A DNA stretch of 47,459 nucleotides from Bacilli bacterium. GTDB taxonomy: Bacteria > Bacillota_I > Bacilli_A > ML615J-28 > CAG-698. Every line of letters starts with the position of its first letter. The stretch's first letter is position 1. Both the position numbers and the translations under genes were made by a program. Below are positions 1 to 47,459 of the stretch, piece by piece. The notes beneath the pieces were generated by a model. That model made no database searches and was not told the DNA's origin. It saw only the letters and a program-made list of their open reading frames with translations. Location of the stretch: NCBI GenBank assembly GCA_028691515.1, contig JAQUZE010000007.1, positions 27,645 to 75,103 of the forward strand, given 5' to 3'.

Positions 1-1889
1 AAGAAGAATTGGTAGTTGAAGAGAAAAAAGAAGCAAAAAAGACTGCTTCTAAAAAAACACCAAAAGCAAAAAAAGAAGAGGCTGTTGAAGAAGCAGTTGA
101 AAAAGAAGAAGAATTGGTAGTTGAAGAAAAAAAAGAAACAAAAAAAGCTGTTTCTAAAAAAACACCAAATACAAAAGAAAGTGAAGAAGTTGAAAAAACT
201 GAAGCTGAAGATGTTAAACAAGAAGAATTAGTAGTAGAAGAAAAGAATTCTACGCTGGTTAAAGACGAAGTTGAAAAAACTGAAGAAAATGATGTTGATG
301 ATTCAGAAGAATCTGATGATGTTGAAGCTCAAGAAGTTGATGAAGACGAAGAAGATGAAGAAGAAACAGTTGAAGAACCAGAAGAAAAGAAAATTCGTTA
401 TAAACAACTTCAATTAGTAAAAGGAGAGGTTGTTGACGTAGAACCTGGTAGACCTTCTTATACTGATGAATCTGGAAGAACATATAGAGGCAGAGAAGAA
501 AGAGTTCTTATTCGCCTTGAAGATGGTCAAGAAGGATATCTTTTAAAAAGAGATTGTGCTCAATTAGAAGAAAAAGATGAATTATTTGATGTGTTTTTAC
601 CTGGCGATATTATAGAAGTTATTATTAAAAAAATATATCCGGATGGTGGAAAGTTTTTATTTTCTACAAAACTTTTAGCAATGCGAGAAGATTTAAAACA
701 ATTTGAAAATTCTGTTAAGAATCATGAAATTTTATCTGCAAAAGTTACTAAAGTAATTCCAGCAAATAAAGATAAAAATCGACCTTCTCCTGGTTTACTA
801 CTTCGATATAATGGATATAGCTGTTTACTTCCAAGTAGTCAAATTAATGCAACTGATGAAGAAAAAGAAAAATTAATTGGCGAAGAAATATTAGTTACAC
901 CAATTAGAGTTGATTTTGGAAGAATTAGATTAATTGTTTCTAATACAGTTGCTTTAGCTATTGAAAGACGTCTTGAAAAAGAAAAGTTAATTGAAGAAAT
1001 TGAAGTTGGCGCTGTATACGATGGAGTTGTTAAAAACATTGAAAGTTATGGTGCATTTGTTGAACTTGTTCCTGGAATAGAAGGATTGCTTCATATTTCT
1101 GAAATTGATCATAGTCGTGTCTACAAAATAGAGAAATATGCAAAAGTTGGAGATACAATTAAAGTTAAAGTAATTAATATTGAGAAGAAAGAACATAATA
1201 CTCATATTGGACTATCTCGAAAAGCATTATTACCTAATTATTTTACTATGTTTACTGAAGGAAAAGTGGTTGGAGATGTTACTGAAGTAAAAGCAATTGA
1301 AATTAATAATTCGGGAGTTGTTGTACAACTTAATGAAGGTTTAACTGGTTTCTTGCCGAAGAGTGAATTTTCATGGGAAAGAGGAGCTTTTATTGAAGAT
1401 GTAATTTCTGTTGGTGATATGTTTGAGGCTAAAATTATTGAAATTGATCCTTCAAAGAAAAGAATTATTTTTTCTAGAAAACAACTAATTTCTAATCCTT
1501 GGGAATCACTTAATATTCAAGTTGGTGATAAAATTAAAGTTGAAGTGAAATATGCTCTTTCTAATGGATTTAAAGTTTCATATAATGAGGCAATTGGTTA
1601 TATGCCTATTAAGAGTATTAGGAGTGTTTCGCCTGATACAATAAAATTAGGAGATATTATTGATGTTTCTGTTGGTGCTGTTGATTCAAAAGCAACTCGA
1701 TTAATTGTTTATTATGATACATTTGAAGCTCGTCCAAGAGAAATGCCGGTTAGGGAAAAAGGTCCAGCACCAAGAAAAAATAATAGAATTGATACAAATC
1801 AGAATAAATATACTATTGAATCACAAGATCAAGTATCCAATACATTTGGCGATTTTTTAGATCAATTTAAAGATTCAAAAAAGAAATAG
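1..1889 (+). CDS. rpsA: S1-domain RNA-binding protein (ribosomal protein S1 homologue), 5' end cut by window
   Basis: The reading frame is open from the window edge, so the true start lies upstream; the TTG at 9 has no ribosome binding site. Counting from position 9, the first ~130 residues are low-complexity Glu/Lys/Val sequence with repeats starting EELVVEEK. About five S1 (OB-fold) units follow, near residues 138-215, 239-318, 334-410, 417-494 and 505-575. The third is the most canonical (GVVKNIESYGAFVEL, then GIEGLLHISEI). S1 proteins bind mRNA and ribosomes. The Bacillus relative YpfD is shorter and lacks such an extension, as far as I know. The gene ends in TAG, 9 bases before der, in the order also seen in Bacillus (ypfD-der-gpsA-hbs). 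Family is certain; whether it works as true S1 is less so. Confidence 0.88.
   Translation, partial: EELVVEEKKEAKKTASKKTPKAKKEEAVEEAVEKEEELVVEEKKETKKAVSKKTPNTKESEEVEKTEAEDVKQEELVVEEKNSTLVKDEVEKTEENDVDDSEESDDVEAQEVDEDEEDEEETVEEPEEKKIRYKQLQLVKGEVVDVEPGRPSYTDESGRTYRGREERVLIRLEDGQEGYLLKRDCAQLEEKDELFDVFLPGDIIEVIIKKIYPDGGKFLFSTKLLAMREDLKQFENSVKNHEILSAKVTKVIPANKDKNRPSPGLLLRYNGYSCLLPSSQINATDEEKEKLIGEEILVTPIRVDFGRIRLIVSNTVALAIERRLEKEKLIEEIEVGAVYDGVVKNIESYGAFVELVPGIEGLLHISEIDHSRVYKIEKYAKVGDTIKVKVINIEKKEHNTHIGLSRKALLPNYFTMFTEGKVVGDVTEVKAIEINNSGVVVQLNEGLTGFLPKSEFSWERGAFIEDVISVGDMFEAKIIEIDPSKKRIIFSRKQLISNPWESLNIQVGDKIKVEVKYALSNGFKVSYNEAIGYMPIKSIRSVSPDTIKLGDIIDVSVGAVDSKATRLIVYYDTFEARPREMPVREKGPAPRKNNRIDTNQNKYTIESQDQVSNTFGDFLDQFKDSKKK
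3..245 (+). repeat. Coding tandem repeats in the S1 protein N-terminus
   Basis: Three in-frame units begin with codons for EELVVEEK at about 3, 108 and 222. The first two also share a downstream K-K-x-x-S-K-K-T-P segment. Spacing is 105 then 114 bases, so the units are degenerate. The product is a highly charged tail rich in Glu and Lys. The array probably extends upstream of the window. Confidence 0.75.
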
Positions 1890-1898
1890 GAGAAATTT

Positions 1899-3209
1899 AT
1901 GCGTGGAGTTGTTGCGATAATTGGGAGACCCAATGTCGGTAAATCTAGTTTATTTAATCGAATTATTGGTGAGCGCTTATCAATCACTGATGATGCTAGT
2001 GGAGTAACTAGAGATCGTATTTATGGCAAAACTTCATGGCTGAATCAAGATTTTTCAGTAATTGATACAGGGGGCATCATTTTAAAAGATGAGCCCTTTT
2101 CTCGTGAAATAAGAGCTCAAGCAGAATTAGCTATCGATGAGGCAGATGTTTTAGTTATGGTTGTTGATGTAAGAACAGGAGTTATTCAAGAAGACACAGA
2201 TGTTATTAAATTATTATTAAGTTCTTCAAAACCTTTAATAGTTGCTGTTAATAAAGTAGATAATAATGAATTAATGAATGATATTTATGATTTCTATTCT
2301 TTAGGCGTAGAATACGTAGTCGGTATATCTTGTTTACATGGTATTGGAATGGGTAATTTATTAGATTTAATTATTGAAAAACTGCCTGAAGAACAAAAAT
2401 CTATCTATGAAGCAGATGTAATTAAATATTGTTTGATTGGTCAACCTAATGTGGGTAAAAGCACATTAGCTAATTCTATTATTGGTGAGCAAAGAACGAT
2501 TGTCAGTGATATCCCAGGTACAACGAGAGATTCTATTGATATTTTGTACCGACGAAATAATAAATCCTATGTTGTAATTGATACAGCAGGTATTAGAAAA
2601 CAGAAAAAGTCTTATGAAAATGCTGAAAAATATAGTTATTTAAGAGCAATTAAAGCAATTGAGAGAAGTGATATTGCTGTATTAGTTTTAGATGGTACAA
2701 AGGATCTCGAAGAACAAGATAAAAGAATTGCAGGATATGCAAGATCAGTTAATAGAGCAATGATTATAGTTTATAATAAATGGGATTTAGTTGCTAAAGA
2801 TGAAAACTCTATGGCTAAAATTGAAAAAATGTTGATAACACATATGCCATTTTTAAGTTTTGTTCCTATTATATTTCTATCTGCCTTTAAAAAAGAAAGA
2901 GTGCACACTCTTTTAGATAAAATTGATGAAGTTTATGAAAACTTTAATAGGAGGGTTCCAACATCTTTATTAAATAATGTTTTATTAGATGCATACCTTT
3001 TAAATCCTCCTGCTTATTTTCAAGGAAATTTAATTAAAATTAGTTATAGTACACAAGAAGATGTTATGCCTCCAACTTTTGTTTTATTTGTTAATAATGA
3101 AAAAAATATGCATTTTTCATATTTAAGGTATCTCGAAAATAAAATTAGAGAAACTTTTAATTTTGAGGGATGTCCAATTAGATTTGTTTTAAGAAAGAAG
3201 AATGATTAA
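1899..3209 (+). CDS. der: Ribosome biogenesis GTPase Der (EngA)
   Basis: Der is an essential GTPase with two G domains that acts in 50S subunit assembly. Both domains are visible: GRPNVGKSS near residue 8 with DTGG and NKVD following, and GQPNVGKST near residue 183 with DTAG and NKWD. A KH-like C-terminal domain ends the protein. Its 436 residues match the family length. A good site (AGGAG) precedes the ATG 9 bases after the S1 gene. The stop overlaps the gpsA start (TAATG), so translation is probably coupled. Confidence 0.97.
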   Translation: MRGVVAIIGRPNVGKSSLFNRIIGERLSITDDASGVTRDRIYGKTSWLNQDFSVIDTGGIILKDEPFSREIRAQAELAIDEADVLVMVVDVRTGVIQEDTDVIKLLLSSSKPLIVAVNKVDNNELMNDIYDFYSLGVEYVVGISCLHGIGMGNLLDLIIEKLPEEQKSIYEADVIKYCLIGQPNVGKSTLANSIIGEQRTIVSDIPGTTRDSIDILYRRNNKSYVVIDTAGIRKQKKSYENAEKYSYLRAIKAIERSDIAVLVLDGTKDLEEQDKRIAGYARSVNRAMIIVYNKWDLVAKDENSMAKIEKMLITHMPFLSFVPIIFLSAFKKERVHTLLDKIDEVYENFNRRVPTSLLNNVLLDAYLLNPPAYFQGNLIKISYSTQEDVMPPTFVLFVNNEKNMHFSYLRYLENKIRETFNFEGCPIRFVLRKKND

Positions 3210-4213
3210 TGAAAGATAAGATTACTATAATAGGTGCGGGAAGCTGGGGAAGTGCTCTAGCAAGAATTATTAGTGATAATGGTTATAAAGTAATTATGTA
3301 TGATACTGATGAGGCAATTGTTGAAGAAATAAATACTTTTCATACCAATATTAAAAAATTACCAGTTGGTAAATTAAATGATGGTGTCATTGCAACAACT
3401 AACCTAAAAGAAGCAGTTGATTTTGGTACAATTATTTTATTAGTGGTTCCTACTGCAGTAACAAGACTTGTTTTAAAACAAATTAATGAAGTTATAAGTA
3501 ATTCTAAAATATTTGTTAATGCAAGTAAGGGTATAGAACCAAATACATTTAAAAGAATATCAGAAATTGTTGTTGAAGAAATTGACTCTAAATATATAAA
3601 AAGTTTTGTTGTTTTAACTGGTCCTAGTCATGCTGAGGAAGTTATTCTAGGAATGCTTACGATGGTTACTAGTTCAAGCAAGGATCTTTCATCATCAAGA
3701 TTAATTCAAAAAATATTAAGTAATAAAACTTATTTTAGAGTATATACACATGAAGATGTTATAGGAGCTGAATTATGTGGATCATTAAAAAATATTATAG
3801 CAATAGCTAGTGGTATTGCTCATGGATTGGGTTATGGAGATAATACAAGAGCTGCATTAATTACTAGAGGACTTGTGGAAATTAAAAGAATTGCTTTAGT
3901 TCTTGGAGCAGAAGAAAGTACAATTTATGGTCTTGCCGGACTTGGTGATTTAGTTGTTACTTGTACATCTATGCATAGTAGGAATTTTCAGGCTGGTGTT
4001 AAAATAGCACAAGGTAAGAATTTAAAACAAACTTTATCTGAAATGACTATGGTTGTAGAAGGAGCTAGAACAGTAATTGGTGCTTATCAAATTATCAAGA
4101 AATATAATATTTATGCTCCGATAATTGAAACTATTTATAATATTGTATATAATCAAAAAGATCCAAAGAAAGAAATATTAAAATTAATGTCTTCTTCTTT
4201 AAAAGAAGAGTAA
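3209..4213 (+). CDS. gpsA: Glycerol-3-phosphate dehydrogenase [NAD(P)+]
   Basis: The enzyme reduces dihydroxyacetone phosphate to sn-glycerol-3-phosphate, the backbone for phospholipids. The N-terminal dinucleotide-binding motif is GAGSWGSAL near residue 8. The C-terminal substrate domain holds the conserved GSLKNIIAIASG segment with the catalytic lysine, followed by GDNTRAALITRGLVE. At 334 residues it is full length. It overlaps der by one base and is followed by a clear terminator. It supplies the substrate of PlsY, encoded at 25158-25796, so two steps of phosphatidic acid synthesis are in this window. Confidence 0.97.
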   Translation: MKDKITIIGAGSWGSALARIISDNGYKVIMYDTDEAIVEEINTFHTNIKKLPVGKLNDGVIATTNLKEAVDFGTIILLVVPTAVTRLVLKQINEVISNSKIFVNASKGIEPNTFKRISEIVVEEIDSKYIKSFVVLTGPSHAEEVILGMLTMVTSSSKDLSSSRLIQKILSNKTYFRVYTHEDVIGAELCGSLKNIIAIASGIAHGLGYGDNTRAALITRGLVEIKRIALVLGAEESTIYGLAGLGDLVVTCTSMHSRNFQAGVKIAQGKNLKQTLSEMTMVVEGARTVIGAYQIIKKYNIYAPIIETIYNIVYNQKDPKKEILKLMSSSLKEE

Positions 4214-4217
4214 TTTT

Positions 4218-4246
4218 AATCCGGACTTAAAAATCCGGATTTTTTT
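4218..4246 (+). terminator. Intrinsic terminator after gpsA
   Basis: Perfect 8-bp stem AATCCGGA / TCCGGATT with an 8-base loop, followed by a run of T. It starts 5 bases after the gpsA stop and closes the S1-der-gpsA unit. Confidence 0.93.
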
Positions 4247-4267
4247 ATATTCAAAATTATATTTGAG

Positions 4268-4300
4268 TATGTTTGTTGAAATTTTAACAAATGAATATAC
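4268..4300. repeat. Imperfect AT-rich inverted repeat upstream of hup
   Basis: GTAT, TTTGTT and AAATTT on the left are mirrored by AACAAA and ATAC on the right, about 50-70 bases before the hup promoter. An ATATTCA half-site lies just upstream near 4248. It could be an operator or only AT-rich chance. Confidence 0.3.
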
Positions 4301-4347
4301 TTTCAAAACAAGCAAAAAAATGTAAATCATTTTCACTAGGATTTTTC

Positions 4348-4376
4348 TTGTTTAAGTATTTTTTAAGTGTTATACT
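4348..4376 (+). promoter_or_regulatory. Promoter of hup
   Basis: TTGTTT at 4348-4353 and TATACT at 4371-4376, spaced by 17 bases. The predicted start leaves a leader of only about 16 bases holding GGAGGG. Confidence 0.65.
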
Positions 4377-4398
4377 TAAAAAAAGGAGGGCTAAAAAT

Positions 4399-4674
4399 AT
4401 GAGAAAATCAGATTATTTAGAAACTATAAATAAAAAAACTGGAGTTTCAAAAAAAGATATTGATTCTGTAGTTGATTTGTTTCTTGATTTAATCGTTAAA
4501 GAAATTACTGATACTGGAAAAAGCAGTATTACTAATATAGGCACATTTAAAAGAATTAAAACAAAACCTTTTACTTATTTTAGTCCGAATGATGGTAGCA
4601 CCATAAATACAAAAGGAATTACTAAAATATCATTTACAAGTTCTAAAGACTTATTAAAAAAAATCACTAAATAG
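4399..4674 (+). CDS. hup: HU-family DNA-binding protein
   Basis: A 91-residue nucleoid protein of the HU/IHF fold. It begins MRKSDYLETINKKTGVSK, and the mid-region GKSSITNIGTFK matches the HU core (usually V-x-I-x-x-F-G-x-F). The DNA-binding arm is unusual: FSPNDGSTINTKG rather than the common N-P-x-T-G-E type. The C-terminal SSKDLLKKI helix is typical. I chose the ATG at 4399 because GGAGGG lies 8 bases upstream; an in-frame ATG at 4291 would add 36 unrelated residues and lies upstream of the promoter. Position after gpsA matches hbs in Bacillus. The stop is TAG, 9 bases before the ankyrin gene. Confidence 0.93.
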   Translation: MRKSDYLETINKKTGVSKKDIDSVVDLFLDLIVKEITDTGKSSITNIGTFKRIKTKPFTYFSPNDGSTINTKGITKISFTSSKDLLKKITK

Positions 4675-4683
4675 GAGTTTTCT

Positions 4684-5994
4684 ATGGATGCTATTTATCG
4701 TTTATATAAAAATACTGGAGATGGATCTTCAAAAAATATATTACAAGCTATTATGAATAATGATTGTTGTTATGTGATTGATTATTATGAATTAGGTAAA
4801 GATATTTTATACTCTGATAAAAAAGGAGATACTTTTTTACATAAAGCATGTAGAAATGATAATTTTGATATTATTGATTTATTATTAAAACTAGGTTGTG
4901 ATGTTAATGCTAGGAATAATAATCTTGAAACTCCCCTTCATCTTGCTGTTCAATTTAGAAATGCTGAAGCTTCTCAGAAGTTATTGTTAGAACATGCAAA
5001 TCCAAATGCTTTCAATAAGCAAAAAGTTGCACCTCTTCATATAGCTGCAAGTAGAGGAGATGTAGATATTTTAAATTTATTATTAAATTATGGGGCTAAG
5101 TTAAATATTTCAGATTATAATGGAGAAAAACCGATTCACTATGCTGTTAAATCTGGGAAAATTGAAATGATAAGACATTTATTATCTAGTGGTGCAAGTT
5201 TAGTGGAATGTGATGATAGAAAAAATACTGCTCTACATTATGCTTGTCAAAAAGGGGATGAGAACATTGTAGCCTATATTTTAAGACATATGACTATTAC
5301 TAACTTTCCTAATATATATAAAGAAACACCTATGCATCTTGCTGCAGTATACTGTACACCAACTACTATTGCTTTATTGCTTGAAAAAGGATATGATTTG
5401 GATAGTATAAATAATAATGGAAACACGCCTATAGATGAGGCAAGGTTAAATGGAAATATAATAAATTATGATTATTTAATTAACGCAAAAAGAAGTAGTG
5501 AATATAAAGAAAAATATTTAGATTATAAAATGCATCGAGCAGTTTGTGAAAATAAATATGAATATTTAGTTCAGTTTGTAAATAGCCAAAATATTAATGA
5601 TTTTGATTATTTTGGCAAATCTTTGATGTATTATGCAATTATTTGTGGTAATTTAAAAATTACTAAATTTTTATATAAAAAGGGTGCTAAGATAGACATA
5701 GTTGATGATAACAGACAACCTGCATTATTAATTGCTGTCTATGCTGAGCATTTTAATGTTATTAAGTATTTATTAACTCTTCCAGTAGATGTTAATGAAA
5801 TATTTTATGGTAGAAGTTATTTATATCGTGCTATTTTAAGAAATAATTATGAAATGGCATCTATTTTGATTGAAGCTGGAGCTAATGTTAATTTTATTGA
5901 TAGCAAACACAGAACTATTTATTCCTATGCAATTGATTATGCAAGTGATGATATAATTGATCTTCTTATTAGAAGAAAGGCTTCATTTATATAA
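4684..5994 (+). CDS. Ankyrin-repeat protein, cytoplasmic, function unknown
   Basis: A 436-residue protein made almost wholly of ankyrin repeats, which are protein-binding helix-turn-helix units. About seven repeats run from residue ~55 to 260 (ETPLHLA, VAPLHIAASRGDV, EKPIHYAVKSGK, NTALHYACQKGDE, ETPMHLAA). After a ~40-residue linker, about five more degenerate ones reach the C-terminus. There is no signal peptide or membrane segment, so it should be cytoplasmic. AGGAG precedes the ATG. It lies 9 bases after hup and its stop overlaps the start of the next gene (TAATG), so it belongs to the hup-ank-rdgB unit. The partner is unknown. Base composition is like its neighbours, so recent transfer is not evident. 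Confidence 0.9.
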   Translation: MDAIYRLYKNTGDGSSKNILQAIMNNDCCYVIDYYELGKDILYSDKKGDTFLHKACRNDNFDIIDLLLKLGCDVNARNNNLETPLHLAVQFRNAEASQKLLLEHANPNAFNKQKVAPLHIAASRGDVDILNLLLNYGAKLNISDYNGEKPIHYAVKSGKIEMIRHLLSSGASLVECDDRKNTALHYACQKGDENIVAYILRHMTITNFPNIYKETPMHLAAVYCTPTTIALLLEKGYDLDSINNNGNTPIDEARLNGNIINYDYLINAKRSSEYKEKYLDYKMHRAVCENKYEYLVQFVNSQNINDFDYFGKSLMYYAIICGNLKITKFLYKKGAKIDIVDDNRQPALLIAVYAEHFNVIKYLLTLPVDVNEIFYGRSYLYRAILRNNYEMASILIEAGANVNFIDSKHRTIYSYAIDYASDDIIDLLIRRKASFI

Positions 5995-7445
5995 TGAAAA
6001 TATTGTTTGCAACACATAATAATAATAAATTAAGAGAAGCAAGAGAAATTTTAAAAAATCATATAATAATCGGTCTTTCTGATTTATGTGTTAATTATGA
6101 AGAAGTTGAAGAAACAGGAAAAACTTTTTTTGAAAATGCGTATTTAAAAGCTAAATATTTTTATGATAAATATGATTTACCAACAATTGCTGATGATACA
6201 GGAATTTGTTGTTATGCTCTTAATTTAATGCCTGGAGTTCATTCAAAAAGATTATCTAAATCTGGTAATGACTTTGACAATATTAATAAATTATTAATGA
6301 TGCTTGAAAATAAAAGAGATAAAAGAGCATATTTTTCTTCAGTTATTTGTTTTATTTTTAATAATAAAACTTATTTTTTTGAAGGAAAATTAGAAGGATT
6401 AATAATTAATGAATTAAGAGGTAATAATGGGTTTGGGTATGATCCAATATTCTATATAGAAAAATTAAATAAAACTTTAGCAGAGCTAGAAGCTAATGAA
6501 AAGAATGAAATAAGCCACAGGCGAGATTCATTAGATAGGTTGGAAAATTTTCTTAAGGAGATTAAAATGGAAGAAAAAATTTTATTAGAGGCAAAAAAAG
6601 TATTTAATACAGATAAGATAGAAATAATGCATAGACTACTTGGAGGTATGAGTAATGTAACTTACGTTATAAAAGTATATGATAAATTATATACATTTAG
6701 ATATCCCGGAGAAAAAGCTGAGTATTTTGTTGATAGAAGTGTTGAAGAGAAAAATATTAAGCTTTTTGAGAAATTAGGTGTAACCAATAAAACTACTTAT
6801 TTTAGTACTGAAACAGGAATTAAAGTCTCTGAATACATTGAAGGAACAAGTCTAAATTTAATTAGTAATGAAAAATATCCTTTTGAAGATGTTGCAATGC
6901 TATTAAAGAAAATACATAATGTTGAATGGAAATCAGATAATGACTATAATCCTTTTAAAAGGTTAGAAAAATATGAACAATATTGTATAGAAAAAGGATT
7001 TGTTCTACCTAAAAGTTATTTAAATATTAGAGATAAGTTTTTTACATATAAAGATTATTTACAATCTTTGCCAAAATCCTTTGCTCATGGAGATAGTCAG
7101 CCGTCAAATTTTATTATTACTGGCAGAGGTTTAAAAGTGGTTGATTTTGAGTTTACTGGAAATATAGATCATATATATGATATAGCTTGTTTTGCAAATA
7201 TGAGAATTTCTGATGGCGAAAAACTTTTAGAAACTTATTATTTTGGTGATGTTAAAGATAATGAGTGGTTTAGATTTTACTCATGGAGATGTTTTCAATG
7301 TCTTCAATGGTTTAATGTTGCTGTTTTTAAGCATTTAATTGGAATGAGTGAATTATTAAAGATTAATTTTTTGAAAGTAAGTGAACATTACTTAGATTTA
7401 GCAAATGAACTTTATCTAAAAGCGCAAACATATAATAAATTATAA
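5994..7445 (+). CDS. rdgB: RdgB/Ham1 XTP/dITP pyrophosphatase fused to an APH/choline-kinase-like domain
   Basis: Residues 1-~190 are a complete RdgB, which hydrolyses dITP/XTP to monophosphate and so cleanses the nucleotide pool: FATHNNNKLREA at the start, then DDTGI, GFGYDPIF and ISHRRDSL. Residues ~192-483 form an aminoglycoside-phosphotransferase-like kinase domain with H365-G-D367-x4-N372 (catalytic Asp and metal Asn) and D384-F-E as the second metal motif. This resembles choline/ethanolamine or LicA-type small-molecule kinases; the substrate cannot be read. The join carries its own AAGGAG (6555-6560) and ATG (6567) in frame, so the kinase may also be made alone. It is translationally coupled to the ankyrin gene. 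Confidence 0.9.
   Translation: MKILFATHNNNKLREAREILKNHIIIGLSDLCVNYEEVEETGKTFFENAYLKAKYFYDKYDLPTIADDTGICCYALNLMPGVHSKRLSKSGNDFDNINKLLMMLENKRDKRAYFSSVICFIFNNKTYFFEGKLEGLIINELRGNNGFGYDPIFYIEKLNKTLAELEANEKNEISHRRDSLDRLENFLKEIKMEEKILLEAKKVFNTDKIEIMHRLLGGMSNVTYVIKVYDKLYTFRYPGEKAEYFVDRSVEEKNIKLFEKLGVTNKTTYFSTETGIKVSEYIEGTSLNLISNEKYPFEDVAMLLKKIHNVEWKSDNDYNPFKRLEKYEQYCIEKGFVLPKSYLNIRDKFFTYKDYLQSLPKSFAHGDSQPSNFIITGRGLKVVDFEFTGNIDHIYDIACFANMRISDGEKLLETYYFGDVKDNEWFRFYSWRCFQCLQWFNVAVFKHLIGMSELLKINFLKVSEHYLDLANELYLKAQTYNKL
6555..6569 (+). promoter_or_regulatory. Internal ribosome binding site and start at the RdgB-kinase junction
   Basis: AAGGAG at 6555-6560 stands 6 bases before an in-frame ATG at 6567, exactly between the end of the RdgB domain (LENFLKEIK) and the start of the kinase domain (MEEKILLEAKK). 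It would give a separate 292-residue kinase. Confidence 0.6.
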
Positions 7446-7453
7446 TAATAAAC

Positions 7454-7482
7454 TTTACATTTTGTTTAAAATATAGTATAAT
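7454..7482 (+). promoter_or_regulatory. Promoter of rpsU
   Basis: TTTACA at 7454-7459, a 17-base spacer, and TATAAT at 7477-7482. It lies just after the fusion gene stop and before the rpsU ribosome binding site. Confidence 0.8.
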
Positions 7483-7518
7483 ACTAAATGTAATATGTGT
7501 AAGGAAGGGGTGAAATTT

Positions 7519-7707
7519 ATGCCAAAAATCATAGTTCGTGATAATGAATCAATTGAAGATGCGTTAAAGCGCTTTAAACGAGATGTTTCTCGTAGTGGAA
7601 CCCTTGCTGAAGCACGAAAAAGAGAACATTTTTTAAAACCTAGTGATATTAAAAAAATGAAGCAGCGAGCAGCAAAGAAAAATGCTAGCAAACGTCGTTC
7701 TTATTAA
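7519..7707 (+). CDS. rpsU: 30S ribosomal protein S21
   Basis: S21 is a small basic protein of the 30S subunit. The 62 residues [19 protein letters not shown] through the Lys/Arg-rich tail [10 protein letters not shown] match the family over its whole length. The start is the ATG at 7519, preceded by GGAAGGGGTGA; the in-frame ATG at 7495 is between promoter and ribosome binding site and would add eight unrelated residues. It has its own promoter and terminator, so it is probably transcribed alone. In Bacillus, rpsU is also a near neighbour of phoH. Confidence 0.96.
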
Positions 7708-7710
7708 TTA

Positions 7711-7736
7711 AAAAGCCTTTGAATAGGCTTTTTTTT
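7711..7736 (+). terminator. Intrinsic terminator after rpsU
   Basis: Stem AAAAGCCT / AGGCTTTT, 6-base loop, then a T run. It begins 3 bases after the rpsU stop. Confidence 0.9.
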
Positions 7737-7757
7737 ATGTATTCTTAATTAATATTA

Positions 7758-7766
7758 TGTTATAAT
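7758..7766 (+). promoter_or_regulatory. Extended -10 promoter of phoH
   Basis: TGTTATAAT with the preceding TG of an extended -10 element; no good -35 is visible. The GAAAGGTGAT ribosome binding site begins a few bases downstream. Confidence 0.65.
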
Positions 7767-7785
7767 AATAGAAAGGTGATTAAAT

Positions 7786-8739
7786 ATGAACAATTTATTT
7801 ATATATACATTAAAAAATGCTTTGAATGAAAGTATTTTACTTGGAGTAAAAAATAGAAATATAAATTTTATTCAAGATACTTTTGGAATTTCAATTATTT
7901 TAAGAAATTCAAAAGTTTCTATTGATAAAGATAATATTAGTTATAAAGATGTTATTGTTTCATTGTTTGAAACATTAGAATATTTACTTTCAAAAACTAA
8001 ATTAAGTGAATCTGATTTCTTAAGCATTATTAAAAATTATAGTATTGAAAGTTCCGAACTACTTATTGATTTATATATAAATAAAAAAATTCTATATACT
8101 ACCGTAACTGGAAAATCTATTTACCCACGTACTATCAATCAATTTTTATATATTGAGGCAATGCAAAACAACGATATTGTTTTTTCAATAGGTCCTGCAG
8201 GGACAGGGAAAACTTATTTAGCTGTGCTTTATTCAATTTCCTTACTTAAAAAAAATCTTGTAAAAAAAATTGTTTTAGTAAGACCTGTTGTTGAAGCTGG
8301 AGAAAAGCTAGGGTTTTTACCGGGTGATTTAAAAGAAAAGGTTGATCCCTATTTAATTCCTTTATATGACGGATTAAATGAGGCCTTAGGTGTGGATACA
8401 GTAGAAAAGTTAATTGATAAAGGAGTTATTGAAGTTTCTCCTTTAGCATATATGCGAGGAAGAACTTTAGAAAATGCAATTATTATTTTAGATGAAGCTC
8501 AAAACACAACCAAAATGCAAATGAAGATGTTTTTAACTAGATTGGGATTTAGTTCTAAAATGATTATTACTGGAGATATTACACAAGTTGATCTACCATA
8601 TCCGGATAACTCTGGATTAATTGAAGCGATACGTATTTTAAATAATATTAAAGGAATTGAATTTATTGAATTTAAAAAATATGATGTGATGAGACATCCT
8701 CTTTTGTATAAAATTATTCAAAGATATGAGGGGAAATAA
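7786..8739 (+). CDS. phoH: PhoH-like ATPase
   Basis: A cytoplasmic P-loop ATPase related to superfamily 1 helicases and probably linked to RNA metabolism; the precise role is not settled. Walker A is GPAGTGKT at residues 136-143 and Walker B is DEAQN from residue 236. KIVLVRPVVEAGEKLGFLPG and the arginine-containing MRGRTLEN are family hallmarks. The first ~110 residues are the usual variable N-terminal region. At 317 residues it is of normal length. It overlaps nothing but abuts ybeY exactly (TAA then GTG), its usual partner in bacteria, and heads the phoH-ybeY pair. Confidence 0.95.
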   Translation: MNNLFIYTLKNALNESILLGVKNRNINFIQDTFGISIILRNSKVSIDKDNISYKDVIVSLFETLEYLLSKTKLSESDFLSIIKNYSIESSELLIDLYINKKILYTTVTGKSIYPRTINQFLYIEAMQNNDIVFSIGPAGTGKTYLAVLYSISLLKKNLVKKIVLVRPVVEAGEKLGFLPGDLKEKVDPYLIPLYDGLNEALGVDTVEKLIDKGVIEVSPLAYMRGRTLENAIIILDEAQNTTKMQMKMFLTRLGFSSKMIITGDITQVDLPYPDNSGLIEAIRILNNIKGIEFIEFKKYDVMRHPLLYKIIQRYEGK

Positions 8740-9159
8740 GTGGAAATTAATTTATTTTTACAAACAGAAAATATTACATTTAACTATCAAGAAGTAATAA
8801 AAAGTGTAAAAAATGCTTTTAATTTAGATTATGCTGAAGATAAAGTTTTTTCACTGATTATTGTAGATAAAGAACAAATTAGATTAATAAATAAACAATA
8901 TAGAAATTTAGATAAACCTACAGATGTAATTAGTTTTGTTGATCGAGAAGATGATTATATTGGAGATATATTTATTTGCGCTGATTTAGTTAAAGAACAA
9001 GCAATTTTATATAATAATAGTGAAGAATGGGAATTTGCTTTTTTGTTAATTCACGGTATACTACATTTAAGTGGGTATGATCACAAAAATGACGAAGAAG
9101 AAAAAATTATGTTTGAAAAACAAGATAAAATAATTAAAAATACTAATATAAAAAAATAA
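8740..9159 (+). CDS. ybeY: Endoribonuclease YbeY (16S rRNA maturation)
   Basis: YbeY is a zinc-dependent RNase involved in 16S rRNA 3'-end processing and ribosome quality control. The zinc motif H-x3-H-x5-H is present as HGILHLSGYDH at residues 105-115, and the upstream TDVISF segment is also typical. At 139 residues it is slightly short (about 150 is usual). The start is GTG at 8740, directly after the phoH stop, served by GAGGGG inside the end of phoH, so the two are coupled. In many Bacillota dgkA follows; here it does not. Confidence 0.94.
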   Translation: MEINLFLQTENITFNYQEVIKSVKNAFNLDYAEDKVFSLIIVDKEQIRLINKQYRNLDKPTDVISFVDREDDYIGDIFICADLVKEQAILYNNSEEWEFAFLLIHGILHLSGYDHKNDEEEKIMFEKQDKIIKNTNIKK

Positions 9160-9212
9160 CTGTTTGTGAGTTATTTAGAAAGGAATGTATTTTAATAGTT
9201 AAATAAGTATTA

Positions 9213-9240
9213 TTGATATTAATATTTATTTTTTTATAAT
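9213..9240 (+). promoter_or_regulatory. Promoter of cdd, giving an almost leaderless mRNA
   Basis: TTGATA at 9213-9218 and TATAAT at 9235-9240, spacer 16. The expected transcription start is about 8 bases before the cdd ATG. AAGTATT near 9205 and AATACTT near 9244 form an inverted repeat flanking the promoter, a possible operator. Confidence 0.6.
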
Positions 9241-9254
9241 AAATACTTAAATAT

Positions 9255-9653
9255 ATGGAAAAATTATACGAAGAAGCAAGAAAAGCTTTTATGAATTCTT
9301 ATTCACCTTATTCAAAATTTAAGGTGGGAGCAGCAATTGAATTAAAAAATGGAGAAATTATTTCAGGAACTAATGTTGAAAACTCATCATATGGCTTAAG
9401 CATTTGTGCTGAGAGATCAGCTTTATTTACAGCATATTCACTTGGATATCGTAAAAATGATATTAAAAAAATGTTGGTTATAGGAGATACTATAAAACCT
9501 ATTTCTCCATGTGGAGCTTGTAGACAAGTAATGAGTGAATTATTAGAATTAGACACAGAAGTAATTTTAACAAATTTAAATAACGAACGCTTAATTTATA
9601 AAGTTAATGAGCTCTTACCATATCATTTTAATGAAGGAGATTTAAATGGATAA
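9255..9653 (+). CDS. cdd: Cytidine deaminase
   Basis: Deaminates cytidine and deoxycytidine to uridines in pyrimidine salvage. The zinc and catalytic site is complete: C51-A-E53 with P-C86-G-A-C89. YSPYSKFKVGAA near residue 15 and NVENSSYGLSICAERSA are family signatures. The 132 residues fit the homotetrameric type (Bacillus Cdd is 136). No ribosome binding site precedes the ATG, and the promoter lies so close that the message should be nearly leaderless. The end overlaps era by 8 bases. Position between ybeY and era matches Bacillus except for missing dgkA. Confidence 0.95.
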   Translation: MEKLYEEARKAFMNSYSPYSKFKVGAAIELKNGEIISGTNVENSSYGLSICAERSALFTAYSLGYRKNDIKKMLVIGDTIKPISPCGACRQVMSELLELDTEVILTNLNNERLIYKVNELLPYHFNEGDLNG

Positions 9654-10548
9654 TCAAAAATTTAAATCAGGATTTGTTACAATTATTGGTAAACCTAATG
9701 TGGGTAAAAGTACTTTTATTAATAATTGTTTAGGAAGAAAGATTTCAATAATAAGTAATAAACCACAAACTACAAGAAATTCAATTCAAGGTATTTATAA
9801 TAAAGAAAATGTACAAATAATTTTTATAGATACTCCAGGTATTCATAAAGCACATAATGAATTAGGTAAATTTATGAATAAAGAATCGTATTCTACTTTA
9901 AAAGAAGTAGATTTGATTTTGTATATTGTTGATGGTACTAAAAATAAATCAACTCAAGATGATTTTATTTTAAAACAATTTAAAAAAAGTGAGACACCAG
10001 TATATCTAGTTATTAATAAAATTGATTTAGTTAGCGATAAAAATAAGTTGTTAGAAATTGTTTTAGAGTACACAAATGAATTTATGTTTAAAGAAGTATT
10101 TTTTATCTCTGCATTAAAAGGAGAAAATGTAGAAAAAATGCTTAATAAAATTACAGAAGTTTTAGATTTTGGACCTAAATATTATCCACTTGATCAAGTT
10201 AGTGATCATCCAGAAACTTTTATAATTTCTGAATTAGTTAGAGAAAAAGTTCTTTATCTTACTCATGAAGAAATTCCGCATTCTGTTGGTGTTGTTATTG
10301 AATCTATGAAGGAAGATGATAGAAACAGTAAATTAATAAATATTCGTGCTATAATTTATGTTGAAAGAGCTTCACAGAAAAAAATTATTATTGGTAAAAG
10401 TGGACAAATGATTAAACAGATAGGAACACTTGCAAGAGAAGAAATTGTTCCTTTATTAGGAAAAAAAGTATATTTAGATTTATTTGTTAAAGTATTACCT
10501 AATTGGAGAGATAAAGAATTAGATTTAAAACGTTTGGGTTATAAGTAG
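9646..10548 (+). CDS. era: GTPase Era
   Basis: Era binds the 3' end of 16S rRNA and acts in 30S assembly. The N-terminal G domain shows GKPNVGKST (near residue 15), DTPGIHK and NKID. The C-terminal KH domain carries IIIGKSGQMIKQIG. The 300 residues match the family. AAGGAG upstream lies within the end of cdd, with which the gene overlaps by 8 bases, so translation is coupled. The stop is TAG and recO follows after 8 bases. Confidence 0.97.
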   Translation: MDNQKFKSGFVTIIGKPNVGKSTFINNCLGRKISIISNKPQTTRNSIQGIYNKENVQIIFIDTPGIHKAHNELGKFMNKESYSTLKEVDLILYIVDGTKNKSTQDDFILKQFKKSETPVYLVINKIDLVSDKNKLLEIVLEYTNEFMFKEVFFISALKGENVEKMLNKITEVLDFGPKYYPLDQVSDHPETFIISELVREKVLYLTHEEIPHSVGVVIESMKEDDRNSKLINIRAIIYVERASQKKIIIGKSGQMIKQIGTLAREEIVPLLGKKVYLDLFVKVLPNWRDKELDLKRLGYK

Positions 10549-10556
10549 AGGAAATA

Positions 10557-11285
10557 ATGATTTTGTTAGAAGGTATAATTGTTAAAAGTATTAAGTATCA
10601 AGATTCTTCAAAAATAATTTATGTTATTACTAAGAATGGCTTAATGTCTTTATTAGTGAGAGGTGCTAATAATATTAAGGCTAAAAATTTTTCTTATTCG
10701 CAATTAATTACTAAAATAACTTTTGATTATTTAGATGGTAAAGAACAAAAATTTAATATTTTAAAACAAGCTAAAATTGTAGATAATTATTCTATTCTTA
10801 AATCAGATTATATGAAAATACAAACAGGTTTTTTAATTTTGGAATATGCTTATGAATTTATTAACCATATTGATAATAAAAAATTGTTTTACGAGTTTTT
10901 GGAGTATACTTTAGATAATATATCTAAAAATAATGAATTAATTTATTCAATTATATTTAGAATAAAATTATTATATTTATTAGGTATTGCTCCTGTTTTC
11001 AATAAATGTATAAAATGTCATAAAGATGAAAATTTAATTGGTTTTTCTTTAGATAAGTCAGGTATGATTTGCAAGTCTTGTTATAAAAATGATGAATATT
11101 TGTATACTGGAAAATCTTTATTAACAATGAGAGTATTGTTTTTGACGAAACCTCAAGATTTAAATAATAAGTTATTTGATAGTTTAGAAATAAATTTTAA
11201 TGATATTAATTTATTTCTTAATTTATATTATGATAAATATTTAGGGTTTAAATCTAAAGTTGATAAAGTAATAAAAAAAATGTAA
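10557..11285 (+). CDS. recO: DNA repair protein RecO
   Basis: RecO works with RecF and RecR to load RecA onto SSB-coated single-stranded DNA. An N-terminal OB fold (LEGIIVKSIKYQDSSKIIYV) is followed by a helical domain. A four-cysteine zinc finger (CIKC, then CKSC) lies near residues 156-178. At 242 residues it is near the usual 240-255. Sequence of the middle is weakly conserved, as is normal for RecO. AGGAAAT precedes the ATG, 8 bases after era. It ends in a strong terminator. In Bacillus the next genes would be glyQ-glyS; here the rnf operon intervenes. Confidence 0.92.
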   Translation: MILLEGIIVKSIKYQDSSKIIYVITKNGLMSLLVRGANNIKAKNFSYSQLITKITFDYLDGKEQKFNILKQAKIVDNYSILKSDYMKIQTGFLILEYAYEFINHIDNKKLFYEFLEYTLDNISKNNELIYSIIFRIKLLYLLGIAPVFNKCIKCHKDENLIGFSLDKSGMICKSCYKNDEYLYTGKSLLTMRVLFLTKPQDLNNKLFDSLEINFNDINLFLNLYYDKYLGFKSKVDKVIKKM

Positions 11286-11314
11286 AAAAGAGACTTTTTT
11301 TAAGTCTCTTTTTT
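11284..11314 (+). terminator. Intrinsic terminator after recO
   Basis: Perfect 13-bp stem AAAAAAGAGACTT / AAGTCTCTTTTTT around a 5-T loop, overlapping the recO stop. Its T tract is part of the stem. It separates the cdd-era-recO unit from rnf. Confidence 0.93.
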
Positions 11315-11348
11315 CATGTAAAATAGTCTTTAATTATTAATTTCATTA

Positions 11349-11367
11349 TGTTATAATATATTCGAAT
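11349..11367 (+). promoter_or_regulatory. Extended -10 promoter of the rnf operon with a palindrome at the start site
   Basis: TG at 11349, TATAAT at 11352-11357, no strong -35. The perfect 8-base palindrome ATTCGAAT at 11360-11367 lies where transcription should begin, so it is a candidate operator, though short enough to be chance. Confidence 0.55.
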
Positions 11368-11394
11368 GTAAAATAGCAATGGGAGGAATTAAAA

Positions 11395-12693
11395 TTGTTT
11401 AAGAAAAGTAGCGGTACTCTGATTCGTGAACATTCAGGACATAAAGGGTTATCTGAAAATAGCCCAATAGTTGAATTTCTGAAACCGAATTTTGTTTATT
11501 TTCCTTTAATGGAAAATAATTGTCCTTATGAAAGTTTAGTTAATGTTGGTGATAAAGTTAAGGTTGGACAACTGATTTCTATAAAAAGTGGTCGTTTTCC
11601 ATCATTTACTCATTCATCAGTTAGTGGAGAAGTAATTTCAATTGATAAAAAGATGTGGCATCCAAGTGGTAAAATGGTTCCAACAATTGAAATTAAAAAT
11701 GATCTTCAAGAAACAATGTTTGAAGAAATTAAAGATAATGATGTTTCTAATTTATCGAGTAAAGATATTATAAATATTGTAAAAAACTGTGGTGTTGTTG
11801 GTCTTGGCGGTGCCTGTTTTCCAACATATGTAAAATATAATCCTGACAATAATATTAATACAATTATTATTAATGCAGCAGAATGTGAACCATATATTAC
11901 TGCAGATTATGTGACGATGATTAATAATGTTAATGAATTAATTAGAGGTATTTCTTATATTATGAAAGCAAATAACGCCTCAAGAGGAGTTATTGCTGTT
12001 AAAAAATATCATACTGAACTTGTTGAACATTTACAAAAAAGTTTAGCAAATATTAATAACATTTCTTTATTTTTATTGGATAATGTATATCCTGCTGGTT
12101 GGGAAAAATATATTGTACAAAGAGTTCAAAAAAAGACTTATAAAGGTTTGCCAGCTGAAGTAGGAGCAGTTGTGAATAATGTTCAAACTGCTGTATCTGT
12201 TTGTCAAGCTGTTGAAAAAAATATGCCTTTGATTGAAAAAATAATCACCTTTACAGGTAAGGGTTTAAAAGAACCTAAAAATGTAAGAGTTAAAATTGGA
12301 TCATTAGTTAATGAAATAATTGATTTTATTGGTGGGTATATTGATGATTTAGAAGATGCTTATTTAATTGCTGGTGGACCAATGACTGGTAACGCAATTG
12401 TTTTTGACAATATGATTGCTGCTAAAATGTTAGGTTCTGTAATTGTAATGCCTAAGGAAAAACAAGAAGTAGAACTTCCTTGTATGGGCTGTGGAAAATG
12501 TACAGAAATTTGTCCGGTGTTTTTATCTCCTATTTTAATTAAAAATGCTTATGATGACAAAGATGTAGAAAAAATAATAAAATTAGATGCTAATCGTTGT
12601 ATGGCTTGTGGACTTTGTTCTTATGTTTGTCCATCTAGGATTGAACTTACTGATATAGTTACAAGAGCTAAAACGTTAGCTAATAAGAAATAG
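11395..12693 (+). CDS. rnfC: Rnf electron transport complex subunit C
   Basis: RnfC is the membrane-associated NADH/FMN and iron-sulfur subunit of the Rnf complex, which couples ferredoxin:NAD+ electron transfer to ion pumping. Seen here are the nucleotide-binding GVVGLGGACFPTYVK and INAAECEPYITADY, and near the C-terminus two four-cysteine clusters: CMGCGKCTEICP from C363 and CMACGLCSYVCP from C402. The N-terminal H-x-G-x-K-G-L-S segment is usual. Length (432) fits. The start is TTG at 11395, 8 bases after GGGAGG. It is the first of six genes in the order C-D-G-E-A-B, each within 10 bases of or overlapping the next. Confidence 0.97.
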   Translation: MFKKSSGTLIREHSGHKGLSENSPIVEFLKPNFVYFPLMENNCPYESLVNVGDKVKVGQLISIKSGRFPSFTHSSVSGEVISIDKKMWHPSGKMVPTIEIKNDLQETMFEEIKDNDVSNLSSKDIINIVKNCGVVGLGGACFPTYVKYNPDNNINTIIINAAECEPYITADYVTMINNVNELIRGISYIMKANNASRGVIAVKKYHTELVEHLQKSLANINNISLFLLDNVYPAGWEKYIVQRVQKKTYKGLPAEVGAVVNNVQTAVSVCQAVEKNMPLIEKIITFTGKGLKEPKNVRVKIGSLVNEIIDFIGGYIDDLEDAYLIAGGPMTGNAIVFDNMIAAKMLGSVIVMPKEKQEVELPCMGCGKCTEICPVFLSPILIKNAYDDKDVEKIIKLDANRCMACGLCSYVCPSRIELTDIVTRAKTLANKK

Positions 12694-12702
12694 GTGAAAT
12701 AA

Positions 12703-14991
12703 ATGAAAAATAAAAGATTTGCATTAGCAAAAGCTCCATTTATTAGAAGAGCTGACTCTACTTTAAGCACATCGCAAATGATGAAATATTTTGTGATGGC
12801 TTTAGTACCAATTATTTTATTTGCGTGGGTAAAAAATGGATTGTTACCATTTTTAGAAGTAGAAACTAAAAATTTTAGTAGTGTTTTAACTATGCTTTAT
12901 CCATTGTTTTTAGTATTTATTGGCGGATTTACTAGTTTTATTTCTGAATTTATTTATTTTAAATATATTAAAAAAACTGTAAATCCACTTATAGAAACTG
13001 GTAATTCTTTTGCAATTATTCCTGGATTATTATTAGGAATGATAGTATCTATTAATACTCCTTTATGGATATTAATAATAGGTGTATTATTTGCTACAAT
13101 TATTGGAAAATTATTATTTGGTGGATTTGGTAAAAATGTTTTTAATCCTGCTTTAGTAGGTTACTTATTTATTCAAACTGCATATTTTGGAGTTATTTCT
13201 AAAAATGGAGGATATTTAAATGGAAGTGAAGCAATTGGTTTGGATATTGTTAGTGGAGTTACTCCACTTGCAAATCTAACTGCAAATCCTTTAGGACATT
13301 TTGAGCAATTAGTTGCGCCTTATGGATCGTTAATGGATTTCTTTATTGGAACTATTCCAGGATCGCTTGCAGAAACTAGTGCGTTGTTATGTATACTTGC
13401 AGCTGCTTTCTTAATTTGGAAAAAAGTTATTAATTGGAGAATTCCTGTGATTTATGTTGGAACTGTTTTTGTTTTAACTTATATCATAGGTGCAGCTAAT
13501 GGTCATGCTACTGATTTATGGTATCCAACATTTGGAATCTTAAGTGGCGGGTTAATGTTTGGGGCTGTATTTATGGCAACTGAACCTGTTACATCACCTA
13601 GAACACCAAATGGTAAAATTTTATATGCTCTTTCTTTAGGAGCATTAACTATATTATTCCGTTATAAATCAAACTTCCCTGAAGGAGTGGCAACTTCAAT
13701 TTTAGCAATGAATTTACTTGTAATTATTTTTGATAATATTGCCAGTAGATTAAGAGTTAATCCAAAAATTAAACAAGTTGTATCAATTTATGCTATTTTT
13801 GGTCTTGTTTTAATTGGAATAAGTGCTTACGCTATAACTAGCGTTAAACCTGCTTTATTAAATTATTCTTATGAATCAAGTGAAGTAGATTATCAAACTT
13901 TAAATATTAAACATACAATCAAATATGGTAATCATCAAATGATTGTTGAAACTGATTTAGAAGGTGAAGTCATTGATGTTGATTTACAAGGCCAAACTTA
14001 TCTAAATATAGATGAAATAAAAACTAGCGAAAAGTTAGTTAATAATTATAAAATAATTGAAAATTATATTGAAAAAGCTTATCAAGATGATGATGGTAAT
14101 TACGTATTAATTATTAAGACAAAAGGATTTAAAAATGAATTAATTGAAACTAATGTAATTATTAATACTGAATTTCAAATAACAAGTTTTGTTTCCGATA
14201 TTTCTAATGAATCATATTCTACATATAATAGTGATAATGATCCTGCAAATGGTTGGGTAGAAGCTAATGGACATCCAGATAAAATTATTGGAGAAATAAT
14301 TGTAGCAGGTGAAACTAATTTAGATAAAATTAATCCAGTTAGTGGTGCTACTGTATCATCTAAAGCAATTATAAAAGCAGCACAACTTACATTTGGTTAT
14401 ATTAAGGCATTAAAATTAGATGAAGCATTTATTGGTGAATCACCTGCGGTTAAAGTAGATTATGTGGCAAGTTATTTTGATGTTCCAACAATGAGTTTTA
14501 AATATGAATTTAAAATTGGAGAAGAAGAATTTTTTGTTTTAACTAATAATGCATATGAAATACAATCATTTAGTAATGACGATTTAGATACTGAGATAAT
14601 TAGACCTGAAGTAGAGGCCCTTATAAGCTCTAAAAAAGTTAGAAATTATATTGTAGAAGAAACTATTGAAGGAGATAATTTAATTTTAGAAATTAAAACA
14701 CAAGGTTATGCTACAACATTAACATCTACTGTTACTATTTCTAAAACTAGCAAGCAAATTATATCTCTAGATGTTAATGCTAGCGATGAAACATATGATG
14801 AAGAATATAATCAAGGTTGGAATGCTGCAAATGGACATCCTGATGAATTGATTCCACCTCAAATTGTAGAACATCAAGGCGATTTATCACTTGTTAATCC
14901 TGTGAGTGGAGCAACAGTTACTTCTAATGCAATTAAAAAGGCTGCATTATTAGCAAATGAATATATAGAGGAGTTTAGTGAATTATGGTAA
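12703..14991 (+). CDS. rnfD: Rnf subunit D fused to two C-terminal FMN-binding domains
   Basis: Residues 1-~350 are RnfD, the multi-span membrane subunit that carries covalent FMN; the phosphothreonine-FMN site corresponds to S-G-V-T187-P-L (SGAT in many relatives). KNVFNPALVGY and ATEPVTSPRTPNG are family motifs. The ordinary protein would end near residue 350. Here a further membrane segment (~357-381) leads into ~380 residues with two FMN-binding repeats, each ending in N-P-V-S-G-A-T-V (T550 and T738) and each preceded by GW-x2-A-NGHPD. The added part looks like an RnfG (one helix plus FMN domain) with the FMN domain doubled. At 762 residues it is about twice the usual length. It overlaps rnfG by 7 bases. 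Confidence 0.93.
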   Translation: MKNKRFALAKAPFIRRADSTLSTSQMMKYFVMALVPIILFAWVKNGLLPFLEVETKNFSSVLTMLYPLFLVFIGGFTSFISEFIYFKYIKKTVNPLIETGNSFAIIPGLLLGMIVSINTPLWILIIGVLFATIIGKLLFGGFGKNVFNPALVGYLFIQTAYFGVISKNGGYLNGSEAIGLDIVSGVTPLANLTANPLGHFEQLVAPYGSLMDFFIGTIPGSLAETSALLCILAAAFLIWKKVINWRIPVIYVGTVFVLTYIIGAANGHATDLWYPTFGILSGGLMFGAVFMATEPVTSPRTPNGKILYALSLGALTILFRYKSNFPEGVATSILAMNLLVIIFDNIASRLRVNPKIKQVVSIYAIFGLVLIGISAYAITSVKPALLNYSYESSEVDYQTLNIKHTIKYGNHQMIVETDLEGEVIDVDLQGQTYLNIDEIKTSEKLVNNYKIIENYIEKAYQDDDGNYVLIIKTKGFKNELIETNVIINTEFQITSFVSDISNESYSTYNSDNDPANGWVEANGHPDKIIGEIIVAGETNLDKINPVSGATVSSKAIIKAAQLTFGYIKALKLDEAFIGESPAVKVDYVASYFDVPTMSFKYEFKIGEEEFFVLTNNAYEIQSFSNDDLDTEIIRPEVEALISSKKVRNYIVEETIEGDNLILEIKTQGYATTLTSTVTISKTSKQIISLDVNASDETYDEEYNQGWNAANGHPDELIPPQIVEHQGDLSLVNPVSGATVTSNAIKKAALLANEYIEEFSELW

Positions 14992-15566
14992 AAATGTCAA
15001 ATACACTTAAATATACAATTTTTCTAATTGTATTAGGTTTGATTAGTGGCGGATTACTAGCTTTTATTAATTCAATTACTGATCCAATTATTCAGGAAAG
15101 AAAAGAAAAGGAAATACAAGATAAATTAATTGATGCTTTTCCTGGTTTTTCATCAACAAAAGAAGTTACTTCTGAATTTGATGATTTAGGAAATAATATT
15201 GGAGCTATATATTTAGTTGGTGATGAAGATGGTAAATTATTAACTGTTGTTTATGAAGTATATGCAAATGGTTATGGTGGAAAGGTTGTAACGTTAATAG
15301 GATTTAATCCTGAGGGTAAAATAGTTAATGCTGTTGTTGCTGATGCAAGTACCGAAACAAAAGGATTTGGTTCTGAACTTATCGGCCATGATTTTAAAAT
15401 TAATGATTTAGAAGTTATAGATTTTGATTTTTTTAATAGTGCGCAAATTATATCTGGTGCCACAGTTTCATCAACTGCTGCTGGAACGGGTATTAACGCA
15501 GGTGTATATCATTTTAATCAAAATAAAGATGTACTAATTGAAATGGTGGTGAAAGCAAATGACTAA
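14985..15566 (+). CDS. rnfG: Rnf subunit G, FMN-binding
   Basis: RnfG has one N-terminal membrane helix (residues ~8-30) and an extracytoplasmic FMN domain with flavin bound covalently to Thr by an ApbE-type transferase. The site is S-G-A-T160-V-S-S, followed by TGINAGVYHF. GYGGKVVTLIGFNPEGKI and ETKGFGSEL are usual for the family. The 193 residues are normal. It starts inside the end of rnfD and overlaps rnfE by 8 bases. An alternative ATG lies at 14994. With the two domains on RnfD, the complex would offer up to three outward FMN domains. Confidence 0.96.
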   Translation: MVKMSNTLKYTIFLIVLGLISGGLLAFINSITDPIIQERKEKEIQDKLIDAFPGFSSTKEVTSEFDDLGNNIGAIYLVGDEDGKLLTVVYEVYANGYGGKVVTLIGFNPEGKIVNAVVADASTETKGFGSELIGHDFKINDLEVIDFDFFNSAQIISGATVSSTAAGTGINAGVYHFNQNKDVLIEMVVKAND

Positions 15567-16215
15567 ATCTCAAAATTTTTTAAAAGGAATTTGGAAAGAA
15601 AACCCTATTTTGGTTTCTGCCCTTGGGATGTGTCCAACACTAGCAATTACAACAAGTTTAGAAAATGCTTTGGGAATGGGAGCTGCAGTATTATTTGTAT
15701 TAGTACTTTCAAACTTAATCATTTCTTTAATAAGAAAAATTGTTCCTAGTCAAATTAGAATTCCTGTATATATTGTCGTTATTGCATCTTTAGTTACTAT
15801 TGTTGATATGATTATGGCTGCTTATCTTCCTGGAATTCATGCTTCACTTGGTATCTTTATTCCTTTGATTGTAGTTAATTGTATTATCTTAGGGAGAGCA
15901 GAGGCTTTTGCTTCAGAAAATAAACCTATTGATTCTGTTTTAGATGCTGTAGGTATGGCAATTGGTTATACTTTAGTAATAGCAGTTATTTCAATTATTC
16001 GTGAAGTTTTAGGGACAGGAACAATTACTGTCTGGAAAGAAATAGCTTTAACAATTAATCCAGATGGAAAATTTGATTTTTTCTCTAGTTTCTTTGTATC
16101 GCCAGCTGGTTCATTTATTGTAATTGGATTGCTTTTTGGTATATTTGCTATTATTAATAAAAAACGTGAAGAAAAGAAAAAATTAGCTTTAAAAGCAGAA
16201 AAGGTGAGTGAATAA
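15559..16215 (+). CDS. rnfE: Rnf subunit E
   Basis: RnfE is a six-helix membrane subunit, homologous to RnfA and inverted relative to it; the pair holds an iron-sulfur cluster in the membrane. The cluster-type cysteines are present in LGMC25PTL and VNC108IILG. The protein starts with the usual NPILVSALGMCP and ends in a Lys/Glu-rich tail. At 218 residues it is of normal size. GGTGGTGA precedes the ATG inside rnfG, and the stop overlaps the rnfA start by one base. Confidence 0.97.
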   Translation: MTKSQNFLKGIWKENPILVSALGMCPTLAITTSLENALGMGAAVLFVLVLSNLIISLIRKIVPSQIRIPVYIVVIASLVTIVDMIMAAYLPGIHASLGIFIPLIVVNCIILGRAEAFASENKPIDSVLDAVGMAIGYTLVIAVISIIREVLGTGTITVWKEIALTINPDGKFDFFSSFFVSPAGSFIVIGLLFGIFAIINKKREEKKKLALKAEKVSE

Positions 16216-16781
16216 TGGGACTTATTTCTATAGCATTTAGTGCAATTTTAGTTCAAAACGTTATTTTATCAAGATTTTTGGGAATTTGTCCTTTTCTAGG
16301 TGTTTCTAATAAATCAAAATCATCTATTGGTATGGGACTTGCAGTTGTTTTTGTAATAACACTTTCTTCTGTAGTTTCATGGTTAATATATTATTATTTG
16401 CTTGATGCATTTTCAATGACTTATATGAGAACTATAGTTTTCATATTGGTAATTGCGTCTTTAGTACAAATAATTGAAATGTTTTTAAAAAAATTTATAC
16501 CATCTCTTTATAAAGCATTAGGTATATATTTACCTTTAATCACTACAAATTGTGCAGTTTTAGGAGTTGCGACTTTAAGTATAGATAATAGTTATAATTT
16601 ACTTGAAACTTTAACTTTTGCTTTTGCATCGTCTGTTGGGTTCTTACTTGTAATTTATATTTTTTCAACATTAAGAGAAAAAATGAATAGAACTGAGAAT
16701 AGCTTTTCTGGAATTCCAATTGCTTTAATTACTGCTGGAATCATGGCAATGATATTTGCAAGATTTGCGGGGGTAATTTAA
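16215..16781 (+). CDS. rnfA: Rnf subunit A
   Basis: RnfA is the partner of RnfE in the membrane core. Six hydrophobic segments and the motifs VQNVILSRFLGIC25PFLGVS and TTNC113AVLGVA are present; both cysteines fit the intramembrane iron-sulfur cluster. At 188 residues it is typical. AAGGTGAG lies upstream in the end of rnfE. The TAA is followed directly by the rnfB ATG. Confidence 0.97.
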   Translation: MGLISIAFSAILVQNVILSRFLGICPFLGVSNKSKSSIGMGLAVVFVITLSSVVSWLIYYYLLDAFSMTYMRTIVFILVIASLVQIIEMFLKKFIPSLYKALGIYLPLITTNCAVLGVATLSIDNSYNLLETLTFAFASSVGFLLVIYIFSTLREKMNRTENSFSGIPIALITAGIMAMIFARFAGVI

Positions 16782-17096
16782 ATGATTATTTTGAGTGCTT
16801 TTACTATCTATGTTTTGCCAGCTTTAGTTTTAGCTGGTGTGGGGGCATTATTTGGGTTATTTATTGGTATTGCTGCAAAATATTTTTACGTTAAAGAAGA
16901 TAATAGAATTCAAGAAGTTCAAGATATGTTGCCAGGATATAATTGTGGAGCTTGTGGTTATCCAGGTTGTTCTGGTCTTGCTAAGGCGATTGTTGAAGAT
17001 GGTGTAAATCCTAGATTGTGTAAACCAGGCAAACAAGAAATGGTTGAAGAAATTAAAAAATATATGTTAGAACATAATGGAAATGAAAACGATTAA
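16782..17096 (+). CDS. rnfB: Rnf subunit B, short form without ferredoxin domains
   Basis: RnfB normally takes electrons from ferredoxin. This protein has the N-terminal helix (~residues 5-30) and the 4Fe-4S domain N-C55-G-A-C58-G-Y-P-G-C63 with C80 in NPRLCKPG, but ends at residue 104. Usual forms run to ~190 residues or much more and carry at least one C-terminal 2[4Fe-4S] ferredoxin module. The 90 bases after the stop encode no Cys-rich sequence in any frame, so this is not a recent frameshift. The end (KKYMLEHNGNEND) looks like a settled C-terminus. Electrons may enter through RnfC or a separate ferredoxin, such as the one at 24524-24691. Confidence 0.92.
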   Translation: MIILSAFTIYVLPALVLAGVGALFGLFIGIAAKYFYVKEDNRIQEVQDMLPGYNCGACGYPGCSGLAKAIVEDGVNPRLCKPGKQEMVEEIKKYMLEHNGNEND

Positions 17097-17122
17097 CAAT
17101 TATATGCAAGTGTTTTATTTTC

Positions 17123-17151
17123 TTGCTATTTAAATCAAAAAGTGGTAATAT
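17123..17151 (+). promoter_or_regulatory. Promoter of the lipoprotein gene
   Basis: TTGCTA at 17123-17128, 17-base spacer, TAATAT at 17146-17151. No terminator is seen after rnfB, so read-through from rnf is also possible. Confidence 0.55.
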
Positions 17152-17186
17152 CTTTATGGTAAAACATTTAAAGGAGGATTTTATAA

Positions 17187-18455
17187 ATGTTGAAAAATTT
17201 CGGAAAATTAATTACAGTACTTGTAATAGCATTTTCTCTATTTGTATTAGTTGGTTGTACTAAAGAAGAAACAATTTCTTTTGCTGATGAAAATTTAACT
17301 ATGGTTGTTGGAGATGAAGAAACTCTTGCTCCAGTATTAAGCGATGAAGCTTTAGAAGTAGTATATTCTGCTGTACCAGCTGACGCTGTTACATTTGATG
17401 GTAGTAAAATTACTGCTGTAAAAGCTGGAACTGTTACAGTTACAGCAACTATTAAAGATACAAAAATATCTGCAACACTTACAGTAACAATTACTGAACC
17501 TGTTGTAAAAACTTATGCTGCTGATGGAGTATATACTGCATTTGAAGCAGGCGACAATCATGGAGCGCCAATGGTAACTACAGTTTCTGTTACTATTGCT
17601 GATGATGAAATCGTAAGTTTCTTTATTGATTGTGTTCAATCTACAGCTGTAAAAACTGAGGAAGTTGTTACTGATTACAAATTTAATGAAAAATCTAAAA
17701 AAGAGTTAGGATATCTTTATGGAATGCATAATACACCTAACGCAGAATTTGAATATGAAAGACAAGATCTTACAACAACTGAAGGACTTGCTGCATATGA
17801 AGCATATTTAGAAGAATCAGGAAAATTAGAATGGTTTGAACAAGCTGCTTTAATTGAAGCTCATTTTGTTGCTAATGGAACTACATTAGAACTTGATGAA
17901 ACAACTGAAGCAATTACTAATGTTGCAGGCGTTACTGTTAAAGATGGAAGTTATTCAAAACTTGCAGCTGAAGCTGTTCAAAATGCAATAGATGGAAAAG
18001 TAATTTCAGTTATGGCATCTGGTAATCATGACATAATTTGGGCTGAAGGAACTGTAAATGCTGAAGGAAGTTTAACAGAATTAGAGTTAAACACACTACA
18101 AGGCAGAATGGTTGAAGGCGCTTATGCTTGGGATGCAAAGAACAAGCAAGAAAAAGGTTATTTATATGGAATGCATAACTCACCAAATGCTGAGTTAGAA
18201 TATGAAAAACAAGATCTTACAACAACTGAAGGACTTGCTGCTTATAAGGCATATCTTGAAGAAGCTGGTAAATTAGAATGGTTTGAACAAGTTGAACTAA
18301 TTACTGATTATGTTTTAGAAAATGGAGTTGCTGGCTTAGTTCTTGAAGGTACTAAATTAGATGGATCTGTTGAAGCATTATCTGGAGTTTCAATAACTGC
18401 AATAGGTTATGTAACTGTTCTTAATGCATTATATACAGCGTTTCCTAATGCATAA
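17187..18455 (+). CDS. Surface lipoprotein with Big2-like and two degenerate FMN-binding-like units
   Basis: A signal peptide with lipobox LVGC (C24) anchors this 422-residue protein on the outer membrane face. Residues ~30-107 resemble a bacterial Ig-like (Big2) domain. Two units follow, each with G-Y-L-Y-G-M-H-N, a 45-residue near-duplicate ending in EWFEQ, and a closing motif like the FMN attachment site: V-A-G-V-T250-V and L-S-G-V-S402-I in place of SGAT-[ST]. From memory, the YGM...EWFEQ pattern recalls the PplA/cAD1-precursor group of extracellular flavolipoproteins; that link needs a search. AAAGGAGG precedes the ATG. It directly follows rnfB, which supports a role in electron transfer at the surface. 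Flavin loading is uncertain because both motifs are altered. Confidence 0.8.
   Translation: MLKNFGKLITVLVIAFSLFVLVGCTKEETISFADENLTMVVGDEETLAPVLSDEALEVVYSAVPADAVTFDGSKITAVKAGTVTVTATIKDTKISATLTVTITEPVVKTYAADGVYTAFEAGDNHGAPMVTTVSVTIADDEIVSFFIDCVQSTAVKTEEVVTDYKFNEKSKKELGYLYGMHNTPNAEFEYERQDLTTTEGLAAYEAYLEESGKLEWFEQAALIEAHFVANGTTLELDETTEAITNVAGVTVKDGSYSKLAAEAVQNAIDGKVISVMASGNHDIIWAEGTVNAEGSLTELELNTLQGRMVEGAYAWDAKNKQEKGYLYGMHNSPNAELEYEKQDLTTTEGLAAYKAYLEEAGKLEWFEQVELITDYVLENGVAGLVLEGTKLDGSVEALSGVSITAIGYVTVLNALYTAFPNA
17709..18290 (+). repeat. In-frame duplication in the lipoprotein gene (17709-17843 and 18156-18290)
   Basis: Two 135-base copies lie 447 bases apart and in frame. Their translations agree at 40 of 45 residues, and a block around the codons for QDLTTTEGLAAY is nearly identical in DNA. 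The rest of the two units is much less alike, so this block is either recently converted or tightly constrained. Confidence 0.9.
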
Positions 18456-18468
18456 ATAATTTTTATAG

Positions 18469-18494
18469 AAAAGGCAGGATTTTCCTGTCTTTTT
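18469..18494 (+). terminator. Intrinsic terminator after the lipoprotein gene
   Basis: AAAAGGCAGGA / TCCTGTCTTTT stem with one G-U pair and a short T loop, then a T tail. An outer TTATAGAAA / TTTCTATAA pairing (to ~18507) could extend it. Confidence 0.88.
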
Positions 18495-18534
18495 AATTTT
18501 TCTATAAGAAAATAGTTTTTACTATTTCAAAATG

Positions 18535-18563
18535 TTTACAAAAACCGATTTTTGTGCTATTAT
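18535..18563 (+). promoter_or_regulatory. Promoter of glyS
   Basis: TTTACA at 18535-18540, spacer 17, TATTAT at 18558-18563 with an upstream TG. The leader is under 30 bases, so there is no room for a T-box. Confidence 0.75.
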
Positions 18564-18592
18564 ATAAGTTAGCATATTAAAAGGAGCTTATT

Positions 18593-19966
18593 ATGAAAAA
18601 GTTAACAATGGAGCAATTAGTTTCTAATTTAAAACACTTAGGCTTTGTTTTTCAAGGTAGTGAAATATATGGCGGTTTAGCAAATACTTGGGATTATGGC
18701 CCTTTAGGTGTTGAATTACTTAACAATATAAAAAAAGAATGGTGGAAAACCTTTATTCAGGAATCTCCTTTTAATGTAGGGATGGATAGTGCGATTTTCA
18801 TGAATCCTGATGTTTGGATTGCAAGTGGCCATGTAGGTGGCTTTAGTGACCCATTAATTGATTGTAAAAAATGTGGTATGCGTTATCGCGCAGATCAATT
18901 AGTAGAAGAATATACAAATGGTAAAAATAATTGTGAAGGTATGACAGATATAGAAATAATTAATTTTATTAGAGAAAATAAAATTAGTTGTCCAAATTGC
19001 AATGCAAATGATTTTACTGATATCCGTAAATTTAATTTGATGTTTAAAACAAATCAAGGTGTAATAGAAGAAGAAAAAAATACTATTTATCTAAGACCAG
19101 AGACTGCTCAAGGTATTTTTATTAATTTTAAAAATATTCAAAGAACTGCAAGAAAAAAAATTCCTTTTGGAATTGGTCAAATTGGTAAAAGTTTTAGAAA
19201 TGAAATTACACCAGGAAATTTTGTTTTTAGAACAAGAGAATTTGAACAAATGGAATTAGAATTTTTTTGTAAACCAGGCACAGATTTAGAATGGTTTAAT
19301 TATTGGAAACAAGTTTGTCTTGATTTTTTAATCCATTTAGGTTTAAATCAGGAATTAGTAAAATTAAGAGATCATGAAGAAGAAGAATTAAGTTTTTATT
19401 CAAAAGCAACTACAGACATTGAATTTTTATATCCGTTTGGATGGGGTGAGTTATGGGGTATTGCTGATAGAACTGATTATGATTTAAGGGTTCATCAACA
19501 ATTTTCTAAAGAATCACTAGAATATTTTGATTCAGAAACAAATACAAAATATTTGCCATTTGTAATAGAACCGAGTGTAGGAGTAGGAAGACTGTTTTTA
19601 GCCGTTTTAACATCTGCTTATGATGTTGAAACATTAGATAACGGTGAAGAAAGAGAAATTTTTAGATTTACTAATGAGCTTGCTCCAATAAAGGTTGCCG
19701 TTTTACCACTTGTAAACAAATTAAAAGATGAAGCATATAAAGTTTATGAGTTGTTATCGAAACAATATATGTGTCAATTTGATACAAGTGCTGCAATTGG
19801 AAAAAGATATAGAAGACAAGATGCTATTGGTACTCCATATTGTGTAACGTTTGATTATGATTCTCTTGATGATAATTGTGTAACTGTTAGAGAAAGAGAT
19901 TCAATGGCACAAGATAGAGTTCTAATCACTGATTTAGTAAATTATTTAAACAAAAAAATATATTAA
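18593..19966 (+). CDS. glyS: Glycyl-tRNA synthetase, single-chain dimeric type
   Basis: A class II synthetase of the alpha-2 type, not the bacterial alpha2-beta2 GlyQ/GlyS. It begins with the expected [20 protein letters not shown]. Motif 2 is FRNEITPG...[10 protein letters not shown] and motif 3 is [15 protein letters not shown] zinc site is suggested by CKKCGMRY and CPNCN in the insertion. The C-terminal anticodon-binding domain starts near residue 360 ([10 protein letters not shown]). At 457 residues it is complete. It sits where Bacillus has glyQ-glyS, between recO and dnaG, so the original pair was replaced in place. AAAGGAG precedes the ATG. Confidence 0.96.
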
Positions 19967-19983
19967 CAAAGGAGGAAATAATA

Positions 19984-21741
19984 ATGAGAATATCTGAAGA
20001 AATCATTAAAGAAATCATTGATAAAGCAGATATTGTAAATATTATTTCATCTAGAATAAAAATTGATAAAAAAGGAAAAGATTATATAGGGTTGTGTCCA
20101 TTTCATAATGATAATAATCCATCTCTTTCAGTATCTCCTGCAAAAAAAATATATAAATGTTTTAGTTGTGGAGCAGGAGGCAATGTTATTAATTTTGTTA
20201 AAGAGTTTGATCATATTTCTTTTATGGAAGCATTAAAAATTGTTGGAAAAACAGTAGATATTGAAATAGATACAGATCAAAAAGTTGATCAAAATATGTT
20301 GCGTTATCATAGTTTAATGGAAGAAGTGACCAAATTTTACAGTGTATATTTAACAAGCACTAATGAAGGACAAAAAGCTTTAGCTTATTTAAAAAAAAGA
20401 AATATTGATGAAAATATCATTAAAAGATTTAAAATAGGTTTATCTAGTTTTGATAATGATTTACTATATCGCGAATTTAAGGATAAATATTCAGAAATTG
20501 ATTTAATTAATACCGGAATGATCAGAAGTACACAAGAAGGAAGTAAATACTTTGATGTATTTAAAGGTCGAATTATGTTTCCGCTTGCAGATTTTGATGG
20601 TTATATAGTAGGTTTTAGTGGAAGAATTTACGAAAAATCAGATGAATCTAAGTACATGAATTCATTTGATAATGTTATTTTTAATAAAAGCAATATTTTG
20701 TTTAATTATAAAGAAGCTTTAAATGATATTAAAAAGCTAAATTTTGTATATGTTTTTGAAGGCTTTATGGATGTAATAGCAGCATATAGAGCAGGAATTA
20801 ATAATAGTGTTGCTACAATGGGAACAGCTTTCACTAATGAGCAAATTAGAGCAATAAAAAAAATAACAAATAATATTATTTTATGTTATGATGGAGATCT
20901 TGCTGGAGTTGAAGCTACAAAAAAAACTATTAATCTTTTAAATAGTTTTAATATTAATGTAAGAATTGTTTTACTTCCAGAAGGTAATGATCCTGATGAC
21001 TATTTAAATCAATATGGTGTTAATAATTTTGTAAGTTATTTAGAAAATAACACAATGAGTGCTTTTGATTATTTATATAAAATATATAAAAGAACTTTAA
21101 ATATAGAAGATATTAATAGTATTTTAAGTTTTAAAAATAAAATTTTTGATGTGCTTGCAAGTTATAAAAGTGATATGTTGAATGAGATAGCTTTTAAAAG
21201 AATGTCAGATGATATTTCTTTGAATACAGATGTGATTAAGGAAGATTATTTAAAACATTTTTCTAAAACTACTTACAGAACACAAATTCCTGAATTTAGA
21301 AAGCCAGCTGCTCATAAAACAGTGAAAAAAAGGCAAAAACAACAATATTTGCTTTGTGAGAAAAAATTAATTTTTTTAGCTTATCAAAATAAAGATAAAT
21401 GTGCTGAAATATTTAGAAAATTATCATTTAATTATGTTAATGAAACTCATTATTTAATATTATCAAAATTTAATAATTATTATAAAACTTCTCAAAAGAT
21501 CGAAGAAAGACAATTAAAAGAAATTTTAACTGATAAAGAATTAGAAGTTTTTAATAGTATAATAAATCAAAAATTAACTTTTAGAAATGATCAAGATATT
21601 GATTTTTTTGTAAATAAAATTAATGAATATATTAATGAATTATATTGGTATAGAAAAAAAACAGCAAATAAAGACATTGATGTAGAAAAATATTTAAAAG
21701 ATTTAGGTTCCAAAATTAAAACAAGAAATGATATAAAATAG
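19984..21741 (+). CDS. dnaG: DNA primase
   Basis: Makes RNA primers for replication. The CHC2 zinc finger is complete (C38, H41, C59, C62). The catalytic and Toprim core follows, with [37 protein letters not shown] and the metal-binding CYDGDLAG. The last ~150 residues are a poorly conserved helical domain that should bind the helicase. At 585 residues it is normal. AAAGGAGG stands before the ATG, 17 bases after glyS. dnaG followed by the major sigma gene is the ancient macromolecular synthesis operon. Confidence 0.97.
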
Positions 21742-21751
21742 GAGTGATAAT

Positions 21752-23020
21752 ATGATTTATGATAATAAACCTTTAATGAGCATAGTTGAAAACGCCAAGA
21801 AAAAAGGATATGTAACAGTAAAAAGTATTCTATCTTTAGTAGATGAAGATAGTGATGACTTCGAAGAAGTTACAAAACTTTTAGAAAAATTAAATATTGA
21901 TATGGTTAAAGATGGCGATATTGATGATTATGAATTATCTGATTCAAATGATCCTGATAATTTGCTTGATGATTTTGATGGTTTAAACGAAGATATTGAA
22001 TTAGATCCTGAATTTAGTGAATTTTCAAATGAAATAGAAAAGGATTTAAAAACTAAGGATATTGACGAAATAGTTTCTAGTATTAATGCTCCAACATCAT
22101 CTGATGATCCAGTGAAAATGTATTTAAAAGAAATAGGAGCAATAAACTTATTGACTACTCAAGAAGAAATTCAATATTCTAGTCGTGTTCAACAATCACT
22201 TTTTGCTGAAGAAACACTAAAATATATTGAAAATGGTGAAAGAATAGCTGAACCTGGTGAAATACAAAAAATGCAAGAATATATTTTAAATGGAGAAGAT
22301 GCTAGGGATATATTAATTGAATCAAATTTACGTTTAGTTGTTTCAATTGCTAAAAGATATTTAGGTAGAGGCATGCAATTTCAAGATTTAATTCAAGAAG
22401 GTAATATGGGTTTAATGAAAGCTGTAAATAAATTTGACCCTACAAAAGGATTTAAGTTTTCTACATATGCTACTTGGTGGATTAGACAAGCTATTACTAG
22501 AGCTATAGCTGATCAAGCAAGAACTATTAGAGTTCCAGTTCATATGGTTGAAACTATTAATAAATTAGTTAGAACTCAAAGAAAATTAACGCAAGAATTA
22601 AGAAGAGAACCAACACAAGAAGAACTTGCTGCTGAAATGAAAATTACTGTTGAAAAGGTTCAACAAATACAAAAAATTGCCCAGGAACCAGTATCTTTAG
22701 AAACACCTGTTGGAGAAGAAGATGATTCATCTCTTGGAGATTTTGTACACGATGCTGATACTCCTAATCCTCTTGATTTTACAATTAATGAAAAATATAA
22801 AGAAGAAATTAATAATGTTTTGAAAACATTAACAGAAAGAGAAGAACAAGTGCTTAGACTTCGTTATGGTTTAGTTGACGGTAAGCAGCACACTTTAGAA
22901 GAAGTAGGAAAAGTTTTTGGAGTAACTAGAGAAAGAATTCGTCAGATTGAATCTAAAGCTCTTAGAAGATTGCGTCATCCCACAAGACAAAGAAGATTAA
23001 GTCAATATAGAAATAATTAA
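21752..23020 (+). CDS. rpoD: RNA polymerase major sigma factor (sigma-70/SigA)
   Basis: The housekeeping sigma factor. Region 1.1 is an acidic N-terminus (residues ~1-110). Region 1.2 starts at [11 protein letters not shown]. Region 2 includes [27 protein letters not shown] and [16 protein letters not shown] (-10 recognition). Region 4.2 is [20 protein letters not shown] (-35 recognition). At 422 residues it is close to typical Bacillota SigA (~370-430). AGGAGTG precedes the ATG, 10 bases after dnaG. The TATAAT promoters seen throughout the window are what this sigma should read. Confidence 0.98.
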
Positions 23021-23046
23021 AAGGGTTTATAAAAAACCCTTTTTTT
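23020..23046 (+). terminator. Intrinsic terminator after rpoD
   Basis: Stem AAAGGGTTT / AAACCCTTT with 5-base loop, overlapping the last base of the stop codon and followed by T. The next promoter lies almost inside its tail. Confidence 0.92.
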
Positions 23047-23048
23047 GA

Positions 23049-23054
23049 TATAAT
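23049..23054 (+). promoter_or_regulatory. -10 element of trmK
   Basis: TATAAT three bases after the rpoD terminator. The -35 would have to lie in the terminator stem, which suggests a compact terminator/promoter unit. Confidence 0.5.
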
Positions 23055-23070
23055 AATGAAGGTGATTAAA

Positions 23071-23727
23071 ATGATATCAAAAAGAATAAAAGAAATTGCA
23101 AAGTATACAAAAGATTCTTATAAAATAATAGACGTAGGTTGTGATCATGGCTATTTAATAATAGAAGCTTTAACAAACTATAATGTTAAATATGCTTTAG
23201 CAGTTGATAATAAGTCTAAACCTCTTGATTTTGCAGTAAATAATATTATTAAAGAAGGTTTAATTGACAGAGTAAAATTTTATTTAAGCAATGGATTAGA
23301 TAAATTAGATGACGAGTGTGATGCTATTGTTATATCTGGTTTGGGCGGAGTTTTGATTTCTAATATTATTAATGATAATATTAGAAAAATTAATAAACAA
23401 AGATTAATTCTTCAAGCAAACAGAAATAATTATGAATTAAGAAAATATTTAGCTGAAAATAATTTTGTGTTTATAGATGAAGAAATCATATATGAAGATT
23501 TTTATTATCAAATTATTGTAGCAAAAAAAAATATAGAAAAAATAGTATTAACAGAGTCACAATTACATTATGGCCCTATTAATATTATAAAAAGGTCTAA
23601 ACTATTTTTAAATATGTTAAAAAAAGAAGAAGAAATTTTAAATAAAATTCCAGATTCAAATACAAGCAAAAAAGAAAAAAAAGAGATTATAAGGAGTATT
23701 TTAAATGAAAGTAAAAGATGTAATTAG
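23071..23727 (+). CDS. trmK: tRNA (adenine-22-N1)-methyltransferase
   Basis: A SAM-dependent enzyme that makes m1A22 in tRNA; the Bacillus counterpart is YqfN. The SAM motif is DVGCDHGYLIIEA near residue 22, with AVDNKSKPL and a G-L-G-G-V segment after it. A C-terminal Lys/Glu-rich helix ends the 218 residues. I take the ATG at 23071, preceded by AAGGTGAT; an in-frame ATG at 23056 directly abuts the -10 element and adds five residues. The end overlaps the next gene by 23 bases, as this pair does in other Bacillota. Stop is TAG. Confidence 0.92.
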   Translation: MISKRIKEIAKYTKDSYKIIDVGCDHGYLIIEALTNYNVKYALAVDNKSKPLDFAVNNIIKEGLIDRVKFYLSNGLDKLDDECDAIVISGLGGVLISNIINDNIRKINKQRLILQANRNNYELRKYLAENNFVFIDEEIIYEDFYYQIIVAKKNIEKIVLTESQLHYGPINIIKRSKLFLNMLKKEEEILNKIPDSNTSKKEKKEIIRSILNESKRCN

Positions 23728-24493
23728 TTATTTAGATAATAGATTTCCAATTGAACTTGCGAGTGAATTTGATTATCCAAGAGTTGGTTTTAATATAGGA
23801 AATATTAATCAAGAATTATCTAGTGTTATGTTGTCGCTTGATCTTACAAAAGATGTTATTTTAGAAGCTTGTAATTTAGGTTGTAATCTAATCATAACTC
23901 ATCATAGCTATTTATTTGATCCGCTATATAAAATTGATTTTGAAGCAAATAAAGGCCAAATAATTGGACTTCTGTATAAAAATAAGGTTTCTGTTTACTC
24001 TATGCACACTAATTTTGATGTTGGAAAAGGAGGAGTAAATGATACCCTTGCAAAAATGATTGGCATCAAAAATATTAAAGTAATAAACAATGAAATTAAA
24101 GCAAATAATTTTTTAAGATATGGTGAAATAGAAGAAATAAGTTTTGATAATTTAATTAAAAAAGTAAAAAGTGTTTTTAATTTAACTGGTGTTAGAGCTG
24201 TTGGAAATATGAATGATATAATAAAAAGTGTTGGTATTGTTGGTGGAAGTGGAGGACATAAAGAAGATTTTATTAATGCTTTAAACGCAAATATTGATTG
24301 TTATATTACTGGTGAAATTCCTCTAAATATTGCAATAGATGCAAAAGAATTAAATTTAAAGTTAATTGAAGTAAATCATGGAATAGAAAAATTTGCATTC
24401 GAAACTCTAAAAATAGATTTAGAACAAGATTTAAAATTAAAAGAAAAAGTGTTTATCACATCGATAAACACAGATCCTTTAGTATTTGTTTAA
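23705..24493 (+). CDS. NIF3/YqfO-family metal-binding protein
   Basis: A member of the NIF3 (DUF34) family, proposed to bind two metals; its biochemical role is unsettled. The motifs THHSYLF, SMHTNFDVGKGGVNDTLA and the C-terminal VNHGIEKFA contain the His, Asp and Glu ligands. At 262 residues it is the short form without the PII-like insert found in the ~370-residue Bacillus YqfO. AAGGAG lies within the end of trmK. It always travels with trmK in Bacillota, consistent with a link to tRNA or cofactor metabolism. Confidence 0.93.
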   Translation: MKVKDVISYLDNRFPIELASEFDYPRVGFNIGNINQELSSVMLSLDLTKDVILEACNLGCNLIITHHSYLFDPLYKIDFEANKGQIIGLLYKNKVSVYSMHTNFDVGKGGVNDTLAKMIGIKNIKVINNEIKANNFLRYGEIEEISFDNLIKKVKSVFNLTGVRAVGNMNDIIKSVGIVGGSGGHKEDFINALNANIDCYITGEIPLNIAIDAKELNLKLIEVNHGIEKFAFETLKIDLEQDLKLKEKVFITSINTDPLVFV

Positions 24494-24522
24494 AAAAATG
24501 GAAACAAATGTTTCCATTTTTT
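24493..24522. terminator. Bidirectional terminator between the NIF3 gene and ferredoxin
   Basis: AAAAAATGGAAAC / GTTTCCATTTTTT with a 4-base loop, between two convergent genes. Both strands end in a T run, so it can serve both. Confidence 0.92.
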
Positions 24523-24523
24523 A

Positions 24524-24691
24524 TTATCTTTCTAAGATAGCATCAGTAGGACAAACTTCTTGGCATGCTCCACAATCAATACATGCATCCTCATCGATAA
24601 CATAAATTTCACCTTCTGAAATACAATCAACTGGGCACTCAGCTTGGCAACTTCCACACGCAATACAAAGATCTGTAATATATCTTGGCAT
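24524..24691 (-). CDS. 2[4Fe-4S] ferredoxin
   Basis: A 55-residue clostridial-type ferredoxin with two C-x2-C-x2-C-x3-CP motifs: CIACGSCQAECP and CIDCGACQEVCP. It is a soluble low-potential electron carrier. The start is ATG at 24691 with AAAGGAGG 7 bases upstream; a longer in-frame start would add 20 unrelated residues through the promoter. Its own promoter and terminator show it is monocistronic. It is a natural partner for the Rnf complex at 11395-17096, whose RnfB lacks ferredoxin domains. Confidence 0.96.
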   Translation of the reverse strand: MPRYITDLCIACGSCQAECPVDCISEGEIYVIDEDACIDCGACQEVCPTDAILER

Positions 24692-24719
24692 GATAATCCT
24701 CCTTTTATCTACTGAATAT

Positions 24720-24747
24720 ATTATAACAATAAATTTAGAAAATACAA
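24720..24747 (-). promoter_or_regulatory. Promoter of the ferredoxin gene
   Basis: On the minus strand, TTGTAT, a 16-base spacer, then TGTTATAAT (extended -10). A TGAATATATT sequence, discussed under findings, overlaps the start region at about 24713-24722. Confidence 0.7.
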
Positions 24748-24817
24748 CCATTAATTAAAAATAAAACCTTTTCATTTTTTTTGATTTCATTTATTTTTTT
24801 ATAAATAATAATTTAAC

Positions 24818-24846
24818 TTGATAAAATAGATAATTTTTGATAAAAT
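24818..24846 (+). promoter_or_regulatory. Promoter of the UPF0154 gene
   Basis: TTGATA at 24818-24823, spacer 17, TAAAAT at 24841-24846, then AAAGGAG before the ATG at 24874. Confidence 0.7.
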
Positions 24847-24873
24847 ATTAATTATAAAAAAGGAGTTGAAATT

Positions 24874-25104
24874 ATGGTAGAATTTGCATGGTGGTCTTTT
24901 GCCTTAATTATTTTAGGAATATTTATTGTTGGGGGAATAATTGGTTTTTTTGTTTCTCGTCATTATTTTACTAAATATTTAGAAAAAAATCCGCCTGTTA
25001 ATGAAAAAATGATTAGAATTATGATGCAACAGATGGGGCGGACTCCTTCTGAAAAACAAGTTAGACAAATAATGGCTTCAATGGATCAAGCTAAAGGAAA
25101 ATAA
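24874..25104 (+). CDS. UPF0154 family small membrane protein (YneF-like)
   Basis: A 76-residue protein with one N-terminal membrane helix (residues ~5-27, GGIIGFFVSRHYF) and a charged cytoplasmic tail. The tail has the family signature NPPVNEKMIRIMMQQMGRTPSEKQVRQIM. The family is widespread in low-GC Gram-positives and has no settled function. It is expressed alone, between its own promoter and a terminator shared with plsY. Confidence 0.94.
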   Translation: MVEFAWWSFALIILGIFIVGGIIGFFVSRHYFTKYLEKNPPVNEKMIRIMMQQMGRTPSEKQVRQIMASMDQAKGK

Positions 25105-25117
25105 GGAGTAAAAATAT

Positions 25118-25151
25118 AAAAGAGCGTTTATTTTTAAACGCTCTTTTTTTA
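25118..25151. terminator. Terminator between the UPF0154 gene and plsY
   Basis: Perfect 13-bp stem AAAAGAGCGTTTA / TAAACGCTCTTTT with a 4-T loop and a long T run on the plus strand. It lies between convergent genes; the minus-strand tail is poorer but usable. Confidence 0.92.
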
Positions 25152-25157
25152 TTTGAA

Positions 25158-25796
25158 TTACCAGTCAACTTTTGATTCGTTATTTTCTTTAATACGCTTA
25201 AAATTAGCAAAATGTTTAATTATAATAATTAAAACAATCAAAATTGTTACGATAGGATAATATATTGAATAGTTCATATTTGAAATAAGAAGATCTTTTC
25301 CAATAATAAAACCTATAATAGAAGCAATTAAGGCGGTTATAGCTGCTAGTACAGAACCAAGTGAGACATATCTTGAAGTAGCAGTAGTAATAAAGAAAAC
25401 TAAAATTACAATTGCAAAAGTAATTGGACTATAAGTTAGTATTACTCCACCACTGGTGGCAACCGCTTTGCCACCTTTAAATTTTAAAAAAACAGGAAAA
25501 ATACTACCTAAAACTGCAAAGAAACCATATATCATTGGATCTAAAATGCTATATTCAATTGGAATAATATTGTATCTAAATAATGCTAATATTAATCCAC
25601 CTTTTAAAGCATCTAGAATAAAAGTCAGTATACCATATTTTTTTCCAAGAGTTCTTGATACATTTGTAGAACCTATATTTTTAGATCCATGATTTCTAAT
25701 ATCTATTCCTTTTGCTTTGCCAATTAAATATCCAACAGGAATTGAGCCAAGTAAGTATGATATTAGAATTAAAACTATGCCAATAAGAATTTCCAT
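25158..25796 (-). CDS. plsY: Acyl-phosphate glycerol-3-phosphate acyltransferase
   Basis: Membrane enzyme that acylates glycerol-3-phosphate from acyl-phosphate, the first step of phospholipid synthesis. Its conserved loops are GSIPVGYLIGKAKGIDIRNHGSKNIGSTN, LDALKGG and FKGGKAVATSGG (quoted in part). About five to six hydrophobic segments are seen. At 212 residues it is typical. I use the ATG at 25796, 5 bases after AAGGTGA on the minus strand; an upstream in-frame ATG (25823) has no such site. It is divergent from parE, as plsY and parE are neighbours in Bacillus too. Confidence 0.96.
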   Translation of the reverse strand: MEILIGIVLILISYLLGSIPVGYLIGKAKGIDIRNHGSKNIGSTNVSRTLGKKYGILTFILDALKGGLILALFRYNIIPIEYSILDPMIYGFFAVLGSIFPVFLKFKGGKAVATSGGVILTYSPITFAIVILVFFITTATSRYVSLGSVLAAITALIASIIGFIIGKDLLISNMNYSIYYPIVTILIVLIIIIKHFANFKRIKENNESKVDW

Positions 25797-25848
25797 ATTA
25801 TTCACCTTTATAAAGTATATCAAAAAAATATTAATAAATCAACTAAAT

Positions 25849-25866
25849 AACCTTAAAAATAAGGTT
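25849..25866. repeat. Small hairpin AACCTTA / TAAGGTT between plsY and parE
   Basis: A perfect 7-bp stem with a 4-A loop in the divergent intergenic region. The T tract after it is short on both strands. It could be a weak terminator or mRNA leader structure. Confidence 0.35.
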
Positions 25867-25922
25867 TTATATAATGATAAATAAAACAAAAACAACAAAA
25901 TTATAAAAAAAATATAGTTTTA

Positions 25923-25951
25923 ATATATTCAAATATAACTATTGAATATAT
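25923..25951. repeat. Inverted repeat ATATATTCAA / TTGAATATAT upstream of parE
   Basis: A perfect 10-bp inverted repeat with a 9-base spacer, about 45 bases upstream of the parE -10. A very similar one lies at 33675-33705. Confidence 0.6.
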
Positions 25952-25991
25952 AAAATAGCAGAAAATTATAGTTTACTTTGTATTAAATATG

Positions 25992-26000
25992 TGTTATAAT
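25992..26000 (+). promoter_or_regulatory. Extended -10 promoter of parE-parC
   Basis: TGTTATAAT; the leader then holds AAGGAG and GGTGAT before the ATG at 26028. Confidence 0.65.
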
Positions 26001-26027
26001 ATTATTAATAAGGAGTTGGTGATTAAA

Positions 26028-27977
26028 ATGGCTACTATAAAAAAAGTATATTCTGATAGTGATATTCAAGTTTTACAAGGACTAGATGCAGTTAGAAAAC
26101 GTCCAGGAATGTATATTGGATCAACTGATGATAGAGGTTTACATCATCTAATCTGGGAAATAGTTGATAACGGAATTGATGAAGTTCTTGCTGAAGAAGC
26201 TAATCATATAAAAGTAACAATTCATAAAGATAATTCTGTTGAAGTTAGTGATAATGGTAGAGGTATTCCTATTGGAATTCACAAAACAGGACATCCAACT
26301 CCAGAAGTTGTTTTTGGTACTTTACATGCTGGTGGTAAATTTGATGCAACAGGAGGATATAAAGTATCAGGAGGACTTCATGGTGTAGGTTCGTCTGTAG
26401 TAAATGCTTTATCTTCATGGGTCATTTTAGACATTCAACGTGATGGTAAAAAATATGTACAAACATTTGAAAATGGTGGTAAAGTTGTAAAAAAACCTAA
26501 AATAACTCCTGCACCTAATAAAAAAAGAGGAACTACAGTACATTTTAAGCCGGATCCTTCAGTTTTTTCAACAACAATAATTGACTATAAAGCTTGTGAA
26601 GAAAGATTAAAAGAATCTGCATACTTAATTAAGGGTTTAAAGATTGAATTACTAGATGAAAGAACTGGAAAAAGTGATACATTCCAGTTTAATAATGGAA
26701 TTGTAGAATTTGTTGAAAATAAAACCAAAAATAAAAGTACATTTGGTGAACCTATATATTTTGAGGGTATATCACAAGATATAAAGGTTGAAGTTGCCTT
26801 ACAATATTCTGAAAATTATTATGGAGAAGAATTAATATCTTTTGTAAATAATATTCTTACAAAAGATGGCGGAACACATGAAACTGGTTTTAAAAGTGGA
26901 ATAACAAAATCTTTCAATGATTATGCAAGACTAAAAGGTATTTTAAAAGACAAAGACGATAATTTGGATGGAACAGATATTAGAGAAGGTTTAACAGCTA
27001 TTTTAAATATTAGAATTCCGGAAAATTTATTACAATTTGAAGGTCAAACAAAAAATAAACTTGGAACAACTGAAGCTAAAAATGCAGTTGAACAAATTGT
27101 TACTGAAAAATTAGGGTTTTATCTTGCTGAAAAAGGTGAAATTGCTAATAATCTTTTAGAAATGATGATAAAAGCATCAAGAGCAAGAGATGCTGCTAGA
27201 AAAGCTAGAGAAGAAGCTAGAAAAATAAAAAAGACTGTATCAAAAAAAACAAATTTAGCGGGGAAGCTTGCCCCACCTCAATCTAGAAATCCTCAAAAAA
27301 ATGAATTATACATTGTTGAGGGAGATTCTGCTGGAGGATCTGCTAAACTGGGAAGAGATAGAACTTTTCAAGCAATTTTACCATTAAGAGGTAAAGTTTT
27401 AAATTCTGAAAGAACAAAAACTGAAGATTTACTTAAAAATGAAGAAATATTATCGATGATTTATTCAATTGGTGCAGGATTTGGTCCTGACTTTAATATT
27501 AATAAATCAAACTATAAAAAAATAATAATAATGACTGATGCAGACAATGATGGTGCTCATATACAAATTCTTTTGTTAACATTCTTTTTCCGTTATATGC
27601 AAGAATTGATTGATGCTGGTTATGTGTATATTGCATCACCTCCTCTTTATAAAGTAACAACAAAAAATTCAATTAGTTATGCTTGGACAGATGAAGAATT
27701 AAGAGAATTAACAACTCAAGCAAAAAATGCATCGATTCAAAGATTTAAAGGTTTAGGAGAAATGAATTCAGATCAATTATGGGATACAACAATGAATCCA
27801 GAAACGAGAACTTTAATTCAAGTTAAAATAGATAATTTTGTTGAAGCAGATAAAAAAGTAGCAATTTTAATGGGTGATGATGTTGTTCCAAGAAGAGAGT
27901 GGATTGAACATAATGTATCATTTGAAAATGAAGATACATTTACTCTTGAAGATGTAGGAGTAATTGAATATGAGTAA
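26028..27977 (+). CDS. parE: DNA topoisomerase IV subunit B
   Basis: The ATPase subunit of the enzyme that decatenates daughter chromosomes. The GHKL site shows [19 protein letters not shown] and the [15 protein letters not shown] loop. The Toprim part has [10 protein letters not shown] and [12 protein letters not shown] call ParE rather than GyrB because the C-terminus reads [13 protein letters not shown]...[11 protein letters not shown], close to ParE, and because plsY-parE-parC is a known Bacillota order. The ATG at 26028 follows GGTGAT; an in-frame ATG at 25989 overlaps the promoter. It overlaps parC by 8 bases. Length 649 residues. Confidence 0.92.
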
Positions 27978-30456
27978 AAAAAATAAAAATGGAATAATTG
28001 ATCAAATTGATGAATTTATGAAAAACAATGTTTTGGAAGAAGATATTCAAGATGTATTTGGACAACGTTTTGCAAAATATGCAAAATATATTATTCAAGA
28101 TCGTGCCCTTCCAGACGTTAGAGATGGTTTAAAACCAGTTCAACGAAGAATTTTATATTCTTTATATAGTTTAGGAATTTTCTCGAATAAAAGTTATAAA
28201 AAATGTGCAAGAATTGTGGGGGATGTAATTGGTAAATATCATCCTCATGGAGATACTTCTGTTTATGATGCTATGGTTAGATTAAGCCAAGACTTTAAAA
28301 TGAGATTTCCGTTAATTGATATTCATGGTAACAATGGGTCAATAGATGGTGATCCCGCTGCAGCTATGCGTTATACTGAAGCAAGAATGAGTAAGTATGC
28401 TGAATTTTTATTACAAGATATTAATAAAAGGACAGTTGGTTTTGTTCCAAATTTTGACGATGAAGAACTAGAACCAGTAGTTTTACCAGCAAAATTTCCA
28501 AACATATTAGTCAATGGTTCATCAGGAATTAGTGCTGGTTACGCTACTGATATTCCTCCTCATAATATAGACGAGGTAATTAATGCAACAATATATCGAA
28601 TTGATCATTCCAATTGCTCATTAAAGGATTTAATGAAGTTTATAAAAGGACCAGATTTTCCAACAGGTGGTATTGTTCAAGGGATAAACTCATTAAAACA
28701 AGCTTATAAGACAGGTAAAGGGAAAATTATTGTAAGAGCAAAATCTGTAATAGAAACTAGTAAGAATATTTCCCAAATTATTTTTTATGAAATACCATAT
28801 GAAGTTAATAAAGCAGTTTTAGTTAAAAAAATGAATGATGTTTATGTGAAAAAAAATATTGATGGTATAATTGAAATTAGAGATGAAACTGACAGATCTG
28901 GATTGCGCATTGTTGTAGATGTAAAAAAAGAAATTAATCCAATTGATATTAGAGATTTTTTCTTTAAAACAACAGATTTACAAGTTAATTACAGTTTTAA
29001 TGTAACTTTAATTCATGATAAAAGACCAAAACTAATGGGTTTAATTGATATAATTGATGCTTATGTTTCTCATCAAAAAGAAGTAATTACAAACAGAAGT
29101 AATTATGAATTAGAAACAACTACTAAAAGACTTCATATTGTTGAAGGCTTAATTGCTATGACTTCAATTTTAGATTCAGTTATTCACACTATTAGAAATT
29201 CAAAAAATAAAAAAGATGCTAAAGAAAACTTAGTAATTAATTATTCTTTCACAGAATTACAAGCAGAAGCAATAGTAATGTTGCAATTATATCGTTTAAC
29301 TAATACTGATATTGTGGCTTTAGAAGAAGAGCAAAAAAAGTTATCTTTAAGTATTAATGAATTGAAGAAAATACTTTCAGATGAATCTTCACTTTTAAAA
29401 GTAATTAAAGATGAGTTAAATTATACATTAAGTCAACTTACTTCTCCAAGGAGAACTGTAATTGAAAGTGAAATTGAAGAAATCAATGTCAGTGCTAAAG
29501 AATTAATTCCAAAGGAAGATGCATATATAATTTTCACAAACGATGGATATTTAAAAAGAATTAGTGCTAAGTCATATTCTATCCTCGCTAATGGAGAAAC
29601 TACAAAATTAAAAGACAATGATTTTGTTGTCGCAAATTATAAAATAACTACGTTAGACGTAATGCTTTTCTTTACAAATTTAGGTAATTATATTTATTTG
29701 CCTGTTATTGATATTCCGGATTTAAAGCATAAGGATTTAGGTTACCATATTTCAACATTAATATCTGTTGAAGCGGATGAAAAAATTATTTTTTCAGTTC
29801 CTGTAGACGATTTTAATAAAGAAAGATATTTACTTTTTACAACAAGAAACGGTTTAATTAAGAGAACTTTAATTAAAGATATGATTGCTGTTAGATATTC
29901 AAAAGCTCTAAGAGCAACAAAAATTAGAGACAATGATAAATTAGTTAGTGTTGATATTTCAGATAAGAAAAATTGTGAAGTTGTTGTTATTACTAAAAAA
30001 GGTTATATGAATAGATATGATAGTAAAGAAATTAGTATTATGGCTCCTCCATCTTATGGAGTAAAAGCTATGGAACTAAAAAGTAGACCTGATGATGAAA
30101 TTATAGCTGGTTTTTTTGTAGATAAAAAAGATATGATAATAACATTAATGGCCAATGGATCAATAAAGAGATTTAAGCAAGACGAAATATTAAAAGGTAA
30201 AAAGAATAATGTTGGTAAGCCTTATATTCAATTAATGCGAACTGTAGATAATACTTTAATTGATGCAAAAATTGTTCATGATGCTAATTCAACGAATAAT
30301 TTAGATCTTTATATTATTGGTGAAAGTGGATTTGAGAATATTAAATATCAAGTAACTAAAACAGCTACAGCAGCAACTGGAAAAAAAGTTATTGAAAAAG
30401 AAATAGGCGATTCTTATAAATTGGCTGTCTTTAGAAATAATGATGATTTTTGTTAA
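27970..30456 (+). CDS. parC: DNA topoisomerase IV subunit A
   Basis: The DNA-cleaving subunit. [19 protein letters not shown] opens the winged-helix domain, and the catalytic tyrosine is Y135 in [21 protein letters not shown] is typical of Gram-positive ParC. A coiled-coil region and a C-terminal beta-pinwheel from about residue 500 follow; the GyrA box is not seen, which supports ParC. At 828 residues it is complete. I use ATG 27970 inside the end of parE; TTG at 27964 is an alternative. Confidence 0.93.
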
Positions 30457-30502
30457 AAAATAAAATACATTAATTTAGAGAAGATTATTAATTTTTATGA
30501 CA

Positions 30503-30532
30503 TTTAAATTAATAAAAGTTTTTAAATTAATA
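30503..30532 (+). repeat. Direct repeat TTTAAATTAATA upstream of the Fic-like gene
   Basis: Two identical 12-base copies (30503-30514 and 30521-30532) with a period of 18, some 20 bases before the start codon. They could be operator sites for a DNA-binding regulator; being purely A/T, chance is possible. Confidence 0.4.
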
Positions 30533-30550
30533 TAAAATAAGGAGTTTTTA

Positions 30551-31573
30551 ATGAGTTGCATAAAAAACATTGATTTGTTCATCATTCCTGGTGATGTAAT
30601 AGTTAAAATAGCCAATATATATCGGTATATTGGCTCAAATTCGCGTTTGCAAGAAATAGCAGGAAATAATGTTAATAAGCTTATAGATCAAACAATAGAA
30701 AGAGATGCTTTCTTTTTAGCAAAAATTTTAAAATTAGACGTTACTGATACAAGAATGAGATTAATTATTACAAAAGATTCTCAGCCTAGAAATAAAGAAG
30801 AAGCAGCTTTATTTAATATAAAAGAGACATTAACATTATATCAAAATAATTATGCGAAAACTTTTTTTCAAAGCAATGATTTACTAAACTTAGCGAATTA
30901 CATATTTTCATCAAATACAAAATTTGATTATATAAATACTGAAAAGAAAAATTATTTTAAAAGTCAATCAAAAACTAGTAAAAGAGTAATTTTAGATGAA
31001 GTTAATGAAAATTTAAAGATTAAAGAACATAACCAAACAATAGAAAAAATAGCTTTATATTTAAATTATTTCGTTGATTATTATAATATTAATCCATTAA
31101 CACAAAATAATGAAGGTGTTAGTTTATTGCTACTTTATTTATTATGTCTTAAATGTGATTTAGAAGCGTTTAAATATATAAGTTTTTTTGAACAGTTATT
31201 TGATAAATATGAAATGTTTAAATTAGAATTAAATAACGCAAGCTTAAATTGGAAAGAAGGATTTCCTCAAGTTGTAAGTTTTATTCGTTTTATGCTTAAT
31301 CTATTTGAACAGTCATATGAAAAAGCTATTAGAATATTAAAAGATTTTAGATTTGATCAAAGTATAAATAAAGCAGATAATCTAGAAAATACTATTATGA
31401 ATATGACTGAAACTTTTTCAAAGGAAGATATTAGAGTTTTACATCCTTATGTTTCTGAATCTACTATTAATAGAGCATTAAAAAAATTAAAAGAAGAAAA
31501 GAAAATTAGACCTCTAGGAAAAGGAAGATCTGCTAAATGGATCAGATTATATAAGGGATACAACTATGATTGA
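30551..31573 (+). CDS. Fic-fold protein with degenerate active site and C-terminal winged helix
   Basis: The family call rests on my reading of patterns. Residues ~205-265 (YISFFEQLFDKYEMFKLEL, then WKEGFPQVVSFIRFMLNLF) follow the helices that close Fic proteins. The segment before them, N181-P-L-T-Q-N-N-E-G-V, sits where active Fic enzymes have HPFxxGNGRxxR, followed as usual by LLLLYLLCLK. So His, Gly, Asn and Arg of the AMPylation site are all altered. Residues ~295-335 form a winged helix (STINRALKKLKEEKKIRPLG-x-GRSAKWIRL) as many Fic proteins have. It probably cannot AMPylate and may act as a DNA-binding regulator. AAGGAG precedes the ATG. It follows parC by 94 bases. The stop is TGA, one of only two here, and overlaps the next gene by 8 bases. 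Confidence 0.65.
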   Translation: MSCIKNIDLFIIPGDVIVKIANIYRYIGSNSRLQEIAGNNVNKLIDQTIERDAFFLAKILKLDVTDTRMRLIITKDSQPRNKEEAALFNIKETLTLYQNNYAKTFFQSNDLLNLANYIFSSNTKFDYINTEKKNYFKSQSKTSKRVILDEVNENLKIKEHNQTIEKIALYLNYFVDYYNINPLTQNNEGVSLLLLYLLCLKCDLEAFKYISFFEQLFDKYEMFKLELNNASLNWKEGFPQVVSFIRFMLNLFEQSYEKAIRILKDFRFDQSINKADNLENTIMNMTETFSKEDIRVLHPYVSESTINRALKKLKEEKKIRPLGKGRSAKWIRLYKGYNYD

Positions 31574-32342
31574 GAGCAATTATCATACACATACATATTT
31601 ATGTCATCATGCTGAAGGCTTAGGTTCTGATTATATTAAAAAAGCAATTAAATTAGGGTATAAAGAAATTGGTATTTCTGATCATGGTCCTTTAGAAGGA
31701 TTATCATGGATAAGAATGACAAAAGAACAGTATAAAAATATATACATGCCTGATTTGGAAGAAGCTATAAAAAATTATGGTGACAAAATCAAAATATATA
31801 AAGGATTAGAAATTGAATTTGTTAGGGAACAAAAAGAATACTATAAAGAATTATTAAATGATCTGGATTATTTAGTTTTAGGGCAGCATTTTATTATGAA
31901 AAATGATAAATTACATGATGTGTATCATTCCCTTAATACTGAAGAAATTGTAATTTATGCTAATACTATTGTTGAAGCTGTAAATACTGGTTATTTTAGA
32001 ATTCTTGCCCACCCAGATTTATTTATGTATAAATACAACAAATGGGATAAAACAGCAGAAGAAGTTTCTAAAATTATTATTGAAGCGTGTATTAAAAATA
32101 ATGTTTATATAGAAATAAATGTTAATGGCGCTAGGCATGGTAAAATTTTGAATGAACAAAATGAAAAAACGTGGATTTATCCACGGATTGAGTTTTTAAG
32201 ATTGCTTCAAAATTATCCTGATGCTTTAATTGTTTTAAATGATGATTGTCATTTTTTGGATCATTTATATGATGAAACAACAATAGAAGTGTATAATCTA
32301 ATAATAGAAATGGGTTTAAAATTACAATCAAAATTATTTTAA
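31566..32342 (+). CDS. PHP-domain phosphoesterase (histidinol-phosphatase-like)
   Basis: A 258-residue PHP-family metal hydrolase. The metal-binding positions are visible: NYHTHTYLCHHA at the start, SDHGP near residue 38, GLEIEF, LGQHF, ILAHPDLF near residue 143 and the final NDDCH near residue 225. In histidine makers such a protein is HisJ/HisK, but no his genes are near, so its substrate here is probably another phosphorylated metabolite. Its start lies inside the end of the Fic-like gene and the two are coupled. Confidence 0.88.
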   Translation: MIESNYHTHTYLCHHAEGLGSDYIKKAIKLGYKEIGISDHGPLEGLSWIRMTKEQYKNIYMPDLEEAIKNYGDKIKIYKGLEIEFVREQKEYYKELLNDLDYLVLGQHFIMKNDKLHDVYHSLNTEEIVIYANTIVEAVNTGYFRILAHPDLFMYKYNKWDKTAEEVSKIIIEACIKNNVYIEINVNGARHGKILNEQNEKTWIYPRIEFLRLLQNYPDALIVLNDDCHFLDHLYDETTIEVYNLIIEMGLKLQSKLF

Positions 32343-32359
32343 AAAATTAGGTGAATAAT

Positions 32360-33148
32360 ATGACCAAGAAAAAATTTGTTTTAACTATAATTTCTTTATT
32401 CTTTAGTTTGTCTGCGTTAGTACTACTATTTACTAATTCACAATATTTTATATATTTAGCCATAGCAGCAATTATTAGTACAGGGCTTTATGGATATTTT
32501 ATTCGCCAAGAAAATAAAGAATTGCTTAGAGTAAACAATATTCTTAATGAAGAATTAGATATTAATAATTATATTACTGCTTATAAAAAAGTTAAAAAAA
32601 AGTATATTCAATCAAAAGATGATATTTTACTAGATGAATTATTAATATTAGAAGCTAAGACAGCAACCATTAATTTTAATGATATTAAAGAAGAATTAGA
32701 ATATTATATTAATTTAGAACCTAATTTTACTGACGTTCAAAAATTTGTTTTTTATCAATCCTGGTTTAAATATTTATTACGTCAACAACAATTAATGAAA
32801 GCAACTTTATTATTAGACCAAATGAATATTCTTTATTCTCATTTTCCTAATAGTTATAGGCACTTGATCAATAATTTAACAATCAATAAGTTAAGATTAA
32901 ATGTTTATAAAAATGAATATATCCATGAAACAGAACGGGTTTTGAAACAACTTTTACAAAGTAGATTATCAAAACTTAATTTTATTAGTATTATGTATTT
33001 ACTGGGGGTTTTATCATTTAATAATAATGATTTAAAATCTGCTAGATTAAGATTTGAATATGTTTTAAAAAATGGTAAATCATTAGCAATTGTTGAAGAA
33101 GCTAAAAACCATTTAGAAATTATTCAAAATAAAACTGATATAATATAG
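32360..33148 (+). CDS. Membrane protein with cytoplasmic helical (TPR-like) domain, function unknown
   Basis: I do not recognise this family. Two hydrophobic segments (residues ~7-24 and ~29-46) are followed by ~210 mostly helical, charged residues. Their pattern of paired helices (LEYYINLEPNFTDVQKFVF, LLRQQQLMKATLLLDQM, GVLSFNNNDLKSARLRFEYVL) resembles TPR repeats that bind proteins. The N-terminus is short, so the soluble part is likely cytoplasmic. AGGTGA precedes the ATG at 32360; a GTG at 32351 overlaps that site. It closes the Fic-PHP unit and ends in TAG. Confidence 0.75.
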   Translation: MTKKKFVLTIISLFFSLSALVLLFTNSQYFIYLAIAAIISTGLYGYFIRQENKELLRVNNILNEELDINNYITAYKKVKKKYIQSKDDILLDELLILEAKTATINFNDIKEELEYYINLEPNFTDVQKFVFYQSWFKYLLRQQQLMKATLLLDQMNILYSHFPNSYRHLINNLTINKLRLNVYKNEYIHETERVLKQLLQSRLSKLNFISIMYLLGVLSFNNNDLKSARLRFEYVLKNGKSLAIVEEAKNHLEIIQNKTDII

Positions 33149-33413
33149 TTATTATAAATATAAAGATTTTTAATCGCACTATAAATACATTAACTTATAT
33201 ATATACTTGCTTTTAAAATAAAAGTTTTTAATAAGGGATAGTTTATATTAATTAGAGTTTTTTATAAATCAATTCTATTGATAATAACATTTTGACTTTG
33301 ATCAATTATATAGAGTAAAGAGTTTGCTTAAAGAAGACATTTGTTTTATGAAGTGGTTTTTATTTAAAACATGATTTTTGCAATTGGTATTAAGAAATAA
33401 AATTATTTAGTTT

Positions 33414-33440
33414 GTCTCTACGAAAGTAGAGACTTTTTTT
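33414..33440 (+). terminator. Orphan intrinsic terminator on the plus strand
   Basis: GTCTCTAC / GTAGAGAC stem with a GAAA tetraloop and seven T. It lies 265 bases after the nearest plus-strand gene end, so it may end a small RNA or a long 3' UTR. Confidence 0.88.
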
Positions 33441-33674
33441 AATTATAAAGAAATCAATACTTTATTAAGTGCCGATAATATATATTATGATAAATTAAAT
33501 ATATAAAGGCGATAGCTATATAAAACACAACTATGTGTAAATGTGTATTTAAGGTGAATAACTATGTAAAGACTATATACACGAACATTTTATTAATAAT
33601 ATTAGTGAAAAAAGTATGAAAAACAACAAATAAATTCTTTATTTCAACAGTTATTTATTGTTTTGTTGCCTTGT

Positions 33675-33705
33675 AATATATTCATTGTATAAAATTGAAT
33701 ATATT
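33675..33705. repeat. Inverted repeat AATATATTCA / TGAATATATT
   Basis: Perfect 10-bp arms with an 11-base spacer, almost the same as the one upstream of parE. Another single arm lies at about 33750-33760. Confidence 0.6.
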
Positions 33706-33772
33706 AAAGATATATATGTAAGCATTTTTTAAATACATTCTATATCAAATATATTCACTTTTATTACAGCGC

Positions 33773-33797
33773 AAAAAAAGAGAGTATTTTACTCTCT
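33773..33797 (-). terminator. Intrinsic terminator of the xerD-deoB-hydrolase unit
   Basis: AGAGAGTA / TACTCTCT stem with a 3-base loop; the seven A on the plus strand make a T run on the minus strand. It lies about 80 bases after the hydrolase stop. Confidence 0.88.
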
Positions 33798-33874
33798 ATT
33801 TTTAAATGTTATCTATTTATATCATTTTTAAAGAATATTATATAGATTATTCTTCTTTTATAAATATAATGCTT

Positions 33875-34813
33875 TTATAGCTCTATATTATCTTTATGTA
33901 AATGTGTATCTAGCCAATTAATAATATCATCTATTATTTTTCCTTTTTCAACATCATGTAGTATTTCATGTCGTCCTTCATATAAATTCATTTGAACGTC
34001 TTTTATATTTAAATCTGTATAATCATTATAAAGTTTTTTAACAGATTTACCCATGCATCCAACAGGATCATTTTTACCACTAATCAACAAAATTGGAATA
34101 TCTTTACTTATTAGCTCATTATTATTATTTATTGTAATTAATAAATTGAAAAAATCTCTAAAGAAAGCTGTGGAAAAAATTCCTCCACAATATTTGTCTT
34201 CAACATATTTATCAACTTCAGAATCAATTGTATTTAACCAATCATAATCAGTTCTATTTGGTTTAAAATGTTTATTATATGATCCAAAAGTAATATTATC
34301 TATAAACTTTGATTTATGTTTTGGACCTTTAAATTTTATAATCACTTTTGATAAAAATTTTGCTGCTTTAAGTGTGTAATTTTTATTAACTCCAGTCCCA
34401 CAAAGTATTAAACCATTTGCTTTCGTACTATATAATTGACCGAATCTTTGTGTAATGAAAGAACCCATTGAATGTCCGAATATGAAAATTGGTAATTCAG
34501 GGTGTTTATCTTTAAAATGTTTAAAAATATTAGATAAATCGTTTATAAGATAGTTAAATCCATCTAATTCACTAATAAATCCATAATCAGATTCATTTTT
34601 TATTGTTTCAAAATGACCTCTTTGATTATATCCTACAGCAACATAATTATTATCTGCAAGATTTTTCATAAAATTATCATATCTTTCAATGTGTTCAGCC
34701 ATTCCATGAACAATAATAATAATACCTTTTATAATTGGGGATTCAGGTTGATATAATCTAACTTTCAAAGTAATATCTTGAGAAATTTGAAAATCAATTA
34801 ATGTTTTATCCAT
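33875..34813 (-). CDS. Alpha/beta hydrolase, monoacylglycerol lipase/lysophospholipase-like
   Basis: A 312-residue serine hydrolase of the Hydrolase_4 group. The oxyanion region is IVHGMAEHIERY near residue 36, the nucleophile elbow is GHSMGS near residue 115, the acid is in SGKNDPVG and the histidine in EGRHEIL near the end. There is no signal peptide, so it acts inside the cell. It probably cleaves monoacylglycerols or lysophospholipids; the exact ester is not readable. AGAGGG precedes the ATG, 18 bases after deoB. Its place after deoB gives no functional clue. Confidence 0.9.
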   Translation of the reverse strand: MDKTLIDFQISQDITLKVRLYQPESPIIKGIIIIVHGMAEHIERYDNFMKNLADNNYVAVGYNQRGHFETIKNESDYGFISELDGFNYLINDLSNIFKHFKDKHPELPIFIFGHSMGSFITQRFGQLYSTKANGLILCGTGVNKNYTLKAAKFLSKVIIKFKGPKHKSKFIDNITFGSYNKHFKPNRTDYDWLNTIDSEVDKYVEDKYCGGIFSTAFFRDFFNLLITINNNNELISKDIPILLISGKNDPVGCMGKSVKKLYNDYTDLNIKDVQMNLYEGRHEILHDVEKGKIIDDIINWLDTHLHKDNIEL

Positions 34814-34831
34814 ATTGCCCTCTTTCTGTTT

Positions 34832-36013
34832 TTAAATTTTATTTAAAAAACTTGTGCCTATATCTGGATTTGTTAGAGAAAAATTATCAGCAATTGTTGC
34901 ACCAACATCGGCGAATGTTTTTCTAACCCCTAAATTATTGCCTTTTTCTTTAAAATTATAAACTAGTAATGGAACAAATTCTCTTGTATGATCTGTTCCT
35001 AAATGTGTTGGGTCATTTCCATGATCAGCAACAATTATCAATAAATCATTTTCTTTTAATAGGGGAATAAAATCAACTAATTGTTGATCAAATTCTTCTA
35101 CTGCTAAAGCGTATCCTTTTGGATCTCTTCGGTGTCCAAATTTTGAATCAAATTCAACTAAGTTTACAAAACAAATTCCTTTAAAATCTGTTTTTGCAAT
35201 TTCTTTTGTAATGTCCATTCCGTTAATATTTGAAGTTGTTTTTATTGTTTTAGTAATTCCTTCACTATTAAAAATATCATTAATTTTTCCAATAGCAATA
35301 ACATCTAGATTAGCATCTTTTAAATAATTTAACACAGTTTTTTTAGGTGGTGTTACTGCATAGTCATGTCTATTTGAAGTTCTTACGAAACATGATTTAC
35401 AATCTCCCAAAAATGGTCTAGCAATGATTCTACCAACTTTCCATTTTGGATTTTCTAATGTTATTTTTCTAACAATTGAACATATTCTATATAATTCTTT
35501 TACAGGAATGCTTTCTTCGTGAGCTGCAATTTGCAGGACTGAATCTGCAGATGTATAGACGATGATAGACTTATCTCTTTTTTGTTGCTCTCCAAGTTCA
35601 ACAAGTATTTCAGTTCCACTTGCAGATTTATTTCCAATAACTTTATATCCAGTTTGTTTTTCTATTTCATTAATTAAATCAGACGGAAAACCAAATTCAG
35701 TAAATGATGGAAATGATGCTTTTGATTCAATTCCCATAAGTTCCCAATGACCAGTTAATGTATCTTTTCCAACACTTAATTCTCTCATCTTTCCATAGGA
35801 AGCTTTGGGATTATTAATTGGTTCAGTATTATTAATATCTGTTATATTACCAATTCCAAATGATTTTAGTAATGGAATTGAAAAATCTGATTTACTGTAA
35901 CTTAAATGTTTAAAAGTATTGGCGCCTTGATCATTGTAAATGTGACTTTTTTCGTCTTCACCAACCCCAAGTGAGTCGGCAACTATAATAAATATTCTTT
36001 TGTATTTTTTCAT
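34832..36013 (-). CDS. deoB: Phosphopentomutase
   Basis: Interconverts ribose/deoxyribose 1- and 5-phosphates in nucleoside salvage, alongside cdd (9255-9653). It is an alkaline-phosphatase-fold enzyme: FIIVADSLGVGE near the start, KDTLTGHWELMG with the active-site Thr, and VADHGNDPTHLGTDHTREFVP with the metal ligands. About 393 residues, as expected. The start could be ATG 36013 (chosen, spaced from AGAAAG) or GTG 36022, which overlaps the xerD stop as GTGA. xerD-deoB adjacency is also found in Bacillus (ripX-drm). Confidence 0.96.
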   Translation of the reverse strand: MKKYKRIFIIVADSLGVGEDEKSHIYNDQGANTFKHLSYSKSDFSIPLLKSFGIGNITDINNTEPINNPKASYGKMRELSVGKDTLTGHWELMGIESKASFPSFTEFGFPSDLINEIEKQTGYKVIGNKSASGTEILVELGEQQKRDKSIIVYTSADSVLQIAAHEESIPVKELYRICSIVRKITLENPKWKVGRIIARPFLGDCKSCFVRTSNRHDYAVTPPKKTVLNYLKDANLDVIAIGKINDIFNSEGITKTIKTTSNINGMDITKEIAKTDFKGICFVNLVEFDSKFGHRRDPKGYALAVEEFDQQLVDFIPLLKENDLLIIVADHGNDPTHLGTDHTREFVPLLVYNFKEKGNNLGVRKTFADVGATIADNFSLTNPDIGTSFLNKI

Positions 36014-36018
36014 ATTCT

Positions 36019-36921
36019 TCACTTTCTAGCTCGAGGATGAGCTTCTAAATATACTTGCTTTAATTTTTCTTGACTAATGTTTGTATATATTTCAGTTGTG
36101 GAAATGTCGGAATGCCCAAGTAATTCTTGTATTAATCTTAAATCAAGACCTTGATCTAATAAATGTGTTGCAAAAGAATGCCTTAGGGTATGTGGACTAA
36201 CCTTTTTTTTAATTCCCGCATTTATACATATTTTTTTAAAAATTATGCTGAAATTTTCTCTAGACATTTGTTTAGCTTGTTTTGTGAGAAAAATATATTC
36301 TAAATTATTTGATTTATTAAAAAAGGGTCTTGATTTTTCAAAATATAATTCAATGTATTTTATTGCTTCATTGCTAATTGGAACAATTCTTTCTTTATTT
36401 CCTTTACCAACAAAATCCAAATATCTTTTAGAGATTCTTAAATCATTCATTCTTAAATTCACAAGTTCACTTACTCTTAATCCACATGAGTAAGCCAGTA
36501 TAACCATAGTTTTGTTCCTAATTTGCTCTGGGCTGGTTTCTTCTATTGATGCTATAATATCATCAATTTCTTTAATAGATAGAACAGCGGGCAAATTTTT
36601 AACCTTTTTGGGGGCTTGTATTGTATTTGCATAATTATAATCAATAAATTTTTCTTTCATTAAAAAACGATGAAAAGTTTTAATTGATGTAATATTCCTA
36701 GATAATGTAGAAACGGTTAAATGTTTTCTTTTTAAACTTGCAAGATATTTTCTAATATCTTCAAGAAATATTTCTTTTACATCAACTTTATTACGATATG
36801 TTGTAATAAAATATTCATAATTTTTTAAATCAGAAATATATGCATCAAATGTAGCTTCGCTAACATTTTTTTCTCCACGCAAATAATATTCAAATTCTTT
36901 TAAAGCTGCTTTAATCTTCAT
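36019..36921 (-). CDS. xerD: Site-specific tyrosine recombinase XerD
   Basis: Resolves chromosome dimers at dif with its partner XerC. The N-terminal SAM-like domain (residues ~1-95) binds DNA. The catalytic residues are in SCGLRVSEL (Arg), HTLRHSFATHLL (His and Arg), LLGHSDISTTEIYTN (His and the Tyr nucleophile). 300 residues, normal. XerD rather than XerC is favoured by adjacency to deoB. The stop is TGA, one of two in the window. A TATAAT lies only 4 bases before the ATG, so a leaderless transcript is possible; the only ribosome site is a weak, distant AAGG. Confidence 0.93.
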   Translation of the reverse strand: MKIKAALKEFEYYLRGEKNVSEATFDAYISDLKNYEYFITTYRNKVDVKEIFLEDIRKYLASLKRKHLTVSTLSRNITSIKTFHRFLMKEKFIDYNYANTIQAPKKVKNLPAVLSIKEIDDIIASIEETSPEQIRNKTMVILAYSCGLRVSELVNLRMNDLRISKRYLDFVGKGNKERIVPISNEAIKYIELYFEKSRPFFNKSNNLEYIFLTKQAKQMSRENFSIIFKKICINAGIKKKVSPHTLRHSFATHLLDQGLDLRLIQELLGHSDISTTEIYTNISQEKLKQVYLEAHPRARK

Positions 36922-36957
36922 ATATATTATACCTTATTTTATTTATTTTGTAGATGT

Positions 36958-38088
36958 TTATATAAAGTAAACTAAAATTGAATTAGAGATATATAGTTTA
37001 TTTTCAGGAATATATAAATAATCATTTTGATAAAACAATAATTTATTATCAATTAATTTATTAATGAAAGGAAAAACAATGAAAGGATCTTCATTATATT
37101 TTTTTATAAAGCTTTTTACTGATACTCCTTTAATCAAGCGAAGACTAATTATAAATTCTTCTTGCATTTGTTCATATTTAGTAAGTATTAATCTTTCTTT
37201 ATAAATTAAATTGTTATTATCTATACCTAAATAATACTTTTCTAAATTATTAATATTAGTATATCTTGTATTATTATAATAATAACTAGCATTTGCACCA
37301 ATACCTAAATAATACCTATTATGCCAATAAATTAAATTGTGTTTTGATTGATAATTTTCTTTGGAAAAATTACTAACTTCATAATGAATAAAACCTTTTT
37401 GTTTCATATAGTTTACTATTTTATAATAAAGAATGGTTTCTTCATCTTCGTTCATTAAACTGAATTCATTATTTAAATATTTATGATATAAAACAGTTTT
37501 TTCTTCCAGAATTAATGAGTAAATAGAAAAATGCACTATTCCAAGATTCTCTAAATAATCAACATCATGTTTAATTCTATTGAAATTATCTTCATAAACA
37601 GCATATAAAATATCACAATTAATATTAAATAAATTATTTTCATGTAAAAGCTTTATTGCATTTGTAACAGTAGCAATATTATGTTTTCTATTTAGAAATT
37701 TTAATTGAACATTATCTAATGATTGTACTCCCATACTAATACGATTGATTCCCATTAGACTAAGTAAATTTGCTAGATTAGAAGTAATATCTTGGGGATT
37801 AACTTCAATAGTATATTCAACTACCTTCTGTAAATCGATTAACTTTTTTATTGTTAATAATAACATTTCGAGATTTTTAAGAGAGATTGAGGAAGGTGTT
37901 CCTCCACCAATATAAATAGTTTTTATGTTCTTCAATAATTTATTTTTTAATTGAAGTTCTTTAATTAAGTATTCTATATATTTATTTTGTACTTCTTCTT
38001 TTGCAATCATTTTATAAAAATCACAGTAAGTGCAAATGTTTTTACAAAAAGGAATATGGATATATAAAGCTTCAATTTTATTATTCAT
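36958..38088 (-). CDS. hemW: Radical SAM heme chaperone HemW
   Basis: A radical SAM protein of the HemN-like group. The start has [18 protein letters not shown] with the C-x3-C-x2-C cluster, then GGGTPSSI and a HemN C-terminal domain. Its 376 residues and position after lepA point to HemW, which is not a coproporphyrinogen oxidase; HemW binds heme and passes it on. No heme genes are in the window. It overlaps the end of lepA by 8 bases. Possible starts are ATG 38088, ATG 38094 and TTG 38097; none has a strong ribosome site, so translation is probably coupled to lepA. Confidence 0.92.
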
Positions 38089-39907
38089 CTTCATCAATTG
38101 AAAGGACAGCTAAGAAAGCAGATTGAGGAATTTCTACATTACCTATTTGCTTCATTCTTTTCTTTCCTTCTTTTTGTTTTTCAAGAAGTTTCTTCTTTCT
38201 AGTAATATCTCCGCCATAACATTTTGCAAGAACATTTTTACCAATTGATTTTACCGTGCTTCTTGCAATAATTTTCCCGCCAATAGCTGCTTGTATCGGT
38301 ACTTCAAACATTTGTCTTGGTATTAATGTTTTTAATTTCTCAGTAATTGCTTTCCCTCTCCTATAAGTATTATCACGATGAGTAATTACACTTAAAGCAT
38401 CTACTTTCTCTCCATTTAATAAAATATCCATTTTTACTAGTTGTGATCTTTTATATTCTGATAATTCATAATCAAAAGATGCATAACCCTTTGTTGAAGA
38501 TTTTAAACGATCAAAGAAATCATAAATAACTTCTGATAAAGGTAATTCATAAGTAATAGTAACCCTTGTTTTATTTACATAAACCATATCTTTAAAAATG
38601 CCTCTTTTGTTTTGACATAATTCCATTATTGGTCCAACGTAATCACTTGGAGCCATAATTTTTGCAACCACATAAGGTTCTTCAATATGGTTTATTTTAC
38701 TTGGATCAGGAAATGATGATGGATTTTCAATAAATAAAACTGATTTATCTTCTAAAAATATTTTATAATCAACTGAAGGAGCAGTAAGAATTAATGCAAT
38801 ATTAAATTCTCTCTCAATTCTTTCTTGAATTATGTCCATATGAAGCAAGCCTAAAAATCCAACTCGATAACCAAAACCTAGTGCTTGTGATGACTCTGGT
38901 TCATAAGTTAGAGAGGCATCGTTTAATTTTAATTTTTCTAATGCTTCTTTTAATAATTCATTTTCTTTACTATCAATTGGAAACATTCCTGAATATACCA
39001 TTGGATTTAAAACACGATAACCTGGCAATTTTTTTGCTGTTTTTGTTGAAAAATGTGTTATTGTATCACCAACGTGAACATAATCAATTTCTTTAATTGC
39101 TGCAACAATATAGCCTACATCACCTGGAAGTAAAATATCTTTTGCAACTTCTCCTGGTGAATGAACACCAACTTCAGTTACTTCAAAAGAACCTTTAGTC
39201 GACATCATATAAATAACATCACCTTTTTTTACACTCCCATTAACAATTCTGATCAAAGGAATAACTCCTCTATATTGATCATAATATGAATCAAAAATTA
39301 ATGCTTGTAATGGTAAATCGGGATCTCCACTTGGAGCAGGTATTTTATTAACTATTTGTTCTAAAATATCTTCAATACCAATACCATTTTTTGCACTTGC
39401 TAAAACAGCTTCACTAGCATCAATTCCTACTATATTTTCTATTTCGTCTTTTATTTTTTCAGGATTCGCATTTTCTAAATCTACTTTATTAATTACAGGA
39501 ATAATTTCTAAATTATTATCAATTGCAAGATAAGCATTAGCAACAGTTTGTGCCTGTACACCTTGTGCAGCATCAACTAATAACAAAGCTCCTTCACAAG
39601 CTGCTAAACTTCTAGATACTTCATATGTAAAATCAACATGTCCTGGAGTATCAATTAAATGGAAAATATAATCTTGGCCATTTTTTGCTTTATATAATAC
39701 TTCACAAGCAGTCAATTTAATAGTTATTCCTCGTTCTCTTTCAATATCCATTGAGTCTAAAAGTTGGTTTTTCATTTCTCTTGTTTGTACTGTATTTGTT
39801 AATTGTAAAATTCTATCTGCAAGAGTAGATTTACCGTGATCTATATGTGCTATTATCGAAAAATTTCTAATATGTTTTTGTCTTTGTAATAATTTATCTC
39901 TATTCAT
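38081..39907 (-). CDS. lepA: Elongation factor 4 (LepA)
   Basis: A ribosomal GTPase related to EF-G that acts in translation or initiation fidelity. G motifs are [21 protein letters not shown] and NKVDLENA. The LepA-specific C-terminus is present, with [25 protein letters not shown] (quoted in part: [17 protein letters not shown]). At 608 residues it is full length. AAAGGATGG precedes the ATG. It heads a minus-strand run lepA-hemW-xerD-deoB-hydrolase, with a second possible promoter at xerD. Confidence 0.98.
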
Positions 39908-39929
39908 AAATCCATCCTTTAATACTATT

Positions 39930-39958
39930 ATTTTACCTTAAACATTAAGAAATATCAA
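39930..39958 (-). promoter_or_regulatory. Promoter of lepA
   Basis: On the minus strand TTGATA, a 17-base spacer and TAAAAT, about 22 bases before the ATG. Confidence 0.72.
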
Positions 39959-40045
39959 GATATTATAAAAATGCTATATTAATTATAATATAGTTTTTAA
40001 TAAACTAATTCAAAAAAATGTTTGATATAATTTAGTTAGAAAATA

Positions 40046-40054
40046 TGTTATAAT
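40046..40054 (+). promoter_or_regulatory. Extended -10 promoter of recU
   Basis: TGTTATAAT, then ACAAGGAGAAA before the ATG at 40077. An AT-only hairpin CTATATT / AATATAG lies upstream at 39974-39993. Confidence 0.65.
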
Positions 40055-40076
40055 TATATAGACAAGGAGAAATATT

Positions 40077-40649
40077 ATGAAAGTTAATTATCCTAATCCA
40101 TCTCTTAACAATTTAAAACCTAAAAAAATTAAATCGTATGGAATGATGTTTGAAGAGGCGTTAAATATTTCTAATGAGTATTATCGTATTCAAGATATTG
40201 CATATATTTACAAAAAACCTACGCCTATACAAGTTGTTAAGGTAGAATATCCTTCTAGAAATAAAGCAAAGATTGTTGAAGCATATTATAAAACACCTTC
40301 TACTACTGATTATAATGGGATATATAAGGGAAAATATATTGATTATGAAGCAAAAGAAACAAATAATTTAAGTTTTAGTTTTACTCATATAGCAAAACAC
40401 CAAATGGAACATCTTCAAAAAGTGCATAAACATGGTGGCCTTGCATTTATTATCATATATTATAAAAAAATAAATAAAGTTGTTATTATTGATATTATTC
40501 CTTTTATGAAATTATATAAACTAGGATTAGAAAACAATGAAAAATCTATTACTTATACAAAAGCATTAGAAATCGGTATTGAAGTTAAATTAAAATATTC
40601 TCCTCAAATAGATTATATAAAAGCTCTAGATGAATATTATAAATTATAA
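40077..40649 (+). CDS. recU: Holliday junction resolvase RecU
   Basis: The Gram-positive resolvase for recombination and segregation. The nuclease core is plain: AYYKTPSTTDYNGIYKGKY, then DYEAKET, with the Asp, Glu and Lys metal/catalytic residues, followed by HQMEHLQKVHKHGGLAFII. At 190 residues it is normal. AAGGAGA precedes the ATG. It is monocistronic, flanked by a promoter and a terminator shared with thiT; the usual neighbour pbp/ponA is absent. Confidence 0.96.
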   Translation: MKVNYPNPSLNNLKPKKIKSYGMMFEEALNISNEYYRIQDIAYIYKKPTPIQVVKVEYPSRNKAKIVEAYYKTPSTTDYNGIYKGKYIDYEAKETNNLSFSFTHIAKHQMEHLQKVHKHGGLAFIIIYYKKINKVVIIDIIPFMKLYKLGLENNEKSITYTKALEIGIEVKLKYSPQIDYIKALDEYYKL

Positions 40650-40679
40650 AAGAACAATTCATGAATGAATTGTTCTTTT
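40648..40679. terminator. Terminator between recU and thiT
   Basis: A 15-bp stem AAAAGAACAATTCAT / ATGAATTGTTCTTTT with a 2-base centre, between convergent genes; A/T flanks let it work both ways. Confidence 0.88.
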
Positions 40680-40681
40680 AA

Positions 40682-41242
40682 TTATATATTTTCTTTTAAA
40701 TTAAAATAAATTATTCTTCTAGATAATACACCAACAATTAAACATAAAAGTGTTGAAGGAAGCATATAAATAATATTGTAACTTAAAGATGCGATTATAT
40801 CTGCTAGTATTGTTCCATCAGTATCAAGGTATTCTCTAAAAAAAAGTATTCCACTAAGTACATGAAGTGTATATCTCATTAATGATACAACTAAAATACT
40901 TATAACTAAAAATAAAATATTGTTTTTAGCTTTATTTTTAAATAAACCAGTTAATCCAATTACAGAAAATGCAAATAAATAATCTAAAAATAAACTTCCC
41001 CAATGAAGAATAAATCCATCAATAACAAAATTTAGAAATCCATAAATTAATCCTGTTAATAATCCATACTTAATTCCCCTTCTTAGTCCAATGATCATTA
41101 TTGGTAACATAGTAAGGCTAAATGAACCTCCTTGTGGCATTGTTAAAAAGCCAACTGATTTTACAATAAATTCAAAAGCAACTGCAAGTGCAATCATTAT
41201 TGCACTTTCTGTAATACTGATTATTTCTGTGTTTTTATTCAT
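40682..41242 (-). CDS. thiT: Thiamine transporter ThiT (ECF S component)
   Basis: A 186-residue membrane protein, six helices, that binds thiamine and works with a shared ECF energizing module not in this window. The family motif MPQGGSFSLTMLPIMIIGLRRG is seen in full near residues 34-55, cut here to MPQGGSFSLTMLP. It is followed by LLTGLIYGFLNFVIDG. The ATG at 41242 follows GGAGG by 5 bases; the longer in-frame start would lie in the terminator. A TPP riboswitch and attenuating terminator upstream confirm thiamine control. Confidence 0.95.
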   Translation of the reverse strand: MNKNTEIISITESAIMIALAVAFEFIVKSVGFLTMPQGGSFSLTMLPIMIIGLRRGIKYGLLTGLIYGFLNFVIDGFILHWGSLFLDYLFAFSVIGLTGLFKNKAKNNILFLVISILVVSLMRYTLHVLSGILFFREYLDTDGTILADIIASLSYNIIYMLPSTLLCLIVGVLSRRIIYFNLKENI

Positions 41243-41255
41243 AGTATCCTCCAAT

Positions 41256-41282
41256 AAAAAAACTTTGCTTAAATAAGCAAAG
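41256..41282 (-). terminator. Riboswitch-controlled terminator upstream of thiT
   Basis: On the minus strand CTTTGCTT / AAGCAAAG with a 4-base loop and seven T, between the riboswitch and the thiT ribosome binding site. It should form when TPP is bound. Confidence 0.9.
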
Positions 41283-41301
41283 AAAAGCAAAAAAACTGAT
41301 T

Positions 41302-41374
41302 TTTTCCTACGCTAGCATTACCTAGATCAGGTTTTGGGTCGTTCCTTAGAACCTCTCAGCATTAGCTCCCCTTT
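41302..41374 (-). ncRNA. TPP riboswitch (THI element)
   Basis: The minus strand shows the conserved order GGGGAGCT, GCTGAGAGG, GACCC, ACCTGATCTAGGTAATGC and GCGTAGGAA. These are the P1/P2 THI-box elements that bind thiamine pyrophosphate. A terminator lies between it and thiT, so control is by transcription attenuation: low TPP, thiT on. Confidence 0.97.
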
Positions 41375-41378
41375 TTCT

Positions 41379-41389
41379 ATTATATTATA
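41379..41389 (-). promoter_or_regulatory. -10 region of the thiT riboswitch transcript
   Basis: Two overlapping TATAAT copies on the minus strand, 5-15 bases before the first riboswitch bases. The -35 is weak. Confidence 0.55.
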
Positions 41390-41417
41390 TCATAGATTAT
41401 GTAGAAATAAAAGTTAA

Positions 41418-42080
41418 TTAATTTAAATTCCAATTAATCGGTTTTATATTTTTACTAATTAAATAATCATTAGCTCTGCTAAATGGTTTATGTCCAAAAA
41501 AACCTCTATAAGCTGATAAAGGTGAAGGATGTAAAGATTCAATAATATAATTATTTTTTTGATCTATATGCTTTTTAAAACTTTTAGCATAATTTCCCCA
41601 AAGAATATAAACTATATTTCTTCGATGTAAATTTAATGTATTAATTACAAAACATGTGAATTGCTCCCATCCTTTATTTTCATGTGATAAAGGTAAGTTT
41701 TTTTCAACTGTTAAAATTGCATTAATTAATAAGACTCCTTCGTAAGCCCATTTTGAAAGATCTCCGTGATTAGGAGCGATTATATTTAAATCAGTAAATA
41801 ATTCTTTATAAATGTTTTTAAGAGAAGGTGGTATAACAATATTTTTATTTACTGAAAAAGCTAATCCGTTTGCTTCACCATAATTGTGGTAAGGATCTTG
41901 CCCGATGATAACAATTTTTACTTTATTGAAATCAGTATATTTATATGCCCTAAATATATTATCATAATCTGGAAATATGTTTTTTTCTTGATACTGTGTT
42001 TCTATAAACTTCATAAGGTTTATAAAATAATCTTTAGAGTATTCTTTATTTAAATATTTATCCCAATTATTATTTATCAT
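41418..42080 (-). CDS. ung: Uracil-DNA glycosylase
   Basis: Removes uracil from DNA to start base-excision repair. Family 1 motifs are complete: GQDPYHNYGEANGLAFSV with the catalytic Asp near residue 62, the NAILTVEK segment, and HPSPLSAYRGFFGHKPFS near the end. At 220 residues it is typical. AGAGG precedes the ATG 26 bases after the CorC gene on the same strand, so the two may share a transcript. Confidence 0.97.
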   Translation of the reverse strand: MINNNWDKYLNKEYSKDYFINLMKFIETQYQEKNIFPDYDNIFRAYKYTDFNKVKIVIIGQDPYHNYGEANGLAFSVNKNIVIPPSLKNIYKELFTDLNIIAPNHGDLSKWAYEGVLLINAILTVEKNLPLSHENKGWEQFTCFVINTLNLHRRNIVYILWGNYAKSFKKHIDQKNNYIIESLHPSPLSAYRGFFGHKPFSRANDYLISKNIKPINWNLN

Positions 42081-42097
42081 TTTTAACCTCTGTTGAA

Positions 42098-42121
42098 TAA
42101 AGCCGCTTAAGTAAGCGGCTC
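42098..42121 (-). terminator. Hairpin at the end of the CorC gene
   Basis: AGCCGCTTA / TAAGCGGCT, GC-rich for this genome, spans the CorC stop. The T tract after it is poor (TTTATT), so it may act as partial terminator before ung. Confidence 0.55.
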
Positions 42122-43519
42122 TTCATTCTTTATTACAACAATTAATTCAATACTTTTAATTCTTCTATTTTCCACTCTTTTAATTATAAATGTAAGATTA
42201 TAAGTAAAAACTACTGGTTTTTCTAAACTATAATTTTCATAAATGGATTCATAAGAAATTTCTTGTCCTTCAGTAGGCAGTCCATCACATAATTCATAAA
42301 CGAAACCACCAACACTTGCATATTTTGTTTCTGGAACTTCTCCTAAGTTTAATTTATCAAACAGATCATCCAAATCCATCTCTGTTGAAATTAAGTAATG
42401 ATTAGGTTCTAATTCTTCTAATTCCACATTTTCTATTTCGTCATACTCATCGTATATTTCTCCAACAAGTTCTTCAAGTGCATCTTCCATAGTAACAATA
42501 CCACTTGTTCCACCATATTCGTCTGAAACAATTGCAAAATGTTTTTTAATTATTTGCATTTCTTTAATTAAATCATCTACTTTTGTAGCTTTTGATACAT
42601 AATATGGTTTACTTATTAAATCTTTAATATTGATTTTTTCAGTTTCTTTAACTTGTATTAGAGCTGTAAAAAAATCTCTTTCAGATAAAATCCCAAGTAT
42701 ATTATCTTTGTCCTCTTCATATACAGGAATACGTGAAAATTGATTATCAAAAAAAGTTTGCTTAATTTCATCAATGGAATCATTAATTTCAATTGCAACC
42801 ATGTCTACTCTAGGAGTCATAATATCGTAAACTGTTCGAGTATTTAAATTAATTGCGCTTTGTATTAAATCAGCATTATCTTCATCAAAAACGCCTTCAT
42901 CTTCCATAACATCAATTAGTGATTCTAATTCTTCACCTGTTACATAAGGGTTTTTATCATATATTGCTTTCTTATTTTTTATTACAACTTTTCTAATTGA
43001 GTTTAATATTAAAGAAATCGGAGAAAATAATTTAGTGATTATCCATAAAATATAGGAATTATTTAAAACTATTTTTTCAGAATCTTTTTCACCATAAGAT
43101 TTGGGAATAATTTCACTGAATAATAATATTAAAATAAATGATGAAATAATCCCAATAATAATAGCTAGATAATCTATTAGAAATATTTGCATAAAAAAGT
43201 AAACAATAATAGTAGTAATAATAATTTTTGATAAATTAATACCAATAAAAATACTTATTTTTGTATACTCAAATTTTTCTGATAAAATATAGGCTTTTCT
43301 TGCACCTTTCATCTTTTCTTCACTATAATTTTTTAATCTAATAGTATTAACATTATTAAAAGCTTCATAACTTGATGCTAGAAAAGCAGAAAATATAAAT
43401 AGTAAAACAATTAAAATAATCAATAAAATATCAACAGTAAGATTATCAGTAATAAATTTACCATTGATAAAAATTGACTTGATAAACAAATTTAGGTTGT
43501 AACCTATGAGTGGAACCAA
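42107..43519 (-). CDS. CNNM/CorC family transporter-like protein with CBS pair
   Basis: A membrane protein of the hemolysin C/CorC group, linked to magnesium or cobalt export. An N-terminal CNNM (DUF21) domain with about four hydrophobic segments ends near residue 190. A CBS pair follows (MTPRVDMVAIE onward, DFFTALIQV, then VSDEYGGTSGIVTMEDALEELVGEI in part). A CorC C-terminal domain closes it. I choose the TTG at 43519 because GAGGTG lies 7 bases before it; this gives 470 residues. An in-frame ATG at 43588 adds 23 residues with no ribosome binding site. Confidence 0.88.
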   Translation of the reverse strand: MVPLIGYNLNLFIKSIFINGKFITDNLTVDILLIILIVLLFIFSAFLASSYEAFNNVNTIRLKNYSEEKMKGARKAYILSEKFEYTKISIFIGINLSKIIITTIIVYFFMQIFLIDYLAIIIGIISSFILILLFSEIIPKSYGEKDSEKIVLNNSYILWIITKLFSPISLILNSIRKVVIKNKKAIYDKNPYVTGEELESLIDVMEDEGVFDEDNADLIQSAINLNTRTVYDIMTPRVDMVAIEINDSIDEIKQTFFDNQFSRIPVYEEDKDNILGILSERDFFTALIQVKETEKINIKDLISKPYYVSKATKVDDLIKEMQIIKKHFAIVSDEYGGTSGIVTMEDALEELVGEIYDEYDEIENVELEELEPNHYLISTEMDLDDLFDKLNLGEVPETKYASVGGFVYELCDGLPTEGQEISYESIYENYSLEKPVVFTYNLTFIIKRVENRRIKSIELIVVIKNEEPLT

Positions 43520-43590
43520 AAAACAACACCTCTTTTTTAAATTTAAATAGATTTTAGTATTTTTATAAAATACCAAGTAATAAAACAATA

Positions 43591-44100
43591 TTATTTTAAT
43601 TTAAGATAATCATTATAATATTTTAAAACACTTTTTTTGTCAAAAGGAATTTCTTTATTCTTAATAGAATTTAATAATAGATTAAAATTATGATCAATAA
43701 TTTCTCTTATTATTTTAGAATAATGCATTTCAATAATATTTTCTTCATATTCATCTTTATCAAGAATAAGAATCTCATCATCAGGAAATACTTTGACATC
43801 AAGATCGTAATCAATATATTTAAGCCCTTCTTCATCTATAATATAAGGTGAGCCTAAATTACAATAATAATAAATGCCTGTTGTTCTTATCATACTTATG
43901 ATATTAAACCATTTTTTCTTATAAAAAAAACAGACAGCAGGTTCCCGTGTACGCCATTTTCGTCCATCTCCATCAATAACATCAACTTTGTTATTGACGA
44001 TAATAATATGGTCTTGACTTTCTTCAAGTATATAGCCGTCATGCCATACTCTATGTAGGGAACCATCATGTTTGAAACAGATAATTTCCATTCTTTTCAT
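43591..44100 (-). CDS. DUF402 protein, probable nucleoside tri/diphosphate phosphatase
   Basis: A 169-residue DUF402/UPF0374 protein. HRVWHDGYILEE, the charged RTREPAVCFF and YYCNLGSPY, IDYDLDVKVFPD are family motifs; the Asp/Glu cluster binds metal. A staphylococcal member (Ntdp) hydrolyses nucleoside tri- and diphosphates, so that is the likely activity. AGGAG lies 9 bases before the ATG. It has its own extended -10 promoter between it and mutS2. Confidence 0.9.
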   Translation of the reverse strand: MKRMEIICFKHDGSLHRVWHDGYILEESQDHIIIVNNKVDVIDGDGRKWRTREPAVCFFYKKKWFNIISMIRTTGIYYYCNLGSPYIIDEEGLKYIDYDLDVKVFPDDEILILDKDEYEENIIEMHYSKIIREIIDHNFNLLLNSIKNKEIPFDKKSVLKYYNDYLKLK

Positions 44101-44120
44101 TGTTATAATCTCCTGTCATT

Positions 44121-44129
44121 ATTATAACA
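44121..44129 (-). promoter_or_regulatory. Extended -10 promoter of the DUF402 gene
   Basis: TGTTATAAT on the minus strand, 20 bases before the ATG. Confidence 0.6.
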
Positions 44130-44151
44130 TAAAGAATAAAAATATTAAATA

Positions 44152-46482
44152 TTATTTTTTTAAAGTAACAATAGTAACTCCTTGACCTCCTTCGCCATCT
44201 ACACCATATCTATAATCAAGAACCTCTTTATTACTTTTAAGAAAACTTTGAACAAGCTCTCTAATAACTCCTGTTCCAAAACCATGAATGATAGAAAATT
44301 GTGAAAAACCTGAAAGTAAAACATCATCAAAATATCTATCTAAGCTAATTTTAGCATCTTCATAGCGCATACCTCTTAAATCTAATTCAGATTTTATATT
44401 TTTTTTCACGGATAACTTTTTATTAAATTGAATTCTTTCTAATTCATTTGTTTTAGCGAGCTTTAAAAATTTTTTATTTACAGTAACACTTACTGATCCC
44501 ATTTGTATGTCGTATTTATTATTCCCTTTTTCTTTAATTATTTCTCCGTAAGAATTGTAATTAGCTACAAAAACTTTATCGCCAATTTTAAAGTTTTCAT
44601 TATTGTTTTCATAATCGATTTTTACATTAGCATCTGTTTTAATATTTCTAAATTGATGTTTAATATCAGCAATTTCATGAATTTTAGAGTTTTCATTTTC
44701 TTTTATAATCTCTAACTCTAAAATAAGATTTTCAATTTTCTTACTAGTTTTTTCTATTAATTTTTGAGCGTCATTTTTTGCTTTTTGTAAAATCACTTCT
44801 TTTTCTTTTGAAATTTTATCTTTATCTTCTTCTATTTTATCTCTTTCTAATTTTAATTCTTTATTTTTATTTTCAGCATCTTTAATTAAATCATCTAATG
44901 TTTTTGATTGTTTAGATAATTTATTTAAAATTTGATTAATATTATCATTTTTGTTTAAAACATATTTTTGGGCTTTTTCTAATACAATTTCATTTAGCCC
45001 CAAATTTTTCGATATTTCTAAAGCGTTAGATAATCCTGGAATTCCCATTAAAAGTTTATATGTTGGCATTAAAGTTTTAATATTAAATTCAACACTAGCA
45101 TTAATAATATTGTCTGAATTATAAGCATGTATTTTTAATTCTGAATAATGGGATGTTGCAATAACCAAGCAATTTTTTTCTATTAAAGTATCAAAAATTG
45201 CAATTGCCAGAGCTGCCCCTTCTGATGGGTCAGTACCAGAACCTAATTCATCTAGTAAAACAAGCGAAGAATTAGTTACATTATTCATGATATCAATTAC
45301 ATTTTTTAAATGTGATGAAAAAGTTGATAGGTTTTGGTCAATTGACTGTTCATCTCCAATATCCGCAAAAACTTTATCAAAAATCATTATATTACTTTTC
45401 TCATCTGCTGGAATTAAAAATCCTGCTTTTACCATTAATGATAATAAACCAATCATTTTTAAAAGTACAGTTTTACCACCAGTATTAGGACCAGTTATAA
45501 TAACACCTTGGTATTTACCGATAACTACATTATTGCTAATTACATTACTAACATTTAATAAAGGATGTTTAGCGTTATATAATTCAAAAATTCCTTCTTT
45601 ATTAATTTTTGGTTTATTTGCAGACATCTTTAATGCAAGTGAAGCTTTTGCGAAAATATAATCAATTTTTAAGATAATTTCATAATTTGCAAGTAATTCA
45701 TTATATTCTAGAGAAATATTTTTCGATAATTCTTTTAATATTCGATAAACTTCTTTTTCAATTAATTCATTAGTCTCTTGTAATTGGTTATTAATTAAAT
45801 TAATTGAATAAGGCTCAATAAATACTGTTTCTCCACTTGATGATTGATCATGTACAATTCCTTTTATAGAATTTTTAAAATCATTTTTAACTGGAATTAC
45901 ATAACGATCATTTCTTGTATAAACTAAATTGTCAGTTAATTTAGCAGAATACTTTGATATTAATTCTTGTAATTTACTTTGAATACTTTTTTCTAAACTA
46001 GAAGCTTTCTTTTTTAATATTAGCAATTCATGGCTAGCATCATCATTAATTTCTCCATATGGTGTCATAATATTATTAATACTATCATATATGAAATTTG
46101 AATATGTTAAATTTGAAATATAGTTCAATATATAAGTAGATTTAATATCAGCATCTTTTAATCCATCAATATAACTTTTACATGATCTTGCAGATTGAAT
46201 TAATTTTCTAATTTCCAATATTTCATCAATGCTTAAAATGCCAGCTTTTGTTGTTTTATTTAATATGTAAAAAACATCTTTTTTTAATTGAATAGGAATT
46301 CTTCCCATTCTTAAAATAAGAAATGATGCTTCTTCTGTTTCGTCTAGCATGTTTTGAATTTCTTTTATTGAATCAGACAAAGTAATATTATCAATATTAA
46401 TAATATTTTTTTCCATTATTACTTCTGCTTTTAAGTTATTTAATATTTTATTAAGTTCTAGAATTTGTAAGTATTTGTTCAT
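44152..46482 (-). CDS. mutS2: Endonuclease MutS2
   Basis: A MutS relative without the mismatch-binding domain; it limits recombination and, in Bacillus, rescues collided ribosomes. Core helices (residues ~1-300) precede the ATPase with Walker A GPNTGGKTVLLK near residue 330 and LDELGSGTDPSEGAALA. A long coiled coil (~510-610) and KOW-like stretch lead to the C-terminal Smr nuclease domain (LDLRGMRYEDAK and IIHGFGTGVIRELV). 776 residues, normal. No strong ribosome binding site precedes the ATG. It is divergent from rnhC, a neighbour in Bacillus also. Confidence 0.97.
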   Translation of the reverse strand: MNKYLQILELNKILNNLKAEVIMEKNIINIDNITLSDSIKEIQNMLDETEEASFLILRMGRIPIQLKKDVFYILNKTTKAGILSIDEILEIRKLIQSARSCKSYIDGLKDADIKSTYILNYISNLTYSNFIYDSINNIMTPYGEINDDASHELLILKKKASSLEKSIQSKLQELISKYSAKLTDNLVYTRNDRYVIPVKNDFKNSIKGIVHDQSSSGETVFIEPYSINLINNQLQETNELIEKEVYRILKELSKNISLEYNELLANYEIILKIDYIFAKASLALKMSANKPKINKEGIFELYNAKHPLLNVSNVISNNVVIGKYQGVIITGPNTGGKTVLLKMIGLLSLMVKAGFLIPADEKSNIMIFDKVFADIGDEQSIDQNLSTFSSHLKNVIDIMNNVTNSSLVLLDELGSGTDPSEGAALAIAIFDTLIEKNCLVIATSHYSELKIHAYNSDNIINASVEFNIKTLMPTYKLLMGIPGLSNALEISKNLGLNEIVLEKAQKYVLNKNDNINQILNKLSKQSKTLDDLIKDAENKNKELKLERDKIEEDKDKISKEKEVILQKAKNDAQKLIEKTSKKIENLILELEIIKENENSKIHEIADIKHQFRNIKTDANVKIDYENNNENFKIGDKVFVANYNSYGEIIKEKGNNKYDIQMGSVSVTVNKKFLKLAKTNELERIQFNKKLSVKKNIKSELDLRGMRYEDAKISLDRYFDDVLLSGFSQFSIIHGFGTGVIRELVQSFLKSNKEVLDYRYGVDGEGGQGVTIVTLKK

Positions 46483-46515
46483 TATAGGATTTCCATTTCA
46501 ATTTATTTAAATTTG

Positions 46516-46524
46516 TGTTATAAT
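46516..46524 (+). promoter_or_regulatory. Extended -10 promoter of rnhC
   Basis: TGTTATAAT followed by AAGGAGG and the ATG at 46544. Confidence 0.65.
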
Positions 46525-46543
46525 GATAGAAGGAGGATATAAT

Positions 46544-47458
46544 ATGAGTTTTACAATCGATTTGAATGATAACACAGCCAAAACAATAATAAACAAGTAT
46601 AATGATTATTCTCTTCCTACTAGTAATAATTATACACTATTTAGAGCAAAATTCAACAATTCAACTATAACTATTTATAAAACTAATACTTTATTAATTC
46701 AAGGTAATGATTCTAGAGTTACATATGAAAATATATGTGAAATTTTGGGAATAATACCTATGGATAAAAAAGTAAGCAATGAACAATTAGTTGTATCAAC
46801 TTCTTCTATTGGTAGTGATGAAGTAGGAACTGGTGATTTTTTTGGTGGTATTACTGTTGTGGCAGCTTATGTATCAGAAGATCAATTAATTTTATTGAAG
46901 AATTTGGGTGTAAAAGATTCTAAGACGCTATCTAGTTATAAAATTGAAGAAATTGCACCAAAAATTATGAAAGAAATTACTTATAGTGCAATACTACTTG
47001 ATAATATAAAATATAATTTTATGACTAAAAAATATAAATATAATATGAATAAAATTAAAGCATTAATGCATAATAATGCAATTTCAAATGTAATTAATAA
47101 ATTAAATGATACCAAAGAAAAATATGATGAAATTGTTATTGATGCATTTACAACTCAAGAAAAATATTTTACCTATTTAAAAGATCAAAATAGTGTTATT
47201 TTTGATAAAGTACATCTTATTGAAAAAGGAGAAAGTAAATATATTTCTATTGCAGCTGCCAGTATAATTGCAAGATACTTATTTTTAATGCATATGAATA
47301 AATTATCTAAATCTGTTGGATTTGATATTCCACTTGGTGCTGGTAAAAAAGTTGATAAAGCAATTGAAAGAATAATTAATGAGTTTTCAGAAACATATCT
47401 CGAAAAAATTGCAAAAACTAATTTTAAAAACTTAGAAAAAGTAAAAAAGAATCTATAA
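46544..47458 (+). CDS. rnhC: Ribonuclease HIII
   Basis: Degrades RNA in RNA:DNA hybrids. An N-terminal TBP-like domain (residues ~1-80) binds the hybrid. The type 2 RNase H core starts at SIGSDEVGTGDFFGG with the first catalytic Asp and Glu. VIDAF and GESKYISIAAASIIAR follow. The 304 residues end in a TAA one base before the window edge, so the gene is complete. The ATG at 46544 follows AAGGAGG; an in-frame ATG at 46523 overlaps the -10 element. Confidence 0.96.
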   Translation: MSFTIDLNDNTAKTIINKYNDYSLPTSNNYTLFRAKFNNSTITIYKTNTLLIQGNDSRVTYENICEILGIIPMDKKVSNEQLVVSTSSIGSDEVGTGDFFGGITVVAAYVSEDQLILLKNLGVKDSKTLSSYKIEEIAPKIMKEITYSAILLDNIKYNFMTKKYKYNMNKIKALMHNNAISNVINKLNDTKEKYDEIVIDAFTTQEKYFTYLKDQNSVIFDKVHLIEKGESKYISIAAASIIARYLFLMHMNKLSKSVGFDIPLGAGKKVDKAIERIINEFSETYLEKIAKTNFKNLEKVKKNL

Positions 47459-47459
47459 T

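Follow-up and report, generated by a model that had tools for sequence, protein, structure and literature searches.

The window, a stretch of 47,459 nucleotides from an uncultured Acholeplasma relative, carries an Rnf operon in the gene order rnfC-rnfD-rnfG-rnfE-rnfA-rnfB, with genes that overlap or are closely spaced, followed by a gene for a lipoprotein (Table 1). Judged by its sequence, the rnfD frame is complete and encodes a true RnfD, extended by an eleventh transmembrane helix and two FMN_bind domains. The product has 762 residues, compared to 310–366 for canonical RnfD chains in the PDB. The rnfG gene overlaps the fusion gene by 7 bases and is separate from it; the fusion thus adds to RnfG instead of replacing it, as an earlier note on this DNA had proposed.

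Table 1. Features of the Rnf locus. Positions are those of the window; aa, residues of the fusion protein.
Feature	Position	Strand	Evidence
rnfC	11395–12693	+	TIGR01945, E 6.8e-104
rnfD-FMN fusion gene, intact frame, 762 aa	12703–14991	+	Pfam, six-frame search, AlphaFold2
RnfD core	aa 1–352 of 762		
T187 codon, predicted covalent FMN site of RnfD core (SGVT)	13261–13263	+	alignment to solved RnfD/NqrB chains
Extra C-terminal (eleventh) transmembrane helix	13768–13842, aa 356–380	+	AlphaFold2 helix; predicted N-in/C-out by charge in relatives
FMN unit U1, SGAT with T550	13855–14427, aa ~385–575	+	FMN_bind match, motif alignment
FMN unit U2, SGAT with T738	14428–14988, aa ~576–762	+	Pfam FMN_bind 668–748, motif alignment
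rnfG, 193 aa, one FMN_bind domain, SGAT with T160	14985–15566	+	profile match, motif
rnfE	15559–16215	+	TIGR01948
rnfA	16215–16781	+	TIGR01943
rnfB, short, 104 aa: one helix and a single 4-Cys Fe-S domain	16782–17096	+	PF04060 only
Lipoprotein, two remote FMN_bind-like repeats, candidate partner	17187–18455	+	AlphaFold2 model, relatives, remote Pfam/Foldseek matches, co-occurrence

The match of the fusion protein to RnfD and to two FMN_bind domains is far beyond chance. In the Pfam search, NQR2_RnfD_RnfE (PF03116) covers residues 10–347 (4–290 of 296, E 2.4e-74), and TIGR01946 scores the core at 198.5 bits, just below its cut-off of 207. FMN_bind (PF04205) matches two separate stretches above cut-off (E 4.4e-11), the best of them within U2, and a six-frame search of the genome returns both in the same frame (30.9 and 24.0 bits, cut-off 22). 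The two additional domains that the earlier note had read from the letters, both beyond residue 380 and each with its SGAT motif, are thereby borne out. U1 and U2 share 35% identity. An AlphaFold2 model based on 30 homologues (mean pLDDT 82, pTM 0.57) shows the RnfD core, the helix and then two alpha/beta units of ~190 residues each; how the domains lie relative to each other is not fixed by the model. In a Foldseek search, the core matches solved RnfD and NqrB, with 7zc6_D as the best (E 8e-14). RnfG (7zc6_G, probability 0.94, E 0.1) and NqrC (8ad0_C, 0.93, E 0.19) are matched more weakly, by the model taken as a whole. No solved structure was related to the tail by sequence, three weak hits at E 0.29 not being credible.

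Three flavin-type motifs lie in the fusion protein: SGVT187, SGAT550 and SGAT738. The first had been noticed earlier as the core's own flavin site, and T187 (SGVTPLA) indeed aligns with the flavinylated threonine of 7zc6_D (TTATPLA) and of other solved RnfD/NqrB chains, and is invariant among 17 aligned sequences. Across 20 units of the tail type, the motif alanine is invariant, the attachment residue is threonine in 19 and serine in one, and glycine is present in 17. Few columns of these units are as well conserved as the motif positions; the flavin site is therefore under selection. The genome encodes a single ApbE (C6:74938–75801, E 4.6e-66), an exported lipoprotein with the lipobox LFGC. 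Profile matches for each domain, the [ST]GA[ST] motif and an exported ApbE in the genome are thus all in place, and the tail would be expected to be loaded with FMN. In one clade (L073, L074, L083), which has no lipoprotein gene, a one-unit RnfD tail is retained with its motif decayed to TATQTS; a tail can therefore persist without the canonical site.

Is the fusion a peculiarity of this genome? RnfD occurs in 34 of 43 genomes of the window's order, with complete-gene frames from ~320 to 762 aa. In a sample of the class, 36 RnfD among the matches listed have frames of at least 450 aa. Of these, 27 from outside the window's order were fetched, and a profile match or a motif reveals an FMN tail in 25. 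RnfD tails of one, two or three FMN domains turn up in several separate clades across class Bacilli, the largest number of motifs being three (L157, 719 aa, three FMN_bind stretches). Judged by these surveys, the fusion is not unique but widespread in the class. On the tree of RnfD cores, the state with a fused tail and a separate RnfG needs at least five changes, forced by the starred branches. The window, L070, L071 and L080 carry two units on RnfD, and L075 and L077 carry one. L076 and L078, which the RnfD tree places as sister to the window (100/99), have a plain RnfD and two units fused to RnfG instead, and many other relatives in Acholeplasmatales and Izemoplasmatales have a separate gene between rnfD and rnfG, whose product consists of a helix and two domains, the first RnfG-like and the second akin to the tail units. 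Units on RnfD, on RnfG or on a protein of their own are as expected of a module that works outside the membrane near RnfG and RnfD. Two other arrangements were seen: an RnfE with a C-terminal FMN_bind domain (L167:10017–11117, 366 aa, SGAT347), and an RnfG-like protein of 1154 aa with several GAS motifs at the rnfG position (L187:3946–7410).

The separate gene raises the question of whether the fusion could be an artefact, in which neighbouring genes were joined by an assembly error or the loss of a stop codon. The same in-frame fusion is found at the same place in independent genomes (L070, L071, L080 and others), and neither the leader helix nor the RnfG-like first domain of the separate gene is present in the fused tail. 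We regard an artefact as refuted by the shared fusion, and give it almost no weight.

Where did the tail units come from? In a midpoint-rooted tree of FMN units, the tail units group with the second domains of the separate protein, and the RnfGs with its first domains (83/93). The earlier note had considered duplication of an RnfG-like cassette the likely origin. This finds no support in a tail that forms a lineage apart from all RnfGs and whose relatives are carried as a separate gene or on RnfG; in particular, a copy of the neighbouring rnfG is unsupported. The separation instead argues for a distinct FMN unit that has changed its host subunit, by an exact path that we infer. The two units of the RnfG fusion in L076 and L078 are sisters in the tree (100/99), which makes this duplication, at least, lineage-specific.

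RnfD and NqrB have ten transmembrane helices (PMC12174285), and the side on which the tail lies hinges on the eleventh. This helix occurs in relatives with or without a tail. The stretch before it has a net charge of +2 to +5 in relatives scored automatically (+1 in the short outlier L121), and the stretch after it is lower, mostly 0 or negative with some values of +1 or +2. With the more positive side at its N-terminus, an N-in/C-out orientation is expected. A second line of evidence comes from family f11, of which five genomes (L151, L161, L166, L171, L176; 92–98% complete) lack a stand-alone rnfG in the operon and encode its RnfG-like domain only as a C-terminal extension of RnfD. In genome G337, the RnfD-fused domain is the sole FMN_bind match. 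Since RnfG acts on the outer face, an RnfG-like domain in this position, after the extra helix, places the C-terminus of RnfD outside in those complexes. The charge rule and the fused domains of f11 together indicate that the tail most likely lies outside the cell, in agreement with the outward placement proposed earlier, and neither points to a cytoplasmic tail. If all sites are loaded, the earlier count also holds, with three FMN_bind domains facing outward in addition to the flavin of RnfD; the flavin wire read from them in the earlier note stays a conjecture. A separate rnfG is likewise missing, with an RnfG-like domain fused to RnfD, in L086, L088, L098, L104 and L107.

The remainder of the operon differs from characterised complexes in rnfB, which lacks the C-terminal ferredoxin-accepting multi-cluster module. 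RnfB is similarly short in 74 of 77 related loci; this is typical of the class and hence not specific to the fusion. Electron entry into Rnf complexes of the short-RnfB type thus probably differs from that in characterised ones.

The lipoprotein encoded after rnfB contains two repeats with conserved GYxYxMH (YGMH) and LEWFEQ stretches. It has no Pfam hit itself; weak matches to PF04205 are seen in three of 15 relatives (best 5.8e-4), profile-profile comparison with the tails gives a probability of 68%, and the sole Foldseek match at E ≤0.001 is 2kzx (E 2e-4). Upstream of rnfC, L162 and L168 encode a related protein of 149 aa that belongs to FMN_bind and has an AGAT motif. In the lipoprotein of the window, the motifs at the attachment positions are AGVT and SGVS and not the canonical GAT; given this and the lack of a Pfam match, the protein may be free of flavin. 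Possibly it represents an uncharacterised redox or ligand-binding family. Of 19 loci whose extra FMN unit has an intact GA[ST], 18 have the lipoprotein gene after rnfB; of 13 loci that lack an extra unit or have a degenerate motif, none has it there (Fisher p 4e-8, ignoring shared descent). These counts cover the window and related loci in which the lipoprotein is present or at least 1500 bases follow rnfB, and omit the D-G fusions of the f11 type. The loci share descent, which means that the count overstates independence. Because we chose the scoring rule by hand once the data had been inspected, we treat the co-occurrence as a lead and not as a test.

What could two additional FMN domains on RnfD accomplish? 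In the Rnf cycle as it is known (PMC12174285), electrons pass between the [2Fe-2S] cluster of RnfA/E and the FMN of RnfD on the outer side of the membrane, with RnfG as their carrier. The best reading of a further pair of FMN domains attached next to this step is a relay that branches off the main route. We propose that an ApbE-flavinylated relay of two domains is attached to RnfD by the extra helix, which would place both outside beside RnfG. Its flavins would most likely exchange electrons with an outer flavin of RnfG or RnfD and hand these on. The lipoprotein whose gene follows rnfB would be the probable recipient, and the relay would then be a side exit from Rnf to an extracytosolic acceptor. 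We give this reading, an extracytosolic flavin relay off the RnfG/RnfD flavins that probably leads toward the lipoprotein, a probability of about 0.5. FMN loading, electron flow, its direction and the candidate acceptor are what we infer, whereas the fusion, both domains with their motifs, ApbE, the operon and the varied placement of such units are read directly from sequence, and comparison gives good support to a tail outside. The genome encodes genes of the pyruvate:ferredoxin oxidoreductase type, and a search of it (a metagenome-assembled genome, 95% complete) gave no match to [FeFe] or [NiFe] hydrogenases; an extra sink for low-potential electrons would therefore be plausible and useful. 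We also considered a fumarate-reductase-like outside acceptor and rejected it: every FAD_binding_2 match in the genome spans at most 89 of 414 positions, a partial Rossmann fold only.

The tail flavins might instead take part in the normal cycle, as carriers or a buffer between RnfA/E and RnfD that speed or smooth the reaction of ferredoxin with NAD, with no outside acceptor. The free variation in unit number (0, 1, 2 or 3) and in host subunit, which extends to RnfG and even RnfE, would suit such a role, and the family whose only RnfG-like domain in the operon sits on RnfD suggests that a domain tethered there apparently can do the job of RnfG. The tail units, however, stand apart from the RnfG lineage and the window retains a normal RnfG, and a pure buffer would leave the co-occurrence with the lipoprotein unexplained; we consider this explanation unlikely, though one to be taken seriously. 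The reversibility of Rnf (PMC12174285) invites yet another thought, in which the outer flavins accept electrons from an extracytosolic donor and feed them through Rnf toward NAD or ferredoxin, as the sequence fixes no direction. We identified no outside oxidoreductase that could supply such electrons, and the closest published multi-flavin systems are read as outward (PMC8238504), which makes an input improbable.

We think it equally improbable that the extra domains mainly aid assembly or docking, with flavin loading that is incidental or partial. The clade with the degenerate motif, which retains its single tail domain, speaks for such a structural role, but elsewhere the motif positions belong to the best conserved columns of the units. 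A more far-reaching view is that of a variant of Rnf across class Bacilli, marked by a short RnfB, by tethered extra FMN domains on RnfD, on RnfG or as a separate protein and, in Acholeplasmatales, by a dedicated FMN-like lipoprotein. In bacteria without a cell wall, such a variant would serve in respiration and send electrons out to an extracytosolic acceptor, and would not be a plain ferredoxin:NAD pump. This view is tentative, and we hold it to be rather doubtful at present.

The bacterial group to which the window belongs is held to live by fermentation, with no respiratory chain. Were the tail flavins to carry current, these presumed fermenters would unite an ion pump and an outward chain of flavins in one physical complex. 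The set of natural variants, with zero to three domains on RnfD, RnfG, RnfE or a separate protein, and with motifs intact or lost, makes the role of multi-flavin proteins testable by comparison.

The idea of a multi-flavin Rnf is not new in itself. Multi-flavinylated RnfG has been published in RNF complexes, with the proposal that the electron path branches there and leads to another acceptor on the outside (Meheust et al. 2021, PMC8238504). The likeness to the present case lies in an RNF operon with an outward subunit that has more than one FMN_bind domain. In that work the extra domains are on RnfG, whereas here they are on RnfD by way of an extra helix, RnfG is ordinary with one domain, and the tail units form a separate FMN_bind lineage. 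For RnfD with FMN_bind tails, we found no description in the open full-text literature; the architecture may nonetheless have been noticed before. Fusions of NqrB/RnfD with the NAD-binding domain of NqrF (PMC8238504, PMC11334425) similarly join a membrane core to a redox domain and are thought to conduct electrons outward. In those systems, the fused domain is cytosolic and binds NAD, there are two subunits only, and the core has no flavinylation site; in the window, the FMN_bind domains are predicted to lie outside, the full rnfCDGEAB operon is present and T187 is kept, and a Pfam search gave no PF00175 match. Compared to the canonical Rnf complexes of Clostridium tetanomorphum (7zc6) and Acetobacterium woodii (9eri), the RnfD core shows 34% and 32% identity, respectively, with a TM score of 0.80 by target length. 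The canonical RnfD chains (310 and 318 aa) have neither an eleventh helix nor an FMN tail, and canonical RnfB has the multi-cluster ferredoxin module (PMC12174285) that RnfB of the window lacks. Multi-FMN extracytosolic proteins (PMC8238504, PMC10339131) resemble the tail in having FMN_bind domains in tandem, which are, or in the tail would be, loaded by ApbE on the outer side of the membrane. Those proteins are separate entities, whereas here the tandem is covalently part of the ion-pump subunit.

Follow-up and report, generated by a model that had tools for sequence, protein, structure and literature searches.

The window, that is, the whole stretch of 47,459 nucleotides analyzed here, harbors an rnf operon on the plus strand with the gene order rnfC-rnfD-rnfG-rnfE-rnfA-rnfB, and all six subunits (RnfABCDEG) were matched by NCBIfam and Pfam models. 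The first gene, rnfC (11395-12693, +), encodes a protein of 432 aa with an NADH/FMN domain and two [4Fe-4S] motifs; its Complex1_51K, RnfC_N and SLBB domains, together with the two C-x2-C-x2-C-x3-C motifs, set RnfC apart from NqrA. It is followed by rnfD (12703-14991, +; 762 aa), in which the RnfD core continues into an extra predicted membrane helix and a fused pair of FMN_bind repeats (SGAT motifs at 547 and 735), and by rnfG (14985-15566, +), whose product is an FMN_bind protein with SGAT at residue 157. The ligands of the membrane [2Fe-2S] cluster are found in the products of rnfE (15559-16215, +; Cys25 and Cys108) and rnfA (16215-16781, +; Cys25 and Cys113), at positions identical to those of the ligands in Acetobacterium woodii (PMC11889175). 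The cofactor ligands of the subunits other than RnfB are thus all kept, including the RnfA and RnfE cysteines, the RnfC clusters and the SGAT of RnfG. A Na+-NQR was considered and rejected, as NqrF, the NADH entry subunit with its FAD/[2Fe-2S], is replaced by RnfB in the operon, and both clusters are kept in RnfC, whereas NqrA has none. Judged from its genes, the locus encodes an entire Rnf complex (ferredoxin:NAD+ oxidoreductase) with a minimal RnfB.

The last gene, rnfB (16782-17096, +), abuts rnfA with zero gap and encodes a protein of 104 aa (11.3 kDa) with the features of an RnfB, namely an N-terminal membrane helix, which is the only one, and an FdI domain (Pfam FeS) with four cysteines. 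These cysteines (55, 58, 63 and 80; C-x2-C-x4-C-x16-C) are the ligands of one [4Fe-4S] site. FeS (PF04060, residues 50-82) is the sole Pfam domain, and the C-terminal Fer4, ferredoxin or polyferredoxin modules, with two to seven clusters, are absent by the Pfam analysis; such modules are frequent in RnfB but do not define it, since the RnfB of Thermotoga maritima is without them too. Consistently, only positions 7-88 of the 190 positions of the RnfB subfamily model TIGR01944 are covered, and the FdI domain aligns with residues 5-83 of the Clostridium tetanomorphum RnfB in the solved complex 7zc6 (E=1e-15). The Pfam and TIGR01944 matches and the cysteine positions therefore bear out the original prediction that RnfB ends, at 104 residues, after its single cluster.

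When the whole window was scanned in all six frames, no remnant of a ferredoxin motif turned up between rnfB and the next gene, in agreement with the earlier claim that the ferredoxin modules are missing and have left no trace downstream. True C-x2-C-x2-C-x3-C motifs are confined to RnfC, with two, and a free ferredoxin (24524-24691, minus strand), also with two; one further match, at 12180-12212, is a chance occurrence, out of frame inside rnfC. The source genome (1.23 Mb, 95% complete) contains no second rnfB, which had been named as a finding that could overturn the prediction; the remaining hits of the RnfB model fall on Fer4 domains in other proteins. Within the family, rnfB was found in 22 of 28 genomes, and in all 22 it is short, with open frames of 99-133 aa, so that the short form proved to be conserved among related genomes. 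In an alignment of RnfB from 18 relatives, every protein retains the four FdI cysteines and has a short helix at the C-terminus. An artifact of sequencing or assembly, or the recent decay of a longer rnfB into a truncated pseudogene, would account for the short length, which is the one observation in its favor; however, a similar length and C-terminal helix recur in the 22 family genomes and in most of the class, and a remnant downstream is missing. A frameshift or pseudogene is ruled out by this conservation, and we assign such an origin a negligible probability. Because of the family-wide conservation and the lack of a second rnfB, the short RnfB is judged to be real and old.

The short form extends well beyond this family. 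In the order, one family has short RnfB throughout and another is mixed, and in a class-wide sample the RnfB frames are short nearly everywhere. In the phylum sample, 125 of 392 genomes have the domain; by our count from the table, approximately 119 of these have short RnfB, and the non-short ones comprise four long proteins (265-292 aa) and two of 183-187 aa with a second FdI. Named hosts of short RnfB include Erysipelotrichaceae, Solobacterium, an Acholeplasma sp. and two Thermotogota. In these samples, short RnfB is thus the normal form in the Bacilli class and not a special event of the source genome. Other Bacilli with short RnfB (Erysipelotrichaceae, Solobacterium, Acholeplasma and uncultured lines) share with the window the one-cluster RnfB and the type of RnfC tail, while the RnfD extension and the flanking lipoprotein are variable among them. 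Three genomes of one family of the class (G053, G087 and G111 in f13) have three short RnfB genes each and probably carry several rnf operons. In one Bacilli family (L137-L140), the membrane anchor is followed by FdI without Fer4, as in the window, but a second FdI lies behind the first, giving proteins of 183-194 aa; this tandem architecture is not mentioned in the cited Rnf literature.

The Rnf of the window resembles the solved complexes of C. tetanomorphum and A. woodii in its six subunits, in the RnfA and RnfE cysteines and in an FdI (B8) with one [4Fe-4S] cluster; however, the C-terminal polyferredoxin of those RnfB proteins, with five further clusters in C. tetanomorphum and seven in A. 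woodii (PMC12174285), is absent. With the Rnf of Thermotoga maritima it shares the order rnfCDGEAB and a one-cluster RnfB of approximately 100 aa, although T. maritima belongs to another phylum and the two Thermotogota loci examined here sit in the tree among long-RnfB operons, apart from those of Bacilli, with a single origin of the short forms not rejected. The T. maritima RnfB has a mass of 10.56 kDa and one predicted cluster in an operon rnfCDGEAB (PMC7414866), and was described in the C. tetanomorphum study as the FdI domain alone (PMC9588780). Membranes of T. maritima reduced NAD+ with ferredoxin from Clostridium pasteurianum (PMC7414866), and the purified complex oxidized ferredoxin, reduced NAD+ and transported Na+ (PMC7414866; Kuhns et al. 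2020). This published one-cluster Rnf contradicts the expectation that Rnf function should be altered by the truncation, and the short form is normal in the class. Since nearly all class relatives are short and an equally short pump in T. maritima runs on ferredoxin, the Rnf of the window is, on this comparison, best read as an ordinary minimal version and not as a broken or rewired one.

We consider it probable that the operon encodes a complete Rnf with a minimal RnfB, in which ferredoxin docks on FdI, FdI shuttles to RnfA/E, NAD+ is reduced and ions are pumped. RnfB would be reduced to a membrane anchor and a mobile one-cluster FdI. The PFOR of the genome is one enzyme that could reduce a soluble two-cluster ferredoxin, which would dock directly on FdI; FdI would then swing to the [2Fe-2S] cluster shared between RnfA and RnfE; from there, electrons would continue through RnfG, RnfD and RnfC to NAD+ with ion pumping, where the direction of flow, as well as the ion pumped in the source organism, is what we infer. 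In A. woodii, the route leads from the polyferredoxin to the mobile one-cluster domain and on to the RnfA/E [2Fe-2S] cluster (PMC11889175). FdI would thus serve as docking site and shuttle in one, and the polyferredoxin tail found in other RnfB proteins would be an optional addition on the input side rather than the essential point of entry. The original prediction had left two options, another donor or direct docking of a separate ferredoxin; the latter is the better supported and in our analysis the most likely, whereas the former fares poorly given the intact FdI cysteines and ligands. Docking on FdI is also the simplest mechanism in view of the T. maritima precedent, the intact downstream ligands and the presence of genes for PFOR, ApbE and an acidic ferredoxin. 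Both PFOR and ApbE are encoded in the source genome, and the free ferredoxin of the window (24524-24691, -; 55 aa, two clusters, pI 4.05) is likely the electron donor to RnfB.

Another way to compensate for the missing modules would be a dedicated ferredoxin-like subunit, encoded elsewhere and bound to RnfC/RnfB as a fixed substitute. Several free Fer4 proteins in the genome, including the 55-aa protein of the window and one of 79 aa, could be candidates, and the RnfC of A. woodii does hold the polyferredoxin part (PMC11889175). However, no replacement Fer4 gene was found in or adjoining the rnf operon; the 79-aa protein, an oxidoreductase delta-type ferredoxin, lies beside 2-oxoacid oxidoreductase genes; the T. 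maritima Rnf works with a foreign ferredoxin (PMC7414866); and short-RnfB operons show changes in the RnfC helix to which such a module would attach. We therefore regard a dedicated subunit as unlikely. We give slightly less credence still to the idea that a different donor, such as NADH at RnfC, supplies the electrons, which would reach extracytoplasmic acceptors through the FMN_bind repeats of RnfD and the lipoprotein, while RnfB would be vestigial or run backwards. The extra membrane helix and two SGAT-bearing repeats of RnfD and the presence of ApbE fit this idea, and a branching of electrons to the outside has been proposed for multi-flavinylated Rnf complexes (PMC8238504). On the other hand, the four FdI cysteines invariant in 18 relatives and the intact RnfA/E ligands and RnfC clusters speak against it, and an SGAT-bearing RnfD extension is missing from most of the class's short-RnfB operons, showing that the two traits are not tied. 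An outward electron route could be compatible with normal Rnf activity.

Two sequence correlates accompany the short form. The fourth FdI cysteine is followed by K/R in 90% of the 41 short RnfB proteins from Bacilli, compared with 11% of 74 long ones, and position +4 from this cysteine is K/R in 71% and 4%, respectively, and R in both Thermotogota; the resulting motif is C-K-P-x-K in the short Bacilli forms and C-L/I-P-G-R in the two Thermotogota. Where two FdI domains stand in tandem, the inner one has C-T-P-G and the outer one C-R-P-L, which would place the basic residue on the domain facing ferredoxin. The basic patch is only local, as the soluble part of the window RnfB is acidic overall (pI 4.9), a property that does not per se favor the binding of an acidic ferredoxin. 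In RnfC, 13 columns distinguish the Bacilli short-RnfB operons from the long-RnfB ones; four of these are changed in Thermotogota too, and three of the four fall in the C-terminal helix (Fisher p=0.014), at residues 420, 422 and 426 of the window RnfC, whose helix (SRIELTD) is of the short-RnfB type. In A. woodii, it is this C-terminal helix of RnfC that mediates polyferredoxin binding (PMC11889175). The RnfC tail is not shorter in short-RnfB operons (median 22 vs 24 residues), and it is in composition rather than length that the two groups differ. Loss of contact with the polyferredoxin, along with a new patch for docking, would fit the basic motif and the helix changes; both patterns were spotted post hoc, without prior prediction, and derive from a single large clade of Bacilli plus two loci of Thermotogota, that is, approximately two evolutionary events. 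The more specific proposal of a Bacilli-wide minimal Rnf branch, in which FdI serves as the docking site through a basic C-[K/R]-P-x-[K/R] patch and the RnfC helix has been retuned, with a similar second change in Thermotogota, is offered only tentatively and may well prove wrong.

The history of these operons was approached with a tree built from 87 operons on an alignment of 1148 columns, in which RnfC, D, E and A were concatenated; it was calculated by a quick method and is unrooted, so that gain and loss are not separable in it. The short forms of Bacilli fall outside a fully supported group containing all long forms; the same group includes both short forms of Thermotogota. Constraining all short forms together cost 35 log units, and a single origin was not rejected (AU p=0.08); the tree nevertheless leads us to favor a second, independent origin of the Thermotogota short RnfB. 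The long-RnfB operons of two Bacilli families (L126-L129, L135 and L136) nest among Clostridia, which suggests that they replaced or were added to the resident gene set by transfer of the whole operon.

In the cited Rnf literature, the one-cluster RnfB is a peculiarity of T. maritima, whereas it is normal here across a Gram-positive class; the polyferredoxin tail of the textbook Rnf would thereby become an optional extension, and the short-RnfB Bacilli may offer a natural minimal system for locating the site of ferredoxin docking. Only the broad occurrence of the short form in Bacilli and its two correlates, the basic motif and the RnfC helix, go beyond that literature.

Two other features of the locus deserve a brief description. 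The FMN_bind repeats of RnfD are predicted to lie outside the cell and might branch electrons to outside acceptors; the extension varies among relatives, which have one repeat, none, or similar sequence elsewhere near rnfD. Downstream of and next to rnfB lies a lipoprotein gene (17187-18455, +), whose product has no Pfam match above the cut-off. It contains two related stretches with SGAT-like ends (AGVT and SGVS), which to the eye resemble degenerate FMN_bind domains. In seven relatives a homologue of this lipoprotein is encoded close to rnf, in duplicate in two of them, and one homologue carries Big_2 domains.

Follow-up and report, generated by a model that had tools for sequence, protein, structure and literature searches.

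A PplA-type doublet lipoprotein encoded at the end of an rnf operon, and its possible role in outward electron transfer from Rnf

Flavin-based extracellular electron transfer in Gram-positive bacteria is known as a process with Ndh2 and quinones as its source of electrons. The stretch of DNA analysed here (47,459 nucleotides of a Bacilli bacterium genome, referred to as the window) contains an rnf operon and, immediately after rnfB, a gene for a lipoprotein. The question is whether its product is a surface flavoprotein of the same class and, if so, from where it would receive electrons. A sequence-only reading had proposed that two units of this protein end in AGVTV and SGVSI at the place of the SGAT flavin-attachment site, that their YGM...EWFEQ core recalls PplA, and that electrons pass from NADH or ferredoxin through Rnf to surface flavins and on to an acceptor outside a possibly wall-less cell. 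The explanation that we favour, which is probable rather than secure when taken as a whole with its electron route, is that the gene product is anchored by a lipid to the outside of the membrane and is built from an Ig-like spacer followed by two fused PplA-type (FMN-bind2) units.

The rnf operon and its terminal gene

The operon and its last gene have the following features.

11395..12693, + strand: rnfC, first operon gene (TIGR01945, 6.8e-104, over cut-off)
12703..14991, + strand: rnfD with two C-terminal FMN_bind domains fused, 762 aa (PF03116, 2.4e-74; PF04205, 4.4e-11)
14158..14385, + strand: first extra FMN_bind domain of RnfD, with SGAT (PF04205 match G000:C1:41802-42029, over cut-off)
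14704..14946, + strand: second extra FMN_bind domain of RnfD, with SGAT (PF04205 match G000:C1:42348-42590, over cut-off)
14985..15566, + strand: rnfG, extracytosolic FMN subunit (PF04205, 3.4e-8; SGAT at residue 157)
15559..16215, + strand: rnfE (TIGR01948, 1.3e-70, over cut-off)
16215..16781, + strand: rnfA (TIGR01943, 1.9e-71, over cut-off)
16782..17096, + strand: rnfB, short, 104 aa (PF04060 alone found; TIGR01944 covers residues 13-95 only)
17170..17177, + strand: strong ribosome-binding site of the lipoprotein gene, AAAGGAGG, from the sequence
17187..18455, + strand: PplA-like doublet lipoprotein, 422 aa (translation, repeat, profile and fold)
17187..17258, + strand: lipoprotein signal peptide with lipobox LVGC (C24), from the translation; residues 1-27 are the sole hydrophobic segment
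17268..17498, + strand: Ig-like (Big_2-type) spacer, similar to other proteins of the genome, with a Big_2 match in one homologue
17508..17993, + strand: FMN-bind2-type unit 1, from the predicted model (3o6u, Z 10.2; 2kzx, Z 9.8; model residues 5-171)
17916..17936, + strand: unit 1 attachment motif TNVAGVT, predicted FMN site T250, in the conserved T/S column
17994..18452, + strand: FMN-bind2-type unit 2, from the BLASTP repeat and the model (weak match to CbFMN4 domain 1, 8p2b, Z 5.0)
18372..18392, + strand: unit 2 attachment motif EALSGVS, predicted FMN site S402, in the conserved T/S column
18468..18494, + strand: intrinsic-terminator-like hairpin at the operon end (12-pair stem, T-rich tail)

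In the window the lipoprotein gene is flanked by rnfB and glyS, and it starts about 90 bases 3' of the rnfB stop codon. Because it has its own ribosome-binding site, no terminator-like site was found in the gap after rnfB, and a terminator-like hairpin lies 13 bases beyond its stop codon, it is most simply read from the sequence as the final gene of an rnfCDGEAB operon. The earlier placement of a lipobox protein immediately after rnfB agrees with this reading frame, lipobox and gap. At four other loci (L003, L004, L006 and L008) a conserved multi-pass membrane protein of about 170-200 aa is encoded between the lipoprotein and glyS; it is absent in the window.

The doubled FMN domains that had been noticed on RnfD are present, their SGAT motifs lying at residues 547 and 735. 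Loci with an rnf-linked lipoprotein usually also hold such a second FMN_bind doublet, which is fused to RnfD in the window and L056 (probably also in L060 and L087), fused to RnfG in L058, or encoded as a separate membrane-anchored gene between rnfD and rnfG (for example in L086, L089, L112 and L115). L110 too is among the loci with an FMN_bind doublet in the rnf operon. Two genomes of the same family without the lipoprotein, G005 and G013, are also without the extra doublet; in a simple pattern scan their RnfG-position proteins (L062, L063) gave no clear [ST]GA[ST].

The RnfB of the window consists of a membrane anchor and one PF04060 cluster domain, and no Fer4 domains were found in it. Throughout the group (window, L056-L067, L081-L117) RnfB is about 100-130 aa long and has none of the Fer4 domains of an ordinary RnfB, such as the one of 284 aa at the Clostridia locus L118. 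Elsewhere in the window, positions 24524-24751 of the - strand code for a ferredoxin-like protein of 75 aa that has two clusters of the CxxCxxC type.

Architecture, fold and relatives of the lipoprotein

The Ig-like region, of about 75 residues, resembles stretches of a 788-aa and an 882-aa protein of the same genome, and Big_2 scored 2.6e-17 in one member of the lipoprotein family. The two units, each of about 155 aa, are homologous, with 43% identity over 143 residues (BLASTP of unit 1 against unit 2, E 2e-36). Both contain a YLYGMHN...EWFEQ core; unit 1 ends in NVAGVTV (T250) and unit 2 in LSGVSI (S402), as had been described.

Single-sequence searches of Pfam, NCBIfam and the PDB gave no FMN_bind match to the lipoprotein; since FMN_bind is missed in this way, an empty Pfam search does not count against an FMN_bind assignment within this family. 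A profile built from 12 homologues matches the FMN_bind structures 2kzx (8.3e-9) and 3o6u (7.4e-4), with EWHEQ...DAISGATIK of 2kzx aligned to EWFEQ...NVAGVTIK of the lipoprotein family. The AlphaFold model of residues 105-422, made with 12 homologues, has a pLDDT of 94.3 and a pTM of 0.90. Foldseek returned 2kzx (3.3e-4) as the sole match below 0.001, and the two highest VIA-align scores are those given above for 3o6u and 2kzx, the remaining rows having Z ≤5.5. The lower Foldseek rows, and the VIA matches to IscU or MHC (Z ≤5.5), were taken to represent common sheet-helix arrangements and were rejected. AGVT and SGVS of the two units occupy the SGAT position of FMN_bind. Profile and predicted fold thus both indicate that the units are FMN_bind domains, of the FMN-bind2 subtype, which bears out the FMN-binding character that had been suspected from the motifs.

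In the whole-genome FMN_bind scan only RnfG and the two RnfD domains were over the cut-off; a sub-threshold match in an unrelated methyltransferase-like ORF (L025) was set aside. Comparison of the lipoprotein with four RnfD-linked FMN_bind doublets by hhalign gave a probability of 1%, from shallow alignments of what is the same fold superfamily. A simple recent duplication of those doublets is therefore unsupported as the origin of the lipoprotein.

For PplA, hhalign of the lipoprotein profile against PplA-like proteins gave a probability of 96.8% (E 2.4e-10), in line with the PplA-type likeness proposed for the core. The locus of these relatives contains polyprenyl synthase, ndh2, pplA and apbE. 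With PplA, known from the flavin-based systems of Listeria and Enterococcus (Cad), the protein shares two FMN_bind-type units on a lipoprotein, the W(F/Y)EQ...GVT motif and an ApbE in the genome. It differs in its N-terminal Ig-like spacer and in its genomic place, which is an rnf operon and not a cluster of ndh2/dmk genes. Moreover, apbE is found on a different contig, where its neighbours are an ABC transporter and a SufC-like gene, while the PplA system is encoded with apbE/fmnB; and the quinone pool is the donor of that system, whereas UbiA was not detected here. Because neither the gene neighbourhood nor the quinone-making enzyme typical of the Ndh2-quinone PplA system was found, the lipoprotein is classed with the FMN-bind2-type doublets and kept apart from that system.

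The accessible part of Huang et al. 2024 (PMC10979944) describes FMN-bind2 domains of about 160 aa in even copy number, predicted to form a pseudo-symmetric pair, with an illustrated example from Erysipelotrichaceae. The lipoprotein has the same layout, its two units of about 155 aa being modelled with confidence as a single body; its motif is GV[TS], while theirs is GA[ST]. That part of the paper describes no Rnf-operon lipoprotein of this type; it uses 3o6u as the reference FMN_bind1 protein. The proteins of the best structural and profile matches, CPE2226 (3o6u) and A3DHT5 (2kzx), are FMN_bind1 proteins that differ in being single compact domains of about 120-130 aa. A bifurcated outward path has been proposed for multi-flavinylated RnfG (Meheust et al. 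2021, PMC8238504), where Rnf likewise supplies additional extracytosolic flavins and alternative acceptors; there the extra flavins are on RnfG, here they would be on RnfD and a separate lipoprotein. Rnf in Tenericutes has also been reported (PMC7301438, PMC11122141). FMN-bind2 doublets, PplA, Tenericutes Rnf and outward branching through RnfG are thus all published, and the Rnf-coupled variant of the lipoprotein appears to be new: a literature search, with most subscription journals outside its coverage, found no paper on a PplA-type lipoprotein in an rnf operon.

Among 295 genomes of the phylum the lipoprotein family is present in 35, of which 34 encode ApbE and 31 RnfC, compared with 106 for ApbE and 106 for RnfC over all 295 genomes, in counts that ignore phylogeny. 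ApbE and RnfC are almost always found together in this sample, uncorrected for relatedness; one genome with the lipoprotein (G150) has neither at a detectable level. The 38 loci found in GTDB genomes are nearly all from Acholeplasmatales, Izemoplasmatales and other Tenericutes or Bacilli MAGs. Where a named locus has readable context (33 loci), the gene is directly downstream of rnfA/rnfB in 21 and adjoins lepA, not rnf, in 12; the remaining loci are cut by a contig end, have neither neighbour or, for L118, were not scored as a lipoprotein. The family therefore both co-occurs with rnf and adjoins it, as the sequence-only reading would lead one to expect. The rnf-linked homologues span 27-60% identity, and conservation of the context over this range points to a functional link. 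Two clean clades of rnf-linked and lepA-linked homologues were not seen.

The lepA-adjacent doublet lipoprotein is conserved in many Acholeplasmataceae (L090, L091, L093, L099, L103-L108, L113, L114). One of these, L114, is from Peloplasma aerotolerans, a wall-less relative that has been cultured; it has an rnf operon, and in its strain M4Ah no copy other than the lepA-linked one was seen. AQDS or ferrihydrite gave no stimulation of this organism (PMC11122141), a result that is limited here in that its copy is not the rnf-linked one and that stimulated growth and reduction are different things. In Clostridia bacterium RGIG426 (L118) a full-length rnf operon is followed by a distant family match and then apbE. 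Single FMN-bind2 lipoproteins with SGCT, SGVT or AGVT motifs occur at L045, L046, L047, L054 and L055, in small clusters that, by eye, look like apbE/eetA/eetB neighbours.

Attachment motifs and predicted flavinylation

The ApbE consensus motif is Dxx[ST]GA[ST] (PMC12052999), and its strict form is absent from both units of the lipoprotein. Unit 1 (TNVAGVT) departs from it by T at -6, A at -3 and V at -1, and unit 2 (EALSGVS) by E at -6, a Ser acceptor and V at -1. In one model substrate the A-to-V change cut flavinylation to about half, and losing the D had little effect (PMC12052999). In Listeria PplA the flavin sites are Thr143 and Thr265, and Ser can substitute (PMC8906456).

An alignment of 68 homologous units from related genomes has T at the acceptor position in 56/68 and S in 10/68, so that 66/68 have one or the other; no other well-filled column exceeds 40% T/S. 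The residue before the acceptor is V in 49/68, the preceding G is kept in 55/68, and position -6 is D in 33/68 and E in 10/68. The hydroxyl residue is thus held while the flanking consensus drifts, and together the repeat and the conserved motifs are far beyond chance. Both exceptions are units of one tandem paralogue in genome G007, a second lipoprotein copy (L081 3512-4576, equal to L002 337-1401) that has kept neither attachment position (GVN, GVI) and would be a natural non-flavinylated control.

The relaxed form [ATS]GV[TS] is the norm across the family, PplA-like proteins included, and PplA-like proteins encoded between ndh2 and apbE carry similar motifs (SGVT, NGVT, EGLT). The membrane flavin site of RnfD in this operon reads DIVSGVT (T187), and in relatives SGAT, AGAT, AGVT, SSAT or SVT. 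On the basis of these motifs, flavinylation of the predicted sites T250 and S402 is likely.

Electron donor and alternative explanations

The genome (G000, 94.9% complete) encodes an ApbE lipoprotein with a lipobox, the partner that predicted flavinylation calls for, and an EetB-like (PF07456) protein. EetB helps to supply FAD outside the cell in Listeria (PMC9973259), and by analogy the protein here could do the same. At the settings of these searches, UbiA (PF01040), found in 14/14 control genomes, gave no match in the genome, and neither a penicillin-binding transpeptidase nor an [FeFe] hydrogenase was detected in it. The lack of a transpeptidase is consistent with the wall-less host proposed earlier, and the cell appears to have no wall. 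No extracytosolic terminal reductase was identified in the genome; PF00890 gave just short Rossmann-segment matches, and a fumarate-reductase-type acceptor was rejected.

Since UbiA was not found, a quinol donor of the Listeria type seems unavailable, and with no transpeptidase or [FeFe] hydrogenase detected either, the gene content makes Rnf the likeliest electron donor. In the best explanation, which we regard as reasonably probable, the ApbE lipoprotein would attach FMN to T250 and S402, and these two flavins would take electrons from the extracytosolic Rnf flavins (RnfG and the two extra domains of RnfD). The lipoprotein would then, in the least certain step, hand them to an acceptor, soluble or solid, in the surroundings of the wall-less cell, and Rnf would gain an outward side branch disposing of electrons from NADH or ferredoxin. 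All three parts of this route, flavinylation, transfer from Rnf and delivery to the outside, are inferences. Several observations speak against it: both motifs depart from the ApbE consensus, 12 loci have the gene beside lepA, G150 has the lipoprotein with neither ApbE nor RnfC detected, Peloplasma aerotolerans was not stimulated, and the search for an extracytosolic terminal reductase gave none.

It is also conceivable, though unlikely, that the protein is a flavinylated accessory subunit inside the Rnf complex, a relay or store of flavin electrons like multi-flavinylated RnfG, that never meets an outside acceptor. The tight and conserved order of rnfB and the lipoprotein gene would fit such a subunit, as would the missing terminal reductase and the placing of the other doublet on RnfD, on RnfG or on a free anchored protein, which shows that flavin modules are being added to Rnf. 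A flexible lipid anchor with an Ig-like spacer, however, fits a mobile surface protein better than a core subunit, some homologues are lepA-linked and away from the rnf operon, and the PplA-like relatives are in a quinol-fed locus with no rnf genes adjoining.

Less likely again is a lipoprotein with the FMN_bind fold and no covalent flavin, with a structural, flavin-trafficking or chaperone role beside Rnf. The motifs do lack the consensus D and A, and the G007 paralogue, with N and I at its acceptor positions, indicates that loss does occur in the family. Such a loss is hard to reconcile with a T/S acceptor in 66/68 units amid drifting neighbours, with the same GVT/GLT form in PplA-like homologues beside apbE, with ApbE in 34/35 genomes that have the family, or with the SGVT of RnfD in the same operon. 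An unrelated lipoprotein, for example for substrate binding or adhesion, with a chance likeness of AGVTV and SGVSI to SGAT, would account for the empty single-sequence searches, but is strongly disfavoured, to the point of being highly improbable, by the profile, fold and profile-profile evidence.

A further-reaching form of the outward route from Rnf is doubtful as a whole. It holds that in Mollicutes-related lineages Rnf has been rebuilt as an outward conduit, with as many as six covalent flavins on the outer face (RnfD, RnfG, the extra doublet and the lipoprotein pair), an RnfB that has lost its ferredoxin-type domains, and a PplA-type lipoprotein that passes electrons directly to acceptors in the medium. 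If true, flavin-based extracellular electron transfer would operate without quinones or a cell wall, by way of a GV[TS] motif.

Here a surface flavoprotein of the class known from Ndh2-fed systems is encoded by the last gene of an rnf operon, and neither a quinone prenyltransferase nor a penicillin-binding transpeptidase was detected in the genome. If the favoured explanation is true, ApbE must act on GV[TS] as well, so that motif-based counts of flavinylated proteins would have to be widened; and Rnf would have a second exit, which bears on the role of Rnf in wall-less fermenters.
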